Notes: a model not told the origin generated them from the letters alone. 64,000 bases of DNA from Bacteroidetes bacterium OLB10 (GCA_001567275.1 LNBX01000026.1:1-64000), one strand, 5' to 3'; shown: positions 1 through 64,000, counted from the first letter of the stretch. Made by a program: numbers and translations.

Positions 1-147
1 CGGAAGGGAAAGAATGCCATCAACAACGTGGTGAAACTATACAATTTAGGAATAAATTTATGTGCAAGTTTACTCATTAAACTCGATAATTATCAAATAA
101 ATTCATATGAATATAGTAGGAAAAAAAGTTCTCTTAAGATCAATTGA
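1..147 (+). CDS. 3' end of an unidentified upstream gene (partial)
   Basis: Frame 1 is open from the window edge to a TGA ending at 147, giving about 48 residues that begin RKGKNAINNVVKLYNLG. It overlaps the acetyltransferase start at 107 by 41 nt. The GKN-type segment near a C-terminus recalls PseG/SpsG-type nucleotide-sugar hydrolases, which often precede a GNAT acetyltransferase, but the fragment is too short to identify. It could also be a chance open frame. Confidence 0.35.
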   Translation, partial: RKGKNAINNVVKLYNLGINLCASLLIKLDNYQINSYEYSRKKSSLKIN

Positions 148-673
148 AAGAAATGATTTAGAACTATTACACAAATGGGCAAATGACCCTTATATCAATA
201 CAATGATTGCAGGCTGGCACTTTCCTACCAATATGAATGACCAGCAAAAATGGTTCGATACATTATCCGTTTCTTCCTTAAATCAACGTTTTGCAATTGA
301 AGCAGACGATCTTGGGTTGATTGGTACCGCCAACCTGGTAGATATTAACTGGAAAGACAAGAATGCGTTTCATGGAATGCTTCTAGGAGATAAGGATATC
401 CGAGGGAAAGGTTATGCTGTTGACACAATATTAACTATTATGAGATACGCCTTTGAAGAACTTGGCTTAAATCGTCTTGATGGTTCAATTATAGAATACA
501 ACAAACCTTCATATGGTGTTTATGTTAAAAAATGTGGTTGGAAAGAAGAAGGAGTGCAACGTGAATGGTATTTTAGAAACAATAGGTTTTGGGATAAGAT
601 AATTGTAGGAGTTACAAAAGGAGATTATATAGAATTAATAAAAAATACAAAATATTGGGAAAACACGAATTAA
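107..673 (+). CDS. GNAT-family N-acetyltransferase (RimJ/PseH-like)
   Basis: A 188-residue single-domain GNAT protein that should transfer an acetyl group from acetyl-CoA to an amine. The acetyl-CoA pyrophosphate-binding loop is visible as DIRGKGYAVD (about residues 97-106). It is followed by the typical helix YAFEELGLNRL and the C-terminal stretch VKKCGWKEEGVQREW, in which a residue near the C-terminal end of the fold contacts CoA. RimJ/RimL-type GNATs of this kind in glycan clusters commonly acetylate amino-sugar nucleotides (PseH, for example). The position in front of LicD and sugar-modifying genes supports a sugar substrate, but the sequence alone does not exclude a protein or antibiotic substrate. 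Base composition is very AT-rich, like the next three genes. Confidence 0.8.
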   Translation: MNIVGKKVLLRSIERNDLELLHKWANDPYINTMIAGWHFPTNMNDQQKWFDTLSVSSLNQRFAIEADDLGLIGTANLVDINWKDKNAFHGMLLGDKDIRGKGYAVDTILTIMRYAFEELGLNRLDGSIIEYNKPSYGVYVKKCGWKEEGVQREWYFRNNRFWDKIIVGVTKGDYIELIKNTKYWENTN

Positions 674-854
674 AGACTGAAAATATTCTATATATGATAC
701 TTGATACTTTTGTTTTGATTTTGTATAATCAATTTAATAAAATAACGTGGTTAACCAACTTATGATTGTTAAATCACAAGTGACATCTGTAGCAATGGAA
801 TGAAATTCCAATTAAAACAATGTGCATACTTGGTTTAACGGAGGACAATAAACA
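674..854 (+). other. Intergenic region upstream of licD-like gene with two short palindromes
   Basis: This 181-nt AT-rich gap contains a possible -7 box TACTTTTG at 705-712, the 10-nt palindrome TGGTTAACCA at 748-757, and the hairpin TGGAAT-GAA-ATTCCA at 796-810. No -33 TTG lies at the right distance, so promoter status is weak. The palindromes may be operator sites or chance in AT-rich DNA. Confidence 0.3.
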
Positions 855-1661
855 ATGATAACAGAAGATTTTTCAGAGATAAATGGAGAAGGCACAATTC
901 TTCGGAAAACCCAACTTCGTGTTCTCGACATGCTAATAATTGTTGATAAAATATGTAGAAAGCATGCTATTGACTATTGGCTTATTGGTGGTTCCCTTTT
1001 AGGTGCGGTAAGGCACGGTGGATATATTCCTTGGGACGATGATATAGATATTTCTATTCAATATAAAGATCTGAAGAAATTACGCAAAATTCTATTAAAA
1101 GAACTTCCAAAGAGGTATGTTATTCAAGACTATCTTTCAGACAAAAACTACTATTTAGACAGTGTTTTTAAAATTCGAGATACAAAATCACAGTTTTATG
1201 TAGAGCATTACCGTTCTTTTAAAGAACAAGGAATTGTTCTGGATATTGTGCCTATGGAAAAAATTCCATCAATGAAATTTAAACGCTTTATTTTTAGATT
1301 AAATAAACATCCCTATCTGCGCAGAAAAGAACTATCTTTAACCGGAAAGAGCAATAACATTAAAGGGTTGCTTTTAAAACCTTTTGCTGCAATGGCAATA
1401 AAGTTTGCACACTGGTACTCGAATATCAGTACAACTAAAATGTACGGCTATAATTATATTTTTTGGTTAGGTCGCTGCTTTGAATTGCACTTTCACAAGA
1501 GTGTATTATTCCCTTTAAAAGAAATGGAGTTTGAAGGAAATTCTTTTTTTGTTCCAAATAACGTTGATCAATTATTAAAAATTACTTATGGAGATTATAT
1601 GAAAATACCTCCTAAGGAAAACCGACAAGTACACGCAACTCACATTGAAATTTACGAATAA
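855..1661 (+). CDS. LicD-family phosphotransferase
   Basis: A 268-residue LicD/FKRP-type nucleotidyltransferase-fold protein. The diagnostic motif pair is present: [12 protein letters not shown] at residues 45-56 and WDDDID at 60-65, the latter giving the metal-binding aspartates. LicD proteins move a phospho-amine group (phosphocholine in Haemophilus and pneumococcus) from a CDP-activated donor onto a surface glycan. No membrane segment is obvious, so it likely acts on the cytoplasmic face before export. The next gene encodes a LicC-like cytidylyltransferase fused to a PLP enzyme, which could supply the donor. No choline kinase or choline transporter is seen, so the group need not be choline; phosphoethanolamine or an aminophosphonate are alternatives. 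Confidence 0.85.
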
Positions 1662-1682
1662 AATTAATAAATTAAACAGAAT

Positions 1683-3503
1683 ATGCAGGCTATTATTTTA
1701 GCAGCCGGATTAGGTAAAAGGTTAGGCGAATTAACAAAGAAAAATACAAAATGTATGGTAGAGGTAAATGGTGTACCTCTTATAAATAGAATGCTAAAGC
1801 AAATTGATGCTAAAAATTTTGAACGAATTATAATTGTCACTGGTTATGAAGGAAAAAAACTAGTAAATCATATTTCAAAACTGGATATAAGAACCCCTAT
1901 AATATTTGAGAATAATCCGGTTTATGATCAAACAAACAATATTTATTCTCTTTATCTCGCAAAAGATTTATTGAAAGAGAAAGATACCATTTTGTTTGAA
2001 TCAGATTTGATATTTGAAGATAGAGTTTTGGATAAGATATTAGATAATCCTTATCCCAATCTAGCGTTGGTAGCCAAATTTGAAAGTTGGATGGATGGTA
2101 CTTCACTTATCTTGGATGAAAATGATCAAATCGAGAAATTTATTTCACCAAGTCATTTTAAATATGAAGAAATCCCTAATTACTACAAAACTGTAAATAT
2201 TTATAAATTCAGTAAAGGTTTTTCAAATGATTATTATGTGCCCTTTTTAGAAGCCTATTTAAAAGCTCTGGGAAACAATGAATATTATGAACAAGTTTTA
2301 AAGGTAATAACATACTTAGAAGTTCCTCAAATAAAAGCTTTACGTCTGAATGATGAATTTTGGTACGAAATTGATGATATCCAGGATTTGGATATTGCAG
2401 AATCAATATTCTCTAAGAAAGAAGAAAAATTATCTAAGATTGAAAAAAGGTATGGCGGGTATTGGAGATATCCTTCGTTGATTGACTTCTGCTATTTAGT
2501 AAATCCATATTTTCCAAATGAAAAACTAAAATCAGAAATTAAAGCAAATTTTGAAAAACTTATTTCTGAGTACCCATCAGGTATGAGTGTCAATAGTCTT
2601 TTGGCAGGTAAAATATTCAATCTGCATTCATCAAAAATAGTTGTAGGTAATGGTGCTGCAGAGTTAATTAATGCCATCTTAAACATTTTGCCCGGCATTT
2701 ATGGAAGTATTAGACCAACATTTGAAGAATATCCTAATCGGATTGCTAAAGAACAATTGATTAATTATTACCCAGATAATAAAGATTTTTCTTATACAGC
2801 TGCTGATATTATAAATTATTTCAGTAAGCATAATGTTCAAAACCTGCTATTGATTAATCCAGATAATCCTTCAGGTAATTTTATACCATATTCAGATTTA
2901 ATTAAACTTTGTAATTGGACAAAATCTCAAAATATTCGATTCATACTCGATGAATCGTTTGTGGACTTTTCTGAGCAGTCAACCAAAAATTCTATGCTAG
3001 TAAGTTCCGTTCTATCAGAATTTCCTAATCTTATTGTGATTAAAAGTATTTCTAAATCATACGGTGTACCGGGTCTCAGACTTGGTATAATGGCTAGTGA
3101 TGACACTCTACTTATTTCCGAAGTAAAAAAGAAAGTTTCAATATGGAATATTAATTCATTTGCTGAATTTTTCATGCAAATATTCAGTAAATACGAAAAG
3201 TCGTATTTGCAAGGCTGTAAGAGCATTGTCGATGAACGTAATCGGTTATTTCTTGAATTGTCAAAGATTTCATATTTACGTCCAATTCCTTCACAAGCCA
3301 ACTATATTTTATGCGAAGTGAATAGCCCATTCACTTCAAAAATTATTACCTCCACATTATTGGATCGCTTTAATATCTTCATCAAAGACTGCGGCTCAAA
3401 AGATGGATTCAATAATAAGCAATATGTGAGAATTGCCGTTAGAGATACGAATGATAATAATAAATTGATTTATTGTTTAAACTCTTTGACAACGAAAGAA
3501 TAA
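1683..3503 (+). CDS. Fusion: LicC-like CTP cytidylyltransferase + PLP-dependent aminotransferase/decarboxylase
   Basis: A 606-residue two-domain protein. Residues 1 to about 235 form a nucleotidyltransferase domain with the signature LAAGLGKRLGELTKKNTKC (6-24) and an ESD metal site at 106-108, as in LicC CTP:phosphocholine cytidylyltransferases. Residues from about 250 to the end are a fold-type I PLP enzyme of the HisC/CobD type. They show NPDNPSGN (392-399), LDESF (422-426, the Asp that pairs with the pyridine nitrogen), the PLP lysine K458 in SKSYG, and a carboxylate-binding Arg in YVRIAVRD near the C-terminus. HisC and CobD (threonine-phosphate decarboxylase) are close relatives, so transamination and decarboxylation are both possible. 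Fusions of this shape are known for phosphonate activation (the PntC type). With LicD immediately upstream, the inferred job is to make and CDP-activate a phospho-amine. Confidence 0.82.
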   Translation: MQAIILAAGLGKRLGELTKKNTKCMVEVNGVPLINRMLKQIDAKNFERIIIVTGYEGKKLVNHISKLDIRTPIIFENNPVYDQTNNIYSLYLAKDLLKEKDTILFESDLIFEDRVLDKILDNPYPNLALVAKFESWMDGTSLILDENDQIEKFISPSHFKYEEIPNYYKTVNIYKFSKGFSNDYYVPFLEAYLKALGNNEYYEQVLKVITYLEVPQIKALRLNDEFWYEIDDIQDLDIAESIFSKKEEKLSKIEKRYGGYWRYPSLIDFCYLVNPYFPNEKLKSEIKANFEKLISEYPSGMSVNSLLAGKIFNLHSSKIVVGNGAAELINAILNILPGIYGSIRPTFEEYPNRIAKEQLINYYPDNKDFSYTAADIINYFSKHNVQNLLLINPDNPSGNFIPYSDLIKLCNWTKSQNIRFILDESFVDFSEQSTKNSMLVSSVLSEFPNLIVIKSISKSYGVPGLRLGIMASDDTLLISEVKKKVSIWNINSFAEFFMQIFSKYEKSYLQGCKSIVDERNRLFLELSKISYLRPIPSQANYILCEVNSPFTSKIITSTLLDRFNIFIKDCGSKDGFNNKQYVRIAVRDTNDNNKLIYCLNSLTTKE

Positions 3504-3546
3504 TTTACAAGAATAACTTCTTGATGTTTCAAATTCAAATTATACT

Positions 3547-4317
3547 ATGAATATTCTTCTTTATACAAGTGATAATGAGTATTCTATTAAGGCAATTAAA
3601 TTCTTAATTCAATCTCGTGTGAATTTGTTGGGAGTAGTTTGTAGTGACAGTGATAAAAAAGTCAGAAATTTATGTAGTGAATTTAAGATTCCAATTTTTA
3701 ATGTGAATGAAATAAAAGAAAAACTAAATAAAACTGAAGCAACACAAACAAAAAATTCTTTCTTGATATCATACTTAAACACATCTATCATTAGCAAGGA
3801 ATTTATTAGCTTGTTTGGCCGCAATTGTATTAATTTTCATCCAAGTCCATTGCCGGAACATCGTGGAGTTGCCGGATGTTGTTATAGTATTTTAGAAGGT
3901 TATAAATATTGGGGAGTGACTGCTCATCAATTAATAGAGAAGATTGATGCTGGCGATATTATTCATAAAATGACTTTTGAAATAGAGCCTGATAAAATGT
4001 TTGCATCAGATGTATATCGCATGACACAAGCCAAAATGTTTGAACTTTTCAAGATAGTTATGACTAAAATAGTTAATGGAGAAAAACTTGAATATCAAAA
4101 ACAATCCAAATTAACAAGATTAAGAACACGAGCTGAATTAGAGAAAGTAAAACAATTTTCTGCAAATGACACAAAAGAAATAATTGAAAGAAAAATCCGA
4201 GCATTTTGGCTACCTCCATATCACGGACTTTCTATTTCTATTAATAATACCAATTATACCTTGGTGAATGTTGATATATTAAAAGAGTTATACAAAGTAT
4301 ATAATAACCTAAAATAA
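3547..4317 (+). CDS. Sugar N-formyltransferase family protein
   Basis: A 256-residue protein with the 10-formyltetrahydrofolate-dependent formyltransferase fold. The catalytic triad is intact: N96 and H98 in NFHPSPLPEHRG, and D134 in DAGDII. It lacks the C-terminal domain typical of methionyl-tRNA formyltransferase and is shorter than that enzyme (about 310-320 residues). This suits a nucleotide-sugar N-formyltransferase such as those acting on dTDP-4-amino sugars or on UDP-Ara4N. The cluster context supports a formamido-sugar in the polysaccharide. No matching sugar 4-aminotransferase is visible in the window, unless the PLP domain of the preceding fusion supplies the amine. The gene is AT-rich like its upstream neighbours. 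Confidence 0.83.
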   Translation: MNILLYTSDNEYSIKAIKFLIQSRVNLLGVVCSDSDKKVRNLCSEFKIPIFNVNEIKEKLNKTEATQTKNSFLISYLNTSIISKEFISLFGRNCINFHPSPLPEHRGVAGCCYSILEGYKYWGVTAHQLIEKIDAGDIIHKMTFEIEPDKMFASDVYRMTQAKMFELFKIVMTKIVNGEKLEYQKQSKLTRLRTRAELEKVKQFSANDTKEIIERKIRAFWLPPYHGLSISINNTNYTLVNVDILKELYKVYNNLK

Positions 4318-4368
4318 CTTTAGAGATAAATGTTTTGGTCGCTTTTTATATATTAATGCTTAATAGTT

Positions 4369-5403
4369 ATGAATCAACTTTCTCCAAATAACTCCTTAAT
4401 GCTTTCTACACCTATACCTATTGCAGAACAAAGTTGGCCAGATGGTACTCTACCTTTATTATCGATTGCATCTCTTGCATATAATCATGAAGCATTCCTT
4501 CGTGAATGTTTAGACGGTTTTCTCATGCAAAGAACTACTTTCCCTGTAAGGATTTGTATATTCGAAGATTGCTCCACTGACAATACAGCTTCAATTCTTC
4601 AAGAATATAAAGAAAAATACCCGCAACTATTTTATACTTTTCCTCAACCTGAAAATACTTGGGGGCAAACTGAAAAACGTGCGAAAGCCAAAGAGCCATT
4701 TATTGAAGCTATTCATGCTGCAAAATACATAGCTTATTGCGAATGTGACGACTACTGGACTGATCCGGAAAAACTTCAATTACAGGTTTCATTTTTAGAG
4801 AATCATCCTGAATATTCCATGTGTTTTACGAACATAAATCATGTAGATAAAAATGGGAAAATAATTCGGGAAACAACTAAAAAATACAAGCAAGACACTT
4901 ATACACATGACGATTTGGTTCCATTAGTTATTCCGCCAACACTCACAATCGTTTTTAGAAAAAACGCTATTCCTGAGAAAATGCCTGAAGTTTTTAATAC
5001 ATTAAAACATACAGATGGATTCTTCAAGGCTTTAGTAAGTTTAAGTGGTCCTGTGAAGTATTTTGACAGAGTAACCGGGAATTACCGGGTACATGGTTCA
5101 GGTGTGTATTCAGGGGCTTCTTTTGAAGAAAAGAACAATAGTGTAATAGCTTCCTACACTGCCATAGCCAATTATTTTACTTCAAAAAAGGTTAGACAAA
5201 ATGCTCATTCGGCCATCAGTAATATTCACCTGAAACTCTCCTTTTATCAACTAAGAAAAGGAAGAATAATTCCATTTTTCAAAGAGGCTTATAAGGGTTT
5301 TGTATTCACTCTGAAGAGTGGGAAGTTGCCTACCATAGGTTATCTGATAATGAAAGTAAAAAACCGTATTAAAAAGCGAAAATTTGAAAAAGCTCACCGC
5401 TAA
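4369..5403 (+). CDS. Glycosyltransferase family 2
   Basis: A 344-residue GT-A fold glycosyltransferase. The N-terminal nucleotide-binding strand SIASLAYNHEAFLRECLDGF and the FEDCSTDNT segment fit GT2. The metal-binding acidic motif is CECDDYWTD, with D127/D128. It should add one sugar from a nucleotide-sugar donor to the growing polysaccharide at the inner membrane; donor and acceptor cannot be read from sequence. No transmembrane helix is evident. An alternative reading is a Rhamnan/O-antigen type GT2; the subfamily is uncertain. Confidence 0.88.
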   Translation: MNQLSPNNSLMLSTPIPIAEQSWPDGTLPLLSIASLAYNHEAFLRECLDGFLMQRTTFPVRICIFEDCSTDNTASILQEYKEKYPQLFYTFPQPENTWGQTEKRAKAKEPFIEAIHAAKYIAYCECDDYWTDPEKLQLQVSFLENHPEYSMCFTNINHVDKNGKIIRETTKKYKQDTYTHDDLVPLVIPPTLTIVFRKNAIPEKMPEVFNTLKHTDGFFKALVSLSGPVKYFDRVTGNYRVHGSGVYSGASFEEKNNSVIASYTAIANYFTSKKVRQNAHSAISNIHLKLSFYQLRKGRIIPFFKEAYKGFVFTLKSGKLPTIGYLIMKVKNRIKKRKFEKAHR

Positions 5404-5556
5404 CATCACTGCCTGTTTTATTGACCAAAACTGATTTTCACATACAAACAGCACCATCTAAATTCCTGTTTTCTGCGATATTTTTAGGGATTTAACCCTT
5501 GAGAATAATACTATTAATACCTTTCTAAATACAGTCATCCAAAACATCACTTTTAA

Positions 5557-5564
5557 TATATTTG
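5557..5564 (+). promoter_or_regulatory. Bacteroidota -7 promoter box upstream of gpsA-like gene
   Basis: TATATTTG followed by C matches the phylum consensus TAnnTTTG. It lies 39 nt before the gpsA-like start at 5603. No clear TTG -33 element is at the expected spacing, so it rests on the -7 box alone. Confidence 0.5.
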
Positions 5565-5602
5565 CATAACTTATTCATATAATTTCCATTCATTCACAAT
5601 CA

Positions 5603-6553
5603 ATGAACATCTCAATAGCCGGTGGAGGTGCCTTCGGAACAGCACTTGCTAATGCTTTAATTAAGGAAAATAAGATAACTATCCACACAAGGAATAAACA
5701 GGTTATTAACGAAATTAATACTTCAAGAAAAAATCCATTATATTTCCCTAATAAAATATTAAGTAAGGCCATCAAGGCAACCGATGATTTACAATCTGTA
5801 AGCAATGCCGATTATTTTTTTCTCTGCATTCCTTCGCCTGCTATTATTGATTTCATAAAGCAGATTACCTTAAAACCAGAATGTGTAATTATAAACGGTG
5901 CGAAAGGGTTCGGTAAGTATGGTAAATTTATCCCTGAAGCTGTTTCTGAATTTTTACCTAACCGAATAGCATCTCTTAAAGGCCCATCTTTTGCCAATGA
6001 GTTTATTTTTGAAATACCTACATCATTTACGATTGCTACCCGTGAAAAAACTGATTTCGAGAAAATAAAATCTTTATTCAGAAGCAATCTTGCGGTATTT
6101 GATTATACCGATGATATCAGGGGAGTAGAGTTGTTAAGTATTCTTAAAAATATTTATGCCATCATTGTGGGTATAGTTGATGCTTACTACAACTCTTCGA
6201 ATGTCAGATTTCTGGTCTTTACCAAAGCACTGAACGAAATAAAAAAGTTGCTTGAAATTTATTCAGTGCACAGCAATACCATTTTCAGATATGCCGGTAT
6301 TGGTGATTTCGGGCTGACTTCACTGAATGACTTAAGCCGCAACAGAACTTTAGGCTTGCTGATAGGCAAAGGATTTTTCGGTCAGAACCCGGGTAATCCG
6401 ATAGTACTTGAAGGTGTAAACGCCATTGACCATATATTCGGACTACTGGACGAACAGCAGTTAGCAGAACTCCCCTACTTTTCAAAACTGCATCACTTAT
6501 TCAATAACCGGATTAATGTGAAAGATTTTGTCAATAATGTTATTTATAACTGA
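5603..6553 (+). CDS. gpsA: NAD(P)-dependent glycerol-3-phosphate dehydrogenase homolog (GpsA-like)
   Basis: A 316-residue dehydrogenase with the GpsA architecture. The Rossmann motif GGGAFGTALAN (7-17) is followed by NGAKGF and GPSFANE, the catalytic lysine K182 in LKNIYAI, and the C-terminal GIGDFGLTS...SRNRTLG segment. It interconverts dihydroxyacetone phosphate and sn-glycerol-3-phosphate. It differs slightly from canonical GpsA (NGAKGF rather than ASKG; GDFGLT rather than GDLVLT), so it may be a cluster-dedicated paralog. That would fit a glycan needing glycerol phosphate. It could equally be the only gpsA of the genome; plsY at 28476 uses the product in lipid synthesis. Confidence 0.85.
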   Translation: MNISIAGGGAFGTALANALIKENKITIHTRNKQVINEINTSRKNPLYFPNKILSKAIKATDDLQSVSNADYFFLCIPSPAIIDFIKQITLKPECVIINGAKGFGKYGKFIPEAVSEFLPNRIASLKGPSFANEFIFEIPTSFTIATREKTDFEKIKSLFRSNLAVFDYTDDIRGVELLSILKNIYAIIVGIVDAYYNSSNVRFLVFTKALNEIKKLLEIYSVHSNTIFRYAGIGDFGLTSLNDLSRNRTLGLLIGKGFFGQNPGNPIVLEGVNAIDHIFGLLDEQQLAELPYFSKLHHLFNNRINVKDFVNNVIYN

Positions 6554-6635
6554 TGTTAATTTATAAAGCTCTGAGCTAAACGAATTTCTCAAATACAATT
6601 AAGATTAAACCAACATTTAGACATTTAAACTAAAT

Positions 6636-7793
6636 ATGTACAAAAGAATACTTGACAAAATAATTTGCCCAAACAGCGGTACAACAGATGTGAAAATTTA
6701 TAGTGTGGAGCTGAACCGCCAGAGTAAATCAGAAAAAAATCTGCAGGAAGAAAATATTTTGCCTGATGATGATATCAAATCCGGGATCATTTATACATCT
6801 GATAAAAAATATGTGTATGTAATCCATGAATACATTCCTATTCTGTTAAATGATGCCGATCAGGACCTTGTTCACCTCAATAGTATTGCAGCGACATTAA
6901 AGAATCAACTACCCAATGATTTGGCTGATGCCTTTCAAAATACGATTAACAGAATTGCAGCACAACACCATTCTGAAGATGGCGACTGGAACAGGGAAGA
7001 AATGAAATATTACGACTCAGCAGTTGACACAGAGAAACAAAGGGAAGCAATGTTGAAGTCCATTCGTAATGAAAATTTATGGAGAATTTTTATTCCACGT
7101 AGGGAAAGTATGATAAAATATCTGGAGAAAAACTGTAAAGGCAAATGGATTTTTGAGATTGGTTGTGGCAATGCACGTACAGTGTCACGCATTTTCAATC
7201 CGGCTGAATTTGGTTACAATTACATAGGCACCGACATTTCTTTTAAAAGACTAATGGTGGCAAAAATGGCAATACCCGGATCAGATTTTATTCAGGCAAG
7301 CGCGCTCAATATTCCAATAAAGAACAATTTTTTTGATGCGGCCATCAGCTTTGGTATGTTGCATCACCTGCCCCGCCCCACTGATGCATTCAGCGAAGTG
7401 GATAAGAAACTAAAATCTGAAGGAATATTTACTTTGCATGAGCCGGTTTACACTACCAGACAATTTACCGAAAAACAAACAGCCATGGTACGTAAATTAT
7501 TCAGAACGTATGAACATAGCGACCATGACAATAAAATAAATCTGAAAGAAACTACTGACACATTAAAAAAACTAAACTATAAGGTACTTAATACCGTTCC
7601 GTACAATTCACTTTTTAGAGTTGTTTACGAAGCTTTCATGAATAGAATTTATAAATCATGGCATAGTCATAAAGGGCTGACAAAAACAGTTCTTGCCATT
7701 GACAATTTATTATTGAATACTGTTGTAAAACTTTCCAACAAACTGGGTCCACAGGCTATAGTCATTACATCTGTAAAGCAAAAGGTATCATAA
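6636..7793 (+). CDS. SAM-dependent methyltransferase with Trm112-like N-terminal region
   Basis: A 385-residue protein. The first 75 residues (LDKIICPNSGTTDVKIYS ... YVIHEYIPILL) resemble the Trm112/YcaR module often fused to class I methyltransferases, but only one of the usual zinc cysteines remains. The methyltransferase core starts near 165 with motif I IFEIGCGNA (172-180), followed by the acidic YIGTDIS segment and FGMLHHLPRP. Substrate is unknown; O-methylation of a sugar or of a lipid-linked intermediate is inferred from its place among glycosyltransferases. Ten nt separate it from the next gene, so it is probably cotranscribed. Confidence 0.8.
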   Translation: MYKRILDKIICPNSGTTDVKIYSVELNRQSKSEKNLQEENILPDDDIKSGIIYTSDKKYVYVIHEYIPILLNDADQDLVHLNSIAATLKNQLPNDLADAFQNTINRIAAQHHSEDGDWNREEMKYYDSAVDTEKQREAMLKSIRNENLWRIFIPRRESMIKYLEKNCKGKWIFEIGCGNARTVSRIFNPAEFGYNYIGTDISFKRLMVAKMAIPGSDFIQASALNIPIKNNFFDAAISFGMLHHLPRPTDAFSEVDKKLKSEGIFTLHEPVYTTRQFTEKQTAMVRKLFRTYEHSDHDNKINLKETTDTLKKLNYKVLNTVPYNSLFRVVYEAFMNRIYKSWHSHKGLTKTVLAIDNLLLNTVVKLSNKLGPQAIVITSVKQKVS

Positions 7794-7802
7794 ACTTATG
7801 CC

Positions 7803-8813
7803 ATGACTGACAGGATTAGTTTTGATACTATCAGAAAATATTTCAAAACCGGTTGTCTTAAGCGCTCTGACGGGTTATTGCGTTTTGTAGATTTCAGAAT
7901 TCCTTATACTAAGAATTCAGCGAAAATATTTCAGCTTTATCAGGAAAAAACTGAAAGTATTCAATCCACAAGGATGGATATTCAAACAACATCCTATGAA
8001 TTTTCAAACAGCTTTGCATTAGAAATGAAATTTTTTTTGGAGAAAAATCTCAGTGATAAAATCTTAGGTGCATACACTCACGGAAGCCTTGGAACCGATG
8101 AACTTATCCCTTATAGCGATTTTGATGGCCTTGTAATATTGAATCATGAGGCTTTCAAATCCGCGCGTGATATAAGTGACACAGCTATTGTCCTCAGAAA
8201 ATCAGAAAGTATAATGAGGAAAATGGATCCGCTTCAACATCATGGATGGTTTATCATAACTGAGAAGGAACTCGAAAATTACCCGTCAGATTATTTTCCT
8301 CCGAAATTATTCAGCCATGTAAAATGCCTGACAGGCAAGAACAACTTCAGTATTCGCTTTCGCGCACATTCAGAGGAAGAACAGAAAAAACATTTTTCGG
8401 CATTCTGCAAACATCTTTGTCGAAATATTCAAAATCATCATGCAGGTTCAAACTATTATGATACAAAAAGTCTGCTTAGTGGTTTTATGCTGTTGCCTGC
8501 AATTTATCTTCAGATCAAACATCCGGAAGGTGTTTTTAAAAAGGAAAGTTTTGATTTACTTCGCAAAGAACTTACTGCTGCAGAATATCAAGTGATGGAC
8601 GATGTTTCAGGTATAAGAAGTGAATGGAATTACATTCCAACAAAACGATATAAGAATCTGTTGCTGTCAGATAATGCATTCATGTATCATTACTTTCATA
8701 AAAAATGGTCAGGAAATATTCCGGCATGGCTTGCAACTAAATTAAACCAACTGAAGCCTGAAATGCTGCGATTTGTAAAAACATTAACTGCAAAAACTGA
8801 GAATGAAGTATAA
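7803..8813 (+). CDS. Pol-beta-superfamily nucleotidyltransferase-domain protein, unknown substrate
   Basis: A 336-residue protein with the minimal nucleotidyltransferase signature HGSLGTDELIPYSDFD (93-108): G94-S95 and the metal aspartates D106 and D108. The PYSDxD form resembles GlnD-type and aminoglycoside nucleotidyltransferases. It is much longer than the small MNT antitoxin-type proteins, and no HEPN partner is present. It could transfer an NMP to a small molecule, a sugar or a protein, or it could be a degenerate sensor. Its stop overlaps the start of a second nucleotidyltransferase by 11 nt, indicating coupled expression. I do not recognise a characterised family. Confidence 0.7.
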   Translation: MTDRISFDTIRKYFKTGCLKRSDGLLRFVDFRIPYTKNSAKIFQLYQEKTESIQSTRMDIQTTSYEFSNSFALEMKFFLEKNLSDKILGAYTHGSLGTDELIPYSDFDGLVILNHEAFKSARDISDTAIVLRKSESIMRKMDPLQHHGWFIITEKELENYPSDYFPPKLFSHVKCLTGKNNFSIRFRAHSEEEQKKHFSAFCKHLCRNIQNHHAGSNYYDTKSLLSGFMLLPAIYLQIKHPEGVFKKESFDLLRKELTAAEYQVMDDVSGIRSEWNYIPTKRYKNLLLSDNAFMYHYFHKKWSGNIPAWLATKLNQLKPEMLRFVKTLTAKTENEV

Positions 8814-9774
8814 TTTAATAAGCTATCCGAAGTATGTTGAACCGGATACGTACAGGCATTATTCTGAAAAGCTTTATTCAACAGTAAAAAAAAATCCGGA
8901 TGTAGTGTCCATTTACTCCATAGGACATGTTTCGAATCCCGGAATATCAGATATTGATTTATTAATTTTGGTGAAAGACCAAACAGCCCTGACTAAAAAT
9001 TTCAGAGCTGAAATGAGTACTGAAGAAAAGTATTTATTCCTGCATCAGCCTTATGCCTGTTCGGTAAGTGACTTTAAAAAAACTGAAATGTTTACTTTTC
9101 TGCACAATTATCATCTGGTGTATGGCACTGAAATGAGAACCGGTGCACAACTGAATACTCAGGATACAGAATTGCTGAAAAAGCAAACCGCTCTGGAATT
9201 TCTTCTGAAAATGTACATACAACTTTATGTACAGAAAAAATACAAAACCGTTCGTGTGCGTGATTTACTGCTGCATGGCAAAGCACTGATTTATGATTTG
9301 GAATTTTTAAATATTACAGAAGGCAAATTATATGATTTAATTAAAACTGTAATTGAATGGAGAAATGAATGGTTTAAGAAAACACCTTCTGATCATCAAA
9401 TCATTGATTGGTTTGAAAACTTATATCACGAACTTCATAATTCATTTACAACCCATCCACTTTTCAGTGAAATATATTTCCCGGAGACAAAAACCTATCA
9501 GCTGTCAAAAAATATTAGTCTGAAGGCAGGAAGCCCGCAATTTCAGGTGATACAAAAAGGAATGATAATTCCCTTATTACGATATGTCAAATCAAAAAAA
9601 GCTGTCAGATTACAAAATCGTTTTTGCAGTTTTCGGTTTGATGTGCCAATGGCAAAAACAGACATTCCGCCCATTATCAACGAACGATTCAGAATTGAAA
9701 AACAGCTCAACGAAAATGGCAGGAAATACCTTCGGCACTTACTTACCATGACCTCCAGCCTTAAAGCACAGTAA
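8803..9774 (+). CDS. Second nucleotidyltransferase-domain protein, partner of the preceding gene
   Basis: A 323-residue protein with a pol-beta-like motif YSIGHVSNPGISDIDLLIL (38-56). Asp D50 and D52 are present, but the usual GS is GH (41-42). It starts inside the end of the preceding nucleotidyltransferase gene (ATGAAGTATAA overlap), so the two are translated together and may work as a pair. A region rich in basic residues follows, and no membrane segment is evident. Activity and substrate are unknown. The GS-to-GH change may weaken catalysis, leaving one active and one regulatory member, but that is inference. Confidence 0.65.
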   Translation: MKYNLISYPKYVEPDTYRHYSEKLYSTVKKNPDVVSIYSIGHVSNPGISDIDLLILVKDQTALTKNFRAEMSTEEKYLFLHQPYACSVSDFKKTEMFTFLHNYHLVYGTEMRTGAQLNTQDTELLKKQTALEFLLKMYIQLYVQKKYKTVRVRDLLLHGKALIYDLEFLNITEGKLYDLIKTVIEWRNEWFKKTPSDHQIIDWFENLYHELHNSFTTHPLFSEIYFPETKTYQLSKNISLKAGSPQFQVIQKGMIIPLLRYVKSKKAVRLQNRFCSFRFDVPMAKTDIPPIINERFRIEKQLNENGRKYLRHLLTMTSSLKAQ

Positions 9775-9825
9775 ACACTCGGGAAACCAGCCATTTAGCT
9801 CTGTCATTCGATTGATTTAAATGAC

Positions 9826-9833
9826 TAACTTTG
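9826..9833 (+). promoter_or_regulatory. -7 promoter box inside the annotated 5' end of the GT4 gene
   Basis: TAACTTTG followed by CA matches TAnnTTTG. It lies just downstream of an in-frame ATG at 9821, so transcripts from this promoter could not use that ATG. This argues for the ATG at 9875 as the true start of the glycosyltransferase. Confidence 0.55.
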
Positions 9834-9874
9834 CAAACTTAATATGCAGCAGGTCAAATTTTCATTTTTTTTCA

Positions 9875-10882
9875 ATGTTGGCTAAAATAGTTTGGCAGAC
9901 CAAATCGCCAGTGGTATCAGAATGTTTCAACAAGAAAAGTATTACTTCCATCATCAAAGGTGGTAATTCTTATAATTTTTATGCCTTGACTGCATTGGCT
10001 CAAAAATTTGATGTATCCATTGATAAAAATGCCATTAAAAATAATGACCAGTCAATGGTCAATTATATTTACCGGAATTACAATAGATACCCCAAAGCGG
10101 ATGTAACCATTAAAGAAAACTATCCTTTGGTTGCCTGTGCCATCAGCAAAAATTCCAAAAACATTGCCATCATACATCATGTGGACGAAATACATTCGGG
10201 AGGAACTTTTGGACATAAACTGTTTTTCAAAATGCTTTTGAACAGGTTGCCTAAAATGGATTTGGTCATCACAGTATCGGAATATTGGAAAAACTACTTG
10301 CTTGAAAAAGGCTGTAAAAATGTAAAGGTTATCTACAATTCTTTTAATGTAGAAGATTATAACATAACGGGCGATGCTAAGATTGCTTTTCGAAAAAAAT
10401 ATAATCTTTCGGACAGACCTGTTATTTATATTGGAAATGCTCATCGCCAGAAAGGAGTATATGAAGCTTACGATGCTTTAAAAGATATAGATGCTGAATT
10501 CATTATGACAGGAGCAAAAAATATGGCACCTGATATTCCTGTAAAGTTTCTTTCGTTAGACAAGCATGATTTCATTAGTCTGTTACATACATCAGAGTTA
10601 GTGGTATTAATGTCAAAACTTAATGAGGGATGGAACAGAGTTGCTCATGAGGCATTGTTGTGCAAAACACCAGTCATAGGTTCGGGCAGCGGAGGGATGC
10701 ATGAACTGTTAACCAAATCGAATCAGGTTATTTCAGATGTAAAAAACCTGAAAGAAAACGTGATTCAGGTTTTAAAAAACAGAGACCGTTATATTGAATC
10801 AGGATATAAGTTTGCTATTCAATACGACATGAATTATTTTAATACAGCCTGGCAAACTGCTGTCAAAAACATTATCATGTAA
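9875..10882 (+). CDS. Glycosyltransferase family 4 (WaaG/GT1-like fold)
   Basis: A GT-B fold retaining glycosyltransferase of about 335 residues, starting MLAKIVWQTKSP. The C-terminal donor-binding half shows PVIYIGNAHRQKGVYEA, then VVLMSKLNEGWNRVAHEALLCKTPVIGSGSGG, the E-x7-E-type region of GT4. An upstream in-frame ATG at 9821 would add 18 residues, but a -7 promoter box lies downstream of it, so the ATG at 9875 is preferred. It probably adds a sugar to the polysaccharide repeat unit. The next GT4 begins 8 nt downstream. Confidence 0.85.
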   Translation: MLAKIVWQTKSPVVSECFNKKSITSIIKGGNSYNFYALTALAQKFDVSIDKNAIKNNDQSMVNYIYRNYNRYPKADVTIKENYPLVACAISKNSKNIAIIHHVDEIHSGGTFGHKLFFKMLLNRLPKMDLVITVSEYWKNYLLEKGCKNVKVIYNSFNVEDYNITGDAKIAFRKKYNLSDRPVIYIGNAHRQKGVYEAYDALKDIDAEFIMTGAKNMAPDIPVKFLSLDKHDFISLLHTSELVVLMSKLNEGWNRVAHEALLCKTPVIGSGSGGMHELLTKSNQVISDVKNLKENVIQVLKNRDRYIESGYKFAIQYDMNYFNTAWQTAVKNIIM

Positions 10883-10890
10883 TCTATCAC

Positions 10891-12036
10891 ATGCCTGACG
10901 TTAAAAGAGTTCTAATCATCACCAATGTTCCTCAAGACTATCGCATAGTGTTGTTTAACGATCTGCATGAAAAACTTGCAAAAGAGAATATCGAACTGAA
11001 GGTAGTATTTGGGTCATCAGGTTATAAAAGGAGAAAAGGGAAATTAGATTTCGGAAACATTAAATTTAATCATGTTTTTCTGGATTCTAAGAAATTTATT
11101 TTCGGATCGGTAGAAAATACCATGTTCAGCTATCATGGTTTGATAAGATTGCTCCGCAGTTATAAACCTGACATGACCATTGTAATAGGTTACAGTCCTG
11201 CCACCATTAAGCTTTGGCTGCTTTCCTTCTTTTCAAAAGTTAATTATTTCATCTGGTCAGGGTCATTGAAATTTAAAGGACGAAAAGATTCTGCATTCAG
11301 AATATTGTCAAGAAAAATTTTAGTTGCAAAGGCAAAGGGTTTTATCGCTTACGGGTCAAAAGCTAAAGAATACCTCATTTCTCTGGGAGCACCGGCTGAA
11401 AAAATACACATTGCAATCAATACTGTAGATATAGATTTCTTCAATAAAATTGCATTCGACAGGATTGACAGGGATTCAGGTTCTGTAAAGAAATTGCTCT
11501 TTATCGGGTACCTCTCCCCTCGCAAAAAAGTTGACGACCTGATTCATACCATATATAAACTAAATAAAATTTATCCTGATTTTCAGCTGAACCTTGTTGG
11601 TGATGGCTCAGATCGTGAAATGCTGATTACCTTAGTCAACGAATTAAAATTAAACAGCAAGATTAGTTTTGAAGGATTTAAACAAAAAAATGATTTGCCG
11701 AAATATCTCCGGGAAGCTGATTGCTTTTTGTTTCAAACAGGTTTTGATATTTGGGGATTGGTTTTGAACGAAGCGATGGCTGCTGGTGTTCCAAGCGCTG
11801 TATCGCCAAATGCAGGTGCTGTATATGATTTGATTCAGAACGATGTTAATGGATTAATTATTGACTTTAGTAATCATGAAAAAGCTGCTCATCAATTAAG
11901 TGAATTACTTAAGAACGAAAATAAATTATCAGAAATGGGAAGAAATGCCCATCAGTATATTAACAACAATGCAACCGTGACGAACAGTGCACAGGGATTT
12001 ATGGATGCAATAATTTCATTCAGAAAAGATGCTTGA
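10891..12036 (+). CDS. Glycosyltransferase family 4
   Basis: A 381-residue GT-B glycosyltransferase. The donor domain carries LLFIGYLSPRKKVDDL, LVGDGSDREML and FDIWGLVLNEAMAAGVP, the last holding the conserved Glu of the EAMAxGxP motif. The N-terminal acceptor half contains VVFGSSGYKRRKGK. It likely transfers one hexose or amino sugar during O-antigen or capsule repeat assembly. Its end overlaps the polymerase gene by 8 nt. Confidence 0.88.
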   Translation: MPDVKRVLIITNVPQDYRIVLFNDLHEKLAKENIELKVVFGSSGYKRRKGKLDFGNIKFNHVFLDSKKFIFGSVENTMFSYHGLIRLLRSYKPDMTIVIGYSPATIKLWLLSFFSKVNYFIWSGSLKFKGRKDSAFRILSRKILVAKAKGFIAYGSKAKEYLISLGAPAEKIHIAINTVDIDFFNKIAFDRIDRDSGSVKKLLFIGYLSPRKKVDDLIHTIYKLNKIYPDFQLNLVGDGSDREMLITLVNELKLNSKISFEGFKQKNDLPKYLREADCFLFQTGFDIWGLVLNEAMAAGVPSAVSPNAGAVYDLIQNDVNGLIIDFSNHEKAAHQLSELLKNENKLSEMGRNAHQYINNNATVTNSAQGFMDAIISFRKDA

Positions 12037-13297
12037 TTTTATCCTGTCACTTGTTGCAATTTTTGGAATGATAACCCTCATCATTACAGGGCTATTCTAT
12101 TATCGTTATTTCTTTTTGGTGCTGTTTATTGTAAAGCCATTTATTGACATGACTGTCAACACCAAATTAATTGGGGATTTTAATGCTTTGGAAATCTCGG
12201 GAATTTTTATTGCGCTCATACTCTTATATAAATATTTCAACCGTAACCAAAATTATCCAACCTATAATGAAGGCCTGATATGGTTATTCATTTTCCTTCA
12301 GATAATTTCTTTCTTGTTTAATGCTTCTACAGATGCAGCAAAAATAATTTCGCAACTGAAAATTTATCTCAAAATAACCTCATCATATCTGATTTATTTT
12401 CTGGCAGCAAAAGAAATCATTGAGAACTACAACAAAAGAGTAAACTTAGTTAAGGCTATATGGATTACATCTCTTTTTGCGGGTGTCATCACCATAATGG
12501 TATATGCTTTGGGACTGTCAAACTACGACACAACCAGAGGTGTAGTAAGATATAATGGTCTGTATAATGACCCGGGAACTCCTTCTTATCTTTCAATAAT
12601 ATGCTTGCTGTTTTGTAATCTGTATTTTAAACTTTCGAAAGGAAGACACTTAAGGATTTATAACATACTACGAATTGCTACTTATGCAATTACAGGAATT
12701 ATTATAGTCATCACATTAACCAAAAGTGCATTACTTATGCTCTTTGTATATATCATTTTGTGGTATGGAATCTTTGAAAAAAGAACTATGCTTGTATTAC
12801 CTGCGCTAATTCTTTCCGTTTATATTTCATTTTCCTTGTCACAGGACTTGAACACTAGATTTGAAACAGAAATAGACTATATTGATTCAGGAGGTGATGC
12901 AGATGTTGCTAAATCAATGGGGACAGGAAGGATTAACCGATGGGAAACTTTAATACACATGTATTTTGAAGAACTGGATATTGGGCACCAGTTAATCGGA
13001 ACTTCAAGAAACTGGATGGCACACAATCAGTATTTGGCATACCTTCTTCAGGTAGGCGCAATCGGATTAATTGTTTTTCTGGCAATAATTATACGATTTA
13101 TTGTCAGACTAAGTACTATTTATCATCGTACAGGTAATCCATCTATTTTTGCAGCTTTAACATTATTACTTATGTATGCAACTTATGCATTTACCGGTCA
13201 TCCGTTTGATTATACCACACTTTTGTGGTATCTGATGATTCTGCTTTCAATGGTAAATGTATATGACATATCGCGCGAGAAAAAAAATGCGCAGTAA
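12029..13297 (+). CDS. O-antigen ligase/polymerase-like membrane protein (Wzy/WaaL type)
   Basis: A 422-residue, strongly hydrophobic protein with roughly ten to twelve predicted membrane helices (for example residues 3-35, 60-80, 85-100, 150-165). There is one larger loop around 270-330 that contains the sequence RINRWETLIHMYFEE and GTSRNWMAHNQYLAYLLQ. A loop with an RxxxW... and HNxYL pattern is typical of the O-antigen ligase/polymerase superfamily. It should polymerise or ligate undecaprenyl-linked repeat units on the periplasmic side. Polymerase and ligase cannot be told apart by sequence alone; no Wzx flippase is visible in this window. The start overlaps the preceding GT4 by 8 nt. Confidence 0.8.
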   Translation: MLDFILSLVAIFGMITLIITGLFYYRYFFLVLFIVKPFIDMTVNTKLIGDFNALEISGIFIALILLYKYFNRNQNYPTYNEGLIWLFIFLQIISFLFNASTDAAKIISQLKIYLKITSSYLIYFLAAKEIIENYNKRVNLVKAIWITSLFAGVITIMVYALGLSNYDTTRGVVRYNGLYNDPGTPSYLSIICLLFCNLYFKLSKGRHLRIYNILRIATYAITGIIIVITLTKSALLMLFVYIILWYGIFEKRTMLVLPALILSVYISFSLSQDLNTRFETEIDYIDSGGDADVAKSMGTGRINRWETLIHMYFEELDIGHQLIGTSRNWMAHNQYLAYLLQVGAIGLIVFLAIIIRFIVRLSTIYHRTGNPSIFAALTLLLMYATYAFTGHPFDYTTLLWYLMILLSMVNVYDISREKKNAQ

Positions 13298-13368
13298 AAA
13301 TTTAGCAAGAATAAAATTAAATCAAATAGAAGGGCAAAATCTCAATTAATAAATCAACTATTTAATCA

Positions 13369-14343
13369 ATGAAAAACGTTTTAGTTACCGGTGCTGCAGG
13401 ATTTATAGGTTCTCATCTTACAGAGCGCTGTGTGGAATCCGGTTATAAAGTAAAAGCTTTTGTACGTTATAATTCCAAAGGAAATTACGGATGGCTCGAA
13501 TCTTCGCCTTATAAAAATGATATTGAATTTATCACAGGCGACATTCGCGATTATGACAGTGTGTACAATGCCGTTAAAGGATGTGATACAGTCTTTCATC
13601 TAGCAGCACTCATTGGCATTCCCTACAGTTATGTTTCGCCAATGGCGTATATCAAAACTAATGTAGAGGGGACTTACAATATTGTTCAGTCATGCCGCGA
13701 ACAGGGTACAGAAAATATTCTGGTGACTTCTACCAGCGAAACCTATGGCACTGCACAATACGTTCCTATTGACGAAAAACATCCTTTGGTGGGTCAGTCA
13801 CCTTACTCTGCATCAAAAATAGGAGCCGACCAGATGGCACTGAGTTATTATCTCTCATTTAACTCACCGGTTAAAATTGTTCGCCCATTCAACACCTATG
13901 GACCACGACAAAGTGCCCGTGCAGTAATTCCTACCATCATCACACAATTGCTTTCAGGAAAAACTGAAATTAAATTAGGTCACACCACTCCTACCCGCGA
14001 CCTTACATTCGTAAAAGACACGGCAAACGGTTTTCTTGCCATAGCGCAAAATCCCGCTTTCAACGGCACTGTTACCAATATCGGAATGAAAGACGAAATT
14101 TCTGTGGGTGACCTTGCACTGATGATAGCCAAACTGATGAACAAAAATATTTCCATCATTACCGACTCACAACGTGTAAGACCTGATAAGAGCGAAGTAG
14201 AAAGATTGTTTTGCGATAACACAAAAATTGTCAGCAATACCAACTGGAGACCACAACTTACACTTGAAGAAGGTTTAAAACAAACCATTAAATTTTTAGA
14301 ATCTAACTTGCATCTGTACAAACCGGATGTGTATAATGTTTAA
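13369..14343 (+). CDS. legB: NAD-dependent 4,6-dehydratase, LegB type
   Basis: A 324-residue extended short-chain dehydrogenase/reductase. It has the NAD motif VTGAAGFIGSH (6-16), the TSTSE segment (120-124) that carries the dehydratase catalytic residues, and the Y146-x3-K150 pair in QSPYSASKIGADQ. The stretches NYGWLES, GIPYSYVSP, NTYGPRQSARAVIPTIITQ and TPTRDLTFVKDT are strongly like LegB enzymes. Those convert UDP- or GDP-GlcNAc to a 4-keto-6-deoxy sugar en route to legionaminic acid or related amino-deoxy sugars. A sugar-1-phosphate nucleotidyltransferase follows 9 nt later, matching the GDP-GlcNAc variant, but LegC, LegG and LegI homologs are absent from the window. Confidence 0.85.
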   Translation: MKNVLVTGAAGFIGSHLTERCVESGYKVKAFVRYNSKGNYGWLESSPYKNDIEFITGDIRDYDSVYNAVKGCDTVFHLAALIGIPYSYVSPMAYIKTNVEGTYNIVQSCREQGTENILVTSTSETYGTAQYVPIDEKHPLVGQSPYSASKIGADQMALSYYLSFNSPVKIVRPFNTYGPRQSARAVIPTIITQLLSGKTEIKLGHTTPTRDLTFVKDTANGFLAIAQNPAFNGTVTNIGMKDEISVGDLALMIAKLMNKNISIITDSQRVRPDKSEVERLFCDNTKIVSNTNWRPQLTLEEGLKQTIKFLESNLHLYKPDVYNV

Positions 14344-14352
14344 AACAAGATT

Positions 14353-15060
14353 ATGATAGCAGTATTATTAGCCGGAGGAAAAGGTACACGATTAGCACCG
14401 TTTACTATCAGTTTACCCAAACCTCTCATGCCTGTAGGCAACAGGCCTATTCTCGAAATTCTTATCAGACAACTGAAAGATGCCGGTGTAAAAAAAGTTA
14501 TCATCTGCGTTGGTTATCTTGAATCGTTAATCCGTTCTTATTTTGGTGACGGAAAAAAATTCGGAGTGGAAATAGTTTATTCCAGCGAAGATGAACCACT
14601 GGGTACTGCCGGCCCCATGAAACTTATTGCAGAACATCTGACCGATACATTTTTCTTTATGAATGGTGATTTATTTACCGATATCAATCTGGATGAAATG
14701 GTAAACTTTCACAGACAAAATAAAGCAACTGCTACCATCGGATTAACACGTAAAATGGTAAACATTGATTTTGGTGTTATCAAAATAAATGATAAAAAAG
14801 AATTTTCCGAGTGGAAAGAAAAACCAACTCTCGAATACTTAGTGAGTATGGGAATTTATGTTTTTGAACCATCTGTGCTGAAACATTTACCTGACGGATT
14901 TTACAATGTACCTGATTTGATTGTTAAGCTGCATGAAGTGAATGAAAAAGTAATAGGATATCAGTACAATGGCAACTGGCTCGACATAGGTCGTTTGGAA
15001 GACTATCAACGTGCATGCCAGCAGATGGAGGAACTGGAAAATAAAAATAATGGCAAGTAA
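14353..15060 (+). CDS. Sugar-1-phosphate nucleotidyltransferase
   Basis: A 235-residue GT-A-like nucleotidyltransferase. It shows the signature LLAGGKGTRLAPFTISLPKPLMPV (5-28), the metal-binding NGDL (104-107) and a closing GNWLDIGRLEDY motif. It should activate a sugar-1-phosphate with NTP. It is of the mannose-1-P guanylyltransferase/RmlA-like class without a left-handed helix or CBS domain. Directly after LegB, a GlcN(Ac)-1-P guanylyl- or uridylyltransferase feeding the dehydratase is the natural inference (PtmE-like, minus the CBS domains). The gene end overlaps the next start by 11 nt. Confidence 0.85.
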   Translation: MIAVLLAGGKGTRLAPFTISLPKPLMPVGNRPILEILIRQLKDAGVKKVIICVGYLESLIRSYFGDGKKFGVEIVYSSEDEPLGTAGPMKLIAEHLTDTFFFMNGDLFTDINLDEMVNFHRQNKATATIGLTRKMVNIDFGVIKINDKKEFSEWKEKPTLEYLVSMGIYVFEPSVLKHLPDGFYNVPDLIVKLHEVNEKVIGYQYNGNWLDIGRLEDYQRACQQMEELENKNNGK

Positions 15061-15923
15061 AAGAATTGCAGTCACCGGCTCGTCCGGATTTTTGGGTTCG
15101 GCAGTTGTGAGGCTGCTTCATTCAAAAGATATTACAGTAATTCCCATTTCGCGAAAAAATGGTTTCGACATCTGCAATCCTGAAACGCTTAAAAACATTG
15201 AACCTTTTGATGTGCTGATTCATCTTGCAGCACACACCTTTGTTCCCGATTCTTACAATCGTACTGCCGAATTTTTTTACCATCAACATTAACGGAACAC
15301 TGAATGCTCTTGAACTTTGCAAGAAACATAAAGCCAAAATGATTTTTGCAAGCTCGTATGTTTATGGTCCACCCTCTTATCTGCCTGTTGACGAGCAACA
15401 CCCTGTGAACATGTGGAATCCTTATGCCTCCAGCAAAATCATCTGCGAACAACTATGCCATGTTTATCACCGGGAGTTTGAAGTACCGGTTGATATACTG
15501 AGGATTTTTAATATTTACGGACCCGGACAAAATGAGTCGTTTCTGATTCCGAAAGTTATCAAAGGAGTTTTTGAAGGGCAATTGAATCTTGAAACTTTAG
15601 CTCCTAAACGTGATTTTGTGCATGTGGATGATGTTGCAGATGCTTTTTTCAAATGTGCTGAAAACAATACTTCAGGTTATGCCACCTACAACATCGGCAG
15701 TGGAGCGAGTTACAGTGTGCAGCAGATTATTGATAAAACTGAACATATAACTCAGCGGAAAGCAAACATTACCTGCTCAGAAAAACGCAGAGCGAATGAA
15801 GTGCTTGATGTTGTTGCTGATTATTCAAAAATAAAACATGAAAAACACTGGCAGCCTCATATCACTCTTGAACAGGGGTTGAAAGGCATGATTGAAGATT
15901 ACAAACAGAAAAACTATATTTAA
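15050..15923 (+). CDS. NAD-dependent epimerase/dehydratase (SDR), interrupted by one extra T
   Basis: The protein begins MASKRIAVTGSSGFLGSAVV (NAD motif) and runs in one frame to a TAA at about 15292. It then continues in another frame with ININGTLNALELCKKH through the PYASSK catalytic pair and FNIYGPGQ to 15923. Removing one T from the seven-T run at 15272-15278 joins the two parts into a single SDR of about 290 residues. The break is best explained as a homopolymer indel. The product would epimerise or reduce the 4-keto sugar made by the upstream LegB-like enzyme. The ATG overlaps the previous stop (ATGGCAAGTAA). Confidence 0.8.
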
Positions 15924-16429
15924 TTTTTTGTTACCGCCTCCCACTCTGTGAATGAGAAATCATAGGCATTTTTTTCATCAGCAAAGTGGTCTTCTCTTGA
16001 AATCATTTTCCATTTTTCAAAATCAATTTCAGGAAAATAAACATCACCGTTGAATGCGTGATGAATCAGCGTTATATACATTTTATCAGCACGGTGAAGA
16101 AACTGCGAAAACAGCTCCCCTCCTCCTATTACAAACAATTCTTTTTCGCCTGCTTTATGAGCCTGCTCTACTGCTGCATCAATTTCAGAAAAACAAGTTG
16201 CACCCGGGTAATTACAATTCTTTCTGCGCGAAACAATAAAATTTATTCTTCCGGGCAGAGGTCTGTATTTTTCAGGAATACTTTCATAGTTTTTCCTTCC
16301 CGTGAGTATATGATGACCCAGTGTTTTGTCTTTAAAATATTTCATATCAGCAGGAAGATGCCATGGCAAACCATTGTCAGCACCAATCAGCCTGTTCTGA
16401 TCCATTGCAGCTATCAGTGAAATTTTCAT
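15920..16429 (-). CDS. folA: Dihydrofolate reductase
   Basis: A 169-residue DHFR reducing dihydrofolate to tetrahydrofolate with NADPH. Family hallmarks are ISLIAAMDQNRLIGADNGLPWHLPADMKYFK (3-33, residues around the active-site Asp equivalent), TGRKNYESIP and VIGGGELFSQFL. It lies 7 nt downstream of thyA, the classic pairing: ThyA consumes methylene-THF and produces the DHF that FolA recycles. Both read from the promoter upstream of thyA. Its 3' end overlaps the convergent SDR gene by 4 nt. Confidence 0.96.
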   Translation of the reverse strand: MKISLIAAMDQNRLIGADNGLPWHLPADMKYFKDKTLGHHILTGRKNYESIPEKYRPLPGRINFIVSRRKNCNYPGATCFSEIDAAVEQAHKAGEKELFVIGGGELFSQFLHRADKMYITLIHHAFNGDVYFPEIDFEKWKMISREDHFADEKNAYDFSFTEWEAVTKN

Positions 16430-16436
16430 ACTTCGG

Positions 16437-17231
16437 CTATACCGCTACCGGTGCTTTAATTGCAGGATGCGACTGATAATTGGAGATGTAAAAATCCTCG
16501 TACTTAAAACTGAAAATATCTTTCACCAAAGGATTGATTTGTAATGTGGGCAAATCAAATGGTGTTCGCGACAGTTGCAGTTCTACCTGCTCAAAATGAT
16601 TGGAGTAAATATGTGCATCACCAAGTGTGTGAATAAACTCTCCTGCTTTAAGATTGCAAACCTGAGCAATCATGTGCGTCAGCAATGCATAAGAAGCAAT
16701 ATTGAAAGGAACTCCCAGAAAAATATCTGCACTGCGCTGATATAACTGACAGGACAGTTTGCCGTTGGCAACATAAAACTGAAACATGATGTGGCAGGGT
16801 GGCAATGCCATTTTAGGAACATCAGAAACATTCCATGCACTTACCAACATTCTCCTAGAATCAGGATTTTCTTTTATCGTTTTTATTAATTGTGAAATCT
16901 GATCGGTAACGCTTCCGTCAGGGTTGGACCATGAGCGCCATTGTTTGCCATATACAGGCCCGAGATTTCCCTCGGCATCAGCCCACTCATCCCAAATGCT
17001 CACACCGTTTTCTTTGAGATATTTGATGTTGGTATCACCTTTTAAAAACCAAAGCAACTCATGGATGATAGATTTGGTATGCAGCTTTTTGGTAGTCATC
17101 AACGGAAATCCTTCCTGTAAATCAAAACGCATCTGATAACCAAAAACACTACGGGTACCCGTGCCGGTTCTGTCTGATTTATCTGTGCCATGCTGCAGCA
17201 CATGCTGCAGCAGATTGTGATATTGTTTCAT
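16437..17231 (-). CDS. thyA: Thymidylate synthase
   Basis: A 264-residue ThyA, the same length as the E. coli enzyme. It methylates dUMP to dTMP using methylene-tetrahydrofolate. The nucleophile is C146 in [14 protein letters not shown], followed by [20 protein letters not shown] and the DAHIYSNH dUMP-binding motif. It is first in a two-gene operon with folA. A near-perfect Bacteroidota promoter lies 29-58 nt upstream. Confidence 0.97.
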
Positions 17232-17259
17232 TACCTGAACTAAGAAAATAATTCGTTTT

Positions 17260-17289
17260 CAAAAATACCTTAACCAATAACACAAACAA
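17260..17289 (-). promoter_or_regulatory. Promoter of the thyA-folA operon
   Basis: On the minus strand, a -33 TTG (17287-17289) is followed by exactly 19 nt and then TATTTTTG (17260-17267). This fits the Bacteroidota sigma-A consensus TTG-N19-TAnnTTTG without mismatch. It lies 29 nt upstream of the thyA ATG. Confidence 0.8.
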
Positions 17290-17338
17290 TGCATTTGCAC
17301 GAAAAGTTATTGACTTTTTAAGGGTTCCGCTGAACAGG

Positions 17339-18559
17339 TTAATGAATATGCTTCAGGTCGGGTAACTTCCAGGTGATTAGACCTATTAAAGGCAGAAAAG
17401 CACACACATGGTAAACGAAATAAATATCTGTGGCATCTGCAAGAATACCTAATAATGCAGAACCCAAACCTCCCATGCCAAATGCAAATCCAAAAAATAA
17501 TCCTGATATCATTCCGATTTTTCCGGGCATCAGTTCCTGTGCATAAACGATAATTGCCGGAAATGCTGATGAAATAATAAAACCAATGATTACACTCAAG
17601 ACAGCTGTCCAGAATAAACTGACATAAGGCAATAAAAGTGTAAACGGTGCAGCACCGAGAATAGAAAACCAGATTACGTATTTTCTGCCGAACCTGTCAC
17701 CAAGCGGGCCGCCAAAATAAGTGCCCATTGCAGAGGCAGCAAGAAATGCAAATAAAAAAAACTGAGAGTCTCTGATGCTTACGTGGAATTTTTCAATCAG
17801 ATAAAATGTATAGTAACTACCTATACTTGCCAGATAAAAATATTTTGAAAAAATAAGAATCAGTAAAATTGCAACTGAAACATGTACCTGCCTTTTGGTG
17901 AGCGCTGAGTGATATTCTTTTAAATTACCTTTCTTTTTCTCAGCACGTAACCTAAGCATTCGTGGTTTAGCCCACCGTCCTACATAAATTAAGATAGCTA
18001 TAGCCAGCAGAGCAAGAATTCCAAAATAGCCGGCATGACTTCTGCCAAACCTGACAATAACAAATGCAGCTAACAAAGGGCCTATGGCAGTACCCAAATT
18101 TCCACCGACCTGAAAAACGGATTGAGCAAACCCCCTTCTGCCTCCTGAAGCAAGAAAAGCAATTTTAGATGACTCGGGATGAAATATGGAAGAGCCTGTT
18201 CCGATTAAGGCCACTGAAACGAGTATAGCTGCGTAGCTGTTGGCAAAAGATATAAATATCAGACCAATCAGGGTAAAACACATACCGATTGCCAGAGAAA
18301 AAGGCTGTGGTCTTTTATCAGTAAAAGTTCCTACCACAGGCTGAAGAATACTGGCGGTAAGCTGAAACGTGAGTTGTATCAACCCGATTTGTGCAAAATT
18401 TAAACTGAAAGAATTCTTTAACAAGGGATAGATGGAAGGTATTAAACTTTGCATCGTATCATTCAGCATGTGAGAAAAACTTATGCTGAACAATATGCTG
18501 TAGGCTGTTATCTGCAATGCTCCTTTGGAAACATCATCTTTAAAAGCAGTGCTACTCAT
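17339..18559 (-). CDS. MFS transporter, fosmidomycin-resistance (Fsr) type
   Basis: A 406-residue major facilitator with about twelve membrane helices. The start region SFSHMLNDTMQSLIPSIYPLL and the motifs VVGTFTDKRPQP, GTGSSIFHPESSK and FQVGGNLGTAIGPLL are characteristic of the Fsr/YnfM-like subgroup. That subgroup exports fosmidomycin and related compounds by proton antiport. The actual substrate here is unknown. It is transcribed alone, and an inverted repeat sits in the promoter region just upstream, suggesting a dedicated repressor or activator. Confidence 0.87.
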   Translation of the reverse strand: MSSTAFKDDVSKGALQITAYSILFSISFSHMLNDTMQSLIPSIYPLLKNSFSLNFAQIGLIQLTFQLTASILQPVVGTFTDKRPQPFSLAIGMCFTLIGLIFISFANSYAAILVSVALIGTGSSIFHPESSKIAFLASGGRRGFAQSVFQVGGNLGTAIGPLLAAFVIVRFGRSHAGYFGILALLAIAILIYVGRWAKPRMLRLRAEKKKGNLKEYHSALTKRQVHVSVAILLILIFSKYFYLASIGSYYTFYLIEKFHVSIRDSQFFLFAFLAASAMGTYFGGPLGDRFGRKYVIWFSILGAAPFTLLLPYVSLFWTAVLSVIIGFIISSAFPAIIVYAQELMPGKIGMISGLFFGFAFGMGGLGSALLGILADATDIYFVYHVCAFLPLIGLITWKLPDLKHIH

Positions 18560-18576
18560 ATCAGGCTGCGAAATTA

Positions 18577-18593
18577 GTAAAGCTATGCTTTAC
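18577..18593 (-). promoter_or_regulatory. Inverted repeat in the MFS gene promoter, putative operator
   Basis: GTAAAGC-TAT-GCTTTAC is a perfect 7-bp inverted repeat. On the minus strand it sits just upstream of a near-consensus -7 box (TAATTTCG, one mismatch), 18-34 nt before the transporter ATG. A regulator bound here would block transcription of the exporter. Confidence 0.45.
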
Positions 18594-18731
18594 AAATAAT
18601 TTCCAAGGTTTAATTCTGTAGAGTTTTTCATACTTAATTAATTAAAAAATTCTGCACTTACCGGAAAACACCGGCTATGTTAATGTTGTTATAACGATTC
18701 TATTTTACCAAACAGGTCATTTTACTTTATT

Positions 18732-18739
18732 TAAATTTG
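18732..18739 (+). promoter_or_regulatory. -7 promoter box of the ABC exporter gene
   Basis: TAAATTTG matches TAnnTTTG and ends 25 nt before the proposed GTG start at 18765. No convincing -33 TTG was found at 18-20 nt. Confidence 0.4.
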
Positions 18740-18764
18740 TAATCGTTTCAAACAAAACTCAACT

Positions 18765-20539
18765 GTGCGCATCTTACTAAATTACCTTAAACAACACTGG
18801 AAACTGGTTGTATTAGCCTTGTTGCTTGCAACCATCAATCAATGTTTTTCATTACTTGATCCATTAATTGCAGGAAAAATGCTGGATAAATTTGCCATGC
18901 ATCGTTTCTGTTTTCGGTAAAGATTTTTCTCTCTTCTTCAGTGAAATCATCTGGTATCTGCTGGCCCTGGTTGGAGTGGCACTTGTATCGCGAATTGCAA
19001 AAAACCTGCAGGACTATTTTGTAAATGTTATTGTTCAGCGCACCGGTGCTCAGATGTACAGTGACGGCATCAAACATTCACTGGAATTACCGTATCAGCT
19101 ATTTGAAAGACCAACGCAGCGGTGAAACTCTTGGCAAATTACAAAAAGTAAGAACCGACTGTGAGAAGTTTATTAATTCATTTATCAGCATTCTGTTTCA
19201 GTCGCTGGTGGGTATTGTATTTGTGATGGTTTATGCCATCAGAATTCACTGGGCCATTGCACCTGTATTCATCATAACAGTACCTGTGCTTGCTTTGGTG
19301 AGCAATATGCTGAGTAAAAAAATCAAAAGAATTTCAAAAACAATACTTGGTGAAACAACATCATTAGCCGGTGCTACTACTGAATCGCTTCGGAATATTG
19401 AACTGGTGAAAAGCCTGGGTCTTGCACGACAGGAAGAAAACCGTTTGAATTCCGTAACAGATAAAATTCTGAATCTTGAACTTAAAAAAGTAAAATTTAT
19501 CCGCAGCCTTAGTTTCATTCAGGGCACAACAGTAAATTTTCTGCGTACATCATTTGTCTTTCTTCTTTACTATTTAATTTTTAAAGATGATATTTCACCG
19601 GGCAACATGATGACTCTGATGTTTTATTCCTTTTTTATTTTTGGCCCTTTGCAGGAACTTGGCAACGTCATTGCTGTTTATCGCGAAGCCGAAGCATCAC
19701 TCAATAATTTTAAAGAAATTATGGAAATGCCTCAGGAATACAAGCCTTCCTCCCCGCTGCGCCTTGACGAAGTAAAGCATCTGGAATTTAAGGATGTTTC
19801 TTTCAAGCATGCTTCAGCACCGGTGCATGCACTTTCAGAAATCAGTTTTCAGGTAAATAAAGGCGAAACTGTTGCTTTTGTAGGACCATCAGGCAGCGGC
19901 AAGAGTACCCTCGTAAAACTACTGGTAGGATTATATTCTCCATTGGCAGGAAGTATTAATTATAATAAAATCTCATCAGATAAAATAAACCTTGACGACC
20001 TGCGCAAACAAATTGGATTTGTTACACAGGATACACAATTGTTTGCAGGAACAATCAGAGAAAATCTTTTATTCGTAAAACCTGATGCTACTGATGAACA
20101 AATTTTGGATGCATTGCATAAAGCTGCTTGTCATACATTGCTTGCACGAGCCGATAAAGGCATCAACACCATGATTGGTGAAGGAGGAGTAAAAGTTTCA
20201 GGTGGTGAAAAACAGCGGCTTTCTATTGCACGTGCACTGTTACGTAATCCTAAAATTCTGGTTCTTGACGAAGCTACTTCAGCTCTGGATTCAATCACTG
20301 AAGAAGAAATTACATCTACAATAAAAGGTATCAACAAAGATAAAACCATAATTACGATTCTTATTGCGCATCGTCTTTCAACCATCATGCATGCAGACAG
20401 AATTTTTGTTCTTGAGAAAGGTCATATCGTTGAGCAGGGAAAACATCAGACCCTGATTGATGAAAAAGGATTGTATTACGCTATGTGGCGTCAGCAGATA
20501 GGCGAACGTAAAATTTCAGATTATGCAGTTGCAACATGA
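18765..20539 (+). CDS. ABC exporter half-transporter (membrane + ATPase), two frameshifts
   Basis: An ABCB/MsbA-like half-transporter of about 590 residues read in three consecutive frames. The first piece starts at GTG 18765 (VRILLNYLKQHWKLVV...) with a membrane helix. It shifts frame near the T4 run at 18911-18914 (...VFGKDFSLFF), and again at AAA 19106-19108, where FERPTQR should read FEDQRSGETLGKLQ. Removing one base at each site restores a continuous protein. The ATPase part is complete: Walker A GPSGSGKST, Q-loop VTQD, signature VSGGEKQR, Walker B LVLDEATS and H-loop AHRLST. It likely exports a lipid or drug as a homodimer. No other copy is adjacent. Confidence 0.85.
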
Positions 20540-21152
20540 TTTCAAAAGTTTAAAAAACTTTCTTGTTGACAGGATGCAACTGCCGCTTCCGGGTCAGCAA
20601 GCGCAGTTAAGGATGGTGCCTCCCTATCGCTCAATTCATTTACCTGAAACCGGTTTTAAAAAAAGCTCTGTATGTTTATTGATAAAGTCTAAAAACAATG
20701 ACCCTCACATTGTGATGATAGAACGCACTGATGATGGCAAAGTTCACAGCGGCCAAATTGCGTTCCCCGGAGGAAAAATGGAAACTGATGAAACTATTTA
20801 TCAGACTGCCCTTCGGGAACTGGAAGAAGAAACAGGATTATCTTCAGCAATTCCGGAAATCGCAGGATCGCTCACTCCTTTGTATATTCCTCCAAGCAAT
20901 TTTATGGTTTATCCTGTAGTAGGTTTTCTGAATTCTGATTTAGAGTTCTCACCTAATATTTCAGAGGTAAAACGAATTCTGGAAATTCCTCTCTCATCAT
21001 TTTTTGTACCGGAAATAATTGATGCCCATGCAAAACATACCTCCGTCAGAGGTATAGTCACTTCACCTGCATACTGCGTTGGTGGAATTGTCATTTGGGG
21101 TGCTTCCGCCATGATACTTTCTGAATTTCTGGCTTTGTTTGAAAAAAGTTGA
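20523..21152 (+). CDS. Nudix hydrolase, CoA pyrophosphatase type
   Basis: A 209-residue Nudix protein. The Nudix box is complete from G84 to G105 (GGKMETDETIYQ..., then RELEEETG; G-x5-E-x7-RE-x2-EE-x-G). It is preceded by HSGQIAFPGG, a segment diagnostic of the NudL/CoA-diphosphatase subgroup, which hydrolyses CoA or oxidised CoA to phosphopantetheine and 3',5'-ADP. Its start overlaps the end of the ABC exporter gene by 17 nt. CoA is inferred from the subgroup, not proven. Confidence 0.85.
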   Translation: MQLQHDFKSLKNFLVDRMQLPLPGQQAQLRMVPPYRSIHLPETGFKKSSVCLLIKSKNNDPHIVMIERTDDGKVHSGQIAFPGGKMETDETIYQTALRELEEETGLSSAIPEIAGSLTPLYIPPSNFMVYPVVGFLNSDLEFSPNISEVKRILEIPLSSFFVPEIIDAHAKHTSVRGIVTSPAYCVGGIVIWGASAMILSEFLALFEKS

Positions 21153-21211
21153 AATTCTTAAGGTGATTATTCTGATTTGTATTATTTTTACGTTCATAAA
21201 ACCATAAAAAT

Positions 21212-22780
21212 ATGAATAGATATTTACTTTCACTCACATCTGCAGCATTATTTACGGTTGGCACTACCAGCGTAAATGCTCAGCGTTTTCTTACAGAAGT
21301 ATTCCCTTCAGTGAATGTTACCACCAATGTGGTTTACGCTCAAAACTATGAAGTTCTGACAGGAACGCCTGTACTCAAAGATTTAAAAATGGATATCTAC
21401 GAGCCTGCAGGTGCACCTGACCCGATGGCTACACGTCCACTGGTAATTTATTTGCACACCGGCAGTTATATCCCGGTAATAATTAATGGTAACGCTACAG
21501 GTTCACGCAACGACAGTGCTTCTGTTGAAATTTGTAAACAAATGGCACGAAGAGGTTATGTAGCTGCCAATATTGATTATCGTTTGGGATGGGATCCTAC
21601 CAACAGCAATCTCGACATTCGCAGAGGTACATTGTTGAATGCAGTATATCGTTCCATTCAGGATGCAAAAGCATGTGTTCGTTATTTCAGAAAAGATGTA
21701 GCTACAAACAACAATGCCTATGGCATTGATGAAAACAATATTTTTCTGATCGGCCAGGGTACCGGAGGATATATTGCTTTAAACTATGCAGTACTTAACG
21801 ACCCAAGTGAAATTACATTACCGAAATTTATCAGCAGCACAGATGCACCTGCTTACGGAATCTTTGCAGGACAACCTTACGTAAATCAGGCTGCTCTTGG
21901 TGATTTTGATGGCTTTGGTGGTGTGGCCCCTTTTAATAATGAAAATCATCCCGGATACTCCAGCAATGTACAATTTGCAGTAAATCTTGGCGGTGCTATG
22001 GGCGACAGTTCATGGATTGCCGCAGGTGATGTGCCTATGATTGGAATTCATTGTGTGGATGATCCTTTTGCACCTTTCGGTGTAGGAATTGTTTATGTAC
22101 CAACCGTTCCTCCACAGTCTGTTGTGGATGTTATTGGTTCAGGTGAAGTTATAAAATGGGCTGATCAGTTAGGCAATAACAATTGTTTTATCAATGCCGG
22201 TTTTACTGATCCTTATACATTACGTGCTAACAGTATCAATAACGGCCTTGAAGGATTATTCCCCTTACAACAAGGAATCAATCCAATCAACGCACAGTTA
22301 GGTCATGCAGGTCCATGGGAATGGTACGATTTACAGGCTACACGCGATCTTGCAGTTGCTATGGGATATCAGTCAACACGTGGTGACACATGTTATGGAA
22401 ATTCATTGCTCACCAACCCTGCTATGAGCAAGGCTTATGCACTTGCATATATTGACACTATCATGAATTACATCAACCCACGTCTGGTTTATTGCCGCAG
22501 TCTTCCTACAGGAATCAATGAAACTTCAACCAACAGTAGCAGCATAACCATTTACAACAGTCCATCCAAAAATTATTTCACTGTGGCTTCAACAAGCAAT
22601 GAGCCAATGAGAAGTATTGAAGTGTATGACATGAAAGGTGCGCTTTTATCCCGTATTTCAAATATCAATTCATACAATCAGAGAGTTGAAAAATCAGCTG
22701 TAAATCTGAATAAAGGTTTGATGTTGGTGAAAATAAGTTTTGACAAAGATGTAGTCACCAAAAAGGTATTATTAGATTGA
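21212..22780 (+). CDS. T9SS-secreted alpha/beta-hydrolase-fold protein lacking the catalytic serine
   Basis: A 522-residue secreted protein. Signal peptide: MNRYLLSLTSAALFTVGTTSVNA, then QRF. The middle part is esterase-like: LVIYLHTGSY (oxyanion region), VAANIDYRLGW, and YRSIQDAKACVRYFRKD as in carboxylesterases. At the nucleophile elbow the sequence is FLIGQGTGGYIALNYA, so Gly183 stands where GxSxG enzymes have Ser. Residues from about 445 (ITIYNSPSKNYFTVAS ... VTKKVLLD) form a type-A T9SS sorting domain, so the mature protein should be exported and attached to or released from the surface. It may be a binding or non-hydrolytic derivative of an esterase. A rho-independent terminator follows. 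Confidence 0.85.
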   Translation: MNRYLLSLTSAALFTVGTTSVNAQRFLTEVFPSVNVTTNVVYAQNYEVLTGTPVLKDLKMDIYEPAGAPDPMATRPLVIYLHTGSYIPVIINGNATGSRNDSASVEICKQMARRGYVAANIDYRLGWDPTNSNLDIRRGTLLNAVYRSIQDAKACVRYFRKDVATNNNAYGIDENNIFLIGQGTGGYIALNYAVLNDPSEITLPKFISSTDAPAYGIFAGQPYVNQAALGDFDGFGGVAPFNNENHPGYSSNVQFAVNLGGAMGDSSWIAAGDVPMIGIHCVDDPFAPFGVGIVYVPTVPPQSVVDVIGSGEVIKWADQLGNNNCFINAGFTDPYTLRANSINNGLEGLFPLQQGINPINAQLGHAGPWEWYDLQATRDLAVAMGYQSTRGDTCYGNSLLTNPAMSKAYALAYIDTIMNYINPRLVYCRSLPTGINETSTNSSSITIYNSPSKNYFTVASTSNEPMRSIEVYDMKGALLSRISNINSYNQRVEKSAVNLNKGLMLVKISFDKDVVTKKVLLD

Positions 22781-22796
22781 TAAAACCATTTTTCTG

Positions 22797-22828
22797 AAAA
22801 AAAGCTGTCGGTAAGGCAGCTTTTTTTA
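22797..22828 (+). terminator. Rho-independent terminator after the T9SS hydrolase-like gene
   Basis: An A-rich left arm ending AAAAAGCTG, a short loop around GGTAAG, and the right arm CAGCTTTTTTT form a hairpin followed by a T-tract, immediately downstream of the stop at 22780. Confidence 0.8.
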
Positions 22829-22906
22829 TTTTTAACATCTGATGTTTCAGTTTGAACAGCTTTAGAAAATTGCAACGAAATATTTATTGAAAAAATAACT
22901 CATAAA

Positions 22907-23494
22907 ATGATTTTTGAATTTAACGGATTTCGTCCTGTTGTGCATGAGAGTGCCTATGTGCACGAACAAGCTACCATAACGGGTGATGTAATCATTGGCA
23001 AAGATGTATATATTGCTCCCGGTGCTGCCATTCGTGGCGACTGGGGAACTATCATTATTGAAGATGGTTGCAATGTTCAGGAAAACTGTACCATACACAT
23101 GTTTCCGGGGGTAACCGTTTTATTAAAAGAAGGTGCTCACATAGGTCATGGTGCTGTTATTCATGGTGCCACCATTGGTCGTAACTCGCTCGTGGGAATG
23201 AATGCTGTGGTTATGGATAATGTTATAGTTGGTGAAGGTTGCATCATCGGAGCACTTTGTTTTGTTCCGGATGGGATGGTCATACCTGACAGAAAAATTG
23301 TAGTCGGAAATCCTGCAAAAATCATCAAAGACGTAAGTGATGAAATGCTGGAGTGGAAAACAAAAGGCACTCAGTTGTATCAGCAACTGCCTTTGCAATT
23401 ATATAATACTCTCAAACCGTGTGCGCCTTTACGCAGTCCTGAACCTGATAGAAAAAAGCAGGAAACTTTCTTCAGTACATGGAAGAAGAAATAA
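22907..23494 (+). CDS. Gamma-carbonic-anhydrase-like hexapeptide-repeat protein (PaaY/YrdA-like)
   Basis: A 195-residue left-handed beta-helix protein. Hexapeptide repeats run from about 12 to 145 (for example VIIGKDVYIAPGAAIRGDWG, HIGHGAVIHGATIG, NSLVGMNAVVMDN). Histidines in NCTIHMFPG and GHGAVIHG can form the inter-subunit zinc site of gamma-carbonic anhydrase relatives. PaaY in this family is a thioesterase in phenylacetate metabolism; others are carbonic anhydrases or have no known activity. It stands alone between two terminators/convergent genes; a related thioesterase and thiolase pair is 3.4 kb away, but the neighbourhood gives no firm functional link. Confidence 0.8.
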   Translation: MIFEFNGFRPVVHESAYVHEQATITGDVIIGKDVYIAPGAAIRGDWGTIIIEDGCNVQENCTIHMFPGVTVLLKEGAHIGHGAVIHGATIGRNSLVGMNAVVMDNVIVGEGCIIGALCFVPDGMVIPDRKIVVGNPAKIIKDVSDEMLEWKTKGTQLYQQLPLQLYNTLKPCAPLRSPEPDRKKQETFFSTWKKK

Positions 23495-23554
23495 GTCAGC
23501 GGAAAAAAATCTTCGGATTGAAAGTTTGACTATTTATAAAAGAAAAACAAATTC

Positions 23555-25645
23555 TCAGAAATCGGTTTCTTCCCTTATCTGTCCGTCACGCATTTTACCC
23601 AGAATCTTAAACTCTGTACGTCTGTTGAGTTGTCGTCCTTTCGGATTATCTCTTCCATCAGGTTTGGTATTGGGAGCCACAGGCTTTGTTTCTCCAAAAC
23701 CTTTAGCACGCAGTCTGTTGGGGTCAATACCTTTCTCCACAAGATAATCCACTACACTTTCTGCACGTTTTTGCGAAAGAATCATATTGGACTCTTCACT
23801 GCCTATCGCATCTGTATGCGAACGGATTTCTACGCCAAGGTCTGCATTCTTCTCAAGAAAAACAACAAGTGTGGTATCGAGTGCATTTTTTGCTTTTTGA
23901 GTAAGCAGCGGACTTGCAAACTCATAATAAATATTTGTAAGCAACAAAGGAGCCTCAGGAATAGCGCGGATATGAATGTCAATAGAGATATCACCCGACC
24001 GTGTTTTACCCATTGTGCTCAGCGCAATTACTTCATTAAGGTAACCTTCCTTACGAGCCGTTATACGGTATTGTTGATTGGGTGAAAGTTCAATATTAAA
24101 CCTTCCCTGATCGTCAGAACTTGTTCTGCCAAGAGATATATAGGTAGAATCTTCCCTATTCTGCATTTCAACAAGAATGCTGGCCCTTCTCACAGGAATC
24201 ATTGAGGCTTTCTTTCTTTTTATTGAAGGATCTATTTCATACAAAAATCCTTTCCCGTTCAGGTGAATGGCATCAAGATAAATATATTCAAAAATATCAT
24301 CGCAACACGAACCTCGGTTAACACCATTTTCTATTACAGGTCTGTTGGAAACCAAAAGTCCATTATCCTGATTGGAAGGTGCAACTACAAAATATAAATC
24401 GTCATAATTTGAATTTATCGGCACTCCCATATTCACAGGTTGCGTCCACTTTTTCATTTCACCATTGGTTTTAAAAATATCCAACCCTCCTATTCCCTGC
24501 CATCCGTCAGAACTGAAATAAAGTGTCTGTGTTTTGGGATCTATAAACGGAGATACTTCATCACCGGGTGTATTTATTTTTGAACCTGCATTTACCGGCA
24601 CTTTATAAGTTTTCGTTTTATTATCAAAAGAAGTGTACCAAATATCCATACCACCTTTCCCGCCTTCTTTGTCGCTTACGAAATAAATAATCTCTTCTCC
24701 TCTTTTCTTTGAATTCATTCCTATAGCAGGTTGTGTAGAAGTATATTTGGGATTATTCACTTCTGTACCTAATGACACAGGTTCAGTCCAGGTGCCATTA
24801 TTAAAGAAACTTACATAAATTGCACAGATAACCTTATTTCGGTTATTTCGCTTGCAACGTGTGAAGTAGAATCTGAGTTTGTCCTGAGAATACACACCGT
24901 TTAGCGTATGTTGACCTGGTACATTATAAAATCCGGGAAGTTCACCCTCATCTTTCCATTCATCACTGTCTCTTACTGCTACATAAATTTTCCGCATTGG
25001 CTCGTCAGATGTAGAGTCCTTTGCATTAAAATCAAATGTTGTCTGATCTGTCTTGAGTGAACCGTAAATGATTGTTGTATCATTTATAAAAAATGGTGAT
25101 GACTCAACATGCGATGTATTAATGTTATCAGGTAAATGTTCAATAGCTATCTTTTGAACATTACGGCTAAGACTATCGGCAAACTGTGCAGCAATTCCAT
25201 AATTCTTGATTCTTTTAGTAAAATCACTTTTATCGGCACCCTGATATTCTTTTTTAAACTTGGCAAAATATTCATCTGCCTTTTTATAATTGCCGAGTGA
25301 TTTCTGAACTTCCGCATAATAAAAAAGTGCGAGTGCATTTTTTTTAGGGTTTAAGTTATAAGCTTTGAGGTATGCATCCTGAGCACTCCTGTACTCCTTT
25401 GCCAGACGATAACTTTCTGCCAGCTGATATATTACTTTATAATCTGTTGGCTTACGTTTACAGAATTCCTCATAATACATAGCTGCACTGCTGAAATCGT
25501 TGAGTTCTGCTGATCGTTTACCCAACCGTTTCAACTGATCGAGGCTATACTTTTGCAAAACATTATTTTCTGTTTGCCCTGCAACAGTACCACACATGGC
25601 TAATAAAAGCACCACCCAAACCCATGAAATTCTAATACCGCTCAC
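23555..25645 (-). CDS. PorE-like OmpA-family protein (TPR + PD40 propeller + regulatory domain + OmpA)
   Basis: A 696-residue cell-envelope protein. Domains in order: signal peptide (1-23), TPR-like repeats (about 28-160, for example YKVIYQLAESYRLAKEYRSA), PD40/WD40-like propeller repeats (about 195-450, for example IYFVSDKEGGKGGMDIWY and LYFSSDGWQGIGGLDIF), a carboxypeptidase-regulatory-like domain (about 480-560), and an OmpA peptidoglycan-binding domain at the C-terminus (SHTDAIGSEESN ... NRRTEFKI). This order matches PorE, the T9SS component thought to anchor the outer-membrane complex to peptidoglycan. The gene overlaps the upstream PorP/SprF gene by 14 nt, supporting a joint role. It may instead be one of several PorE paralogs working with a particular SprB-like adhesin. 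Confidence 0.85.
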   Translation of the reverse strand: MSGIRISWVWVVLLLAMCGTVAGQTENNVLQKYSLDQLKRLGKRSAELNDFSSAAMYYEEFCKRKPTDYKVIYQLAESYRLAKEYRSAQDAYLKAYNLNPKKNALALFYYAEVQKSLGNYKKADEYFAKFKKEYQGADKSDFTKRIKNYGIAAQFADSLSRNVQKIAIEHLPDNINTSHVESSPFFINDTTIIYGSLKTDQTTFDFNAKDSTSDEPMRKIYVAVRDSDEWKDEGELPGFYNVPGQHTLNGVYSQDKLRFYFTRCKRNNRNKVICAIYVSFFNNGTWTEPVSLGTEVNNPKYTSTQPAIGMNSKKRGEEIIYFVSDKEGGKGGMDIWYTSFDNKTKTYKVPVNAGSKINTPGDEVSPFIDPKTQTLYFSSDGWQGIGGLDIFKTNGEMKKWTQPVNMGVPINSNYDDLYFVVAPSNQDNGLLVSNRPVIENGVNRGSCCDDIFEYIYLDAIHLNGKGFLYEIDPSIKRKKASMIPVRRASILVEMQNREDSTYISLGRTSSDDQGRFNIELSPNQQYRITARKEGYLNEVIALSTMGKTRSGDISIDIHIRAIPEAPLLLTNIYYEFASPLLTQKAKNALDTTLVVFLEKNADLGVEIRSHTDAIGSEESNMILSQKRAESVVDYLVEKGIDPNRLRAKGFGETKPVAPNTKPDGRDNPKGRQLNRRTEFKILGKMRDGQIREETDF

Positions 25646-26636
25646 AAGGAATTTTTATTTTAAATAATTTAGAACTTAATGCTGTGTAAATAACACTTAT
25701 TTCAAACCCTCCTCTGCTTGCTGTTGCTGTATGCAAACCTGAAATATTTACATCGTAACTTACTGCCACATCAAAAAGGTCGTATTTTACTGCCAACACA
25801 GGAATTATTGCATCTGTTCCGCTGCCTTTTGAGGTGCGCACATAAAGACCTGCACTCACTTCTTTAAACTTCGAATTTTCAATATCTAATTTTCGTGTTG
25901 CAGTTACTCCCGGCACCCATTCATTGGCCTTTACCTGTTCCATAAAAAGCAATTGCCCTGTTAAAGTAATATTATCATTCAGCAGAAATGCATCGGATAG
26001 CGTAACACATTTTCGCCATGGCAATTTATTATTTGTATTAAAAAAAGTATCCTTGGGTTTATTCAGATGAAAAATTGCAAAGCCAACTTTAGCTGTGTGT
26101 CTGTCAAGAGTCAACTGATAACCTATACCTGCGTTAAAATCACCATAAGTTCTTTTATCATCCAGCACGCTTTCATTATTGGGCATGCCGGGGTCAAAAT
26201 AACCTGTGTTCTGATTAAACTGCTCCGGAAGTGTGATTTTACTTCTGTCAATAGATTTAAAAATAAAATTTTCCTGAATGCCTATAGTGATGCTGTGTAT
26301 ATCAAATTGCTTATTCCATGCCAATGACAAACCTGCCCGCGCTGATTTTAAATAATTGATACCGGAGCGGTCATAAACAAACAACAATCCTCCGCTGAAC
26401 TGCTGCGCTCCTATATTAAACTGTTTATCGAAAGAAAATGCATTGGTGATGTAACCCGGATCAAGTCTTGACCACTGACTGCGATATGTGTTGGCTACTC
26501 TGAAATCGCCCTCATACCAACCTGTAAATCCGGGATTGAGCGTAAGTGGCGAATTGTAATATTGCGAAAAATGAATATCCTGACCTTTTAAGTTCAGGCT
26601 GAAGAAAAACGCCATCAATAACCAGAATACTCTCAT
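25632..26636 (-). CDS. PorP/SprF-family type IX secretion outer-membrane protein
   Basis: A 334-residue PorP/SprF protein. After a signal peptide (MRVFWLLMAFFFSLNLKGQ) comes the family signature DIHFSQYYNSPLTLNPGFTG (20-39), then alternating beta-strand sequence typical of an outer-membrane barrel. SprF/PorP proteins support secretion and surface attachment of T9SS substrates such as SprB. It lies directly upstream of and overlapping the PorE-like gene. No giant SprB-like adhesin precedes it in the window, so the client is unknown. Confidence 0.92.
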   Translation of the reverse strand: MRVFWLLMAFFFSLNLKGQDIHFSQYYNSPLTLNPGFTGWYEGDFRVANTYRSQWSRLDPGYITNAFSFDKQFNIGAQQFSGGLLFVYDRSGINYLKSARAGLSLAWNKQFDIHSITIGIQENFIFKSIDRSKITLPEQFNQNTGYFDPGMPNNESVLDDKRTYGDFNAGIGYQLTLDRHTAKVGFAIFHLNKPKDTFFNTNNKLPWRKCVTLSDAFLLNDNITLTGQLLFMEQVKANEWVPGVTATRKLDIENSKFKEVSAGLYVRTSKGSGTDAIIPVLAVKYDLFDVAVSYDVNISGLHTATASRGGFEISVIYTALSSKLFKIKIPCERY

Positions 26637-26828
26637 TGATTTTGGTAAGGTTTTTAAAAATCGGTTAAAAGTACTTCTTCTCCTTTAAATGCCCAAGTGA
26701 ATAGTGTATAACCTCTGCAATATGTTAATTAATTTTTATCCTGACAAATAATAATTCATTTCTTTACAGAGTGCGAAAATGATTCTGTTTCTTAGACCGT
26801 TTAATCATATATCATTGAGTCTAATTTT

Positions 26829-26836
26829 TACTTTTG
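26829..26836 (+). promoter_or_regulatory. -7 promoter box of the thioesterase-thiolase pair
   Basis: TACTTTTG followed by C fits TAnnTTTG and ends 5 nt before the ATG at 26842, so the transcript is probably leaderless or nearly so. This also rules out the upstream in-frame ATG at 26779 as the start. Confidence 0.6.
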
Positions 26837-26841
26837 CACAC

Positions 26842-27264
26842 ATGACTGATAATTCTATTGCACAAAAAGTAGTGGAGCACATGATGCAAAACGACCGTTT
26901 CAGCCAGTGGTTAGGCATCGAATGTCTGGTAATGCAAGCCGGCAAAAGTGTTATCCGCTTAAAAGTAAGAGATGAAATGGTGAACGGCTTTGGTATTGCC
27001 CACGGTGGCATAGCATTTTCACTTGCAGACAGTGCCCTTGCTTTTGCATCCAATGCTTATGGGAGACTTTCGGTAGCATTGGAATGCTCTGTTTCCTATC
27101 CTGCTCCAGTACATGTAGGTGATGAACTAACTGCTACTGCAGAAGAATTGTCAATGACGAACAGAATTGGAGTTTATCATATAACCGTCACCAATCAGAA
27201 AAATGAAAAGGTTGCTTTTTTCAGAGGAACCGTTTACAGAACAAGTAAAGAATATTTTAAATAA
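26842..27264 (+). CDS. PaaI-type hotdog thioesterase
   Basis: About 140 residues, starting MTDNSIAQKVVEHMMQ. The PaaI/COG2050 hotdog signature is GFGIAHGGIAFSLADSALAFASN, containing the HGG and the catalytic acidic residue in SLADSA. It should hydrolyse acyl-CoA thioesters; in phenylacetate degradation PaaI rescues dead-end ring-hydroxylated CoA products. The thiolase starting 1 nt after its stop is PaaJ/PcaF-like, which is why a phenylacetate or beta-oxidation role is suggested. The other paa genes (paaABCDE, paaK) are not in the window. Confidence 0.85.
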   Translation: MTDNSIAQKVVEHMMQNDRFSQWLGIECLVMQAGKSVIRLKVRDEMVNGFGIAHGGIAFSLADSALAFASNAYGRLSVALECSVSYPAPVHVGDELTATAEELSMTNRIGVYHITVTNQKNEKVAFFRGTVYRTSKEYFK

Positions 27265-27265
27265 T

Positions 27266-28471
27266 ATGAGCGAAGCATACATTGTTGATGGCATACGCAC
27301 TCCTGTAGGAAATTATGGTGGTGCACTTTCATCGGTAAGGCCTGATGATATGGCAGCACTCACTATTAAAACTCTGCTCGACAGAAATCCTCATCTAAAT
27401 CCAAAAATAATTGGTGATGTTATTTTAGGTTGTGCAAATCAGGCAGGTGAAGATAACAGAGATGTTGCAAGAATGGCTTTGCTGCTGGCAGGTCTTCCTG
27501 TTGATGTTCCTGGCGAAACTGTAAACCGTTTATGCGCTTCGGGAATGTCGGCAGCCATACAGGCTGCACGTGCACTTAAAACAGGCGATGCAGAAGTTAT
27601 GATTGCAGGAGGTGTAGAAAGTATGAGCCGTGCTCCTTATGTATTGTCAAAATCTGAAACTCCCTTTGCACGAAATGTACAGATATTCGATACGAGTATT
27701 GGTTGGCGCTTTGTTAATCCAAAAATGAAAGAGCAGTATGGCACCGATTCAATGGGTGAAACTGCTGAAAATGTTGCTGTACAATTTTCAGTAAACAGAA
27801 ATGATCAGGATGCATTTGCTGTAAATTCTCAGCAAAAAGCAACACGTGCGCAACAAAGCGGAAGGCTGGCAAAAGAAATAGTTCCTGTAATTATCCCTCA
27901 GAAAAAGGGTGATCCACGAAAGGTTGATGCTGATGAATTCATAAAACCTGCCACCACTATTGAAACGCTTGCTAAACTGAAACCCGCTTTCAGAAAAGAT
28001 GGAACAGTTACAGCAGGAAATGCTTCAGGAGTAAATGACGGTGCATGCAGTCTGTTGATGGCATCTGACATTGGTTTGAAAAATCATTCTCTTCAACCCA
28101 TAGCACGAATTGTTGCATCAGCAGTGGTTGGTGTGGAACCCCGCATCATGGGTATAGGTCCTGTAAAAGCAGCTAACACTGCACTTAAAAAAGCTGGATT
28201 GCAATGGAAGGATATGGAAGTGATAGAGCTGAATGAAGCTTTTGCTGCGCAAAGTTTAGCCTGCATCAGAGAATGGAAACTTGACGATAAAGATGAAAGG
28301 TTAAACATCAACGGAGGTGCCATTGCACTGGGACATCCGCTGGGCATGTCAGGAGCAAGATTATTGCTTACTGCTGCACTGGAGTTGCAGTTAACTGGTA
28401 AGCGTTATGCTTTATGTACGATGTGTATTGGTGTGGGCCAGGGTTATGCAACCATCATTGAACGTTGCTGA
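27266..28471 (+). CDS. Acetyl-CoA acyltransferase (thiolase, PcaF/PaaJ-like)
   Basis: A 401-residue thiolase. The acyl-accepting cysteine is C90 in [37 protein letters not shown] (with the catalytic His of GHP) and the C-terminal CMCIGVGQG, with its second catalytic Cys, are all present. It cleaves 3-oxoacyl-CoA to acetyl-CoA and a shortened acyl-CoA. Start chosen at ATG 27266, directly after the thioesterase stop; the longer in-frame ATG at 27203 lies inside the previous gene. Similar to 3-oxoadipyl-CoA thiolases, but substrate chain length cannot be read. Confidence 0.92.
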
Positions 28472-28475
28472 AAAA

Positions 28476-29114
28476 TTATTTGCTTTTTTTTCTGAACAGC
28501 ACCACCCTGCTTTCTGTTCTCTTCAAAAGTCTTTCAATGTTTTTCTGATGTGTAACTAATACAAGTATTGGTACAGCTACGGCAAAAACGTTCATACTCG
28601 TCACCGTTTCATTTAATCCAAGCATAACTACAATTGGAAATGCCAGCGAAGCAGCTATCGAACCAAGAGAAACATATCTTGTAGTAAAGAATACAACCAG
28701 AAAAACAATCATACAAACAACTGCAGCCGGAGGGTTTACTCCCCAAAGAATTCCAAGTAAGGTAGCCACCCCTTTTCCACCGCGGAAACCGGCAAATACC
28801 GGAAAAATATGCCCTATTAATGCAGCAACACCAAGTGTAAGTTTGAAATTGATAAATTGCTGGGTGGCAGGCATATAATCTCCAAAAAAAGTGGCTAACT
28901 GAACAGCAAGCCAACCCTTGGTAATGTCCATAATCAAAACCGGAACTCCTGCCTTTGGGCCTAATACCCTGAAAGTATTGGTTGCCCCTGCATTTCCACT
29001 GCCATACTCGCGTACATCAATGCCAAAAAACATTTTGCCTACCCACACTGCTGATGGCACAGAACCTAATAAATATGCACATAGCAGCAGGGTAATATTT
29101 TCCGCATTAATCAT
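28476..29114 (-). CDS. plsY: Glycerol-3-phosphate acyltransferase PlsY
   Basis: A 212-residue integral membrane enzyme that acylates glycerol-3-phosphate from acyl-phosphate, the first step of phospholipid synthesis. Family motifs are LLGSVPSAVWVGKMFFGIDVREYGSGNAGATNTFRVLG (16-53) and GHIFPVFAGFRGGKGVATLLG, the glycerophosphate-binding GGKG loop. Several membrane helices span the protein. A good -7 promoter box is about 24 nt upstream. The substrate glycerol-3-phosphate can come from a GpsA enzyme such as the one at 5603. Confidence 0.95.
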   Translation of the reverse strand: MINAENITLLLCAYLLGSVPSAVWVGKMFFGIDVREYGSGNAGATNTFRVLGPKAGVPVLIMDITKGWLAVQLATFFGDYMPATQQFINFKLTLGVAALIGHIFPVFAGFRGGKGVATLLGILWGVNPPAAVVCMIVFLVVFFTTRYVSLGSIAASLAFPIVVMLGLNETVTSMNVFAVAVPILVLVTHQKNIERLLKRTESRVVLFRKKSK

Positions 29115-29137
29115 CCGTTAACAAATCAATTGATGCG

Positions 29138-29145
29138 CAAAGATA
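29138..29145 (-). promoter_or_regulatory. -7 promoter box of plsY
   Basis: On the minus strand TATCTTTG, followed by CGC, fits TAnnTTTG and lies 24 nt upstream of the plsY start. A matching -33 TTG was not seen. Confidence 0.55.
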
Positions 29146-29179
29146 TTTTTAATTCTGTAAAAATTTGGAAGTGTGATTT

Positions 29180-30247
29180 TCAACCACCTCTGTGCACTGC
29201 AGAGGTATAAGTTCGCCATTTTTCAAGCATCTGCTGAAAATTATCAGGCAATGGTGCTTCAAAATATTGTGGAACAGAATTATCAGGGTGCAAAAAGCCA
29301 AGCGATTTAGCATGCAATGCCTGATAGGGCATCAGTTCAAAACAATTTTGAATAAATGACTTGTACTTACTGCTGGTTGTTCCTTTTAAAATCTTATCAC
29401 CCCCATATTCAAAATCGCCAAACAAAGGATGACCTATGTGTTGCATGTGAACACGTATTTGGTGTGTACGACCTGTTTCCAGTTTTAATTTAATGAGTGT
29501 TACATAGCCAAATCTTTCAATTACTTCATAATGCGTAACGGCATATTTACCATGACTGCCGTCAGGAAATACATCCATCACTTTTCTATTCACAAGATTG
29601 CGACCAACATTACCAGTAATTGTACCTTTTTCCTCTTTCAGGTCGCCCCATGCAAGAGCAACATAATTCCGTTCGATGGTACGCTCATAAAACTGCATGG
29701 CAAGGTAGTTTAACGCATCCTCACATTTTGCTATCACCAAAAGGCCGGAAGTGTTTTTATCAATACGATGTGGCAAACCCGGCTTAAAATATTCTGATGG
29801 CAATGCCTGTCCAATAAACTGTGGATAGAAATGGCCTGCCAAAGCATTGGCAAGTGTGCCGGTATAGTTTCCATAAGCAGGATGCACCACCAGTCCTGCA
29901 GGTTTATTTACAACTATCAGTTGATCATCTTCATGGATAATATCCAAAGGTATATCCTCACAAAGAAGTTCCAGGTCGCGCACAGGATAAGGTAATACAA
30001 TACGAATCATATCACCTGGCTTCACTTTATAATTGGCCTTGGTAGGCTGGTCATTTACCAAAATGTTGCCATTATCAATAGCCACCTGTAACCTGTTTCG
30101 GGTGACATTAGCCATTCTTGCTGTCAGGAATTTATCTATACGAATTTGTGCCTGACCATGGTCAACCTCCATTTTATAATGTTCAAAAAGGTCGTCCTGC
30201 TCCGGGCTTTCTCCGTAATTGCTTTCTTTCTCTAAATCAGGTCTCAT
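29180..30247 (-). CDS. RluA-family 23S rRNA pseudouridine synthase (RluD-like)
   Basis: A 355-residue pseudouridine synthase. The N-terminal S4 RNA-binding domain (about 30-95, IRIDKFLTARMANVTRNRLQVAI) is followed by the catalytic domain. Its signature is LPHRIDKNTSGLLVIAK, with the catalytic Asp in RIDKNTSG, and then GRTHQIRVHMQHIGHPLFGD. RluD-type enzymes modify helix 69 of 23S rRNA. It is transcribed alone from a box at 30256-30263. Confidence 0.92.
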   Translation of the reverse strand: MRPDLEKESNYGESPEQDDLFEHYKMEVDHGQAQIRIDKFLTARMANVTRNRLQVAIDNGNILVNDQPTKANYKVKPGDMIRIVLPYPVRDLELLCEDIPLDIIHEDDQLIVVNKPAGLVVHPAYGNYTGTLANALAGHFYPQFIGQALPSEYFKPGLPHRIDKNTSGLLVIAKCEDALNYLAMQFYERTIERNYVALAWGDLKEEKGTITGNVGRNLVNRKVMDVFPDGSHGKYAVTHYEVIERFGYVTLIKLKLETGRTHQIRVHMQHIGHPLFGDFEYGGDKILKGTTSSKYKSFIQNCFELMPYQALHAKSLGFLHPDNSVPQYFEAPLPDNFQQMLEKWRTYTSAVHRGG

Positions 30248-30255
30248 TTACTGCA

Positions 30256-30263
30256 CAAAATTA
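30256..30263 (-). promoter_or_regulatory. -7 promoter box of the pseudouridine synthase gene
   Basis: On the minus strand TAATTTTG followed by TGC fits TAnnTTTG, 9 nt upstream of the ATG, implying an extremely short 5' leader. Confidence 0.5.
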
Positions 30264-30551
30264 AAAAAACATCATCTGTTGTACTTGAAATTGCAAATTC
30301 ATTACATCATTCTTTCATTTTACAAACCATTTGTCAACTCCTTTCCATTTCACTTATTCTGCCTGAGAATGGCTATTTCAGAGTGAACAATAATTCTGTT
30401 ACTCGGTATTTGTAAGACTTATGCAAGTTAAGTAAAAAACTATATCATAAATAACCCTGATTTCTTACAAAAGTTCATTCATGATAAAGTGTAACCCGCA
30501 AAATTATTCTACCGTTATAGGCCATATACAAATTTTTTAAAGAGAGAAAGA
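30264..30551 (+). other. Intergenic region upstream of rpoD
   Basis: About 290 nt of AT-rich sequence between the divergent pseudouridine synthase and rpoD. I see no open frame, RNA gene or clear TAnnTTTG promoter for rpoD. It presumably carries the rpoD promoter and leader. Confidence 0.4.
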
Positions 30552-31415
30552 ATGCGTCAGCTGAAAATTACCAAACAAGTCACCAACCGCGAAACTTATT
30601 CATTAGATAAATATCTAAGCGAAATAGGCAAACTGCCATTGCTTACGGCAGAGCAGGAAGTGAAATATGCAAGACGTATTAAAGAAGGTGATCATGCAGC
30701 TCTAGAAATGCTTACTAAATCCAACCTTCGGTTTGTGGTTTCGGTAGCAAAACAATATCAGAATCAGGGACTCACCCTTGGCGATTTGATAAACGAAGGG
30801 AATCTTGGATTAATTAAAGCTGCTTATCGTTTTGACGAGACCCGCGGATTTAAGTTCATATCTTATGCAGTATGGTGGATTCGCCAAAGTATTTTGCAGG
30901 CAATATCAGAGCAGGCACGTATTGTACGTCTGCCGGTAAACAAACTCGGATTTATTAATAAGATAAATAAAACATACGCTCAGCTTGAGCAGGATTTTGA
31001 ACGCGAACCTTCCAACGAAGAAATAGCACTGGTATTGAAACTGAATATTGATGAGATAAACGACACCATGCGTTCAGCAGGAAAACATATTTCAATGGAT
31101 GCGCCACTGCTGCAGGGTGAAGACGGAAGCTTACTTGATCTCATCCCTACAGAAGAGAATCAAAGTCCTGAAAACACATTGATGAGTGAATCTCTAAAAA
31201 GAGAAATTGAAAGAGCGCTGACAACTCTTACTCCCCGCGAGGCCGATGTTATACGACTTTATTTTGGTCTTACTCCTGAACCTGCTATGACTCTGGAAGA
31301 AATTGGCGAACGTTTTGAACTTACACGTGAGCGTGTACGCCAGATTAAAGAGAAAGCAATCAGAAGACTTAAACATACTTCGAGAAGCAGAATTCTCAAA
31401 GCCTACTTAGGATGA
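30552..31415 (+). CDS. rpoD: Primary RNA polymerase sigma factor (sigma-70/SigA, short Bacteroidota type)
   Basis: A 287-residue sigma factor lacking the long N-terminal region of proteobacterial RpoD, as is usual in Bacteroidota. Region 1.2: [29 protein letters not shown]. Region 2: [33 protein letters not shown] and [15 protein letters not shown] (-10 recognition). Region 3 and region 4 follow, the latter with [26 protein letters not shown] (-35 recognition helix). It is the housekeeping sigma that should recognise the TTG/TAnnTTTG promoters annotated here. A strong terminator follows. Confidence 0.97.
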
Positions 31416-31443
31416 TTTTTTTCATGGTATATGGTTAGCGACT

Positions 31444-31473
31444 AACTGCCCGGCTTCCGGGCAGTTTCGTTTT
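31444..31473 (+). terminator. Rho-independent terminator after rpoD
   Basis: AACTGCCCGG, loop CTT, CCGGGCAGTT form a perfect 10-bp GC-rich stem followed by a T-rich tail. It begins 29 nt after the rpoD stop. Confidence 0.9.
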
Positions 31474-31604
31474 ATATACGATTTGTTCATTCAATAAAAA
31501 TGATTGGCAATAGAATTTAAAATCATACAACTTTGATATGACATTTTTTTTCTATTTTGGCGACCTTAACTTTCAATACTTAATCAACTAAATCATACTG
31601 AATT

Positions 31605-32322
31605 ATGGCTTACGAATTTTATGATGCAACCATCATTGATATCATTGACGAGAATGATGTGGTAAAACGGTTTTTTTATAAAAGTTCCTGAAGAAAGACC
31701 TTTTTCATTTAAAGCCGGACAATTTGTAATGGTTGATTTACCTATTGATTCTAAATTTACCAACAGAAGCTATTCCATAGCATCAGCTCCCAGCAACGAT
31801 AATATTTTTGAATTATGTATAGTTCTTAATCCAAAAGGGTTGGGAACACCATATATGTGGGAAAATTATAAAGTAGGCACTACAGTAAAATTGTCACGTG
31901 TATTAGGTAAATTTCAGGTGCAGGAACCTATAGAAACCGATTTGTGTTTCATCTGCACCGGAACAGGAATTGCACCATTGCGTTCGCAGGTAGTAGATAT
32001 ATTAAAAAGAGGTATTCCTCATAAAAATTTATACATGGTTTTCGGCAACCGCTGGACAAAGGACATTCTTTATCGTGAGGAAATGGAGCAACTGGAACGA
32101 GATTATCCCGAATTTAAATTTATTCCTGTATTGTCACGTGATAACGAAGGATGGACAGGCCGTAAAGGTTATGTACATGCCATTTACGAAGAAATTTTTG
32201 CTGACAAACGTCCGGCTAAATTCTACTTATGCGGCTGGACCGATATGCTTAAAGAAGCACGCCAACGCATTGAAGCTATGGGTTATGATAAAAAGTCAAT
32301 TAAGTTTGAACTTTACGACTAG
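31605..32322 (+). CDS. Ferredoxin/flavodoxin-NADP+ reductase, one extra T in a T run
   Basis: The protein begins MAYEFYDATIIDIIDENDVVKRFF and hits a stop just after the seven-T run at 31671-31677. Removing one T continues it as FIKVPEERPFSFKAGQFVMV and through to 32322, giving about 239 residues. FAD-binding motif: NRSYSIASAPSND. NAD(P)-binding part: CTGTGIAPLRSQV and the C-terminal YLCGWTDMLKEAR. It moves electrons between NADPH and ferredoxin or flavodoxin. As this is a housekeeping-type gene, the frameshift is most likely an assembly error. Confidence 0.87.
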
Positions 32323-32448
32323 GCTTATCTTCAATCATTATCCAATTCTCCGTCAAATACTGCATTTATACTGCTAATCAAATAGCATTCATTATTGATT
32401 CATAACGAGGTGGTTATTTTCGCAAACCTCTACAAAATAACTATTTTT

Positions 32449-32456
32449 TATATTTG
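32449..32456 (+). promoter_or_regulatory. -7 promoter box of the PPIase/SurA operon
   Basis: TATATTTG followed by CACC fits TAnnTTTG. It is 30 nt upstream of the ATG at 32487 and overlaps the alternative TTG start at 32454, which is therefore rejected. Confidence 0.6.
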
Positions 32457-32486
32457 CACCTCCTAAAAAAATTGAAGACAATTATC

Positions 32487-34499
32487 ATGGACAAAAAACT
32501 ATTATGCGCAGTGCTGATGACAGGAATGTTTTTGAATGCATGGGCGCAACCGAAAAACCAGAAAAACACTAAAGCAGCAAAAACAGAAGTTGCACCATCA
32601 GAAAAAAGTGCAGCTAACGACCCTGTTTTAGTAACCATTGCAGGAATGCCTGTAACTAAATCCGAATTCGAAAGAGTTTATTACAAAAACAATAACAAGG
32701 CCACTGCCGATGATGAAAAATCCATTCGTGATTACATGGAACTTTTTATCAATTATAAACTAAAAGTAAAAGAAGCAGAAGCTTTGAAGATGGACACTTC
32801 CAAAGCATTTACTGATGAATTAATAGGATACCGCAAGCAATTGGCTCAGCCCTATCTTACCGATCAGAATGTAAATGACAACCTCATCCGTGAAGCTTAT
32901 GATCGCCTTCAAAAAGATGTTAGAGCAAGTCATATCCTGATAAAAGTTAGCCAGGATACCTTACCTAAGGACACGCTTGCTGCATACAACAGAATCATGA
33001 AAATCAGAGAGCGACTAATAAAAGGTGCTGACTTTGCTAAAATGGCCCGCGACAGTTCAGAAGACCCCTCAGCCAAAGAAAATGGTGGTGATCTTGGTTA
33101 TTTCACCGGTCTGCAAATGGTATATCCATTTGAAACCGCAGCTTACAATACCAAACCCGGTCAGATTTCAATGCCTGTAAGAACACGATTTGGTTATCAT
33201 TTGATTAAAGTTGCTGATGTACGTCCGGCTGTTGGCGAAATACACACCGCTCATATCATGATAAGAGTGAATGCAAATGATCCCGACTCAGTTAAGAATG
33301 AAGCTAAGAGAAAAATATTTGAAATTTACAACAAACTGAAATCAGGAGAAAAATTTGAGGATCTTGCCAAACAGTATTCAGATGACAAAGGTACAGCCAT
33401 GAATGGTGGCGTACTTCCATGGTTTGGTACAGGAAAAATGGTACCTGAGTTTGAAAAAGCAGCATTTGCCTTATCTAAAGATGGCGATTATACCGAGCCT
33501 GTTCAGACTCCTTATGGATGGCATATCATCAAGCGACTGGAGAAACGCGGAATTCCTTCATTTGAAGATAAAAAGAATGAAATCAAAAATCAGATTATGC
33601 GCGACAGCCGAAGTGAATTAGGAAAAGCTTCACTGGTTGCACGCATTAAGAATGAAAATGGCTTCAAAGAAAATATTGCAGCCAAAGATGAATTTATAAA
33701 ATCACTCGATTCAACTCTTGCCAACGGCACCTTTAATGATTCAGTGGCATTGAAGAAAATCAAAACCATATTTACACTTGGTGGTAAAAATTATACTACA
33801 TTTGATTTTGCACAGTTTCTTGCTAAACATCAGACCAAACGTACAGGAATTTCTTCTCAGGCTATTGCTCATTCGCAGTACGAACATTTTGTTGAAGATG
33901 TATGTATTAGTCATGAAGAATCACAGTTGGACAGAAAATATCCTGAATTTCATTCACTCATGAATGAATATGGTGATGGTATATTATTATTCGACCTGAC
34001 AGATAAAATGGTTTGGAGCAAAGCAGTTAAAGACACCACAGGTCTTGAAAATTTTTATGATAAAAATAAAAACAACTACATGTGGGGTGAGCGACTCGAT
34101 GCCGTAATTTATACATGCAAAAACGCAGACGTGGCATCACAGGCAAGAAAGCTTATTAAAAAGAAAAAATCAGACAGTGAAATTGCCGCGACACTTAATA
34201 AAGATTCATCTCTAAACATCAATATCAAAGACGGTAAGTTTTCAAAAGGTGATAATGAATATATTGATGAAATTGCATGGGTACCGGGGCTGAGTAATGA
34301 TATCAGTAAAAACAATCAGGTAGTATTTGTTAAAGTAAATGCTATACTGGCACCACAAGCCAAAAAATTAGACGAAGCACGTGGACTTATCACTGCAGAT
34401 TATCAGAACTTCCTTGAGAAAACCTGGATAAATGAATTGCGAAGCAAATACTCTTTTAAAGTAAATGAGGATGTATTGAAAACGCTATTCCAAAAATAA
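32487..34499 (+). CDS. Periplasmic peptidyl-prolyl isomerase with two parvulin domains (PpiD/SurA-like)
   Basis: About 670 residues, starting MDKKLLCAVLMTGMFLNAWAQ (signal peptide). Two parvulin rotamase domains follow: RASHILIKV ... DLGYFTGLQMVYPFE ... TRFGYHLIKV, and EIHTAHIMIRV ... LPWFGTGKMVPEFE ... PYGWHIIKRL. The C-terminal third (about 360-670) is not recognised beyond a chaperone-like region. It is the first of three consecutive genes encoding outer-membrane protein folding factors, so it probably helps insert beta-barrel proteins. Start chosen at ATG 32487; the upstream TTG start is inside the promoter. Confidence 0.9.
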   Translation: MDKKLLCAVLMTGMFLNAWAQPKNQKNTKAAKTEVAPSEKSAANDPVLVTIAGMPVTKSEFERVYYKNNNKATADDEKSIRDYMELFINYKLKVKEAEALKMDTSKAFTDELIGYRKQLAQPYLTDQNVNDNLIREAYDRLQKDVRASHILIKVSQDTLPKDTLAAYNRIMKIRERLIKGADFAKMARDSSEDPSAKENGGDLGYFTGLQMVYPFETAAYNTKPGQISMPVRTRFGYHLIKVADVRPAVGEIHTAHIMIRVNANDPDSVKNEAKRKIFEIYNKLKSGEKFEDLAKQYSDDKGTAMNGGVLPWFGTGKMVPEFEKAAFALSKDGDYTEPVQTPYGWHIIKRLEKRGIPSFEDKKNEIKNQIMRDSRSELGKASLVARIKNENGFKENIAAKDEFIKSLDSTLANGTFNDSVALKKIKTIFTLGGKNYTTFDFAQFLAKHQTKRTGISSQAIAHSQYEHFVEDVCISHEESQLDRKYPEFHSLMNEYGDGILLFDLTDKMVWSKAVKDTTGLENFYDKNKNNYMWGERLDAVIYTCKNADVASQARKLIKKKKSDSEIAATLNKDSSLNINIKDGKFSKGDNEYIDEIAWVPGLSNDISKNNQVVFVKVNAILAPQAKKLDEARGLITADYQNFLEKTWINELRSKYSFKVNEDVLKTLFQK

Positions 34500-34510
34500 A
34501 TGAGCTGAAG

Positions 34511-35399
34511 TTGAAATCGCTGAAAATTAAAAGTAATTCCGGGATGCTGCTGGCATTAGCCGGAATTGCTTTTTTATGCAGTTGCAACAATATCAGCCTG
34601 GACTTTGAAGGAAAAAACAAAAAAAAAGAATGTAGTTGCAAGAGTGTATGACAAATACCTTTATGTTACAGATATCCAGGGATTGGTTTCTAAAGAAGCT
34701 TCACCACAGGACAGTGCATTAATAGTTAAAAGTTATATTGACGACTGGGTCAAACAGAATATCATTTTGCATCTTGCAGAAAGCAATTTACCTGAAGAAC
34801 AAAAAAATGTAGAAAGACAATTGCAGGAATACCGCAACTCACTCATTACATTTGCTTACGAGCAAGAATTGGTACGCCAACGTCTGGACACTACTGTAAC
34901 AGATGAGGAAATTGAAAAATATTATAATGAAAACAGTAAAAATTTCGTTCTTAAAAGTAATATTATCAAAGGTATATTTGTAAAAGCAGCAAAGAAAACT
35001 CCAAAGGTGGATAAAGTGAAAGGATGGATGCGTTCGTCTAAAGAAAAAGACCGTCAGCAATTAGAAGATTTTTGTTATCGGTATGCATTGGATTATTCGC
35101 TCAATGATAATGACTGGATGCAGTTTGATGATCTGCTGAAAAGAGTGCCTATAAAAACGTATGACAAAGATGAGTTTTTGAGAAACAACCGTTTTATAGA
35201 AATTACTGACTCAGCCAATGTTTATTATGTATCTATTTTAGGATTTCAGACCAGTGAGAGCAATTCTCCTTTGAACTTTGTAAAAGAAACCATTCGCGAA
35301 TTAATTATAAATAAACGAAAACTCATGCTGATAGAGGAAATGCAGAAATCAGCATTCAAGCAAGCACAACAAAACAATGAATTTGAAATATATCAATAA
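34511..35399 (+). CDS. Lipoprotein with SurA-like chaperone region, frameshifted near the N-terminus
   Basis: From TTG 34511 the sequence reads a lipoprotein signal (LKSLKIKSNSGMLLALAGIAFLCSC, lipid-bearing Cys after LCS), then SLDFEGKNKKK. A nine-A run at 34619-34627 throws it out of frame; removing one A continues with NVVARVYDKYLYVTDIQGLVS to 35399. The rest (about 290 residues in all) resembles SurA-type N-domain chaperones without an obvious PPIase domain. It sits between the PpiD-like gene and surA, and its end overlaps surA by 23 nt. It probably assists outer-membrane protein assembly from the membrane surface. Confidence 0.75.
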
Positions 35400-36735
35400 A
35401 GTACTACTTCCTGTAATGGTAACCATGTGTTGCTACACTGCAAAGGCACAGCAGTCAGGCGCTGTAATTGATCAGGTTATTGGAGTTATAGGAAATAAAA
35501 TAGTGATGCTCTCTGACCTTGAGTCGCAATATGAACAATATCTTGCACAGGGAAATTATGCAAGTGAAAGTGCCCGGTGCGATGCATTGGACCAACTGAT
35601 GCTGACACGATTATTGGTACACTACGCCAATATTGACAGCGTAATGGTGAGCGATGCACAGGTTGAAGGCGAAATGGAAAAACGTATTGCGTACTTTACC
35701 GAACAGTTTGGCGGGTCAACAGAAAAACTGGAAGCATATTATCAGAAATCTATACCTGAAATCAAGGAAGAATTTAAACCTCTTATCAAAGAGCAACTGC
35801 AGGCACAGGCCATGCAACAGAAAATTGTTGGAAAAGCATCTGCCTCACCTGCAGAAGTAAGAGATTATTTCAACAGCATACCCAAAGACAGCTTGCCTTT
35901 TATCAATTCAGAAATAGAGTACGCTGAAATTGCTTTTAAAATAAAAATTTCGGAAGAAGAAAAAAACAGAGTAAAGGCACGTCTGGAAGAAATACGCAAC
36001 CGATTACTCAAAGGAGAAGATTTTGCAACATTAGCCATCTTATACTCGCAGGATGCAGGATCAGCAAAACAAGGCGGAGAACTTGGATTTGTGCCACGCG
36101 GGCAATTAGTACCTGAGTTTGAAGCCGTAGCGTATAAACTAAAGAAAGGTGAAATATCACCAGTGTTTGAATCGAAATATGGATTTCATATTGTGCAACT
36201 TATTGACCGCAGAGGTGAGTCAATCAATGTACGACACATTTTATTAAAACCTGAAGTAGATAATGATGATCTCTTACGCACAAAAGCATTAGCAGATAGT
36301 GTTGCATTCATGATTCGCGACAAACAAATCAGTTTTGAAGATGCAGCATTAAAATACTCTGATGCCGAAGATACCCGCAGCAACGGAGGAAATGTAATGA
36401 ATAACATAACCGGTAATACACGCTTTGAAGCCAATCAGGTTGATGCTATGGTGTTTTTTCAGTTGGATAAGATTCAGGAGGGAGAAATCAGTAATCCTGC
36501 ATTGATAACAACAAAAGATGGCACTCAGTATTACAAAATATTTTTACTCAAACGTAGAACCAAACCGCATGTGGCCAATCTTACAGATGATTATCAGCGA
36601 ATACAGCAGGCTGCCATGCAACATAAACAAGCCAAACTGATGGACGACTGGATTGTACGAAAGAAAAAATCAACCTACATACGTATCAATCCGGAGTATA
36701 TGTCGTGTGATGAACTAAAAAAATGGGTGAATTAG
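35377..36735 (+). CDS. surA: Periplasmic chaperone/peptidyl-prolyl isomerase SurA
   Basis: A 452-residue SurA-like protein. Signal peptide: MNLKYINKVLLPVMVTMCCYTAKAQ. Then the chaperone N-domain (AVIDQVIGVIGNKIVMLSDLESQYEQY) and two parvulin domains: SEIEYAEIAFKI ... GGELGFVPRGQLVPEFEAVA ... SKYGFHIVQL, and NVRHILLKP ... GGNVMNN ... . It ferries unfolded outer-membrane proteins across the periplasm to BAM. Third gene of the folding-factor operon, overlapping the lipoprotein gene by 23 nt. Confidence 0.92.
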   Translation: MNLKYINKVLLPVMVTMCCYTAKAQQSGAVIDQVIGVIGNKIVMLSDLESQYEQYLAQGNYASESARCDALDQLMLTRLLVHYANIDSVMVSDAQVEGEMEKRIAYFTEQFGGSTEKLEAYYQKSIPEIKEEFKPLIKEQLQAQAMQQKIVGKASASPAEVRDYFNSIPKDSLPFINSEIEYAEIAFKIKISEEEKNRVKARLEEIRNRLLKGEDFATLAILYSQDAGSAKQGGELGFVPRGQLVPEFEAVAYKLKKGEISPVFESKYGFHIVQLIDRRGESINVRHILLKPEVDNDDLLRTKALADSVAFMIRDKQISFEDAALKYSDAEDTRSNGGNVMNNITGNTRFEANQVDAMVFFQLDKIQEGEISNPALITTKDGTQYYKIFLLKRRTKPHVANLTDDYQRIQQAAMQHKQAKLMDDWIVRKKKSTYIRINPEYMSCDELKKWVN

Positions 36736-36769
36736 TCTCTAAATAAATCAGAAAAAGAAATCAGGAATT

Positions 36770-37738
36770 ATGAATCAAAATTTTTCATCAGATGTAGAAG
36801 CTGTTCAGGGTTTAGTGATCAGCTATAGCAAACTTCGCAAAGAAATAGGAAAGGTAATTGTAGGTCAGGATGAAGTAGTTCGTGATGTACTTATTTCTAT
36901 TTTCAGTCGTGGCCACTGTTTGTTGGTAGGTGTTCCCGGTCTTGCAAAAACACTTTTGGTAAATACCATATCGCAGGTACTTGGATTGTCATTCAGCCGC
37001 ATTCAGTTTACTCCCGATCTGATGCCGAGCGATATTACCGGTATTGAAATATTAGATGAAAACCGTCAGTTTAAATTTATCAAAGGCCCTGTGTTTGCCA
37101 ATATCATTTTAGCAGACGAAATAAACCGTACACCTCCTAAAACGCAGGCTGCTCTTCTTGAGGCTATGCAGGAACGTTCCGTCACTGTATCAGGCAAAAG
37201 ATATGCTCTTGATAATCCATTTTTTGTACTGGCAACTCAAAACCCTATTGAACAGGAAGGAACCTACCCCCTGCCGGAAGCACAACTAGACCGATTTATG
37301 TTTAACGTATTTCTTGACTATCCTTCTTTCGAAGAAGAAGTAATGGTGGTGAAAAATACAACAGGAGAAACAACGGGTGTAGCAGAAAAAGTACTGGACG
37401 AAAAAGAAATTATCTACTATCAGCAGTTGATTCGTAAAATCCCTGTTCCGGATAATGTACTGAATTATGCTGTAGGTCTTACTGCCAAAACACGCCCCGG
37501 AGCAAACAACAAAACTGCTGTTGTGAATGATTATATTGCATGGGGTGCAGGACCTCGTGCATCACAATATCTTGTTATTGGGGCCAAATGCCATGCTGCA
37601 ATAAATGGCAAATTCTCACCCGACATAGAGGATGTAAAAGCTGTAGCTGTGCCTATACTTCGTCATCGGCTGGTACGTAACTACAAAGCCGAGGCTGACA
37701 GTGTTCCGATAGAAAAAATTATCACTGAATTGTTATAG
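36770..37738 (+). CDS. MoxR-family AAA+ ATPase
   Basis: A 322-residue MoxR ATPase. Walker A GVPGLAKT (54-61), Walker B IILADE (112-117), sensor LATQNPIEQEGTYPLPEAQLDRF. MoxR proteins act as chaperones, often loading metal or activating a VWA-domain partner. The usual DUF58/VWA partners are not adjacent; an SRPBCC-GyrI protein follows instead. Partner unknown. Confidence 0.92.
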   Translation: MNQNFSSDVEAVQGLVISYSKLRKEIGKVIVGQDEVVRDVLISIFSRGHCLLVGVPGLAKTLLVNTISQVLGLSFSRIQFTPDLMPSDITGIEILDENRQFKFIKGPVFANIILADEINRTPPKTQAALLEAMQERSVTVSGKRYALDNPFFVLATQNPIEQEGTYPLPEAQLDRFMFNVFLDYPSFEEEVMVVKNTTGETTGVAEKVLDEKEIIYYQQLIRKIPVPDNVLNYAVGLTAKTRPGANNKTAVVNDYIAWGAGPRASQYLVIGAKCHAAINGKFSPDIEDVKAVAVPILRHRLVRNYKAEADSVPIEKIITELL

Positions 37739-37814
37739 TCATTTCTTCAGAGGCGAATATTCCCGTAAAAATATTTATTCTGCAATTCTGTAAGTTGCAA
37801 CAACATCAAACAAC

Positions 37815-38826
37815 ATGCTTAAAAAAGTATTTCTTGGATTACTCGTAATCATTCTCCTTCTGGGAATAGGTTCACTGTTTATTTCCAATATACATCACAT
37901 TGAAAGATCAACTTATATAAACGCATCACCCAAGGTGATTTTTAATGAGTTGAATAATTTGAGCAGTTGGGAAAAATGGAATACCTGGCTGCAGATGGAT
38001 ACCACTATGAAAATTTCCTATAACAATATCAAATCAGGTGTAGGTTCTGAAATTCTGTGGTCATCGGCAAATCAGAATGTAGGCAACGGAACCATGACAA
38101 TTACAAAAAGCGAACCCGATAAAACGGTGGAAACAGAATTGAATTTTAATGGCAAGGGAAAAGGAATTAATGGCTTTAAGTTGGAACCTGCCGGTGACAG
38201 CACCAAACTCACTACCTATTTTACGAGTGATATGGGATGGAATCCTGTGTTTAAATATCTTTCATTAATGTCGAAAAAAGCGATGATTGAAATGACAGAT
38301 AATGGACTGAAGTCTATCAAAGATTATATTGAGCAAATGATGCTGAGTGCAACTCCTGATACTAAGATAGATCTTGTGGAAATGAAAGAATCAGTACCTT
38401 ATCTTGCCGTTCATGCAATAGCATCTGCTGATAAGATAAGTGGTATTTTTGAATCTGCCAATAAAACTTTTGAAAGAAGAAATCAGCAAACAAAAACTGG
38501 AAGTGAGTAAAAGCATTTCACCTTTTGCCATTTACTACAAAGCCGCCAACGACACTTTTGAATTTGATGTTTGCATGCCTACCAACGTAGCGGGTAAAAG
38601 CAGTGATGGGATTTTATCATCCAATCTGCGTGCGGGACGTTACATTATGTCGCGCTATTTCGGTCGTTATGAAGATACCATGGCTACTCATTTAGCTATT
38701 CAGCAATATGCAAAAGACAACAAATTAACTATTGACGGGCCGCCTGTGGAAGTGTATGTTACCAATCCTGCTGTTGAAAAGGACGTTTCGAAATGGGAAA
38801 CGGATATTTATTATCCTATACAATAA
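37815..38826 (+). CDS. SRPBCC + GyrI-like effector-binding fusion protein, one frameshift
   Basis: The N-terminal SRPBCC domain (about 25-170) follows a membrane helix (LKKVFLGLLVIILLLGIGSLFI). It is followed by a GyrI-like small-molecule binding domain. The frame breaks at the AAA in GAAAGAAG (38473-38475): one frame ends ...FERRNQQTKTGSE, while the next continues EEISKQKLEVSKSISPFAIYY through GRYEDTMATHLAIQQY to 38826. Dropping one A gives a single protein of about 336 residues, so a sequence indel is likely. SRPBCC-GyrI proteins bind lipids or small ligands; function is unknown. Confidence 0.78.
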
Positions 38827-38930
38827 GCTTATTTTCAGCGAATAATTCATTTAGACATACAAATTCCGGCTGATCAACCTACAAATGCAGGTTTCGTTGG
38901 AATTGTTGAATGAAAAACCCTCCAAATATT

Positions 38931-38959
38931 TTGATAATGAAAGCATTTCACTATCTTTG
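38931..38959 (+). promoter_or_regulatory. Promoter of rpsA
   Basis: TTG at 38931-38933, an 18-nt spacer, and TATCTTTG at 38952-38959 followed by C match the TTG-N19-TAnnTTTG consensus closely. It leaves an 83-nt leader before the rpsA start, where autoregulation of S1 could act. Confidence 0.75.
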
Positions 38960-39042
38960 CACCCCCATTTTAAGGGAGTAGAGATATTTAATAATCAATA
39001 TATAGTCTAACAATTCAACATTCAAAAAAACAAACAAATTAA

Positions 39043-40863
39043 ATGAGTGAAGTAAAACACATTGTCCCATCAGCCGATTTCGACTGGGATAACACCGGTA
39101 AATCTACCGACATTTACAAAACAGAAGACCGTGAGCGTATGGAAGCCATGTACGACCAAACGCTGAACACACTAACCGAACATGAAGTAAAAATGGGTAC
39201 TGTTATCAGTATCACCGACAAAGAAGTTGTCATCAACATCGGATTCAAATCTGATGGTATGGTGCCATTGAATGAATTCCGTCACATGCCCGACCTTAAA
39301 GTGGGCGATGAGGTGGAAGTGTATGTAGAAACCCGTGAAGACAAAAACGGACAGTTAATTCTGTCGCATAAAAAAGCCCGTGCACTTCAATCATGGGAGC
39401 GTGTGAACAAGGCATTGGAAGGCGATGAAATTATTCAGGGTTATGTAAAATGCCGTACAAAAGGAGGATTGATTGTAGATGTATTCGGTATTGAAGCATT
39501 CTTACCCGGTTCACAAATTGATGTTAAACCTATCCGCGACTATGATGTGTTTGTAGGAAAAACAATGGAGTTCAAAGTGGTTAAGATTAACGCTGAATTC
39601 AAAAATGTAGTGGTTTCTCATAAAGTTCTTATTGAAGAAGAACTTGAAAGTCAGAAGTCAGAAATCATGTCTAAACTTGAAAAAGGACAAGTGCTTGAAG
39701 GTACTGTTAAGAACATCACTTCTTATGGAGTGTTTATGGACCTTGGCGGAGTGGACGGATTGCTGCACATCACTGATATTTCATGGGGAAGAATCAATCA
39801 TCCGGAAGAAGTTCTTAAACTGGATGACAAAATCAATGTGGTAATTCTCGACTTTGACGAAGACAAAAAACGTATTGCACTTGGCCTGAAACAACTTACA
39901 CCTCAGCCATGGGAAGCACTTGATGCCAACCTGAAAGTAGGTGATAAAGTAAAAGGCAAAGTAGTTGTACTTACTGACTATGGTGCATTTATTGAAATTA
40001 TTCCCGGTGTTGAAGGACTTATTCACGTATCGGAAATGTCATGGTCACAACATCTGCGCAGCCCACAAGACTTTATGAAAGTAGGTGATGAAATTGAAAC
40101 TGTGATTCTGACACTTGACCGCGAAGAGCGCAAGATGTCATTAGGATTAAAGCAACTGATGCCTGACCCATGGGTGAACATTATGGATAAATATCCTGTT
40201 GGATCTAAGCATACAGCCAAGGTAAGAAGCCTTACCAACTTCGGTGTCTTTGTAGAACTTGAAGAAGGAATTGACGGATTGATTCATATCTCAGATTTGA
40301 GTTGGTCTAAGAAAATAAAACATCCTGCAGAGTTTACCAAGGTAGGTGAGAATATTGAAGTGGTAGTACTTGAAGTAGATACTGAACACCGCAGACTTAG
40401 CTTAGGACATAAACAACTTGAAGATAATCCATGGGATGCTTATGAAACCATCTTCAAAGTAGATTCTGTTCATCAGGGTGTTGTAGGAAAAGTGACTGAC
40501 AAAGGGGCTGTAATAAATTTCACAACTTATGGTGTTGAAGGTTTTGCACCTTACCGTCATCTGATGAAAGAAAACGGTACTCCTGCTAAAACAGATGAAA
40601 CACTTGACTTCAAAGTAATCGAGTTCAGTAAAGAGAACAAGAAGCTGGTAGTATCTCATACCCGCCTGTTTGAAGAAGCAAAAGCTTCTGAAAAACAAGC
40701 TCGCGAAAACGAACGTTCACGCGAAGAGAGCGAAGCTTCACGCAATGTGAAAAAGATCAAAGATTCTCAGGAGAAAACTACACTCGGTGACCTGAGTGTA
40801 CTGTCGGCTCTGAAAGATGAAATGATTAATTCAGAGAAAAAAGATGACCAGGATTCCAAATAA
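39043..40863 (+). CDS. rpsA: 30S ribosomal protein S1
   Basis: A 606-residue S1 with about six S1 (OB-fold) repeats. They are visible as recurrent GxV..I....V..D.G...G..P motifs, including GTVISITDKEVVINIGFKSDGMVP, EGTVKNITSYGVFMDLGG, GKVVVLTDYGAFIEI and AKVRSLTNFGVFVEL. It binds mRNA and helps initiation, of special value in a phylum with few Shine-Dalgarno signals. A charged, low-complexity C-terminal tail (about 545-606) closes it. A consensus promoter precedes and a rho-independent terminator follows. Confidence 0.96.
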   Translation: MSEVKHIVPSADFDWDNTGKSTDIYKTEDRERMEAMYDQTLNTLTEHEVKMGTVISITDKEVVINIGFKSDGMVPLNEFRHMPDLKVGDEVEVYVETREDKNGQLILSHKKARALQSWERVNKALEGDEIIQGYVKCRTKGGLIVDVFGIEAFLPGSQIDVKPIRDYDVFVGKTMEFKVVKINAEFKNVVVSHKVLIEEELESQKSEIMSKLEKGQVLEGTVKNITSYGVFMDLGGVDGLLHITDISWGRINHPEEVLKLDDKINVVILDFDEDKKRIALGLKQLTPQPWEALDANLKVGDKVKGKVVVLTDYGAFIEIIPGVEGLIHVSEMSWSQHLRSPQDFMKVGDEIETVILTLDREERKMSLGLKQLMPDPWVNIMDKYPVGSKHTAKVRSLTNFGVFVELEEGIDGLIHISDLSWSKKIKHPAEFTKVGENIEVVVLEVDTEHRRLSLGHKQLEDNPWDAYETIFKVDSVHQGVVGKVTDKGAVINFTTYGVEGFAPYRHLMKENGTPAKTDETLDFKVIEFSKENKKLVVSHTRLFEEAKASEKQARENERSREESEASRNVKKIKDSQEKTTLGDLSVLSALKDEMINSEKKDDQDSK

Positions 40864-40888
40864 TCCGGTTGCAGAATAACAAAAAAAG

Positions 40889-40916
40889 ACCGCCTTCAAC
40901 AGAGGCGGTTTTTTTA
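40889..40916 (+). terminator. Rho-independent terminator after rpsA
   Basis: ACCGCCT, loop TCAACAG, AGGCGGT gives a 7-bp GC-rich stem followed directly by a run of Ts, 26 nt after the rpsA stop. Confidence 0.88.
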
Positions 40917-40980
40917 TTCAATCAGATTTTCAATATAAAAGAAGATTTTTCGTTTTAATCAAGACTGTTATTTTTGTTGC

Positions 40981-42465
40981 ATGACCACTAAGTACTTTTT
41001 CGGGCTGTTGCTGATAATTTATATGGCAGTTTCAGTTTCCTGCCGCAAAGACAATCTGCTTACAGATGCTTCAGCAAAGCTTGATTTTTCTGAAGATACC
41101 ATCATGTTTGATACCGTGTTTGCCAGCATAGGCAGTACAACACAATACCTGATGTTATACAACAACCACAACAGACCGATAAATATTTCCAGTATTAAAC
41201 TTGCAGGTGGTTCGGCATCCTCATTCAGAATAAATGTGGACGGACACTCAGGTAATGAATTTAAGGATATTGAAATCAGAGCCAAGGACAGCCTGTGGGT
41301 GTTTATTGAAGTAACTATTGACCCCAACAGTAGTCTCACACCTTATTTGGTTACAGACTCCATCGTATTTGAAACAAACGGAAATGTGCAGGATGTTAAT
41401 CTGGTTGCCTATGGAAAGAATGCACATTTTATCACACCAAAATATGCAATTACTTTTTCAGATGGGAGTGGGCTCCCCTACTCTATCATTGGTGACGGAG
41501 AACCATGTGGAACCATTGTTGAATGGGATAGTCTGATGCCTTATGTGGTGTATGGTTATGCAGTAGTTGACAGCTGCATTACTTTACGCATTAAAGAAGG
41601 CACAAAAATTTATTTCTACAACAATTCAGGATTGTGGGTTTATCGTTTCGGCAATCTGCATGTTGAAGGCAGCAAAGAACATCCGGTAGAATTTGGAGGT
41701 ACACGTCTTGAAAACAGTTATTCAGAAGTACCTAACCAGTGGGACAGAATATGGATTAACGAAGGCGGAGTAAATGTGATTGATCACGCCCTTATCAAAA
41801 ATGCATTTTTCGGAATACAGGCCGAAGACGTAACCCTTGACGGAGTGATTGGTGATGTACCCACACAGCTGACAGTAAGTAATACCAATATCAGAAATAT
41901 GTCCATTGGTTTGTTGGCACGAAGCTTTAATATTTCCATGTATAACACACTTATCAGCGATTGCAAAAGCTATTGTGCTGCATTTACACAGGGAGGAAGT
42001 TACACGCTCAAACAAAATACGTTTGCTAATTACTGGCGCTACTCACAGCGCAGCACACCTGCATTCTTTATGAATGATTTTGTGCCAACACAAAATGGCA
42101 ATCAACATATTCCTCTTAACATAGAAACTGATAACTGTATTATCTACGGTAATATTGACAATGAAATTGAAAAAGATTTGGTGGACAGCACTGCCGACAC
42201 TTATGCATTCAGATATTGTTTGTTGAAAGTTGATGATAAAGTTACTCCTGTAAGTGTAATTCCCGGTTTTTTCAATATTCTTAAAAACCAGAATCCAGAG
42301 TTTGAAGATGTAAACAAGTACGACTATCATCTCAAAGACATTTCGCCATGTATTGATGCCGGTGATGCCGGTTTACTCAACTTCCCTCAGTTAAATTTTG
42401 ATCTGGATGGCAATGCACGTCCGCAGGGTGTGGCTCCCGATTTAGGAGCGTATGAGAAGAAGTAA
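40981..42465 (+). CDS. Right-handed beta-helix lipoprotein (choice-of-anchor Q type)
   Basis: A 494-residue lipoprotein. Signal sequence MTTKYFFGLLLIIYMAVSVSC has a lipobox ending at Cys21. The middle (about 150-400) is a pectate-lyase-like repeat region with short beta-strand rungs (for example VNVIDHALIKNAFFGIQAEDV). The C-terminus DGNARPQGVAPDLGAYE is the conserved ending of the choice-of-anchor Q group. No catalytic residues are recognisable. Probably a surface or periplasmic carbohydrate-binding or adhesion protein. A TAnnTTTG-like box (TATTTTTG, 40969-40976) ends 4 nt before the ATG, hinting at a leaderless transcript. Confidence 0.8.
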   Translation: MTTKYFFGLLLIIYMAVSVSCRKDNLLTDASAKLDFSEDTIMFDTVFASIGSTTQYLMLYNNHNRPINISSIKLAGGSASSFRINVDGHSGNEFKDIEIRAKDSLWVFIEVTIDPNSSLTPYLVTDSIVFETNGNVQDVNLVAYGKNAHFITPKYAITFSDGSGLPYSIIGDGEPCGTIVEWDSLMPYVVYGYAVVDSCITLRIKEGTKIYFYNNSGLWVYRFGNLHVEGSKEHPVEFGGTRLENSYSEVPNQWDRIWINEGGVNVIDHALIKNAFFGIQAEDVTLDGVIGDVPTQLTVSNTNIRNMSIGLLARSFNISMYNTLISDCKSYCAAFTQGGSYTLKQNTFANYWRYSQRSTPAFFMNDFVPTQNGNQHIPLNIETDNCIIYGNIDNEIEKDLVDSTADTYAFRYCLLKVDDKVTPVSVIPGFFNILKNQNPEFEDVNKYDYHLKDISPCIDAGDAGLLNFPQLNFDLDGNARPQGVAPDLGAYEKK

Positions 42466-42522
42466 TAAATGCTGTCACAGGCAAAGACACGATGTCTGGT
42501 TAACATTAGTCTATTATTGATT

Positions 42523-43098
42523 TCATTCCTTCATCTGTTTCTCAATTCGTGTGTCGGGTACCAACCAGATGACAGCTACTGAAAAATAGCAGATGACACT
42601 GATGAGAGGTTGATAGAAGGAACAGACAATTCCTGCTAAATACAATATCCATGATAAATTTTCTTTGGTGGTATTATGCAGGGCTTTGCCAAGTTTTGAT
42701 GCTTTACCTTCGCTTTTTATGGCTGCATACTCAAGAATAAAAAAAGCAATGGCGCACAGAAGTAAATTGCAACCATACAAAGTAGTAGGATTGCGGTCAA
42801 AATGATGTTCACCCATCCATGCAGTTGTTAGCGGAATTAATGACATGGCAAACAGCAAACCCATGTTTGCCCACAGTATCTTCCCGTTTACTCTTTCAAT
42901 AACATGAAATAAATGATGATGATTATTCCAGTAAATACCTACGTAAATAAAGCTAAGTATGTAGGACATGAATTTGGGGATTAAAGGTTCTAAGCCGGCA
43001 AAATCTGCTTCTTCCGGAACTTTCAGTTCCAAAACCATTATGGTTATGATGATTGCAATTACTCCATCACTGAAAGCCTCTAACCTACTAGTTTTCAT
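42523..43098 (-). CDS. TMEM175-family potassium channel-like membrane protein
   Basis: A 191-residue protein with about six membrane helices. The first helix carries the FSDG motif (9-12) in RLEAFSDGVIAIIITIMVLELK, the hallmark of TMEM175/DUF1211 channels, in which the pore helix residues gate potassium. Bacterial TMEM175 proteins are K+ channels. It lies upstream of a TerC gene on the same strand. Start MKTSRLEAFSDG agrees with family length. Confidence 0.9.
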   Translation of the reverse strand: MKTSRLEAFSDGVIAIIITIMVLELKVPEEADFAGLEPLIPKFMSYILSFIYVGIYWNNHHHLFHVIERVNGKILWANMGLLFAMSLIPLTTAWMGEHHFDRNPTTLYGCNLLLCAIAFFILEYAAIKSEGKASKLGKALHNTTKENLSWILYLAGIVCSFYQPLISVICYFSVAVIWLVPDTRIEKQMKE

Positions 43099-43164
43099 AA
43101 GTTCAACTTTAAATTTTTAATCTAAAATATTCAATAATAAAAAATACTCTGTTAGTTCTGAAAT

Positions 43165-44142
43165 TTATTTTTCTCCCTGAGCGGCATCATCAAAACTTAC
43201 TATTTCGGGTTCTTGTTTTTTAAGTACTGACGCAAGCATACCAACTGCCAGTGACAGTACTATTACTCCTAACGATAACCAGTCGGGAATATCAACATGA
43301 TGTGCAAGCAGCATCTTCGTACCCACGAATGCCAGAATAACAATCAAACTATAACTGATATATCTGAATTTATCAAGCATACCTACAATCAGGAAGAACA
43401 TGGAACGTAAACCCATCACCGCTAAGATATTTGAACTGAAAATGATAAACGGATCGGCTGTTATTGCAAAAATTGCCGGAATACTGTCTAATGCAAAAAC
43501 TATATCGGTAAGTTCAATAATAATTAATGCCACAAACAGTGGTGTTGCAAATTTTATTCTTCCTTTTTTTACAAAAAATCTGTCTTCATACAGTGTATTC
43601 GAAACCGGATATACTTTTTTTATCCATTTATAAATTTTAGATTTTTTGGGATTCTTTGGTTTGTCATGGCTAATCAGCATTCTGATTGCTGTAAAAATCA
43701 GAAACACTCCGAAAACATAAATAATCCAACTGAACTTGTTGATGAGTGCCACACCGAAAACAATCATCACTGCTCTGAAAACTATAGCACCCAATACACC
43801 ATAAAACAAAACTTCATGCTGATATTTTTTAGGAATGGCAAAGGATGAAAAAATTAGTGCAATTAAAAAGATGTTATCAACGCTTAATGAGAGTTCTATC
43901 AGGTAACCGGTAACATATTTGATTACAGCATTAGTTGGAGTCAGTTTGGTTGGATTCTCTATCCAGTTATTCTGAAAAGCCAGATAAATTATTCCTGAAA
44001 ACAGTACAGCAATTGTTACCCAAACACCTGTCCAAATGGCAGCCTCCTTTGTTTTTATAACGTGTGGAGAACGGTTGAAAATGCCCAGATCTAAAACTAA
44101 TGCTATAATGATTAATGCAATAAATGCAATCCAAAGAATCAT
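43165..44142 (-). CDS. TerC-family membrane protein (metal/ion export)
   Basis: A 325-residue membrane protein with about nine helices. It has the TerC family signatures ELSLSVDNIFLIALIF (the acidic motif) and IELTDIVFALDSIPAIFAIT. TerC/Alx proteins are linked to tellurite resistance and to manganese export under alkaline stress. It is on the same strand as TMEM175, a porin and DUF808, forming an ion-related block. Metal specificity is not readable. Confidence 0.92.
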   Translation of the reverse strand: MILWIAFIALIIIALVLDLGIFNRSPHVIKTKEAAIWTGVWVTIAVLFSGIIYLAFQNNWIENPTKLTPTNAVIKYVTGYLIELSLSVDNIFLIALIFSSFAIPKKYQHEVLFYGVLGAIVFRAVMIVFGVALINKFSWIIYVFGVFLIFTAIRMLISHDKPKNPKKSKIYKWIKKVYPVSNTLYEDRFFVKKGRIKFATPLFVALIIIELTDIVFALDSIPAIFAITADPFIIFSSNILAVMGLRSMFFLIVGMLDKFRYISYSLIVILAFVGTKMLLAHHVDIPDWLSLGVIVLSLAVGMLASVLKKQEPEIVSFDDAAQGEK

Positions 44143-44245
44143 ACTGTAAAATTCTGAAAGTTGTTATTAAATGCTGCAGGAATTATTTTAATACTTAATA
44201 CCTCAGCAAAAATCAGTAATTTCAGCATATAACCTTGATGAGTTG

Positions 44246-45497
44246 TCAAAATTTATATTGCAACCGAAGTGTAAATACATTGTCCGAAATATCTTTTTCA
44301 TATCCGGTAAGGTTCGCGGATTTTTCATTTAAAATCCAGTCATAATATCCTGTTAACCTTAATCCGTTTTTCAATTGCCATAGCAAGCCTGAGCCAAAAG
44401 TTTTATAAGCCACATCTGCTTTTGTAGTTCCTCCTGAACCTAATTCATTCTTCTCAACCTTTATGTTAGGATCATAACAGTCGTATTTGGCAATGAATGA
44501 TACATTACTCCCTCCTAACTCCTGTACAAATGTGATATAGCCCCCGGTGAAATTTCTTATATAAGTATCCTCATCAGGCAAGGACGTATAGTCAGGACTT
44601 TCAGTTGAGTTTATTCCTCCGGGTTGCGAGCCAAAAATATACTCACCATAAATCTGTGATGCACCCCAATTGGTTTTAAACAACACTTGTAAATCTGCTC
44701 CAAAATATCTCCTCAGAGCATAATCTCCGACATTTTTAATATTACTGTTCAATATAAAAGAATTATTCTCCATGCTATAGACATTGGCATTGCCCTGATA
44801 AACACCTCCGGAATAATAAGAAAATCCACCTCCCAAATTCAACTTGCTGCTCAACTGATTGTGATATGTAAGATGAGCAATAAAATCTTTGTGATTGTCT
44901 AACTCCATATTGGTAGCGTTGCCACCTATTACTCCAAGTTCCAATTTAAAATTTTTCCACATTGAGCTATCAGGTCCTTCTAAAGTCAACATGGCACCAA
45001 TATCGCGCTCATCAGGAAAAAGAGTTGTGATAACTTTTGCTCTTTCAGGAGATGCTCTCCTTGAAGATGAATAAGAAACTTCGTAACCAAAAGGTAAATT
45101 GAAAATTCCGGCATTCAAACTAAAGATACCCTTCCATGGGTCTTTCAGTGAAATGTAAACATCCTTAATTCTGAATCCTTTTTCAGTTACATCAACCTGA
45201 AACACCCCTTCAACAATTCCTTTTTCATATTGCATTTTTATTCTACCTCTTCTTATACCTATACGATTGAAATTTTTATTATTATCAGTATTACTTCCTC
45301 CTACTTTCAGTGTTGCATATCTCTCTCCGTACTGATATTGTGTTTGAATATAACCTGAAAACCGGAGAGGATTACTACTGATGTTTTTGTTAATAGAAGA
45401 GTCTTTTTTCAGCTTTTGATTCAGACATCTGCTGCTGACCAAAAGTTGCATCTGCACTGAGTATAAAAACTAAAACTGCAAAGAATATTCGTTTCAT
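44246..45497 (-). CDS. Phosphate-selective porin OprO/OprP-like outer-membrane protein, frameshifted
   Basis: The signal peptide MKRIFFAVLVFILSADATFG starts at 45497 in one frame and leads to QQQMSESKAEK. The barrel follows in another frame from about 45400 (DSSINKNISSNPLRFSGYIQTQYQYG ...). Removing one base from the six-T run at 45404-45409 on the plus strand joins them into about 416 residues. The sequence RRGRIKMQYEKGIVEGVFQVDV and the alternating strands ending in ...LRLQYKF fit OprO/P-like porins. Substrate is unknown; anions are one possibility. Confidence 0.78.
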
Positions 45498-45510
45498 CCT
45501 GTGAAAAGAT

Positions 45511-46251
45511 TCAGTTAAACAGATAAGATATTCCAAAGGTGCCAAAATAACGATTTTCTTTTGCAAATACTGATCGTCCGCCTGCAATATCTACCTGCAA
45601 CAATGGATGTATTAAATATAAAACTCCTACATCTATGTTATGCTCTTTTTCATCCTCGCTCAATGTTGAAAAATATTCTATAAATACAGCCCACTTTTCA
45701 TCAGGCGAATATCCAAGATTAAGACTTAAATCAAGATTCCTGAACTCGTCTGACACACCTGCATTGTAGCTCAGTGTAAATTTTTGTGAAAGTTCGTTTT
45801 CAAAAGCCAGTTTCAGTGAATAAGGCCACTGTTCCGAATGATAATCGTTACTTGCAAGCTGACCGAATGATAAGTCACCAACGAAAGTAATTGCCGGCAA
45901 AACTTTGTGCTGACGAATAATTTTTTGTTTAACACTTAGTGTCAAAGGTTGCAATCCTTGCAGATGATTTTCTTTTCCTGCGTCAGCAATCAAGCGTACT
46001 TCAGTAGAATTGGTCAACCCATATCGCAGCATCAGATTATTGACAACCGTTTTCTCTGCAAATGTCAATCCTTCTTCTATCTGAAATTTTCTGAAAGGAA
46101 CTGTTTCAACACCATCACTTTGGTCAGGACGGTCGGTACTGATGGTTACTTCCTGTGCTTTTCCGGAAAAAGTTATCAGCAACAGAAAAAAAATGATGAA
46201 TGATTGATACCACCTGAGAGCATCTGTCCTGAGTTTGATTACTACGCTCAT
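45511..46251 (-). CDS. Outer-membrane transporter-like beta-barrel protein
   Basis: A 246-residue protein with signal-like N-terminus (SFIIFFLLLITFSGKAQ) and beta-strand-rich remainder: RPDQSDGVETVPFRKFQIEEGLTF, SLNLGYSPDEKWAVFIEYF, and a C-terminus GTFGISYLFN closing in a barrel strand. It resembles the Phenol_MetA_deg/transporter family of outer-membrane proteins, whose function is not established. It starts within an ATGA overlap with DUF808, so the two are coupled. Confidence 0.65.
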   Translation of the reverse strand: MSVVIKLRTDALRWYQSFIIFFLLLITFSGKAQEVTISTDRPDQSDGVETVPFRKFQIEEGLTFAEKTVVNNLMLRYGLTNSTEVRLIADAGKENHLQGLQPLTLSVKQKIIRQHKVLPAITFVGDLSFGQLASNDYHSEQWPYSLKLAFENELSQKFTLSYNAGVSDEFRNLDLSLNLGYSPDEKWAVFIEYFSTLSEDEKEHNIDVGVLYLIHPLLQVDIAGGRSVFAKENRYFGTFGISYLFN

Positions 46252-47129
46252 CCTCCCTTGATTGCAGAAAATATTTTCTTACCTGAAGCCACTAATGCGA
46301 ATATAATCAAACCAACTACAATACCAATGATGATACTTGAAAATATTTCGGGTATTTTTTCAAATAAGTGATGCAGAAAACTTACATTATGCAGAAATAA
46401 CCCTCCTGCTACCATCAGTAAGGCTATGGTACCAATTACACTCAGCATTTTTATGATAACAGGTAATGAGTTAACCAACAGGCGACCCACAGCTCCTGCA
46501 AAACCTTTTCCATCACTTCGTTTAATAAGTTTAAATCCGGCATCATCCATCCGAACAATAAGTGCAACAATCCCATAAACACCTACTGTGGCAATAATTG
46601 CAACTGCTGACACAGTTGCTATCCGCAACCACAACTCCGCGTTGAGCACAGTACTTAATGCAATGATGACAATTTCCAGAGAGAGAATGAAATCTGTTTT
46701 TATGGCATCTTTAATTTTCTTTTTCTCCTGTTCAACATTCTCTACTCCTGAATCTGCAATATTTTCAATGTGCTTGTCGGGTGCATCATGATTTCTATGA
46801 AATAAATATTCAATAATTTTTTCAACCCCTTCATAAGCAAGATAAGCACCTCCTACCATTAAAATAATGATGATGGCTATAGGAAGATAAACATTGAGCA
46901 AAAATACCAGCGGAATGATGATGACTTTATTCAGAAAAGATCCCTTGGTTATTTCCCATAATACAGGCAATTCTCTGGATGAAATAAAACCTGTAGATTT
47001 TTCAGCGTTAACAGCAAGGTCATCACCCAATATACCGGCAGTTTTTTGCGAAGCTACTTTTGTAGCCATCGCCATATCATCCATCAATGCGCTGATATCG
47101 TCCAATAAAGCAAAAAAACCTGAAGCCAT
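46248..47129 (-). CDS. DUF808 (YedI-like) inner-membrane protein
   Basis: A 293-residue protein with about eight membrane helices. The N-terminus MASGFFALLDDISALMDDMAMATKVASQKTAGILGDDLAVNA is the conserved opening of the DUF808 family, and SRELPVLWEITKGSFLNK is also typical. No function is established for it; it sits in an ion-transport-flavoured block. Its stop codon overlaps the start of the following barrel gene by 4 nt (ATGA). Confidence 0.92.
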   Translation of the reverse strand: MASGFFALLDDISALMDDMAMATKVASQKTAGILGDDLAVNAEKSTGFISSRELPVLWEITKGSFLNKVIIIPLVFLLNVYLPIAIIIILMVGGAYLAYEGVEKIIEYLFHRNHDAPDKHIENIADSGVENVEQEKKKIKDAIKTDFILSLEIVIIALSTVLNAELWLRIATVSAVAIIATVGVYGIVALIVRMDDAGFKLIKRSDGKGFAGAVGRLLVNSLPVIIKMLSVIGTIALLMVAGGLFLHNVSFLHHLFEKIPEIFSSIIIGIVVGLIIFALVASGKKIFSAIKGG

Positions 47130-47212
47130 AATTTAATTATCAGGTGGCAAATTTATTCAAAAGTGCTTTGTTACATTGCCATCTTTTCAGATTTCTGACT
47201 ACGAAAATTTAA

Positions 47213-47704
47213 TTACAAACTGTTTACAAAACAATTTGCCTTATATACCAGTATATCATCATCAGACACCATATCAATTTTTATTCCTGTACTGAGTAAA
47301 AATCCTACAAATGAGCTGAGAGCTATTCGCATTGCATCATCAAATCTTCCTCCGTTTGCAATCCACTCTCCAATGAACGCACCAACGAAAGGTCCTATGA
47401 TAATACCAAAAGGTCCCATAAACATACCTATGATTCCTCCTGCCAGTGCCCCACGTTCGCCTGCCTTACTTCCGCCTTTCTTTTTAACTGCCAAACCGGG
47501 CATGACATAATCAAATACTGTTAATACCAGAGTGATGATGGCTGTTATTATCAAAAACACAGCACTGAAATTTACATGGGTCGAAAAAGAAGCTATAAGC
47601 AATCCTACCCATGACAGCGGAGGCCCTGGCAATACAGGCAAAAAACTTCCTGCTAATCCTGCGAGTAATAAAAGTCCTGCTATAATAAGTAATAAAATAT
47701 CCAT
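47213..47704 (-). CDS. DUF456 membrane protein
   Basis: A 163-residue membrane protein with several helices. The start MDILLLIIAGLLLLAGLAGSFLPVLPGPPLSWVGLL and the motif GGIIGMFMGPFGIIIGPFVGAFIGE, a glycine-rich hairpin, are diagnostic of DUF456. Function is unknown. Confidence 0.9.
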   Translation of the reverse strand: MDILLLIIAGLLLLAGLAGSFLPVLPGPPLSWVGLLIASFSTHVNFSAVFLIITAIITLVLTVFDYVMPGLAVKKKGGSKAGERGALAGGIIGMFMGPFGIIIGPFVGAFIGEWIANGGRFDDAMRIALSSFVGFLLSTGIKIDMVSDDDILVYKANCFVNSL

Positions 47705-47758
47705 ACATCAACTTAATTTAACTTAAAAGAATTTTTTTTGAGCAGAATTAAACAGTCA

Positions 47759-48571
47759 TCAAATGTCAGTTGAAATTTTTGTTGCACTCATGGCGTAAAC
47801 CATAGGAATTTTATTTCCGAAATGCTCTATTCTGAATTTACCCGGTTCGAACTCTATGGTTTTATTGAAACAGTTGTAAGGAGAATAATCATATTCTTCA
47901 AAAGCATCTATCTGCATTCCGTTTTTTAACAGGCTGCTCATCACTTCACTCAAACTATGATTCCACGTTATAGAGTCCAAATGTATATCAGCAGAAGTAT
48001 CTGCATAGGTTCCGTCCTCTGTTTCAACAATTGCCTCTGCTTTAAAATAGCTGTAAGCTATATGTTCAAAGTTGTTATCATACATCCAAACAAAAGGATG
48101 AAATTCAGCAATGATAAACCTTCCATTGGGTTTTAAAAAGTGTGCAATGACCTTAGCCCATCTGTCCAAATCAGGCAACCATCCAATGGTGCCATAACTC
48201 GTGAAAACAATATCAAATTTTTCATTCAGATGGTTTGGCAGATCGTAAATATCACAACATACAAAAGCGGCATCTGACTGTGCATCCTTCGCAATTTGCC
48301 TTGCACTGTCAATGGCCTTGTCCGACAAATCAACTCCTGTAACTTTTGCACCAAGTCTGCTTAACGAAATACTGTCTTGCCCGAAATGACACTGCAAATG
48401 CAGAATTGATTTTCCGTTAATATCACCCAGCAATTTAAGTTCAATTTCGTTTAGGGAAGATTTACCTTTCAGAAATCCTTCAACATCATAAAATTCCGAT
48501 TTCAGATGTATTTCAGTTCTGCTGTTCCACAGTTGGCGGTTTTTTTCGAGATAGTTTTCTTCCGAACTCAT
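47759..48571 (-). CDS. Class I SAM-dependent methyltransferase
   Basis: A 270-residue methyltransferase. Motif I is LHLQCHFGQDSISLSRLGAKVTGVDLSD (about 57-84), followed by the acidic-loop region and TSYGTIGWLPDLDRW, then EFHPFVW. Substrate is unknown. It is monocistronic, facing serA across a short divergent gap. Confidence 0.85.
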   Translation of the reverse strand: MSSEENYLEKNRQLWNSRTEIHLKSEFYDVEGFLKGKSSLNEIELKLLGDINGKSILHLQCHFGQDSISLSRLGAKVTGVDLSDKAIDSARQIAKDAQSDAAFVCCDIYDLPNHLNEKFDIVFTSYGTIGWLPDLDRWAKVIAHFLKPNGRFIIAEFHPFVWMYDNNFEHIAYSYFKAEAIVETEDGTYADTSADIHLDSITWNHSLSEVMSSLLKNGMQIDAFEEYDYSPYNCFNKTIEFEPGKFRIEHFGNKIPMVYAMSATKISTDI

Positions 48572-48757
48572 TTAAAAAAAGATTTGATTTATCAAAGTAA
48601 GTATAAATTATGATACCGCTTTCAAATCACTTACAAATATTTCTGATTAAAAATCATGCTTTTTAACAAATGTATAAGACTATCACCTGTTTAAATCGTA
48701 CCCATATTTTCTAATTCTTATTTTTCGTTTCTTAGCATCTTTAAAATTTTATTTTTT

Positions 48758-49730
48758 ATGGTAAAAATACTTGCAAATGATGGTATTGATGCTGCAGGAA
48801 AAAAAAATATTTGAAGCAGCAGGTTTTCAGGTTTCCACTGACAAAGTAGCTCAGGAACAATTGGCCGATGCATTGAAAAATTTTGATGCCATACTGGTGC
48901 GAAGTGCAACCACAGTTCGTCAGAATGTGATTGATGCCTGTCCCAATCTGAAAGTGATTGGTCGTGCCGGTGTGGGTATGGATAACATTGATGTGAAATA
49001 TGCACGCGACAAAGGCCTGGCAGTTATAAATACACCCGCTGCCTCATCACAATCGGTTGCCGAACTGGTGTTTGCACATCTGTTTACAGGTGTACGTATG
49101 CTGTATGATGCCAACCGCAACATGCCATCGTCAGAGACCAAAGAAACATTTGACAAACTGAAGAAAAAATATTCTGCCGGTATTGAACTGCGCGGAAAAA
49201 CTATAGGCATCATCGGTGCAGGACAAATTGGAAAATGTGTGGCATCCATTGCAATGGGACTTGGAATGAACGTGATGTTTCACCGGCTGAACAACGAAGA
49301 TGTTTCAGTTGACTTAAACCTGCATCCTTCACTCGGTCAGCATAAAATTTCGGTTACGTTTAAATGCGTATCATTCACAAAACTGATTACTGAAAGTGAT
49401 TTTATTACCCTTCACATGCCTTTTGCCAAAGGCAGCCCACCCGTTATCGCCAAAAAAGAATTTGATTTGATGAAACAGGGAGTAGGCATTGTGAACACAG
49501 CCCGTGGCGGAGTGATTTCCGAGAACGATTTAACTGATGCATTGAACAGCGGTAAAGTTGCCTTTGCCGGAATAGACGTTTTTGAAGGTGAACCGCTGAT
49601 AAAAGAATCGCTGCGTAAGAATGAGAAAATTTCGCTTAGTCCGCATATTGGAGGAAGCACCAAAGAAGCTCAGGAACGAATAGGTATTGAACTTGCTCAA
49701 AAAGTGGTTGAATATTTCACTAAAAAATAA
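48758..49730 (+). CDS. serA: D-3-phosphoglycerate dehydrogenase, one extra A near the start
   Basis: The first step of serine synthesis. ATG 48758 reads MVKILANDGIDAAGKK, then a nine-A run at 48799-48807 breaks the frame; removing one A continues IFEAAGFQVSTDKVAQEQ to 49730, about 324 residues. NAD-binding motif GIIGAGQIGK, catalytic Arg in NTARGGV, Glu in FEGEPL and His in LSPHIGGSTKEAQ. It is the short form without an ACT domain, so no serine feedback site is visible. It precedes DUF1015, a conserved neighbour in Bacteroidota. Confidence 0.92.
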
Positions 49731-49741
49731 ACTTAAAAATC

Positions 49742-49749
49742 TAATTTTG
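49742..49749 (+). promoter_or_regulatory. -7 promoter box of the DUF1015 gene
   Basis: TAATTTTG followed by CACC fits TAnnTTTG. It is 26 nt upstream of the DUF1015 ATG, just past the serA stop. Confidence 0.5.
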
Positions 49750-49775
49750 CACCCCTGAACTGAACAGATAAAATT

Positions 49776-51020
49776 ATGGCTATTTTAAAACCTTTTAAAG
49801 GAATACGTCCAAAAAAAGAACTGGTAAAAAGTATTGCATGCCGCCCGTATGATGTACTGGATGAGAAAGAAGCTCGCATAGAAACCAAAGGCGACCCCAA
49901 CTCTTTTTATCATGTAATAAAACCAGAGATAGATTTCCCTGACGACTTCGACCATTATTCTCCGGAGATTTATAAAAAAGGAAAAGAGAATTTTGAAAGA
50001 ATGTTTCGCGAAGGAGTGTTTTTTCAGGATGGAAAAGACTGTTACTACATTTATGCACAAACAATGGATGGCCGCAAACAATACGGCATAGTAGGTTGTG
50101 CTGCTGTAGATGATTACATCAATGGTGTGATTAAGAAACATGAGCTTACACGTCCGGATAAAGAAGAAGACCGTAAGAATCATGTTCGCGTTTCAGGGTT
50201 AAATTATGAGCCTGTGTTTTTTGCTTACCGTCAGGTGCATAAACTGGATGAGTTGGTGAGCCATATTACTACAGCAACTCCCGAATATGATTTTGTTTCG
50301 GATGATGGCATCGGTCATCAGTTCTGGATTGTGGATAATGATAATGACATACGCATCATTACCGAAGAATTTGCAAAACTTAAAAACACCTATGTGGCAG
50401 ATGGCCATCATCGCACAGCAGCTGCGGCACTGGTAGGCAAAGAACTCCGTGATAAAAATCCGAATCATACCGGAAAAGAAGAATATAATTTTTTCCTTGC
50501 TGTGCACTTCCCGGACAATCAGCTGAAGATTATGGACTATAACCGTGTGATAAAAGACTTGAATGGTTTAAGTGCAAATCAGTTGATTGATAAATTAAAA
50601 GAAAACTTTACGGTTGAAGAAAAAGGTATTGCAGAGTATCGCCCTGCAGCACTACACGAATTCAGTATGTATCTGGAAGGCAAATGGTATAAACTGACTG
50701 CCAAAACAGGAACTTACAAAGACAGCGACCCGATTGGTGTGCTTGATGTAACTATTCTTTCTGAGAAAGTGTTGGCTCCATTATTCAACATTGTGGATTT
50801 GCGTAAAGACAAAAGGATAGACTTTGTAGGTGGTCTTCGTGGACTTGGTGAACTTAAAAGAAGGGTTGACAGTGGTGAAAAGAAGGTAGCTTTTGCCTTA
50901 TATCCTGTTACGATGAAGCAATTGATGGACATTGCCGACAATGACCTCATCATGCCTCCAAAGGTGACCTGGTTTGAACCAAAATTGCGAAGCGGGCTTG
51001 TACTTCATGCTTTAAATTAA
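49776..51020 (+). CDS. DUF1015 family protein (HHRTAAA motif)
   Basis: A 414-residue protein of the DUF1015/COG4198 family. The central motif YVADGHHRTAAA resembles the ParB/SerK-fold active-site HHR region. That fold includes the ADP-dependent serine kinase SerK, so a role around serine phosphate is plausible next to serA. The N-terminus AILKPFKGIRPKKELVKSIACRPYDVL and the C-terminal region GVLDVTILSEKVLAPLFNI match the family. Function remains unproven. Confidence 0.9.
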   Translation: MAILKPFKGIRPKKELVKSIACRPYDVLDEKEARIETKGDPNSFYHVIKPEIDFPDDFDHYSPEIYKKGKENFERMFREGVFFQDGKDCYYIYAQTMDGRKQYGIVGCAAVDDYINGVIKKHELTRPDKEEDRKNHVRVSGLNYEPVFFAYRQVHKLDELVSHITTATPEYDFVSDDGIGHQFWIVDNDNDIRIITEEFAKLKNTYVADGHHRTAAAALVGKELRDKNPNHTGKEEYNFFLAVHFPDNQLKIMDYNRVIKDLNGLSANQLIDKLKENFTVEEKGIAEYRPAALHEFSMYLEGKWYKLTAKTGTYKDSDPIGVLDVTILSEKVLAPLFNIVDLRKDKRIDFVGGLRGLGELKRRVDSGEKKVAFALYPVTMKQLMDIADNDLIMPPKVTWFEPKLRSGLVLHALN

Positions 51021-51059
51021 GACCCCTTACTCACTTATTATCAAATATTTACATGGTCA

Positions 51060-51090
51060 ATCAACCAATGGTCAACATTCATTGGTTGAT
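51060..51090 (+). promoter_or_regulatory. 11-bp inverted repeat upstream of the TPR gene
   Basis: ATCAACCAATG, a 9-nt loop, and CATTGGTTGAT are perfectly complementary. No T-run follows, so it is not a standard terminator. TGGTCAA also repeats at 51054-51060 and 51069-51075. It may be an operator or a regulatory hairpin, with a -7 box 32 nt downstream. Confidence 0.5.
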
Positions 51091-51121
51091 AAACAATACC
51101 TGTTTATAGGCAAAAAACAGT

Positions 51122-51129
51122 TATTTTTG
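51122..51129 (+). promoter_or_regulatory. -7 promoter box of the TPR-comA pair
   Basis: TATTTTTG followed by CAC fits TAnnTTTG, 32 nt before the ATG at 51162. Confidence 0.55.
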
Positions 51130-51161
51130 CACTACGTTTACGGGAACCAAACAGAGAGCGT

Positions 51162-52580
51162 ATGATGCAAGACGATGAATTTGAAAGCCATGAAGAACCT
51201 GAAGAAAGCATTACAAAGTCCATATTACGTTTTGAAGAAATGCTTCGCAATAAGAAAAGCTATTTCTTTGATGCGGATACATTACTCAGAATAACAGAAT
51301 TCTACATTGAAAATTTTGAGTTCGAAAAAGCTCTTGATGTAGTAAAATATGCCGAAAACATCAATCCGGCAATGGAGGTTTTTCAAATCAAGGAGGCTTA
51401 CATTACCTACCTGATGGGAAATAACGAAGAAGCACTTGAAATGCTTGAACGCCTTCAGGATATTTATCCTCTTAACGAAGAAATTTATCTGATTAAAGGA
51501 GCCATTCTGAACAATCTTCAGCAACATAAAGCTGCACTCGAAGTGTTTAAGCATCTGCTTACCTTTACAGAATTTAAGGAGGATGCTTATTATCAGATGG
51601 CCCTAACTTATAATTACATGCAGGACCTGCATGGAGCCATTCATTATCTGAAAAACTGCCTGTTCGAAAACAAAAAAAATACCAACGCCCTGGAAGAACT
51701 ATGCGAATGTTTTCTGAATACCAACAGAACGGAGGAGGCATTGACGTACTTCCAGACCTTGATTGACAACGACCCTTACAACACTTTATACTGGTATTAC
51801 AAAGGGCAAGTTTATCAATATATAAGCCAGTTTGAAGAAGCGCTCAACTGCTATAGCTATTGTCACATCACCAATGAATCGTTTGTAGATGCTTATATTG
51901 AAACAGGTCACTGCCTGATGATGATGGGTGAATATGAAAAAGCCATTGACTCTTACAAACAAAGTTTTGAATTTGGAATTCCCGACACACTGATTTACGA
52001 AGACATAGCAAAATGTTATGATTATCTCGAAAATTTTGAAGAAGCACGTAACTATTACAAGAAAGCCATAAAAAGTAATCCTGAATTGCATTCAGCCTGG
52101 TATGGAGTAGCCTCTACCCTTGCTGACGAAGAGCGCTGGTATGAATCCATTCACTATGTGAAAAAAGCAATAGAAGTAGATTCCACAGTGAGTGATTACT
52201 GGTTTTTGCTGGCAGACTGCGAGCGCGAACTGGGTAACATAGATCTTGCTGATGAAGCATACAGAAAAGTGATGGAGATGGATCCGGATTATGCAGATAT
52301 ATGGATTGAGTATCCTGAATTTCTTTATGAAAATAATCAGTTTGATGCTGCTTTGGAATATGCCAAAATTGGAGTTAAATATTTCCCTTATCAACCTGAG
52401 ATAACACTAAAACTTGCATCCCTTCATTACCGTGCAGGCAACCTGAAAGAATCTTACAATATTCTTGAAGAAGCTGTCGGATCATTTAACAACCTTACTA
52501 CAATAATTCAGGAACAATATCCTGAATTGTTGGATGACGTAAACATTCTTAAAATTTTAGAACAAACCGGTAACCAATGA
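51162..52580 (+). CDS. Tetratricopeptide-repeat protein
   Basis: A 472-residue protein made of about ten TPR helices pairs (recurrent Y...G..Y...EA..Y patterns, for example YWYYKGQVYQYISQFEEALNCY and YWFLLADCERELGNIDLADEAY). No signal peptide is evident, so it should be cytoplasmic and bind a protein partner. Its stop overlaps the comA start (ATGA), as in many Bacteroidota, which ties the two functionally, but the partner is unknown. Confidence 0.88.
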   Translation: MMQDDEFESHEEPEESITKSILRFEEMLRNKKSYFFDADTLLRITEFYIENFEFEKALDVVKYAENINPAMEVFQIKEAYITYLMGNNEEALEMLERLQDIYPLNEEIYLIKGAILNNLQQHKAALEVFKHLLTFTEFKEDAYYQMALTYNYMQDLHGAIHYLKNCLFENKKNTNALEELCECFLNTNRTEEALTYFQTLIDNDPYNTLYWYYKGQVYQYISQFEEALNCYSYCHITNESFVDAYIETGHCLMMMGEYEKAIDSYKQSFEFGIPDTLIYEDIAKCYDYLENFEEARNYYKKAIKSNPELHSAWYGVASTLADEERWYESIHYVKKAIEVDSTVSDYWFLLADCERELGNIDLADEAYRKVMEMDPDYADIWIEYPEFLYENNQFDAALEYAKIGVKYFPYQPEITLKLASLHYRAGNLKESYNILEEAVGSFNNLTTIIQEQYPELLDDVNILKILEQTGNQ

Positions 52581-53362
52581 ATTTTGAATTGAGCCAGGTT
52601 CCTGCCCGTTCCACAAAACCACGAGATAGCGGGCTTACAATGGTAATGGATAAAGGAATCAGTGTAAGAGAAACAGAAGATTTTATTTCAGCATCAGGGC
52701 CTTATGTTGATTTGGTAAAATTAGGGTTCGGGAGCAGTATGATTACTCCTAATCTTGATAAAAAAATTGCTCTGTATAAAGAAGCCGGCATACCTGTATA
52801 TTTTGGAGGAACTCTGCTCGAAGCATTTCTTATCCGCAATGAGTTTAAGAACTACCTCAAAGTTTTGACGAAATATAAAATGGAATATGCAGAAATTTCT
52901 GATGGTTCCATTATTTTACCTCACGACAAAAAGTGCGAGTATATCAAGCAACTTGCAAAGCAGGTAACAGTAATTTCAGAAGTTGGCTCTAAGGAAGAAG
53001 GTATCATTATACGTCCCAACGTATGGATACAAATGATGGAACGCGAACTGGAAGCAGGCGTATGGAAGGTAATTGCAGAAGCCCGCGAAAGCGGAACAGT
53101 AGGCATTTACAGACCCAATGGCAAAGCACACGTCATGCTGATTAATAAAATCATTTCCCGTATTCCTCACGATAAAATTATATGGGAAGCTCCTCAGAAA
53201 TCGCAACAGGTTTATTTTATCAAACAGTTTGGCGCCAATGTGAATTTAGGAAATATAGCTCCTACAGAAGTTGTAGCGGTTGAATCATTACGCTTGGGAT
53301 TGCGAAGTGATACTTTTTTTCAGTATCTGGATAAAAAATCCATCAATACTTTCAAGGATTAG
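52577..53362 (+). CDS. comA: Phosphosulfolactate synthase (ComA family)
   Basis: A 261-residue TIM-barrel enzyme of the ComA family, which adds sulfite to phosphoenolpyruvate to give phosphosulfolactate. Conserved stretches are GLTMVMDKGISV, DLVKLGFGSSMI, YFGGTLLEAFL, EISDGSIIL and EVGSKEEG. In archaea this opens coenzyme M synthesis; in Bacillus it makes sulfolactate in spores; in Bacteroidota a link to sulfonolipids has been discussed. ComB and ComC homologs are not adjacent. It overlaps the TPR gene by 4 nt. Confidence 0.9.
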   Translation: MNFELSQVPARSTKPRDSGLTMVMDKGISVRETEDFISASGPYVDLVKLGFGSSMITPNLDKKIALYKEAGIPVYFGGTLLEAFLIRNEFKNYLKVLTKYKMEYAEISDGSIILPHDKKCEYIKQLAKQVTVISEVGSKEEGIIIRPNVWIQMMERELEAGVWKVIAEARESGTVGIYRPNGKAHVMLINKIISRIPHDKIIWEAPQKSQQVYFIKQFGANVNLGNIAPTEVVAVESLRLGLRSDTFFQYLDKKSINTFKD

Positions 53363-53397
53363 CCAGCAGATACAGCAGAAGTTTCATGATTTAAGTG

Positions 53398-53423
53398 TAT
53401 TTTTGCGGCTCTTTAAAAGAGCC
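53398..53423 (+). promoter_or_regulatory. -7 box plus 17-nt palindrome, promoter of the second glycan cluster
   Basis: TATTTTTG (53398-53405) fits TAnnTTTG. Directly after it GGCTCTTT-A-AAAGAGCC (53407-53423) is a perfect 8-bp palindrome that would span the transcription start. It could be an operator for a regulator of the cluster that begins at 53460. Confidence 0.55.
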
Positions 53424-53459
53424 CATTACGGGCAATATTTTTATAATTGTTTTTAACAC

Positions 53460-54752
53460 GTGTCCGCATTTTCCGAACAGTCTTTACGCAAACTTTTTTG
53501 GGTAGTATTAATTGCCGGCTTTGCCGTAAAAATTTTTGCCGGATACCAGATTAAAGATTCATTTACCAAACGTGGTAATTCCAAAACCTACCTCAATGCA
53601 CTTGCATGCAACATGTATCTGCATCACGAATACAGCCTTACCACCGGAACTCCTTCTGTAGATTATGAGCCCCTCTACCCTGCTTTGATGAGTTTAGGAT
53701 ATGCGTTTAGCGGTTTCAACTGGCTTGGCATTACCATTATTCAGTCATTGCTGCATCTGCTTACTTCTTTCCTTCTTTTCAAAATTGTAACTTCTCTGTT
53801 CAACTCAATAGCAGGATTTTTTGCAGCACTGTATCATGTCTGTTATCCATATCTCTTCACCTACTCGCTTTCTATTTACGATCATACACTGTTTGTTTTT
53901 CTTTTGGTATTACTTGTATATCTTATAGTTTCAAAACCGCTGAACACATCACATCTGATTCTTGCAGGAATTATTACCGGACTTGCTTTTCTTACAAGAG
54001 CAACCATCCTTACTTTCATCCCTCCTGTTCTGCTGTTTATTTTTTACATTAAACGAAAAGAAAAAAATTTCAACTATGCATTTACTGCTGTTGTACTTTA
54101 CCTGTCAGCAACAGCACTTACGCTTACTCCATGGCTGATGCGAAATTATTCATACACCGGCAGATTCCTGATCAGCACACATGGATCGTTTGGTATGTGG
54201 CAGGGCAACAATGATTATTCGGAAGAATATCTGCGCAACGATCGCTCACTTGACCAGATTTACAGACTGAATCCTCCACCTGAAATTTATCGTCAGTATC
54301 CTCTTGCAGCACGTACCCCGAAGGATGCAGTCGTAGCTGCTGATGCATACAAAAAAGAATCCGTACAATGGATAGAAAATCACTTCGCACAGTTTGTGCG
54401 CATGGGTTTTCTGAAAGCACAGAAACTATGGTCATGGAACAGAAACCCGCAAACAGTTAATCTGAAATTCGGAAGCAATGAAGGACGACAGTGGGTGTAT
54501 TTTGTTTCGTATTTTCCATTGCTGCTGTTGGCTCCATTTGGATTTGTAATTCTTTATCGCAGAAACAAACCTGTTGCCCTGATGCTTGCAGGCATTCTTC
54601 TTTGCTTCACCGGTGCACACATGATTGCCATGGGTTTTACCAGAGCACGTATTCCTATTGATTTTATTCTGATGATGTGCAGCGGAATTGCTCTGGCATT
54701 TGTGCTCACAAAAATTTTTCCATCTCTAAAATTTTCATTGAATGACCGATAA
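53460..54752 (+). CDS. Glycosyltransferase family 39 membrane protein (ArnT/PMT-like)
   Basis: A 430-residue membrane protein with roughly ten helices, starting at GTG 53460. The segment YEPLYPALMSLGYAFSGFNWLGI, the early loop with DYEP, and LTPWLMRNYSYTGRFLISTHGSFGMWQGNND fit the GT39 group, which uses polyprenyl-phosphate sugars on the periplasmic side. Likely role: add a sugar to a glycan or lipid acceptor. It overlaps the next gene by 11 nt. A palindrome-bearing promoter precedes it. Confidence 0.82.
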   Translation: MSAFSEQSLRKLFWVVLIAGFAVKIFAGYQIKDSFTKRGNSKTYLNALACNMYLHHEYSLTTGTPSVDYEPLYPALMSLGYAFSGFNWLGITIIQSLLHLLTSFLLFKIVTSLFNSIAGFFAALYHVCYPYLFTYSLSIYDHTLFVFLLVLLVYLIVSKPLNTSHLILAGIITGLAFLTRATILTFIPPVLLFIFYIKRKEKNFNYAFTAVVLYLSATALTLTPWLMRNYSYTGRFLISTHGSFGMWQGNNDYSEEYLRNDRSLDQIYRLNPPPEIYRQYPLAARTPKDAVVAADAYKKESVQWIENHFAQFVRMGFLKAQKLWSWNRNPQTVNLKFGSNEGRQWVYFVSYFPLLLLAPFGFVILYRRNKPVALMLAGILLCFTGAHMIAMGFTRARIPIDFILMMCSGIALAFVLTKIFPSLKFSLNDR

Positions 54753-55858
54753 GAAAAAAATATACCGTCATCTTTCTCGGAAAACTTCCACCGCCTTACA
54801 TCGGCCCTTCAGTTGCATGCGAACTTATTCTCAACTCCAAACTGAAAGACGAATTTAATCTTGTACATCTGGACTTATCCGACAAACGTGATATCAATAC
54901 ACTTGCTAAATTAGACTTCACCAACTTCTATTTGGCATTCAAACAATATGCACAGCTGTTTTGGTATTGCATTAAATACCGTCCTGATTTGGTTTATGTT
55001 CCTGCAGGGCAAACAACTGTTGGTTACACCCGCGATGCCGGATACATTCTGATTGCAAAATTATTCGGACGAAAAGTACTTACACACCTTCGTGGCGGAT
55101 ATTTCCTCAACTGGTATAATGAATCAGGCAAAACGATGAAAACTTTTATTCGTTTTGTACACAGAAAAGTGAATGGGCAGATTGTGCTTGGTAATAATCT
55201 GCGTAAACTGTTCAACTGGATTGTTCCTGAAAAAGATATTTATGTGATTCCCAACGGAGGAAATTTTCCGGTGAATTACAATGAGCGTAATCACGAAAAA
55301 ACTACTGTGCTTTTTCTTGGAAATTATGTACGCACCAAAGGTGTGATGGAAGCTTTGTATGCTGCCCCGCTGGTATATGCGCAAAACAAAAATGTGCAGT
55401 TTGCATTTGCCGGTGAATGGCGCGATGCTGATGTAAAAACGGAATTCGAAAAATTTGTTTCGGAACATCCTGAACTGCCAATCATCAATCATGGACCTGT
55501 GAAAGGCGACAGAAAATTTCAGATACTCAACGATGCCGACATTTTTGTTTTTCCAACTTATTACCGCAACGAAGGTCATCCCTGGGTGACGGTAGAAGCA
55601 ATGGCCGCAGGGCTTCCTGTTATTTCTACCGATCATGCTGCCATTCCAGAGAGTGTACATGATGGCGTAAACGGCTATCTGGTTGAAAAAAGAAATATCA
55701 GTCAACTCGCTGAAAAAATTATTATCTTGGCAAACGACAAAGCTTTACGAAATAAAATGGGTGCCGAGAGCAGAAGAATTTATCTTGAAAATCTTACGGA
55801 AGAAAAAATGGTTGAACGAATGGGTAATGCCTTCCGTTCTGTAATTGAGCAAAAATGA
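54742..55858 (+). CDS. Glycosyltransferase family 4, one extra A near the start
   Basis: ATG 54742 reads MTDKKK, after which the seven-A run at 54754-54760 shifts the frame. Dropping one A yields MTDKKKYTVIFLGKLPPPYIGPSVACEL, continuing to 55858, about 371 residues. The donor domain has VLFLGNYVRTKGVMEALYAAPL and the late NEGHPWVTVEAMAAGLPVISTDHAAI motif with its conserved Glu. It adds a sugar during assembly of the second glycan. The start overlaps the previous stop (ATGACCGATAA); the end overlaps the epimerase by 4 nt. Confidence 0.85.
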
Positions 55859-56832
55859 GTACAACCTTAAAAAACGTTTTAGTAACAGGAGGAGCAGGTT
55901 TCATAGGAAGCCATCTTTGCGATTTGCTGCTTGCAGAAAAACAGTGGAGAGTACATTGCATTGACAGTTTCGATAATTTTTATAACCCTGAAACGAAAAA
56001 ACAAAATATCAACGCTGCTTTGAAAAACGAAAATTTCGTGCTTCATCAGGGTGATATTCGTGATACAGCATATTTAGAAAAAGTTTTTCAGCAGTCATTT
56101 GATGTGATTGTTCACCTGGCAGCACGGGCAGGTGTAAGGCCCAGCATAGAGCAGCCTTTACTGTATGAGGACGTCAACATTAAAGGTACTTTGAACCTGC
56201 TTGAAAAAGCCCGAGAAAAAAATATCAGACAGTTTGTGTTTGCAGGAAGCAGCAGTGTGTATGGTGTAAATCCAAACACTCCCTGGAGCGAAGATGATTT
56301 TGTACTGAAACCTATTTCGCCTTATGCTTCAACAAAAGTTGCAGGTGAACTTACAGGACATACCTACACACATTTGTATGGCATACGTTTTATATCACTG
56401 AGATTTTTCACGGTGTTTGGTCCCCGTCAACGCCCCGATTTGGCTATACATAAGTTTTATAAACTGATGTCGGAAAATAAAAGGATTCCGTTTTATGGCA
56501 ATGGCGAAACAAGCCGCGATTACACCTACGTGGGAGATATTGTAAAAGGTATTCGTGCAGCTATAGATTACGACAAGTCGCCATACGAAATCATCAACTT
56601 AGGAAACAGCCGTACGGTAACTTTACATCAACTCATCTCACACATCGAAAATGTATCAGGTCATAAAGCAAATCTTGAAAAACTGCCTGAGCAACCCGGT
56701 GATGTACCTCACACCTATGCCAATATCAGCAAAGCACAACGGTTATTAAATTATAAACCTGAAACATCTCTCGAAGAAGGATTGAAAGAATTTAAAAAGT
56801 GGTTTGATACCGTTCATTCTACGGTTAAATAA
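55855..56832 (+). CDS. NAD-dependent nucleotide-sugar epimerase (UDP-glucuronate 4-epimerase-like)
   Basis: A 325-residue extended SDR. NAD motif VTGGAGFIGSHLCD (10-23), SSSVYG, catalytic Y-x3-K in SPYASTKVAGE, and GPRQRPDLAIHKF with GNGETSRDYTYVGDI. DFDNFYNP and RAGVRPSIEQP are typical of UDP-glucuronate 4-epimerases, giving UDP-galacturonate. That would place uronic acids in the second glycan. UDP-Glc(NAc) 4-epimerase activity is an alternative. Confidence 0.85.
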   Translation: MSTTLKNVLVTGGAGFIGSHLCDLLLAEKQWRVHCIDSFDNFYNPETKKQNINAALKNENFVLHQGDIRDTAYLEKVFQQSFDVIVHLAARAGVRPSIEQPLLYEDVNIKGTLNLLEKAREKNIRQFVFAGSSSVYGVNPNTPWSEDDFVLKPISPYASTKVAGELTGHTYTHLYGIRFISLRFFTVFGPRQRPDLAIHKFYKLMSENKRIPFYGNGETSRDYTYVGDIVKGIRAAIDYDKSPYEIINLGNSRTVTLHQLISHIENVSGHKANLEKLPEQPGDVPHTYANISKAQRLLNYKPETSLEEGLKEFKKWFDTVHSTVK

Positions 56833-56859
56833 CAGACTGAATACCGCAATAAGAATATC

Positions 56860-58986
56860 ATGGAGCAACTGACGCAAAATTTAAAAGACGGTAAAATGCA
56901 ACTTCTCGAAGTGCCTTTTCCGGTATTATCATCAGGACAGGTATTGGTGCGTAATCATTACTCACTGATAAGTGCAGGTACTGAAGGTAAAACTGTGAAA
57001 GATGCAAGGCTGAGTTATATCGGCAAAGCACGTGCACGCAAAGAAGAAGTGAAAAAAGTAATTGATGCTGCAAAAACATTTGGCATCATGAACACCTATA
57101 AAATGGTGATGAATAAATTAGATGCACCTTCTGCATTAGGTTACAGCACAGCAGGTGAAGTGATTGCAGTAGCTGATGATGTAGTTGATTTCCGAGTGGG
57201 CGACATTGTTGCATGCGGAGGCAACAGTGCAGTACATGCAGAAGTAGTAGCAGTTCCCGTGAACCTGTGTGTGAAAGTTGACAAATCAGTAAATCTGCAG
57301 CATGCATGTTTTACAACACTTGGCAGTATTGCCTTGCAGGGAATTCGTCAGGCTGATTTGCGCCTTGGCGAAAACTGTGTGGTGATTGGCCTTGGACTGG
57401 TAGGTCAGCTTACACTACAGATGTTGCATGCCAGCGGTGTTAAAACCATTGGTGTGGATATTGACCAGCGCATGGTGGATCTGGCAATTGCCACAGGTAC
57501 TGCACATGCTTACAGCCGCAAACGTGATGATCTGGAGCATGTCATCAATGAGCTGACTGACGGTTACGGCACTGACGCAGTTATTATCACTGCAGGAACT
57601 GATTCAACAGACCCTATTGATCTGGCAGGTGCATTATGCAGAAAAAAGGGGAAAGTAATTATTGTGGGTGCTGTGCCAACAGGTTTCAAACGTCCTAATT
57701 ATTTCAAAAAGGAACTTGATCTGAGAATGAGTTGTTCTTATGGGCCGGGACGCTATGATGCAGAATACGAAGAAGGCGGACTGGATTATCCTTATGGCTA
57801 TGTGCGCTGGACAGAAAACCGCAACATGCAGGCTTTTGTCGAAATGCTTGCTTCAGGAAAAATATCGCTTGAAAAATTACTCACTCATACATTCAGCTTT
57901 AGCGATGCGCCAAAAGCGTATGACTTAATCATGAACAAGACTGAACCTTTTGTTGGCATGGTGCTGAAGTATGATGTTTCAAAAACATTAAATCAAAAAG
58001 TAAACATCGCTTCACAAAGTTACCGGCAAGGTGATGTTACAGTTGGTTTGGTAGGTGCAGGATCATTCGGTCAGAACTTTCTGATACCTGCATTAAAAAA
58101 CACTCCTGCCAAACTGGTAACTGTTGTTACTGCACGTCCTAACAATGCACGCAACATAGCCGACAAAAATCAGTTTGCCACAGCATCTGGTGATGCACAG
58201 GATATTTTTAACGACAGCAACATCAACACTGTTTTTATCGCAACACGCCACGATACGCATGCACCTTATGTACTTGCCGGCATCAGCAAGGGAAAAAATA
58301 TTTTCGTAGAAAAACCTCTGTGCCTTACCGAGGCAGAACTTGATCAAATTGTTGAAGCTCACAACAGGCAGCCTGCAAGAGTAATGGTCGGCTTCAACAG
58401 GCGTTTTGCTCCATTGGTTCAACAACTGAAAAAACATTTTACTCCCGGAATGCCTGTTTCAGTAAACTATCGCATCAATGCAGGAGTTATTCCTGCCGAT
58501 CACTGGGTGCACGATTTGAAAACCGGAGGCGGAAGAATCATTGGCGAAGCTTGTCACTTTATTGACCTTTGTATGTTTATTGCAGGTTCACCCATTACAT
58601 CAGTGAGTGCAACTGCTCTGAATGATGCATCCAAACTGAATGATACCGTCACCATTTCACTGACATTTGAAAACGGAAGTGTTGCCTCAGTAAATTATTT
58701 CAGCAATGGCAACAAACAAGTCAGCAAGGAATATCTCGAAGTATTCGGGTCGGGAATAGTGGCACAGTTGGATGATTTTAAAACATTGCATGTGTTTGGA
58801 AAAACTGAAAAGAAAATTTCAGGCACGCAGGATAAAGGCCATCAGGAAGAAATAAAAACATTTGTTGATTGTATCAAAAGTGGAAAGCCTGCTCCTATTC
58901 CATTTGAAGAAACAGTCATGTCAACACGTGCTACATTTAAAGCGCTGGAGAGTATTGCCACCAGTGGACAAAGAATAACGCTGTAA
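56860..58986 (+). CDS. Bi-domain oxidoreductase: zinc-type alcohol dehydrogenase + Gfo/Idh/MocA
   Basis: A 708-residue fusion. The first half (about 1-370) is a medium-chain dehydrogenase: SLISAGTEGK, VGDIVACGGN and the NAD motif VVIGLGLVGQLTLQML. The second half (about 380-708) is a Gfo/Idh/MocA domain with GLVGAGSFGQNFLIPALK, the EKPLCL motif and IGEACHFIDL. Such fusions occur in clusters making uronic-acid polysaccharides, where they may oxidise and reshape a nucleotide sugar. Reaction unproven. It is 2 nt upstream of the alpha/alpha-barrel gene. Confidence 0.88.
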   Translation: MEQLTQNLKDGKMQLLEVPFPVLSSGQVLVRNHYSLISAGTEGKTVKDARLSYIGKARARKEEVKKVIDAAKTFGIMNTYKMVMNKLDAPSALGYSTAGEVIAVADDVVDFRVGDIVACGGNSAVHAEVVAVPVNLCVKVDKSVNLQHACFTTLGSIALQGIRQADLRLGENCVVIGLGLVGQLTLQMLHASGVKTIGVDIDQRMVDLAIATGTAHAYSRKRDDLEHVINELTDGYGTDAVIITAGTDSTDPIDLAGALCRKKGKVIIVGAVPTGFKRPNYFKKELDLRMSCSYGPGRYDAEYEEGGLDYPYGYVRWTENRNMQAFVEMLASGKISLEKLLTHTFSFSDAPKAYDLIMNKTEPFVGMVLKYDVSKTLNQKVNIASQSYRQGDVTVGLVGAGSFGQNFLIPALKNTPAKLVTVVTARPNNARNIADKNQFATASGDAQDIFNDSNINTVFIATRHDTHAPYVLAGISKGKNIFVEKPLCLTEAELDQIVEAHNRQPARVMVGFNRRFAPLVQQLKKHFTPGMPVSVNYRINAGVIPADHWVHDLKTGGGRIIGEACHFIDLCMFIAGSPITSVSATALNDASKLNDTVTISLTFENGSVASVNYFSNGNKQVSKEYLEVFGSGIVAQLDDFKTLHVFGKTEKKISGTQDKGHQEEIKTFVDCIKSGKPAPIPFEETVMSTRATFKALESIATSGQRITL

Positions 58987-58988
58987 AT

Positions 58989-60167
58989 ATGGGTGAGCAG
59001 CAAATACTTTCATCATCACTTGAAAGACTGCAGTCCTTTATTGAGCACGAACATTACAAAGGCTACGATCCTTATGATGCGCTGAAATCTCCTTTGTTCA
59101 GATTGCCGTTTTTCAAAAGCAATAAACTCATCCGTTTTGGTGCGCAACAATTGGTAAAACGTTCCTCACTGAATCTGCGTCCGTTTTTATTTGTTCCCAA
59201 AGGATTGAATCCCGTCACACTGGGTTTGTGCATTCAGGCATACAGTGAGTTGTGTGGTATTTATCCTGACAAAAAAAATGAGTATCTCACAAAAATCAAT
59301 CAGCTTATTTCAGAATTGAAAAAATTAATCCCACAGGGATTCAAAGGTGCATGCTGGGGATATGATTTTGACTGGGAAGCACGTTATGCAAAAATTCCTG
59401 CTTATCAGCCAACAGTGGTGGCTACAGGCATCATCACCAACAGCCTTTACATTGCATGGAAACTCACAGGTAATGAAGAAGCATTATCGCTTTGCAAAAG
59501 TGCCGGTGAGTTTGTGTTGAATGATTTGAACCGGACGTATGACACTCAGAATAATTTTTGTTTTTCTTATTCGCCCTTTGATAAGCAGGTAGTGTTTAAT
59601 GCAAGCATGAAAGGTGCACGATTGCTGGCACAACTTTACGAAGCTACAGGAAAAGAAGAATTTAAAAAACGTTGCTCACAGTGCTGTAGCATTTGTGATG
59701 AATCATCAGCGCGAGAATGGTGCATGGATTTATTCAACCAGCGATGTAGGCACATGGGTTGACAATTATCACACCGGCTATGTGCTCGACTGCCTGCACG
59801 AATATCAGCAATGTTGCAATGATTATATGTGGAAAGCTCAGATGGAAAAAGGAGTTGGCTACTACTTAAATAATTTTTTGAAGATGACGGCATGCCGAAA
59901 TTCTATGATAAAAAAGCATTCCCTGTAGATTGCACTGCTGCAGGACAATCATTGCTCACACTTTCACGTTTTGATTATTCAGAAAAAGCACTTGCTGTTG
60001 CAACTTATATGAGCATGAATATGCAGGATGAAAATGGTGGTTTTTATTTCAGAAAATACAAAAATCATACTGAGAAAATTTCATTCATGCGCTGGAGCAA
60101 TGCATGGATGTTTGCAGGAATGGCCACGCTGTTAAAAAAAGTTTGTTCAGTGATGAACCTTGCTTGA
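58989..60167 (+). CDS. Alpha/alpha-barrel (six-hairpin glycosidase-like) protein, two frameshifts
   Basis: The protein runs in three segments of one original reading. It shifts at the six-A run 59664-59669 (extra A; ...EEFKNVAHSAVAFVMNHQRENGAWIYS) and back at the six-T run 59874-59879 (one T short; ...YYLNNFFEDDGMPKFYDK). Healed, it is about 390 residues. Helical repeats with W, Y and G-rich turns (GACWGYDFDWEARYAKIPAYQPTVVATG) fit six-hairpin glycosidase-like or C5-epimerase-like proteins seen beside bi-domain oxidoreductases. The end is uncertain: an A7 run at 60134-60140 may hide a third indel that would move the stop to about 60152. Confidence 0.72.
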
Positions 60168-60654
60168 AAAAGAAAAACAGCAACAGCGGAAGCCCGAGAT
60201 TAAGATTTATCAGATATAAGATTTCATAAGTGCCTGTAAGTTTCCAGAAGCGTGCAATATACTGTGTAGGGAACCATTCAGTAACATTAAAAACAGGAAC
60301 ATAACCATCCTGCTCGGTATAACCTACCTTCACTACTTTGCCTGATAACACAAAATCATAAGAAAACATCAAAGCACTTTTGGATTTACGAAATGGCGAT
60401 TCGCCTATTATCAACGCCACATCTTTGTTCAGTTCAGGGTATAATTTCTTAATGCTGTCAGGAATGACCAACACACCTCTCTTAATTTTTATATCTGCAC
60501 ATTTGGGTTCGCAAAACTGTTGGGTAGCCAGGATGGTGTTTGGTTCGCTGTCGCTTCTGAAAGCTTTTGGTTTTTTCAATGGCAGTAACCAATAACCTGT
60601 AAAAATCACCCATATTACCACTATCAGATTCAATCCCCAATTCCTCATAAACAC
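60085..60654 (-). CDS. Small membrane protein of unknown function
   Basis: A 189-residue protein with an N-terminal membrane helix (LNLIVVIWVIFTGYWLLPL) and a second hydrophobic segment near the C-terminus (LNLGLPLLLFFFF). The middle (about 30-140, CEPKCADIKIKRGVLVIPDSI) looks soluble. I do not recognise the family. It overlaps the convergent gene by about 80 nt, which is unusual; removing one base from the A7 run at 60134-60140 would end it at about 60133. It is 8 nt downstream of the HHH gene's stop side partner region, so probably not part of that unit. Confidence 0.6.
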   Translation of the reverse strand: MFMRNWGLNLIVVIWVIFTGYWLLPLKKPKAFRSDSEPNTILATQQFCEPKCADIKIKRGVLVIPDSIKKLYPELNKDVALIIGESPFRKSKSALMFSYDFVLSGKVVKVGYTEQDGYVPVFNVTEWFPTQYIARFWKLTGTYEILYLINLNLGLPLLLFFFFKQGSSLNKLFLTAWPFLQTSMHCSSA

Positions 60655-60661
60655 AAAAATA

Positions 60662-62740
60662 CTAAAACTGATATCTTACCTGTAATTTTATTTCACTTCG
60701 CTTGTTTCCATTGATTTCATCCAATCCCGAACCAAATGTTTTTTGGTTGGTGTAAACCGTTTGGGCAAATCTGGCCCATACATCTATTTGCTTGGAAATT
60801 TTATATCGAAGAGTTACATAGTATCTGTAACCTTTGTTGTAAAATGCAGGAATGGAATACGAATATAAAATATCATTCTCATAAGCATATATACGCGAGT
60901 CATAACTATCGGTATCAAACAATCCATAACGAACTGCTCCAGAAAGTGGCGAGCTTAACGGCTTGAAAATAATATCCTGATATACCATTAATCCGCTTTC
61001 ATCAGGACTCTCTTCATTATTAACCTTCACCCACTCTACCCTGCTGTGTATGGTTACCGCCTGCGAAATCTTATAGGAGAGATTTAACCTGTAATTATTC
61101 TGAGTTCGATTGACCAGGTAATCTGCAACAGCAGCCTCTCCCGTATTCATCTCTTTTGTTTTACTCCTTGCACGTACATATACGCTGAACTGTCTTGTTG
61201 GCGCCCATGTAAGTTGTCCCAGATACTCATAACCTTTTGAGGGTGCATCAGCACCAAAGCGCAACCATGGAAAAGTAAAATAATCAACGTAGCCTGACAG
61301 TGTCCAGTATCGGTCAGGTCTTAAAACCAAACCTGCATAAGTTCCTTTCTCGTTGCGCGTAGTGCTGCTTTCGCCAAAACCACTTGCATAAAGATAATTG
61401 AATGCACGCGGGTAATTTCTGTTGACAATTGAAATTGTCATTGCTGAACCAAGACTGACAATCGCTCCGTTGACATAAGCAATTGCACCATTTTCACTTC
61501 TCGAAAATTCGCCAAACAAATTGATGTTTCGATACAACCAGCTGTAATCAATTCCTGTTTTGAAAAATGCATCACCACTGAAATCAAAACGGTTATAAAG
61601 CTGAGTAGCTCTGTTCAGGTTTTTATCGTAATTTACATTTACGGCTGTGGCACCAATCTGAAAATTTCTCCACCTGTAACCGCCATTCACTCCAACCATT
61701 TGCTCGCGGATGGTGTTCTTATTGTCTAATTCGCTTTGTGTGCGGTGATATCCCGATTCAATAAACGAAGTAAAAATGTCTTCCTGCTCCAATGAGTCTT
61801 CAGAAAAATCAAGGTTGGCATCCAGTTTTTTGTTACTGTAAAAAACATCTGCATTCCAGTTTCTGCGACCTACTGACACAGCTACTCCTCGCTTCATGCT
61901 GGTTTCGTTGAGGGAAGTATATGGCTTTATCCCTCTCGACAATTTACGTACAGCTGCTGCGTCAGGAGTTTTGCCATACGACAGTCCGGTAAACAATGTA
62001 AGACCTTGTCCATACAACAAATCGTAATCGCCAATCACCGCTGTTCTGATAATTCCTAAATCGCGAATGGCAAGATGTGCCGAATAGAAATCGAAACCAT
62101 TTTTTTGAGAGCCTTTAAAAAATTCTTCTCCCTGATCTTTTTCTGCAGTAATATTAAAACTCAGATTTTGTTTAAAGCGATACTGATACTGTGTATATAA
62201 TTTCCAGGGACTGCCGGGATAGGCAGGATTTATTTTGTCGGAAGCAGTTCCATCTCTGAACCCTTTTTGTTTTTCGAGATAACGTTGTCCTCTTACAATG
62301 AGTCTGCTGTTGCCATTCGTTATCATTTTCTTCAGCGTTTCGGTCACATTTAATGTGCTGCCTACTGTTACATAAGGAAGAATGTCTCTGATATCCTGAA
62401 TAGAAAAATAATCCACTACCTGCAATTCGTAAAGCGACTGAAAATTTCCGGTTTTTTCACGGTAATCTATAATGGCTTGCGCCTGCATTTCGGTAAACAA
62501 TCCTGTTTGCATCAACTCATCTCTCGTTGCAGTGTTGAGGTTGATGAGATTGGCCGAAAGATACTGCAACTGCTCGGTAAGTTCTGTCAGATCTACCGAC
62601 TCATCCGAATTGCTTGCTGCATCTTCAATTTTTTCTTCGGTGCGATCATCATTTCCCGGAGGCGTTACTATCTGCGAATACACACCCATGCTGATGAAAC
62701 AGAAAATTACAATACAGAAAATACGTAAAGTGTTTTTCAT
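60662..62740 (-). CDS. Outer-membrane beta-barrel protein with ComEA-like helix-hairpin-helix domain
   Basis: A 692-residue protein. Signal peptide MKNTLRIFCIVIFCFISMGVYSQ. An HHH region at about 60-130 reads INLNTATRDELMQTGLF ... AIIDYREKTGNFQSLYELQVV, resembling ComEA-type DNA-binding motifs. The remainder (about 140-692) is beta-strand-rich with the barrel-closing C-terminus LQVRYQF. Combining HHH with a large outer-membrane barrel suggests a surface pore or receptor, possibly for DNA, but protein binding is as likely. It lies 5 nt downstream of the PorV/PorQ-like gene. Confidence 0.8.
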   Translation of the reverse strand: MKNTLRIFCIVIFCFISMGVYSQIVTPPGNDDRTEEKIEDAASNSDESVDLTELTEQLQYLSANLINLNTATRDELMQTGLFTEMQAQAIIDYREKTGNFQSLYELQVVDYFSIQDIRDILPYVTVGSTLNVTETLKKMITNGNSRLIVRGQRYLEKQKGFRDGTASDKINPAYPGSPWKLYTQYQYRFKQNLSFNITAEKDQGEEFFKGSQKNGFDFYSAHLAIRDLGIIRTAVIGDYDLLYGQGLTLFTGLSYGKTPDAAAVRKLSRGIKPYTSLNETSMKRGVAVSVGRRNWNADVFYSNKKLDANLDFSEDSLEQEDIFTSFIESGYHRTQSELDNKNTIREQMVGVNGGYRWRNFQIGATAVNVNYDKNLNRATQLYNRFDFSGDAFFKTGIDYSWLYRNINLFGEFSRSENGAIAYVNGAIVSLGSAMTISIVNRNYPRAFNYLYASGFGESSTTRNEKGTYAGLVLRPDRYWTLSGYVDYFTFPWLRFGADAPSKGYEYLGQLTWAPTRQFSVYVRARSKTKEMNTGEAAVADYLVNRTQNNYRLNLSYKISQAVTIHSRVEWVKVNNEESPDESGLMVYQDIIFKPLSSPLSGAVRYGLFDTDSYDSRIYAYENDILYSYSIPAFYNKGYRYYVTLRYKISKQIDVWARFAQTVYTNQKTFGSGLDEINGNKRSEIKLQVRYQF

Positions 62741-62745
62741 ACTTT

Positions 62746-63561
62746 TTAAAATGTGTATCGCAATGAACCTGCAGGACTGTATCCTAAAGGCTGCATATAT
62801 CCCGAAGAAATATCAAAATGAAAATCACCAAACGCTGCACCAATACCAAATGTAAACTGTATCGGCTCACTGCTTACGCCACCGCGTACATACAACGCTT
62901 TCACCGGATGATATTCCACACCTGCTTTTACAATTCCTTTGTTGTTGATGTTTTTAAACACTTCGGCTGCTGCAATCACTTTTTCTGAGACAGCATAACT
63001 TACTCCCGCTTTCACCATTATGGGCATACGTTCATCATCATAGTCGGCAAGTTTTACGTTCAAAGGATTGAAAAAATGTACTCCTGCTTTCAATTTATCA
63101 AATGTTGCAAGTACACCGCCCTCAACTGTAAATGACGACCTGCTGCCATATCCATCTGCGAGATGTGTGTTCAGATAATCAAATTGAATTCCGGCACTGA
63201 ACACCTTACTCAGTTGTCTTGAATAACTCAATCCAACCTTATTCTGATTATATAAACTATAACCATAGCGACTCACATTCACACCAAAAACACCTCTGTT
63301 TTCACTCAGCGGAAGTGCAAAAGCAGCATAGAGCGTATTCATCTCTTTCACTGCAAAGCGAGTGTTGACGGCAATACCTGCTTCGGATTTGGTAAGGTAA
63401 GCCAAGGCAGCCTGATTATTGAATGATGCAAAAACATCACTGAAAGTTACAGACGCATCGCTCATGGCCTGACTGCGGGCACCACCATACATCAACAAGT
63501 TTTGTGCATGCGATGCAGAGCATAGCAGTACAAATGTCAGAGTAAAGAAAAAGTATCTCAT
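62746..63561 (-). CDS. PorV/PorQ-family outer-membrane protein
   Basis: About 271 residues, start chosen at ATG 63561 (MRYFFFTLTFVLLCSASHAQ signal peptide). A TTG 21 nt further upstream lies inside the promoter box and is rejected. The mature start NLLMYGGARSQAMSDASVTFSDVFASFNNQAAL is the PorV/PorQ signature, in which conserved Asn and Ala mark the FadL-like barrel, and the C-terminus closes with SLRYTF. PorV-type proteins shuttle T9SS substrates at the outer membrane. It is coupled to the HHH-barrel gene. Confidence 0.82.
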   Translation of the reverse strand: MRYFFFTLTFVLLCSASHAQNLLMYGGARSQAMSDASVTFSDVFASFNNQAALAYLTKSEAGIAVNTRFAVKEMNTLYAAFALPLSENRGVFGVNVSRYGYSLYNQNKVGLSYSRQLSKVFSAGIQFDYLNTHLADGYGSRSSFTVEGGVLATFDKLKAGVHFFNPLNVKLADYDDERMPIMVKAGVSYAVSEKVIAAAEVFKNINNKGIVKAGVEYHPVKALYVRGGVSSEPIQFTFGIGAAFGDFHFDISSGYMQPLGYSPAGSLRYTF

Positions 63562-63579
63562 ATATGTTTGAAGAGAATT

Positions 63580-63587
63580 CAAACGTA
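63580..63587 (-). promoter_or_regulatory. -7 promoter box of the PorV-like/HHH-barrel pair
   Basis: On the minus strand TACGTTTG fits TAnnTTTG, 19 nt upstream of the ATG at 63561. Confidence 0.5.
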
Positions 63588-63644
63588 TATTAAAATTATG
63601 AGAGTAGCAAATTTGTTTTGCTGGTTTAGGGCAAAAGATGATTA

Positions 63645-64000
63645 TTATAATTTAATAAATCTTGCAGTATAATTAATATCAGGATTTACTAATCTTATAG
63701 AATAAAAACCATTCTTTAATTGAGGAAGAGCTATATTGAGACTATTTTGACCTTCACTTAATTCAAGGTTTTTCTGAGTATGAACTAATTTACCTAAATA
63801 GTCATAAATAAAAACATCAGCTTGGCTCCGATTCATAACTGAAACTTCCAATTTTAAAATGTTACAAATAATTGGATTCGGTTCAATCGTCAATTGTGAT
63901 TTAATTGAATGATTAATATTTTGGATACTTGTTGGGGCAACTACTTTTGTAACAACTGAGTTGGTTGAAATAGGCGTATTAAAATCGAAATAAATTAATG
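63645..64000 (-). CDS. C-terminal part of a T9SS cargo protein (type A sorting domain), partial
   Basis: An open frame runs from the window edge to the stop at 63645. The last 85 residues are a typical T9SS sorting domain: IEPNPIICNILKLEVS, ADVFIYDYLGKLVHT, GQNSLNIALPQLKNGFYSIRL, ARFIKL. The gene continues beyond the window, so its functional domain is unseen. The protein should be exported through the T9SS and cleaved from its sorting signal. Confidence 0.88.
   Translation of the reverse strand, partial: LIYFDFNTPISTNSVVTKVVAPTSIQNINHSIKSQLTIEPNPIICNILKLEVSVMNRSQADVFIYDYLGKLVHTQKNLELSEGQNSLNIALPQLKNGFYSIRLVNPDINYTARFIKL

Follow-up and report, generated by a model that had tools for sequence, protein, structure and literature searches.

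A LicD phosphotransferase and a cytidylyltransferase–PLP enzyme fusion with a predicted role in phospho-amine decoration of a bacterial glycan

In Bacteroidetes bacterium OLB10 a gene for a LicD-family phosphotransferase is followed by a gene encoding a cytidylyltransferase fused to a PLP enzyme, and this pair probably provides both the CDP donor and the transfer step in a phospho-amine glycan decoration that proceeds from phosphoserine via phosphoethanolamine to CDP-ethanolamine. Coordinates given without a locus number refer to the window, i.e. the whole analysed stretch of 64,000 nucleotides (LNBX01000026.1:1-64000). According to the proposed pathway the PLP half of the fusion would decarboxylate L-serine-O-phosphate to phosphoethanolamine, the N-terminal half would form CDP-ethanolamine from phosphoethanolamine and CTP, and LicD would transfer phosphoethanolamine or an N-altered derivative of it to the polysaccharide derived from the downstream glycosyltransferase genes. 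In most relatives an opine-type reductase is expected to alkylate the amine nitrogen, a 2-oxo acid being the presumed partner, and in the window a formyltransferase would take the slot of this reductase. O-Phosphoserine could be supplied by a DUF1015 protein acting as serine kinase or by serC. All substrates and products in this scheme are predicted, as is the sequence of its reactions, and the main alternatives to phosphoethanolamine are serinol phosphate and aminopropanol phosphate.

Surface phosphocholine and phosphoethanolamine shape the immune recognition of bacteria. We put forward only tentatively, as possible but short of probable, that these genes belong to a widespread new pathway in which CDP-ethanolamine is made de novo from phosphoserine, the amine is altered by one of several exchangeable enzymes (an opine dehydrogenase, a reductase of the ornithine-cyclodeaminase family or a formyltransferase), LicD performs the decoration and DUF1015 delivers phosphoserine. 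If true, the phosphoserine route in many gut commensals would mean a decoration for which the host is not needed. The family-wide slot for opine-type reductases is the more novel part of the result.

The gene pair and its genomic setting

The LicD protein (268 aa, plus strand, 855-1661) matches PF04991 with 135.3 bits against a gathering score of 22.6 (E 4e-39, profile positions 1-227 of 227) and is predicted to move a phospho-amine from a CDP donor to a glycan. With the NCBIfam model of the cholinephosphotransferase Mf1 it scores weakly (82 of 225 bits); Mf1 moves phosphoethanolamine from CDP-ethanolamine in vitro (PMC11982090). After 21 bp the fusion gene follows on the same strand (1683-3503, 606 aa), in agreement with the original prediction of a LicD gene that adjoins a cytidylyltransferase–PLP fusion. 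The domains observed in the fusion are NTP_transferase/NTP_transf_3 at residues 3-118 and Aminotran_1_2 at residues 313-595 (E 5e-24), its AlphaFold model has a pLDDT of 90.6, and the PLP lysine K458 (codon at 3054-3056, plus strand), which had been described as intact, is observed and invariant in 42 aligned sequences.

One GTDB scan revealed full-length fusions with 54-61% identity in at least 80 loci/species. Most of them belong to gut Bacteroidales and to Clostridia/Lachnospiraceae, many come from gut metagenomes, and further hosts include an Akkermansia and a Treponemataceae member. The fusion of Fusobacterium vincentii shows 49% identity, and distant forms with 30-33% identity occur in Rahnella, Erwinia, Gloeothece, Priestia and Pseudonocardia. 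Since full-length fusions recur across so many taxa, the fusion is, as judged from these sequences, an established domain arrangement and not an assembly accident. On Rahnella and Erwinia plasmids (L067, L069) the distant fusion lies beside a CDP-alcohol phosphatidyltransferase, an ATP-grasp protein, an HAD-IIIC protein and an MFS protein, a setting that resembles a natural-product cluster.

Observed gene associations connect the fusion with LicD also beyond the window. Among the fusion loci LicD homologues account for 52 of 451 genes located at most three genes from the fusion versus 2 of 537 genes farther away (Fisher p 2e-16). Several of the loci that lack LicD carry CDP-glycerol-type phosphotransferases (PF04464) or CDP-alcohol phosphatidyltransferases. 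The core of the original prediction, namely a phospho-amine that is converted to its CDP form and then handed over to LicD, is upheld by homology and by these conserved neighbourhoods, the activities themselves being predicted.

Contig 26 opens with the window and the sequence upstream of base 1 is absent from the assembly. The G+C content amounts to 30-31% in the first 4 kb versus 35-42% past 6 kb of the window, and the fusion was found in none of three genus-mates of this bacterium. Both the low G+C content and the missing fusion in the genus-mates suggest a variable, perhaps acquired, surface-polysaccharide locus. Downstream of the fusion there are, among others, genes for glycosyltransferases and for a Wzy_C-like protein as well as sugar-nucleotide genes. 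Two neighbouring proteins of this polysaccharide locus are encoded at 7803-8813 and 8803-9774; the first has a weak match to NTP_transf_2 (nucleotidyltransferase) and the second has no match in Pfam or NCBIfam.

The two halves of the fusion protein

The cytidylyltransferase domain (residues 1-245, plus strand, 1683-2417) is LicC/PntC-like, with LicC (1jyk, E 6e-12, 49.1 bits) and the PntC domain of Tde1415 (6pd1, E 1.5e-11, 47.7 bits) as best solved matches. By this comparison the two are equally near, and the score gives no choice between them. Tde-PntC contacts the primary amine of AEP through Glu104 and Glu196, and LicC has smaller aspartates there (PMC6697681). Residue E106 of the fusion aligns with Glu104, where LicC possesses Asp, and is invariant in the close fusion family, while Glu196 falls on E203 or Y202 with one residue of alignment ambiguity. 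Because E106 matches the amine-contacting Glu104 and LicC has Asp, the N-terminal half appears weakly to favour a small primary amine over choline.

Known Lic-1 donor synthesis depends on choline from outside. In Lic-1 (LicABCD) a CDP-alkylamine is likewise formed by a LicC-type enzyme and brought to a glycan by LicD, but here de novo synthesis of the headgroup by the fused PLP enzyme is predicted, and no choline kinase (PF01633) was found in this genome, as expected from the earlier claim that choline genes are missing; judged by this one family the locus does not appear to be of the Lic-1 type. The N-terminal half could in principle be a LicC-like enzyme whose product is CDP-choline or a CDP-sugar, the PLP step being unrelated; in favour of this reading LicC can be quoted as the best single-sequence solved match, barely ahead of PntC. 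Yet this is highly improbable considering the missing choline kinase family, the glutamate in place of the LicC aspartate at the amine site and the fact that the fusion of both halves was kept across several phyla.

Tde1415 (PntC-AEPT of Treponema denticola, 6PD1/6PD2) also carries a cytidylyltransferase N-terminal to a PLP enzyme and has Glu at the amine site, and LicD-like or glycosyltransferase genes are present in PntC loci (PMC6697681). The analogy with PntC drawn in the original prediction is valid for the N-terminal half but not for the PLP half: in Tde1415 the latter belongs to the class-V AEP transaminases and shows no alignment with the class I/II half (Aminotran_1_2) of the window fusion, and 6pd1 covers residues 2-243 of the fusion only. 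Moreover, Tde1415 works with a PEP mutase, and with TIGR02320 none was found in this genome, which is 96% complete and has a contig end just upstream of the locus. PF13714 yielded a single partial match (32 bits). A phosphonate route in this organism was rejected, as pepM was found neither with PF13714 nor with TIGR02320, and within 50 fusion genomes an absence of pepM was observed in 45 and its presence in five (TIGR02320).

These data bear on the aminophosphonate half of the earlier proposal. In the version weighed here AEP would arise by transamination of phosphonopyruvate or by decarboxylation of phosphonoalanine, and CMP-AEP would serve LicD. This version is very unlikely. It is in line with the PntC-like N-terminal half, with related split genes beside aepX/pepM in Bradyrhizobium sp. 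187 and with L109, the only fusion locus that adjoins a pepM operon. Against it stands, apart from the rarity of pepM in fusion genomes and its absence here, the composition of the L109 operon: its pepM is fused to cytidylyltransferase domains of its own, so the fusion is not needed there for phosphonate activation, and together with a TPP decarboxylase and an Fe-alcohol dehydrogenase it looks like a hydroxyethylphosphonate set. On the plasmid of Bradyrhizobium sp. 187 (L071, 6753-10737) aepX/pepM, a PntC-like gene, a CDP-alcohol phosphatidyltransferase and a PLP enzyme stand in a row; this PLP enzyme falls on the serine-phosphate decarboxylase side of the tree described below, and the row possibly leads to AEP and a phosphonolipid by way of phosphonoalanine decarboxylation.

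The PLP domain (residues 250-606, plus strand, 2432-3503) is predicted to be an L-serine-O-phosphate decarboxylase. K458 lies within S-I-S-K and is invariant together with D423, N395, S455, S457 and R466 in the 42 aligned sequences, which means that the Schiff-base lysine and the PLP contacts of a fold-type I PLP enzyme are intact. The former assignment to the CobD/HisC type proved correct insofar as the domain has the HisC fold and is closer to CobD-type enzymes than to HisC, but it remains far under the cut-offs of both models, scoring 154.8 of 290.55 bits with TIGR01140 (CobD, the top NCBIfam model) and 134.6 of 276.55 bits with TIGR01141 (HisC). Its top solved-structure match is 6OUX (E 2e-39; 229 bits with the family profile), deposited under the title 'Structure of SMUL_1544, a decarboxylase from Sulfurospirillum multivorans'. 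Over 347 compared residues 6OUX is identical to a Sulfurospirillum 'norcobamide biosynthesis serine-O-phosphate decarboxylase' encoded in a cobamide operon. By its annotation SMUL_1544 makes ethanolamine phosphate, as reportedly described by Keller et al. in 2016.

When the AlphaFold model was compared with solved structures, 6OUX was best (Z 36.6, 2.7 Å, 357 residues) and CobD structures were tied with it to within 1 Z (Z 36.1-36.5). In a maximum-likelihood tree of 33 PLP domains (with CobD from Listeria and Salmonella, Cj1436 and Cj1437 not being among them) the fusions, SMUL_1544 and rhizobial pepM-linked proteins are found on one side with support of 100/99, and CobD, HisC and 3FTB on the other; inside the SMUL_1544 group no resolved branch indicates the nearest sister of the fusions. 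The motifs DESF and WNIN are common to the fusions and SMUL_1544, while CobD has DEAF and HisC has DEAY. These comparisons favour placing the PLP half with the SMUL_1544-type serine-phosphate decarboxylases, apart from CobD and HisC, the activity being predicted. Thus of the two PLP reactions considered originally, decarboxylation to phosphoethanolamine is favoured over aminophosphonate formation because the domain groups with SMUL_1544 and because pepM is absent here and in most fusion genomes. SMUL_1544 of the norcobamide pathway resembles the PLP half in fold, tree group and both motifs but is free-standing, resides in a cobamide operon and is only about 25-30% identical. Where SMUL_1544 and CobD carry Arg, the fusion family has Lys (K568), and with this exchange the substrate could differ from that of SMUL_1544. 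A free-standing PLP enzyme close to SMUL_1544 is encoded in a genus-mate of OLB10 at L061:9445-10626 with no obvious cobamide genes adjoining; the ethanolamine phosphate that it may provide could serve a different end, perhaps one like that known from the Campylobacter capsule.

Other substrates of the PLP half have to be weighed against phosphoserine. Decarboxylation of L-threonine-O-phosphate in the manner of CobD, leading to CDP-1-amino-2-propanol, is quite unlikely. It would be consistent with CobD as top NCBIfam model and with the high Z values of CobD structures, but the score is far under the CobD cut-off (though the same is true for SMUL_1544 with 174 bits), the tree parts the fusions from the CobD of Listeria and Salmonella, and the motif is DESF instead of DEAF. 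That the PLP half is a histidinol-phosphate aminotransferase in a spurious fusion can hardly be believed: the HisC fold and the bits obtained with the hisC model are opposed by the distance to the hisC cut-off, by the lack of DEAY and the presence of WNIN, and by the setting, which is a surface-glycan locus rather than a his operon.

We presume that Cj1436 and Cj1437 from Campylobacter jejuni share the fold group of the PLP half. Within a capsule locus Cj1437 yields serinol phosphate next to Cj1436, a serine-phosphate decarboxylase (PMC12409886), and this is the precedent for an alternative in which the PLP half is a DHAP aminotransferase that yields serinol phosphate, with CDP-serinol as donor. 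We consider it unlikely, since the top solved match and the tree group indicate a decarboxylase and since DUF1015, with its serine-kinase fold, is found beside the fusion in three loci. The Campylobacter enzymes also provide a capsule with ethanolamine phosphate or serinol phosphate, but there the amine is joined to glucuronic acid as an amide, after which the phosphate is lost, and CDP activation does not occur (PMC12409886).

The amine-tailoring slot beside the fusion gene

In approximately 45 of the 80 loci listed the fusion is followed by an octopine dehydrogenase (PF02317), usually directly and often with a 4-bp overlap, and in about 13 others by a protein of the ornithine-cyclodeaminase/mu-crystallin type (PF02423) that weakly resembles SbnB; these counts are approximate because contig ends cut some loci and the automatic distance is misleading in L102, L109 and L152. 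None of the 80 loci listed carries both PF02317 and PF02423. Among the members of either reductase family are enzymes that couple an amine with a 2-oxo acid or separate the two. PF02317 occurs as a single copy in 19 of 30 fusion genomes, compared with 0/20 fusion-less relatives and 0/14 controls (p 2e-6). In L080 the octopine dehydrogenase adjoins the fusion on the other strand.

Gene fusions were also observed. Cytidylyltransferase, PLP enzyme and octopine dehydrogenase are found in a single frame at L107:8001-10838 and L123:8001-10835 (945 and 944 aa), and octopine dehydrogenase is fused to LicD at L125:9838-12606, L128:9858-11648 and L147:2447-4258. Such fusions, with the cytidylyltransferase–PLP protein in two loci and with LicD in three, place the reductase in the same pathway, and the position beside the fusion looks like an amine-tailoring slot. 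The octopine dehydrogenase–LicD protein of L125 has an extra C-terminal part.

Proteus O-polysaccharides are known to carry N-[(R)-1-carboxyethyl]ethanolamine phosphate as a substituent (PMC9630907). It would be the expected product of the opine dehydrogenase considered here with pyruvate, but for Proteus the resemblance is one of chemical structure only. Genes for this substituent were not described in the literature searched, and for the Proteus O14 gene cluster the main text of the serotyping paper mentions neither ethanolamine nor LicD. An opine-type slot could explain N-(1-carboxyethyl)phosphoethanolamine in glycans, and the link to the opine dehydrogenase would give it a testable genetic basis.

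Neither octopine dehydrogenase nor an ornithine-cyclodeaminase-type reductase was found anywhere in the OLB10 genome. The gpsA-like gene at 5603-6553 was considered as opine dehydrogenase and rejected; it is taken as ordinary because its G3P dehydrogenase C-domain is complete and the genome has no other gpsA. This sole gpsA sits within the surface-polysaccharide locus. Directly after the fusion the window contains a formyltransferase-like gene (plus strand, 3547-4317, 256 aa, PF00551 1e-18) with the motifs N-x-HPSPLP..RG and D. In F. vincentii a formyltransferase homologue (1e-26) precedes the fusion and overlaps its start by 4 bp, and with this single clear counterpart the association is seen in two genomes in all. 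The formyltransferase is a weakly supported candidate for the tailoring slot of the window. N-Formylation of the amine would be our guess; the enzyme may act on an amino sugar instead.

DUF1015 and the supply of phosphoserine

A search for pepM or a phosphoserine source upstream had been recommended. The contig ends there; in the assembled genome pepM was not found, serC is present, and the window itself contains a candidate for a phosphoserine source. This is a DUF1015 protein (PF06245, 380 bits, 414 aa, plus strand, 49776-51020), predicted to be a free-serine kinase. It is distant from the fusion and its functional link is inferred; directly 5' of it lies the gene of a SerA-like D-isomer 2-hydroxyacid dehydrogenase (plus strand, 48771-49730; PF02826 1.5e-42, PF00389 6e-33). 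In F. vincentii serC gives only a 53-bit match, far under the cut-off.

Sequence profiles of DUF1015 found nothing significant among solved chains, 1vk1 reaching E 0.33 with one profile and being unlisted by a second, so that the relationship consists in a fold match. The DUF1015 model (pLDDT 92.3) has nine significant Foldseek matches, all of the SerK/SbnI type (E 2.5e-8 to 5.7e-6). With Z values of 11.1-12.9 versus 4.5 for the next structure (SerK 5x0k 12.9, SbnI 5uje 11.7) and an rmsd of 4.2-6.4 Å over 212-225 residues the SerK/SbnI fold is recognised. According to this model DUF1015 may be a free serine kinase and a general phosphoserine-making enzyme, a good hypothesis that would fit phosphoserine as substrate of the PLP half. 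A family of unknown function that is present in 20/20 genomes would thereby gain a testable function.

In these 20 genomes DUF1015 is single-copy, and in about half of them it lies at most ~4 kb from serC. It directly follows the fusion at L066:15820-16869 and L085:7683-8939, and at L138:1196-2443 it precedes LicD and the fusion.
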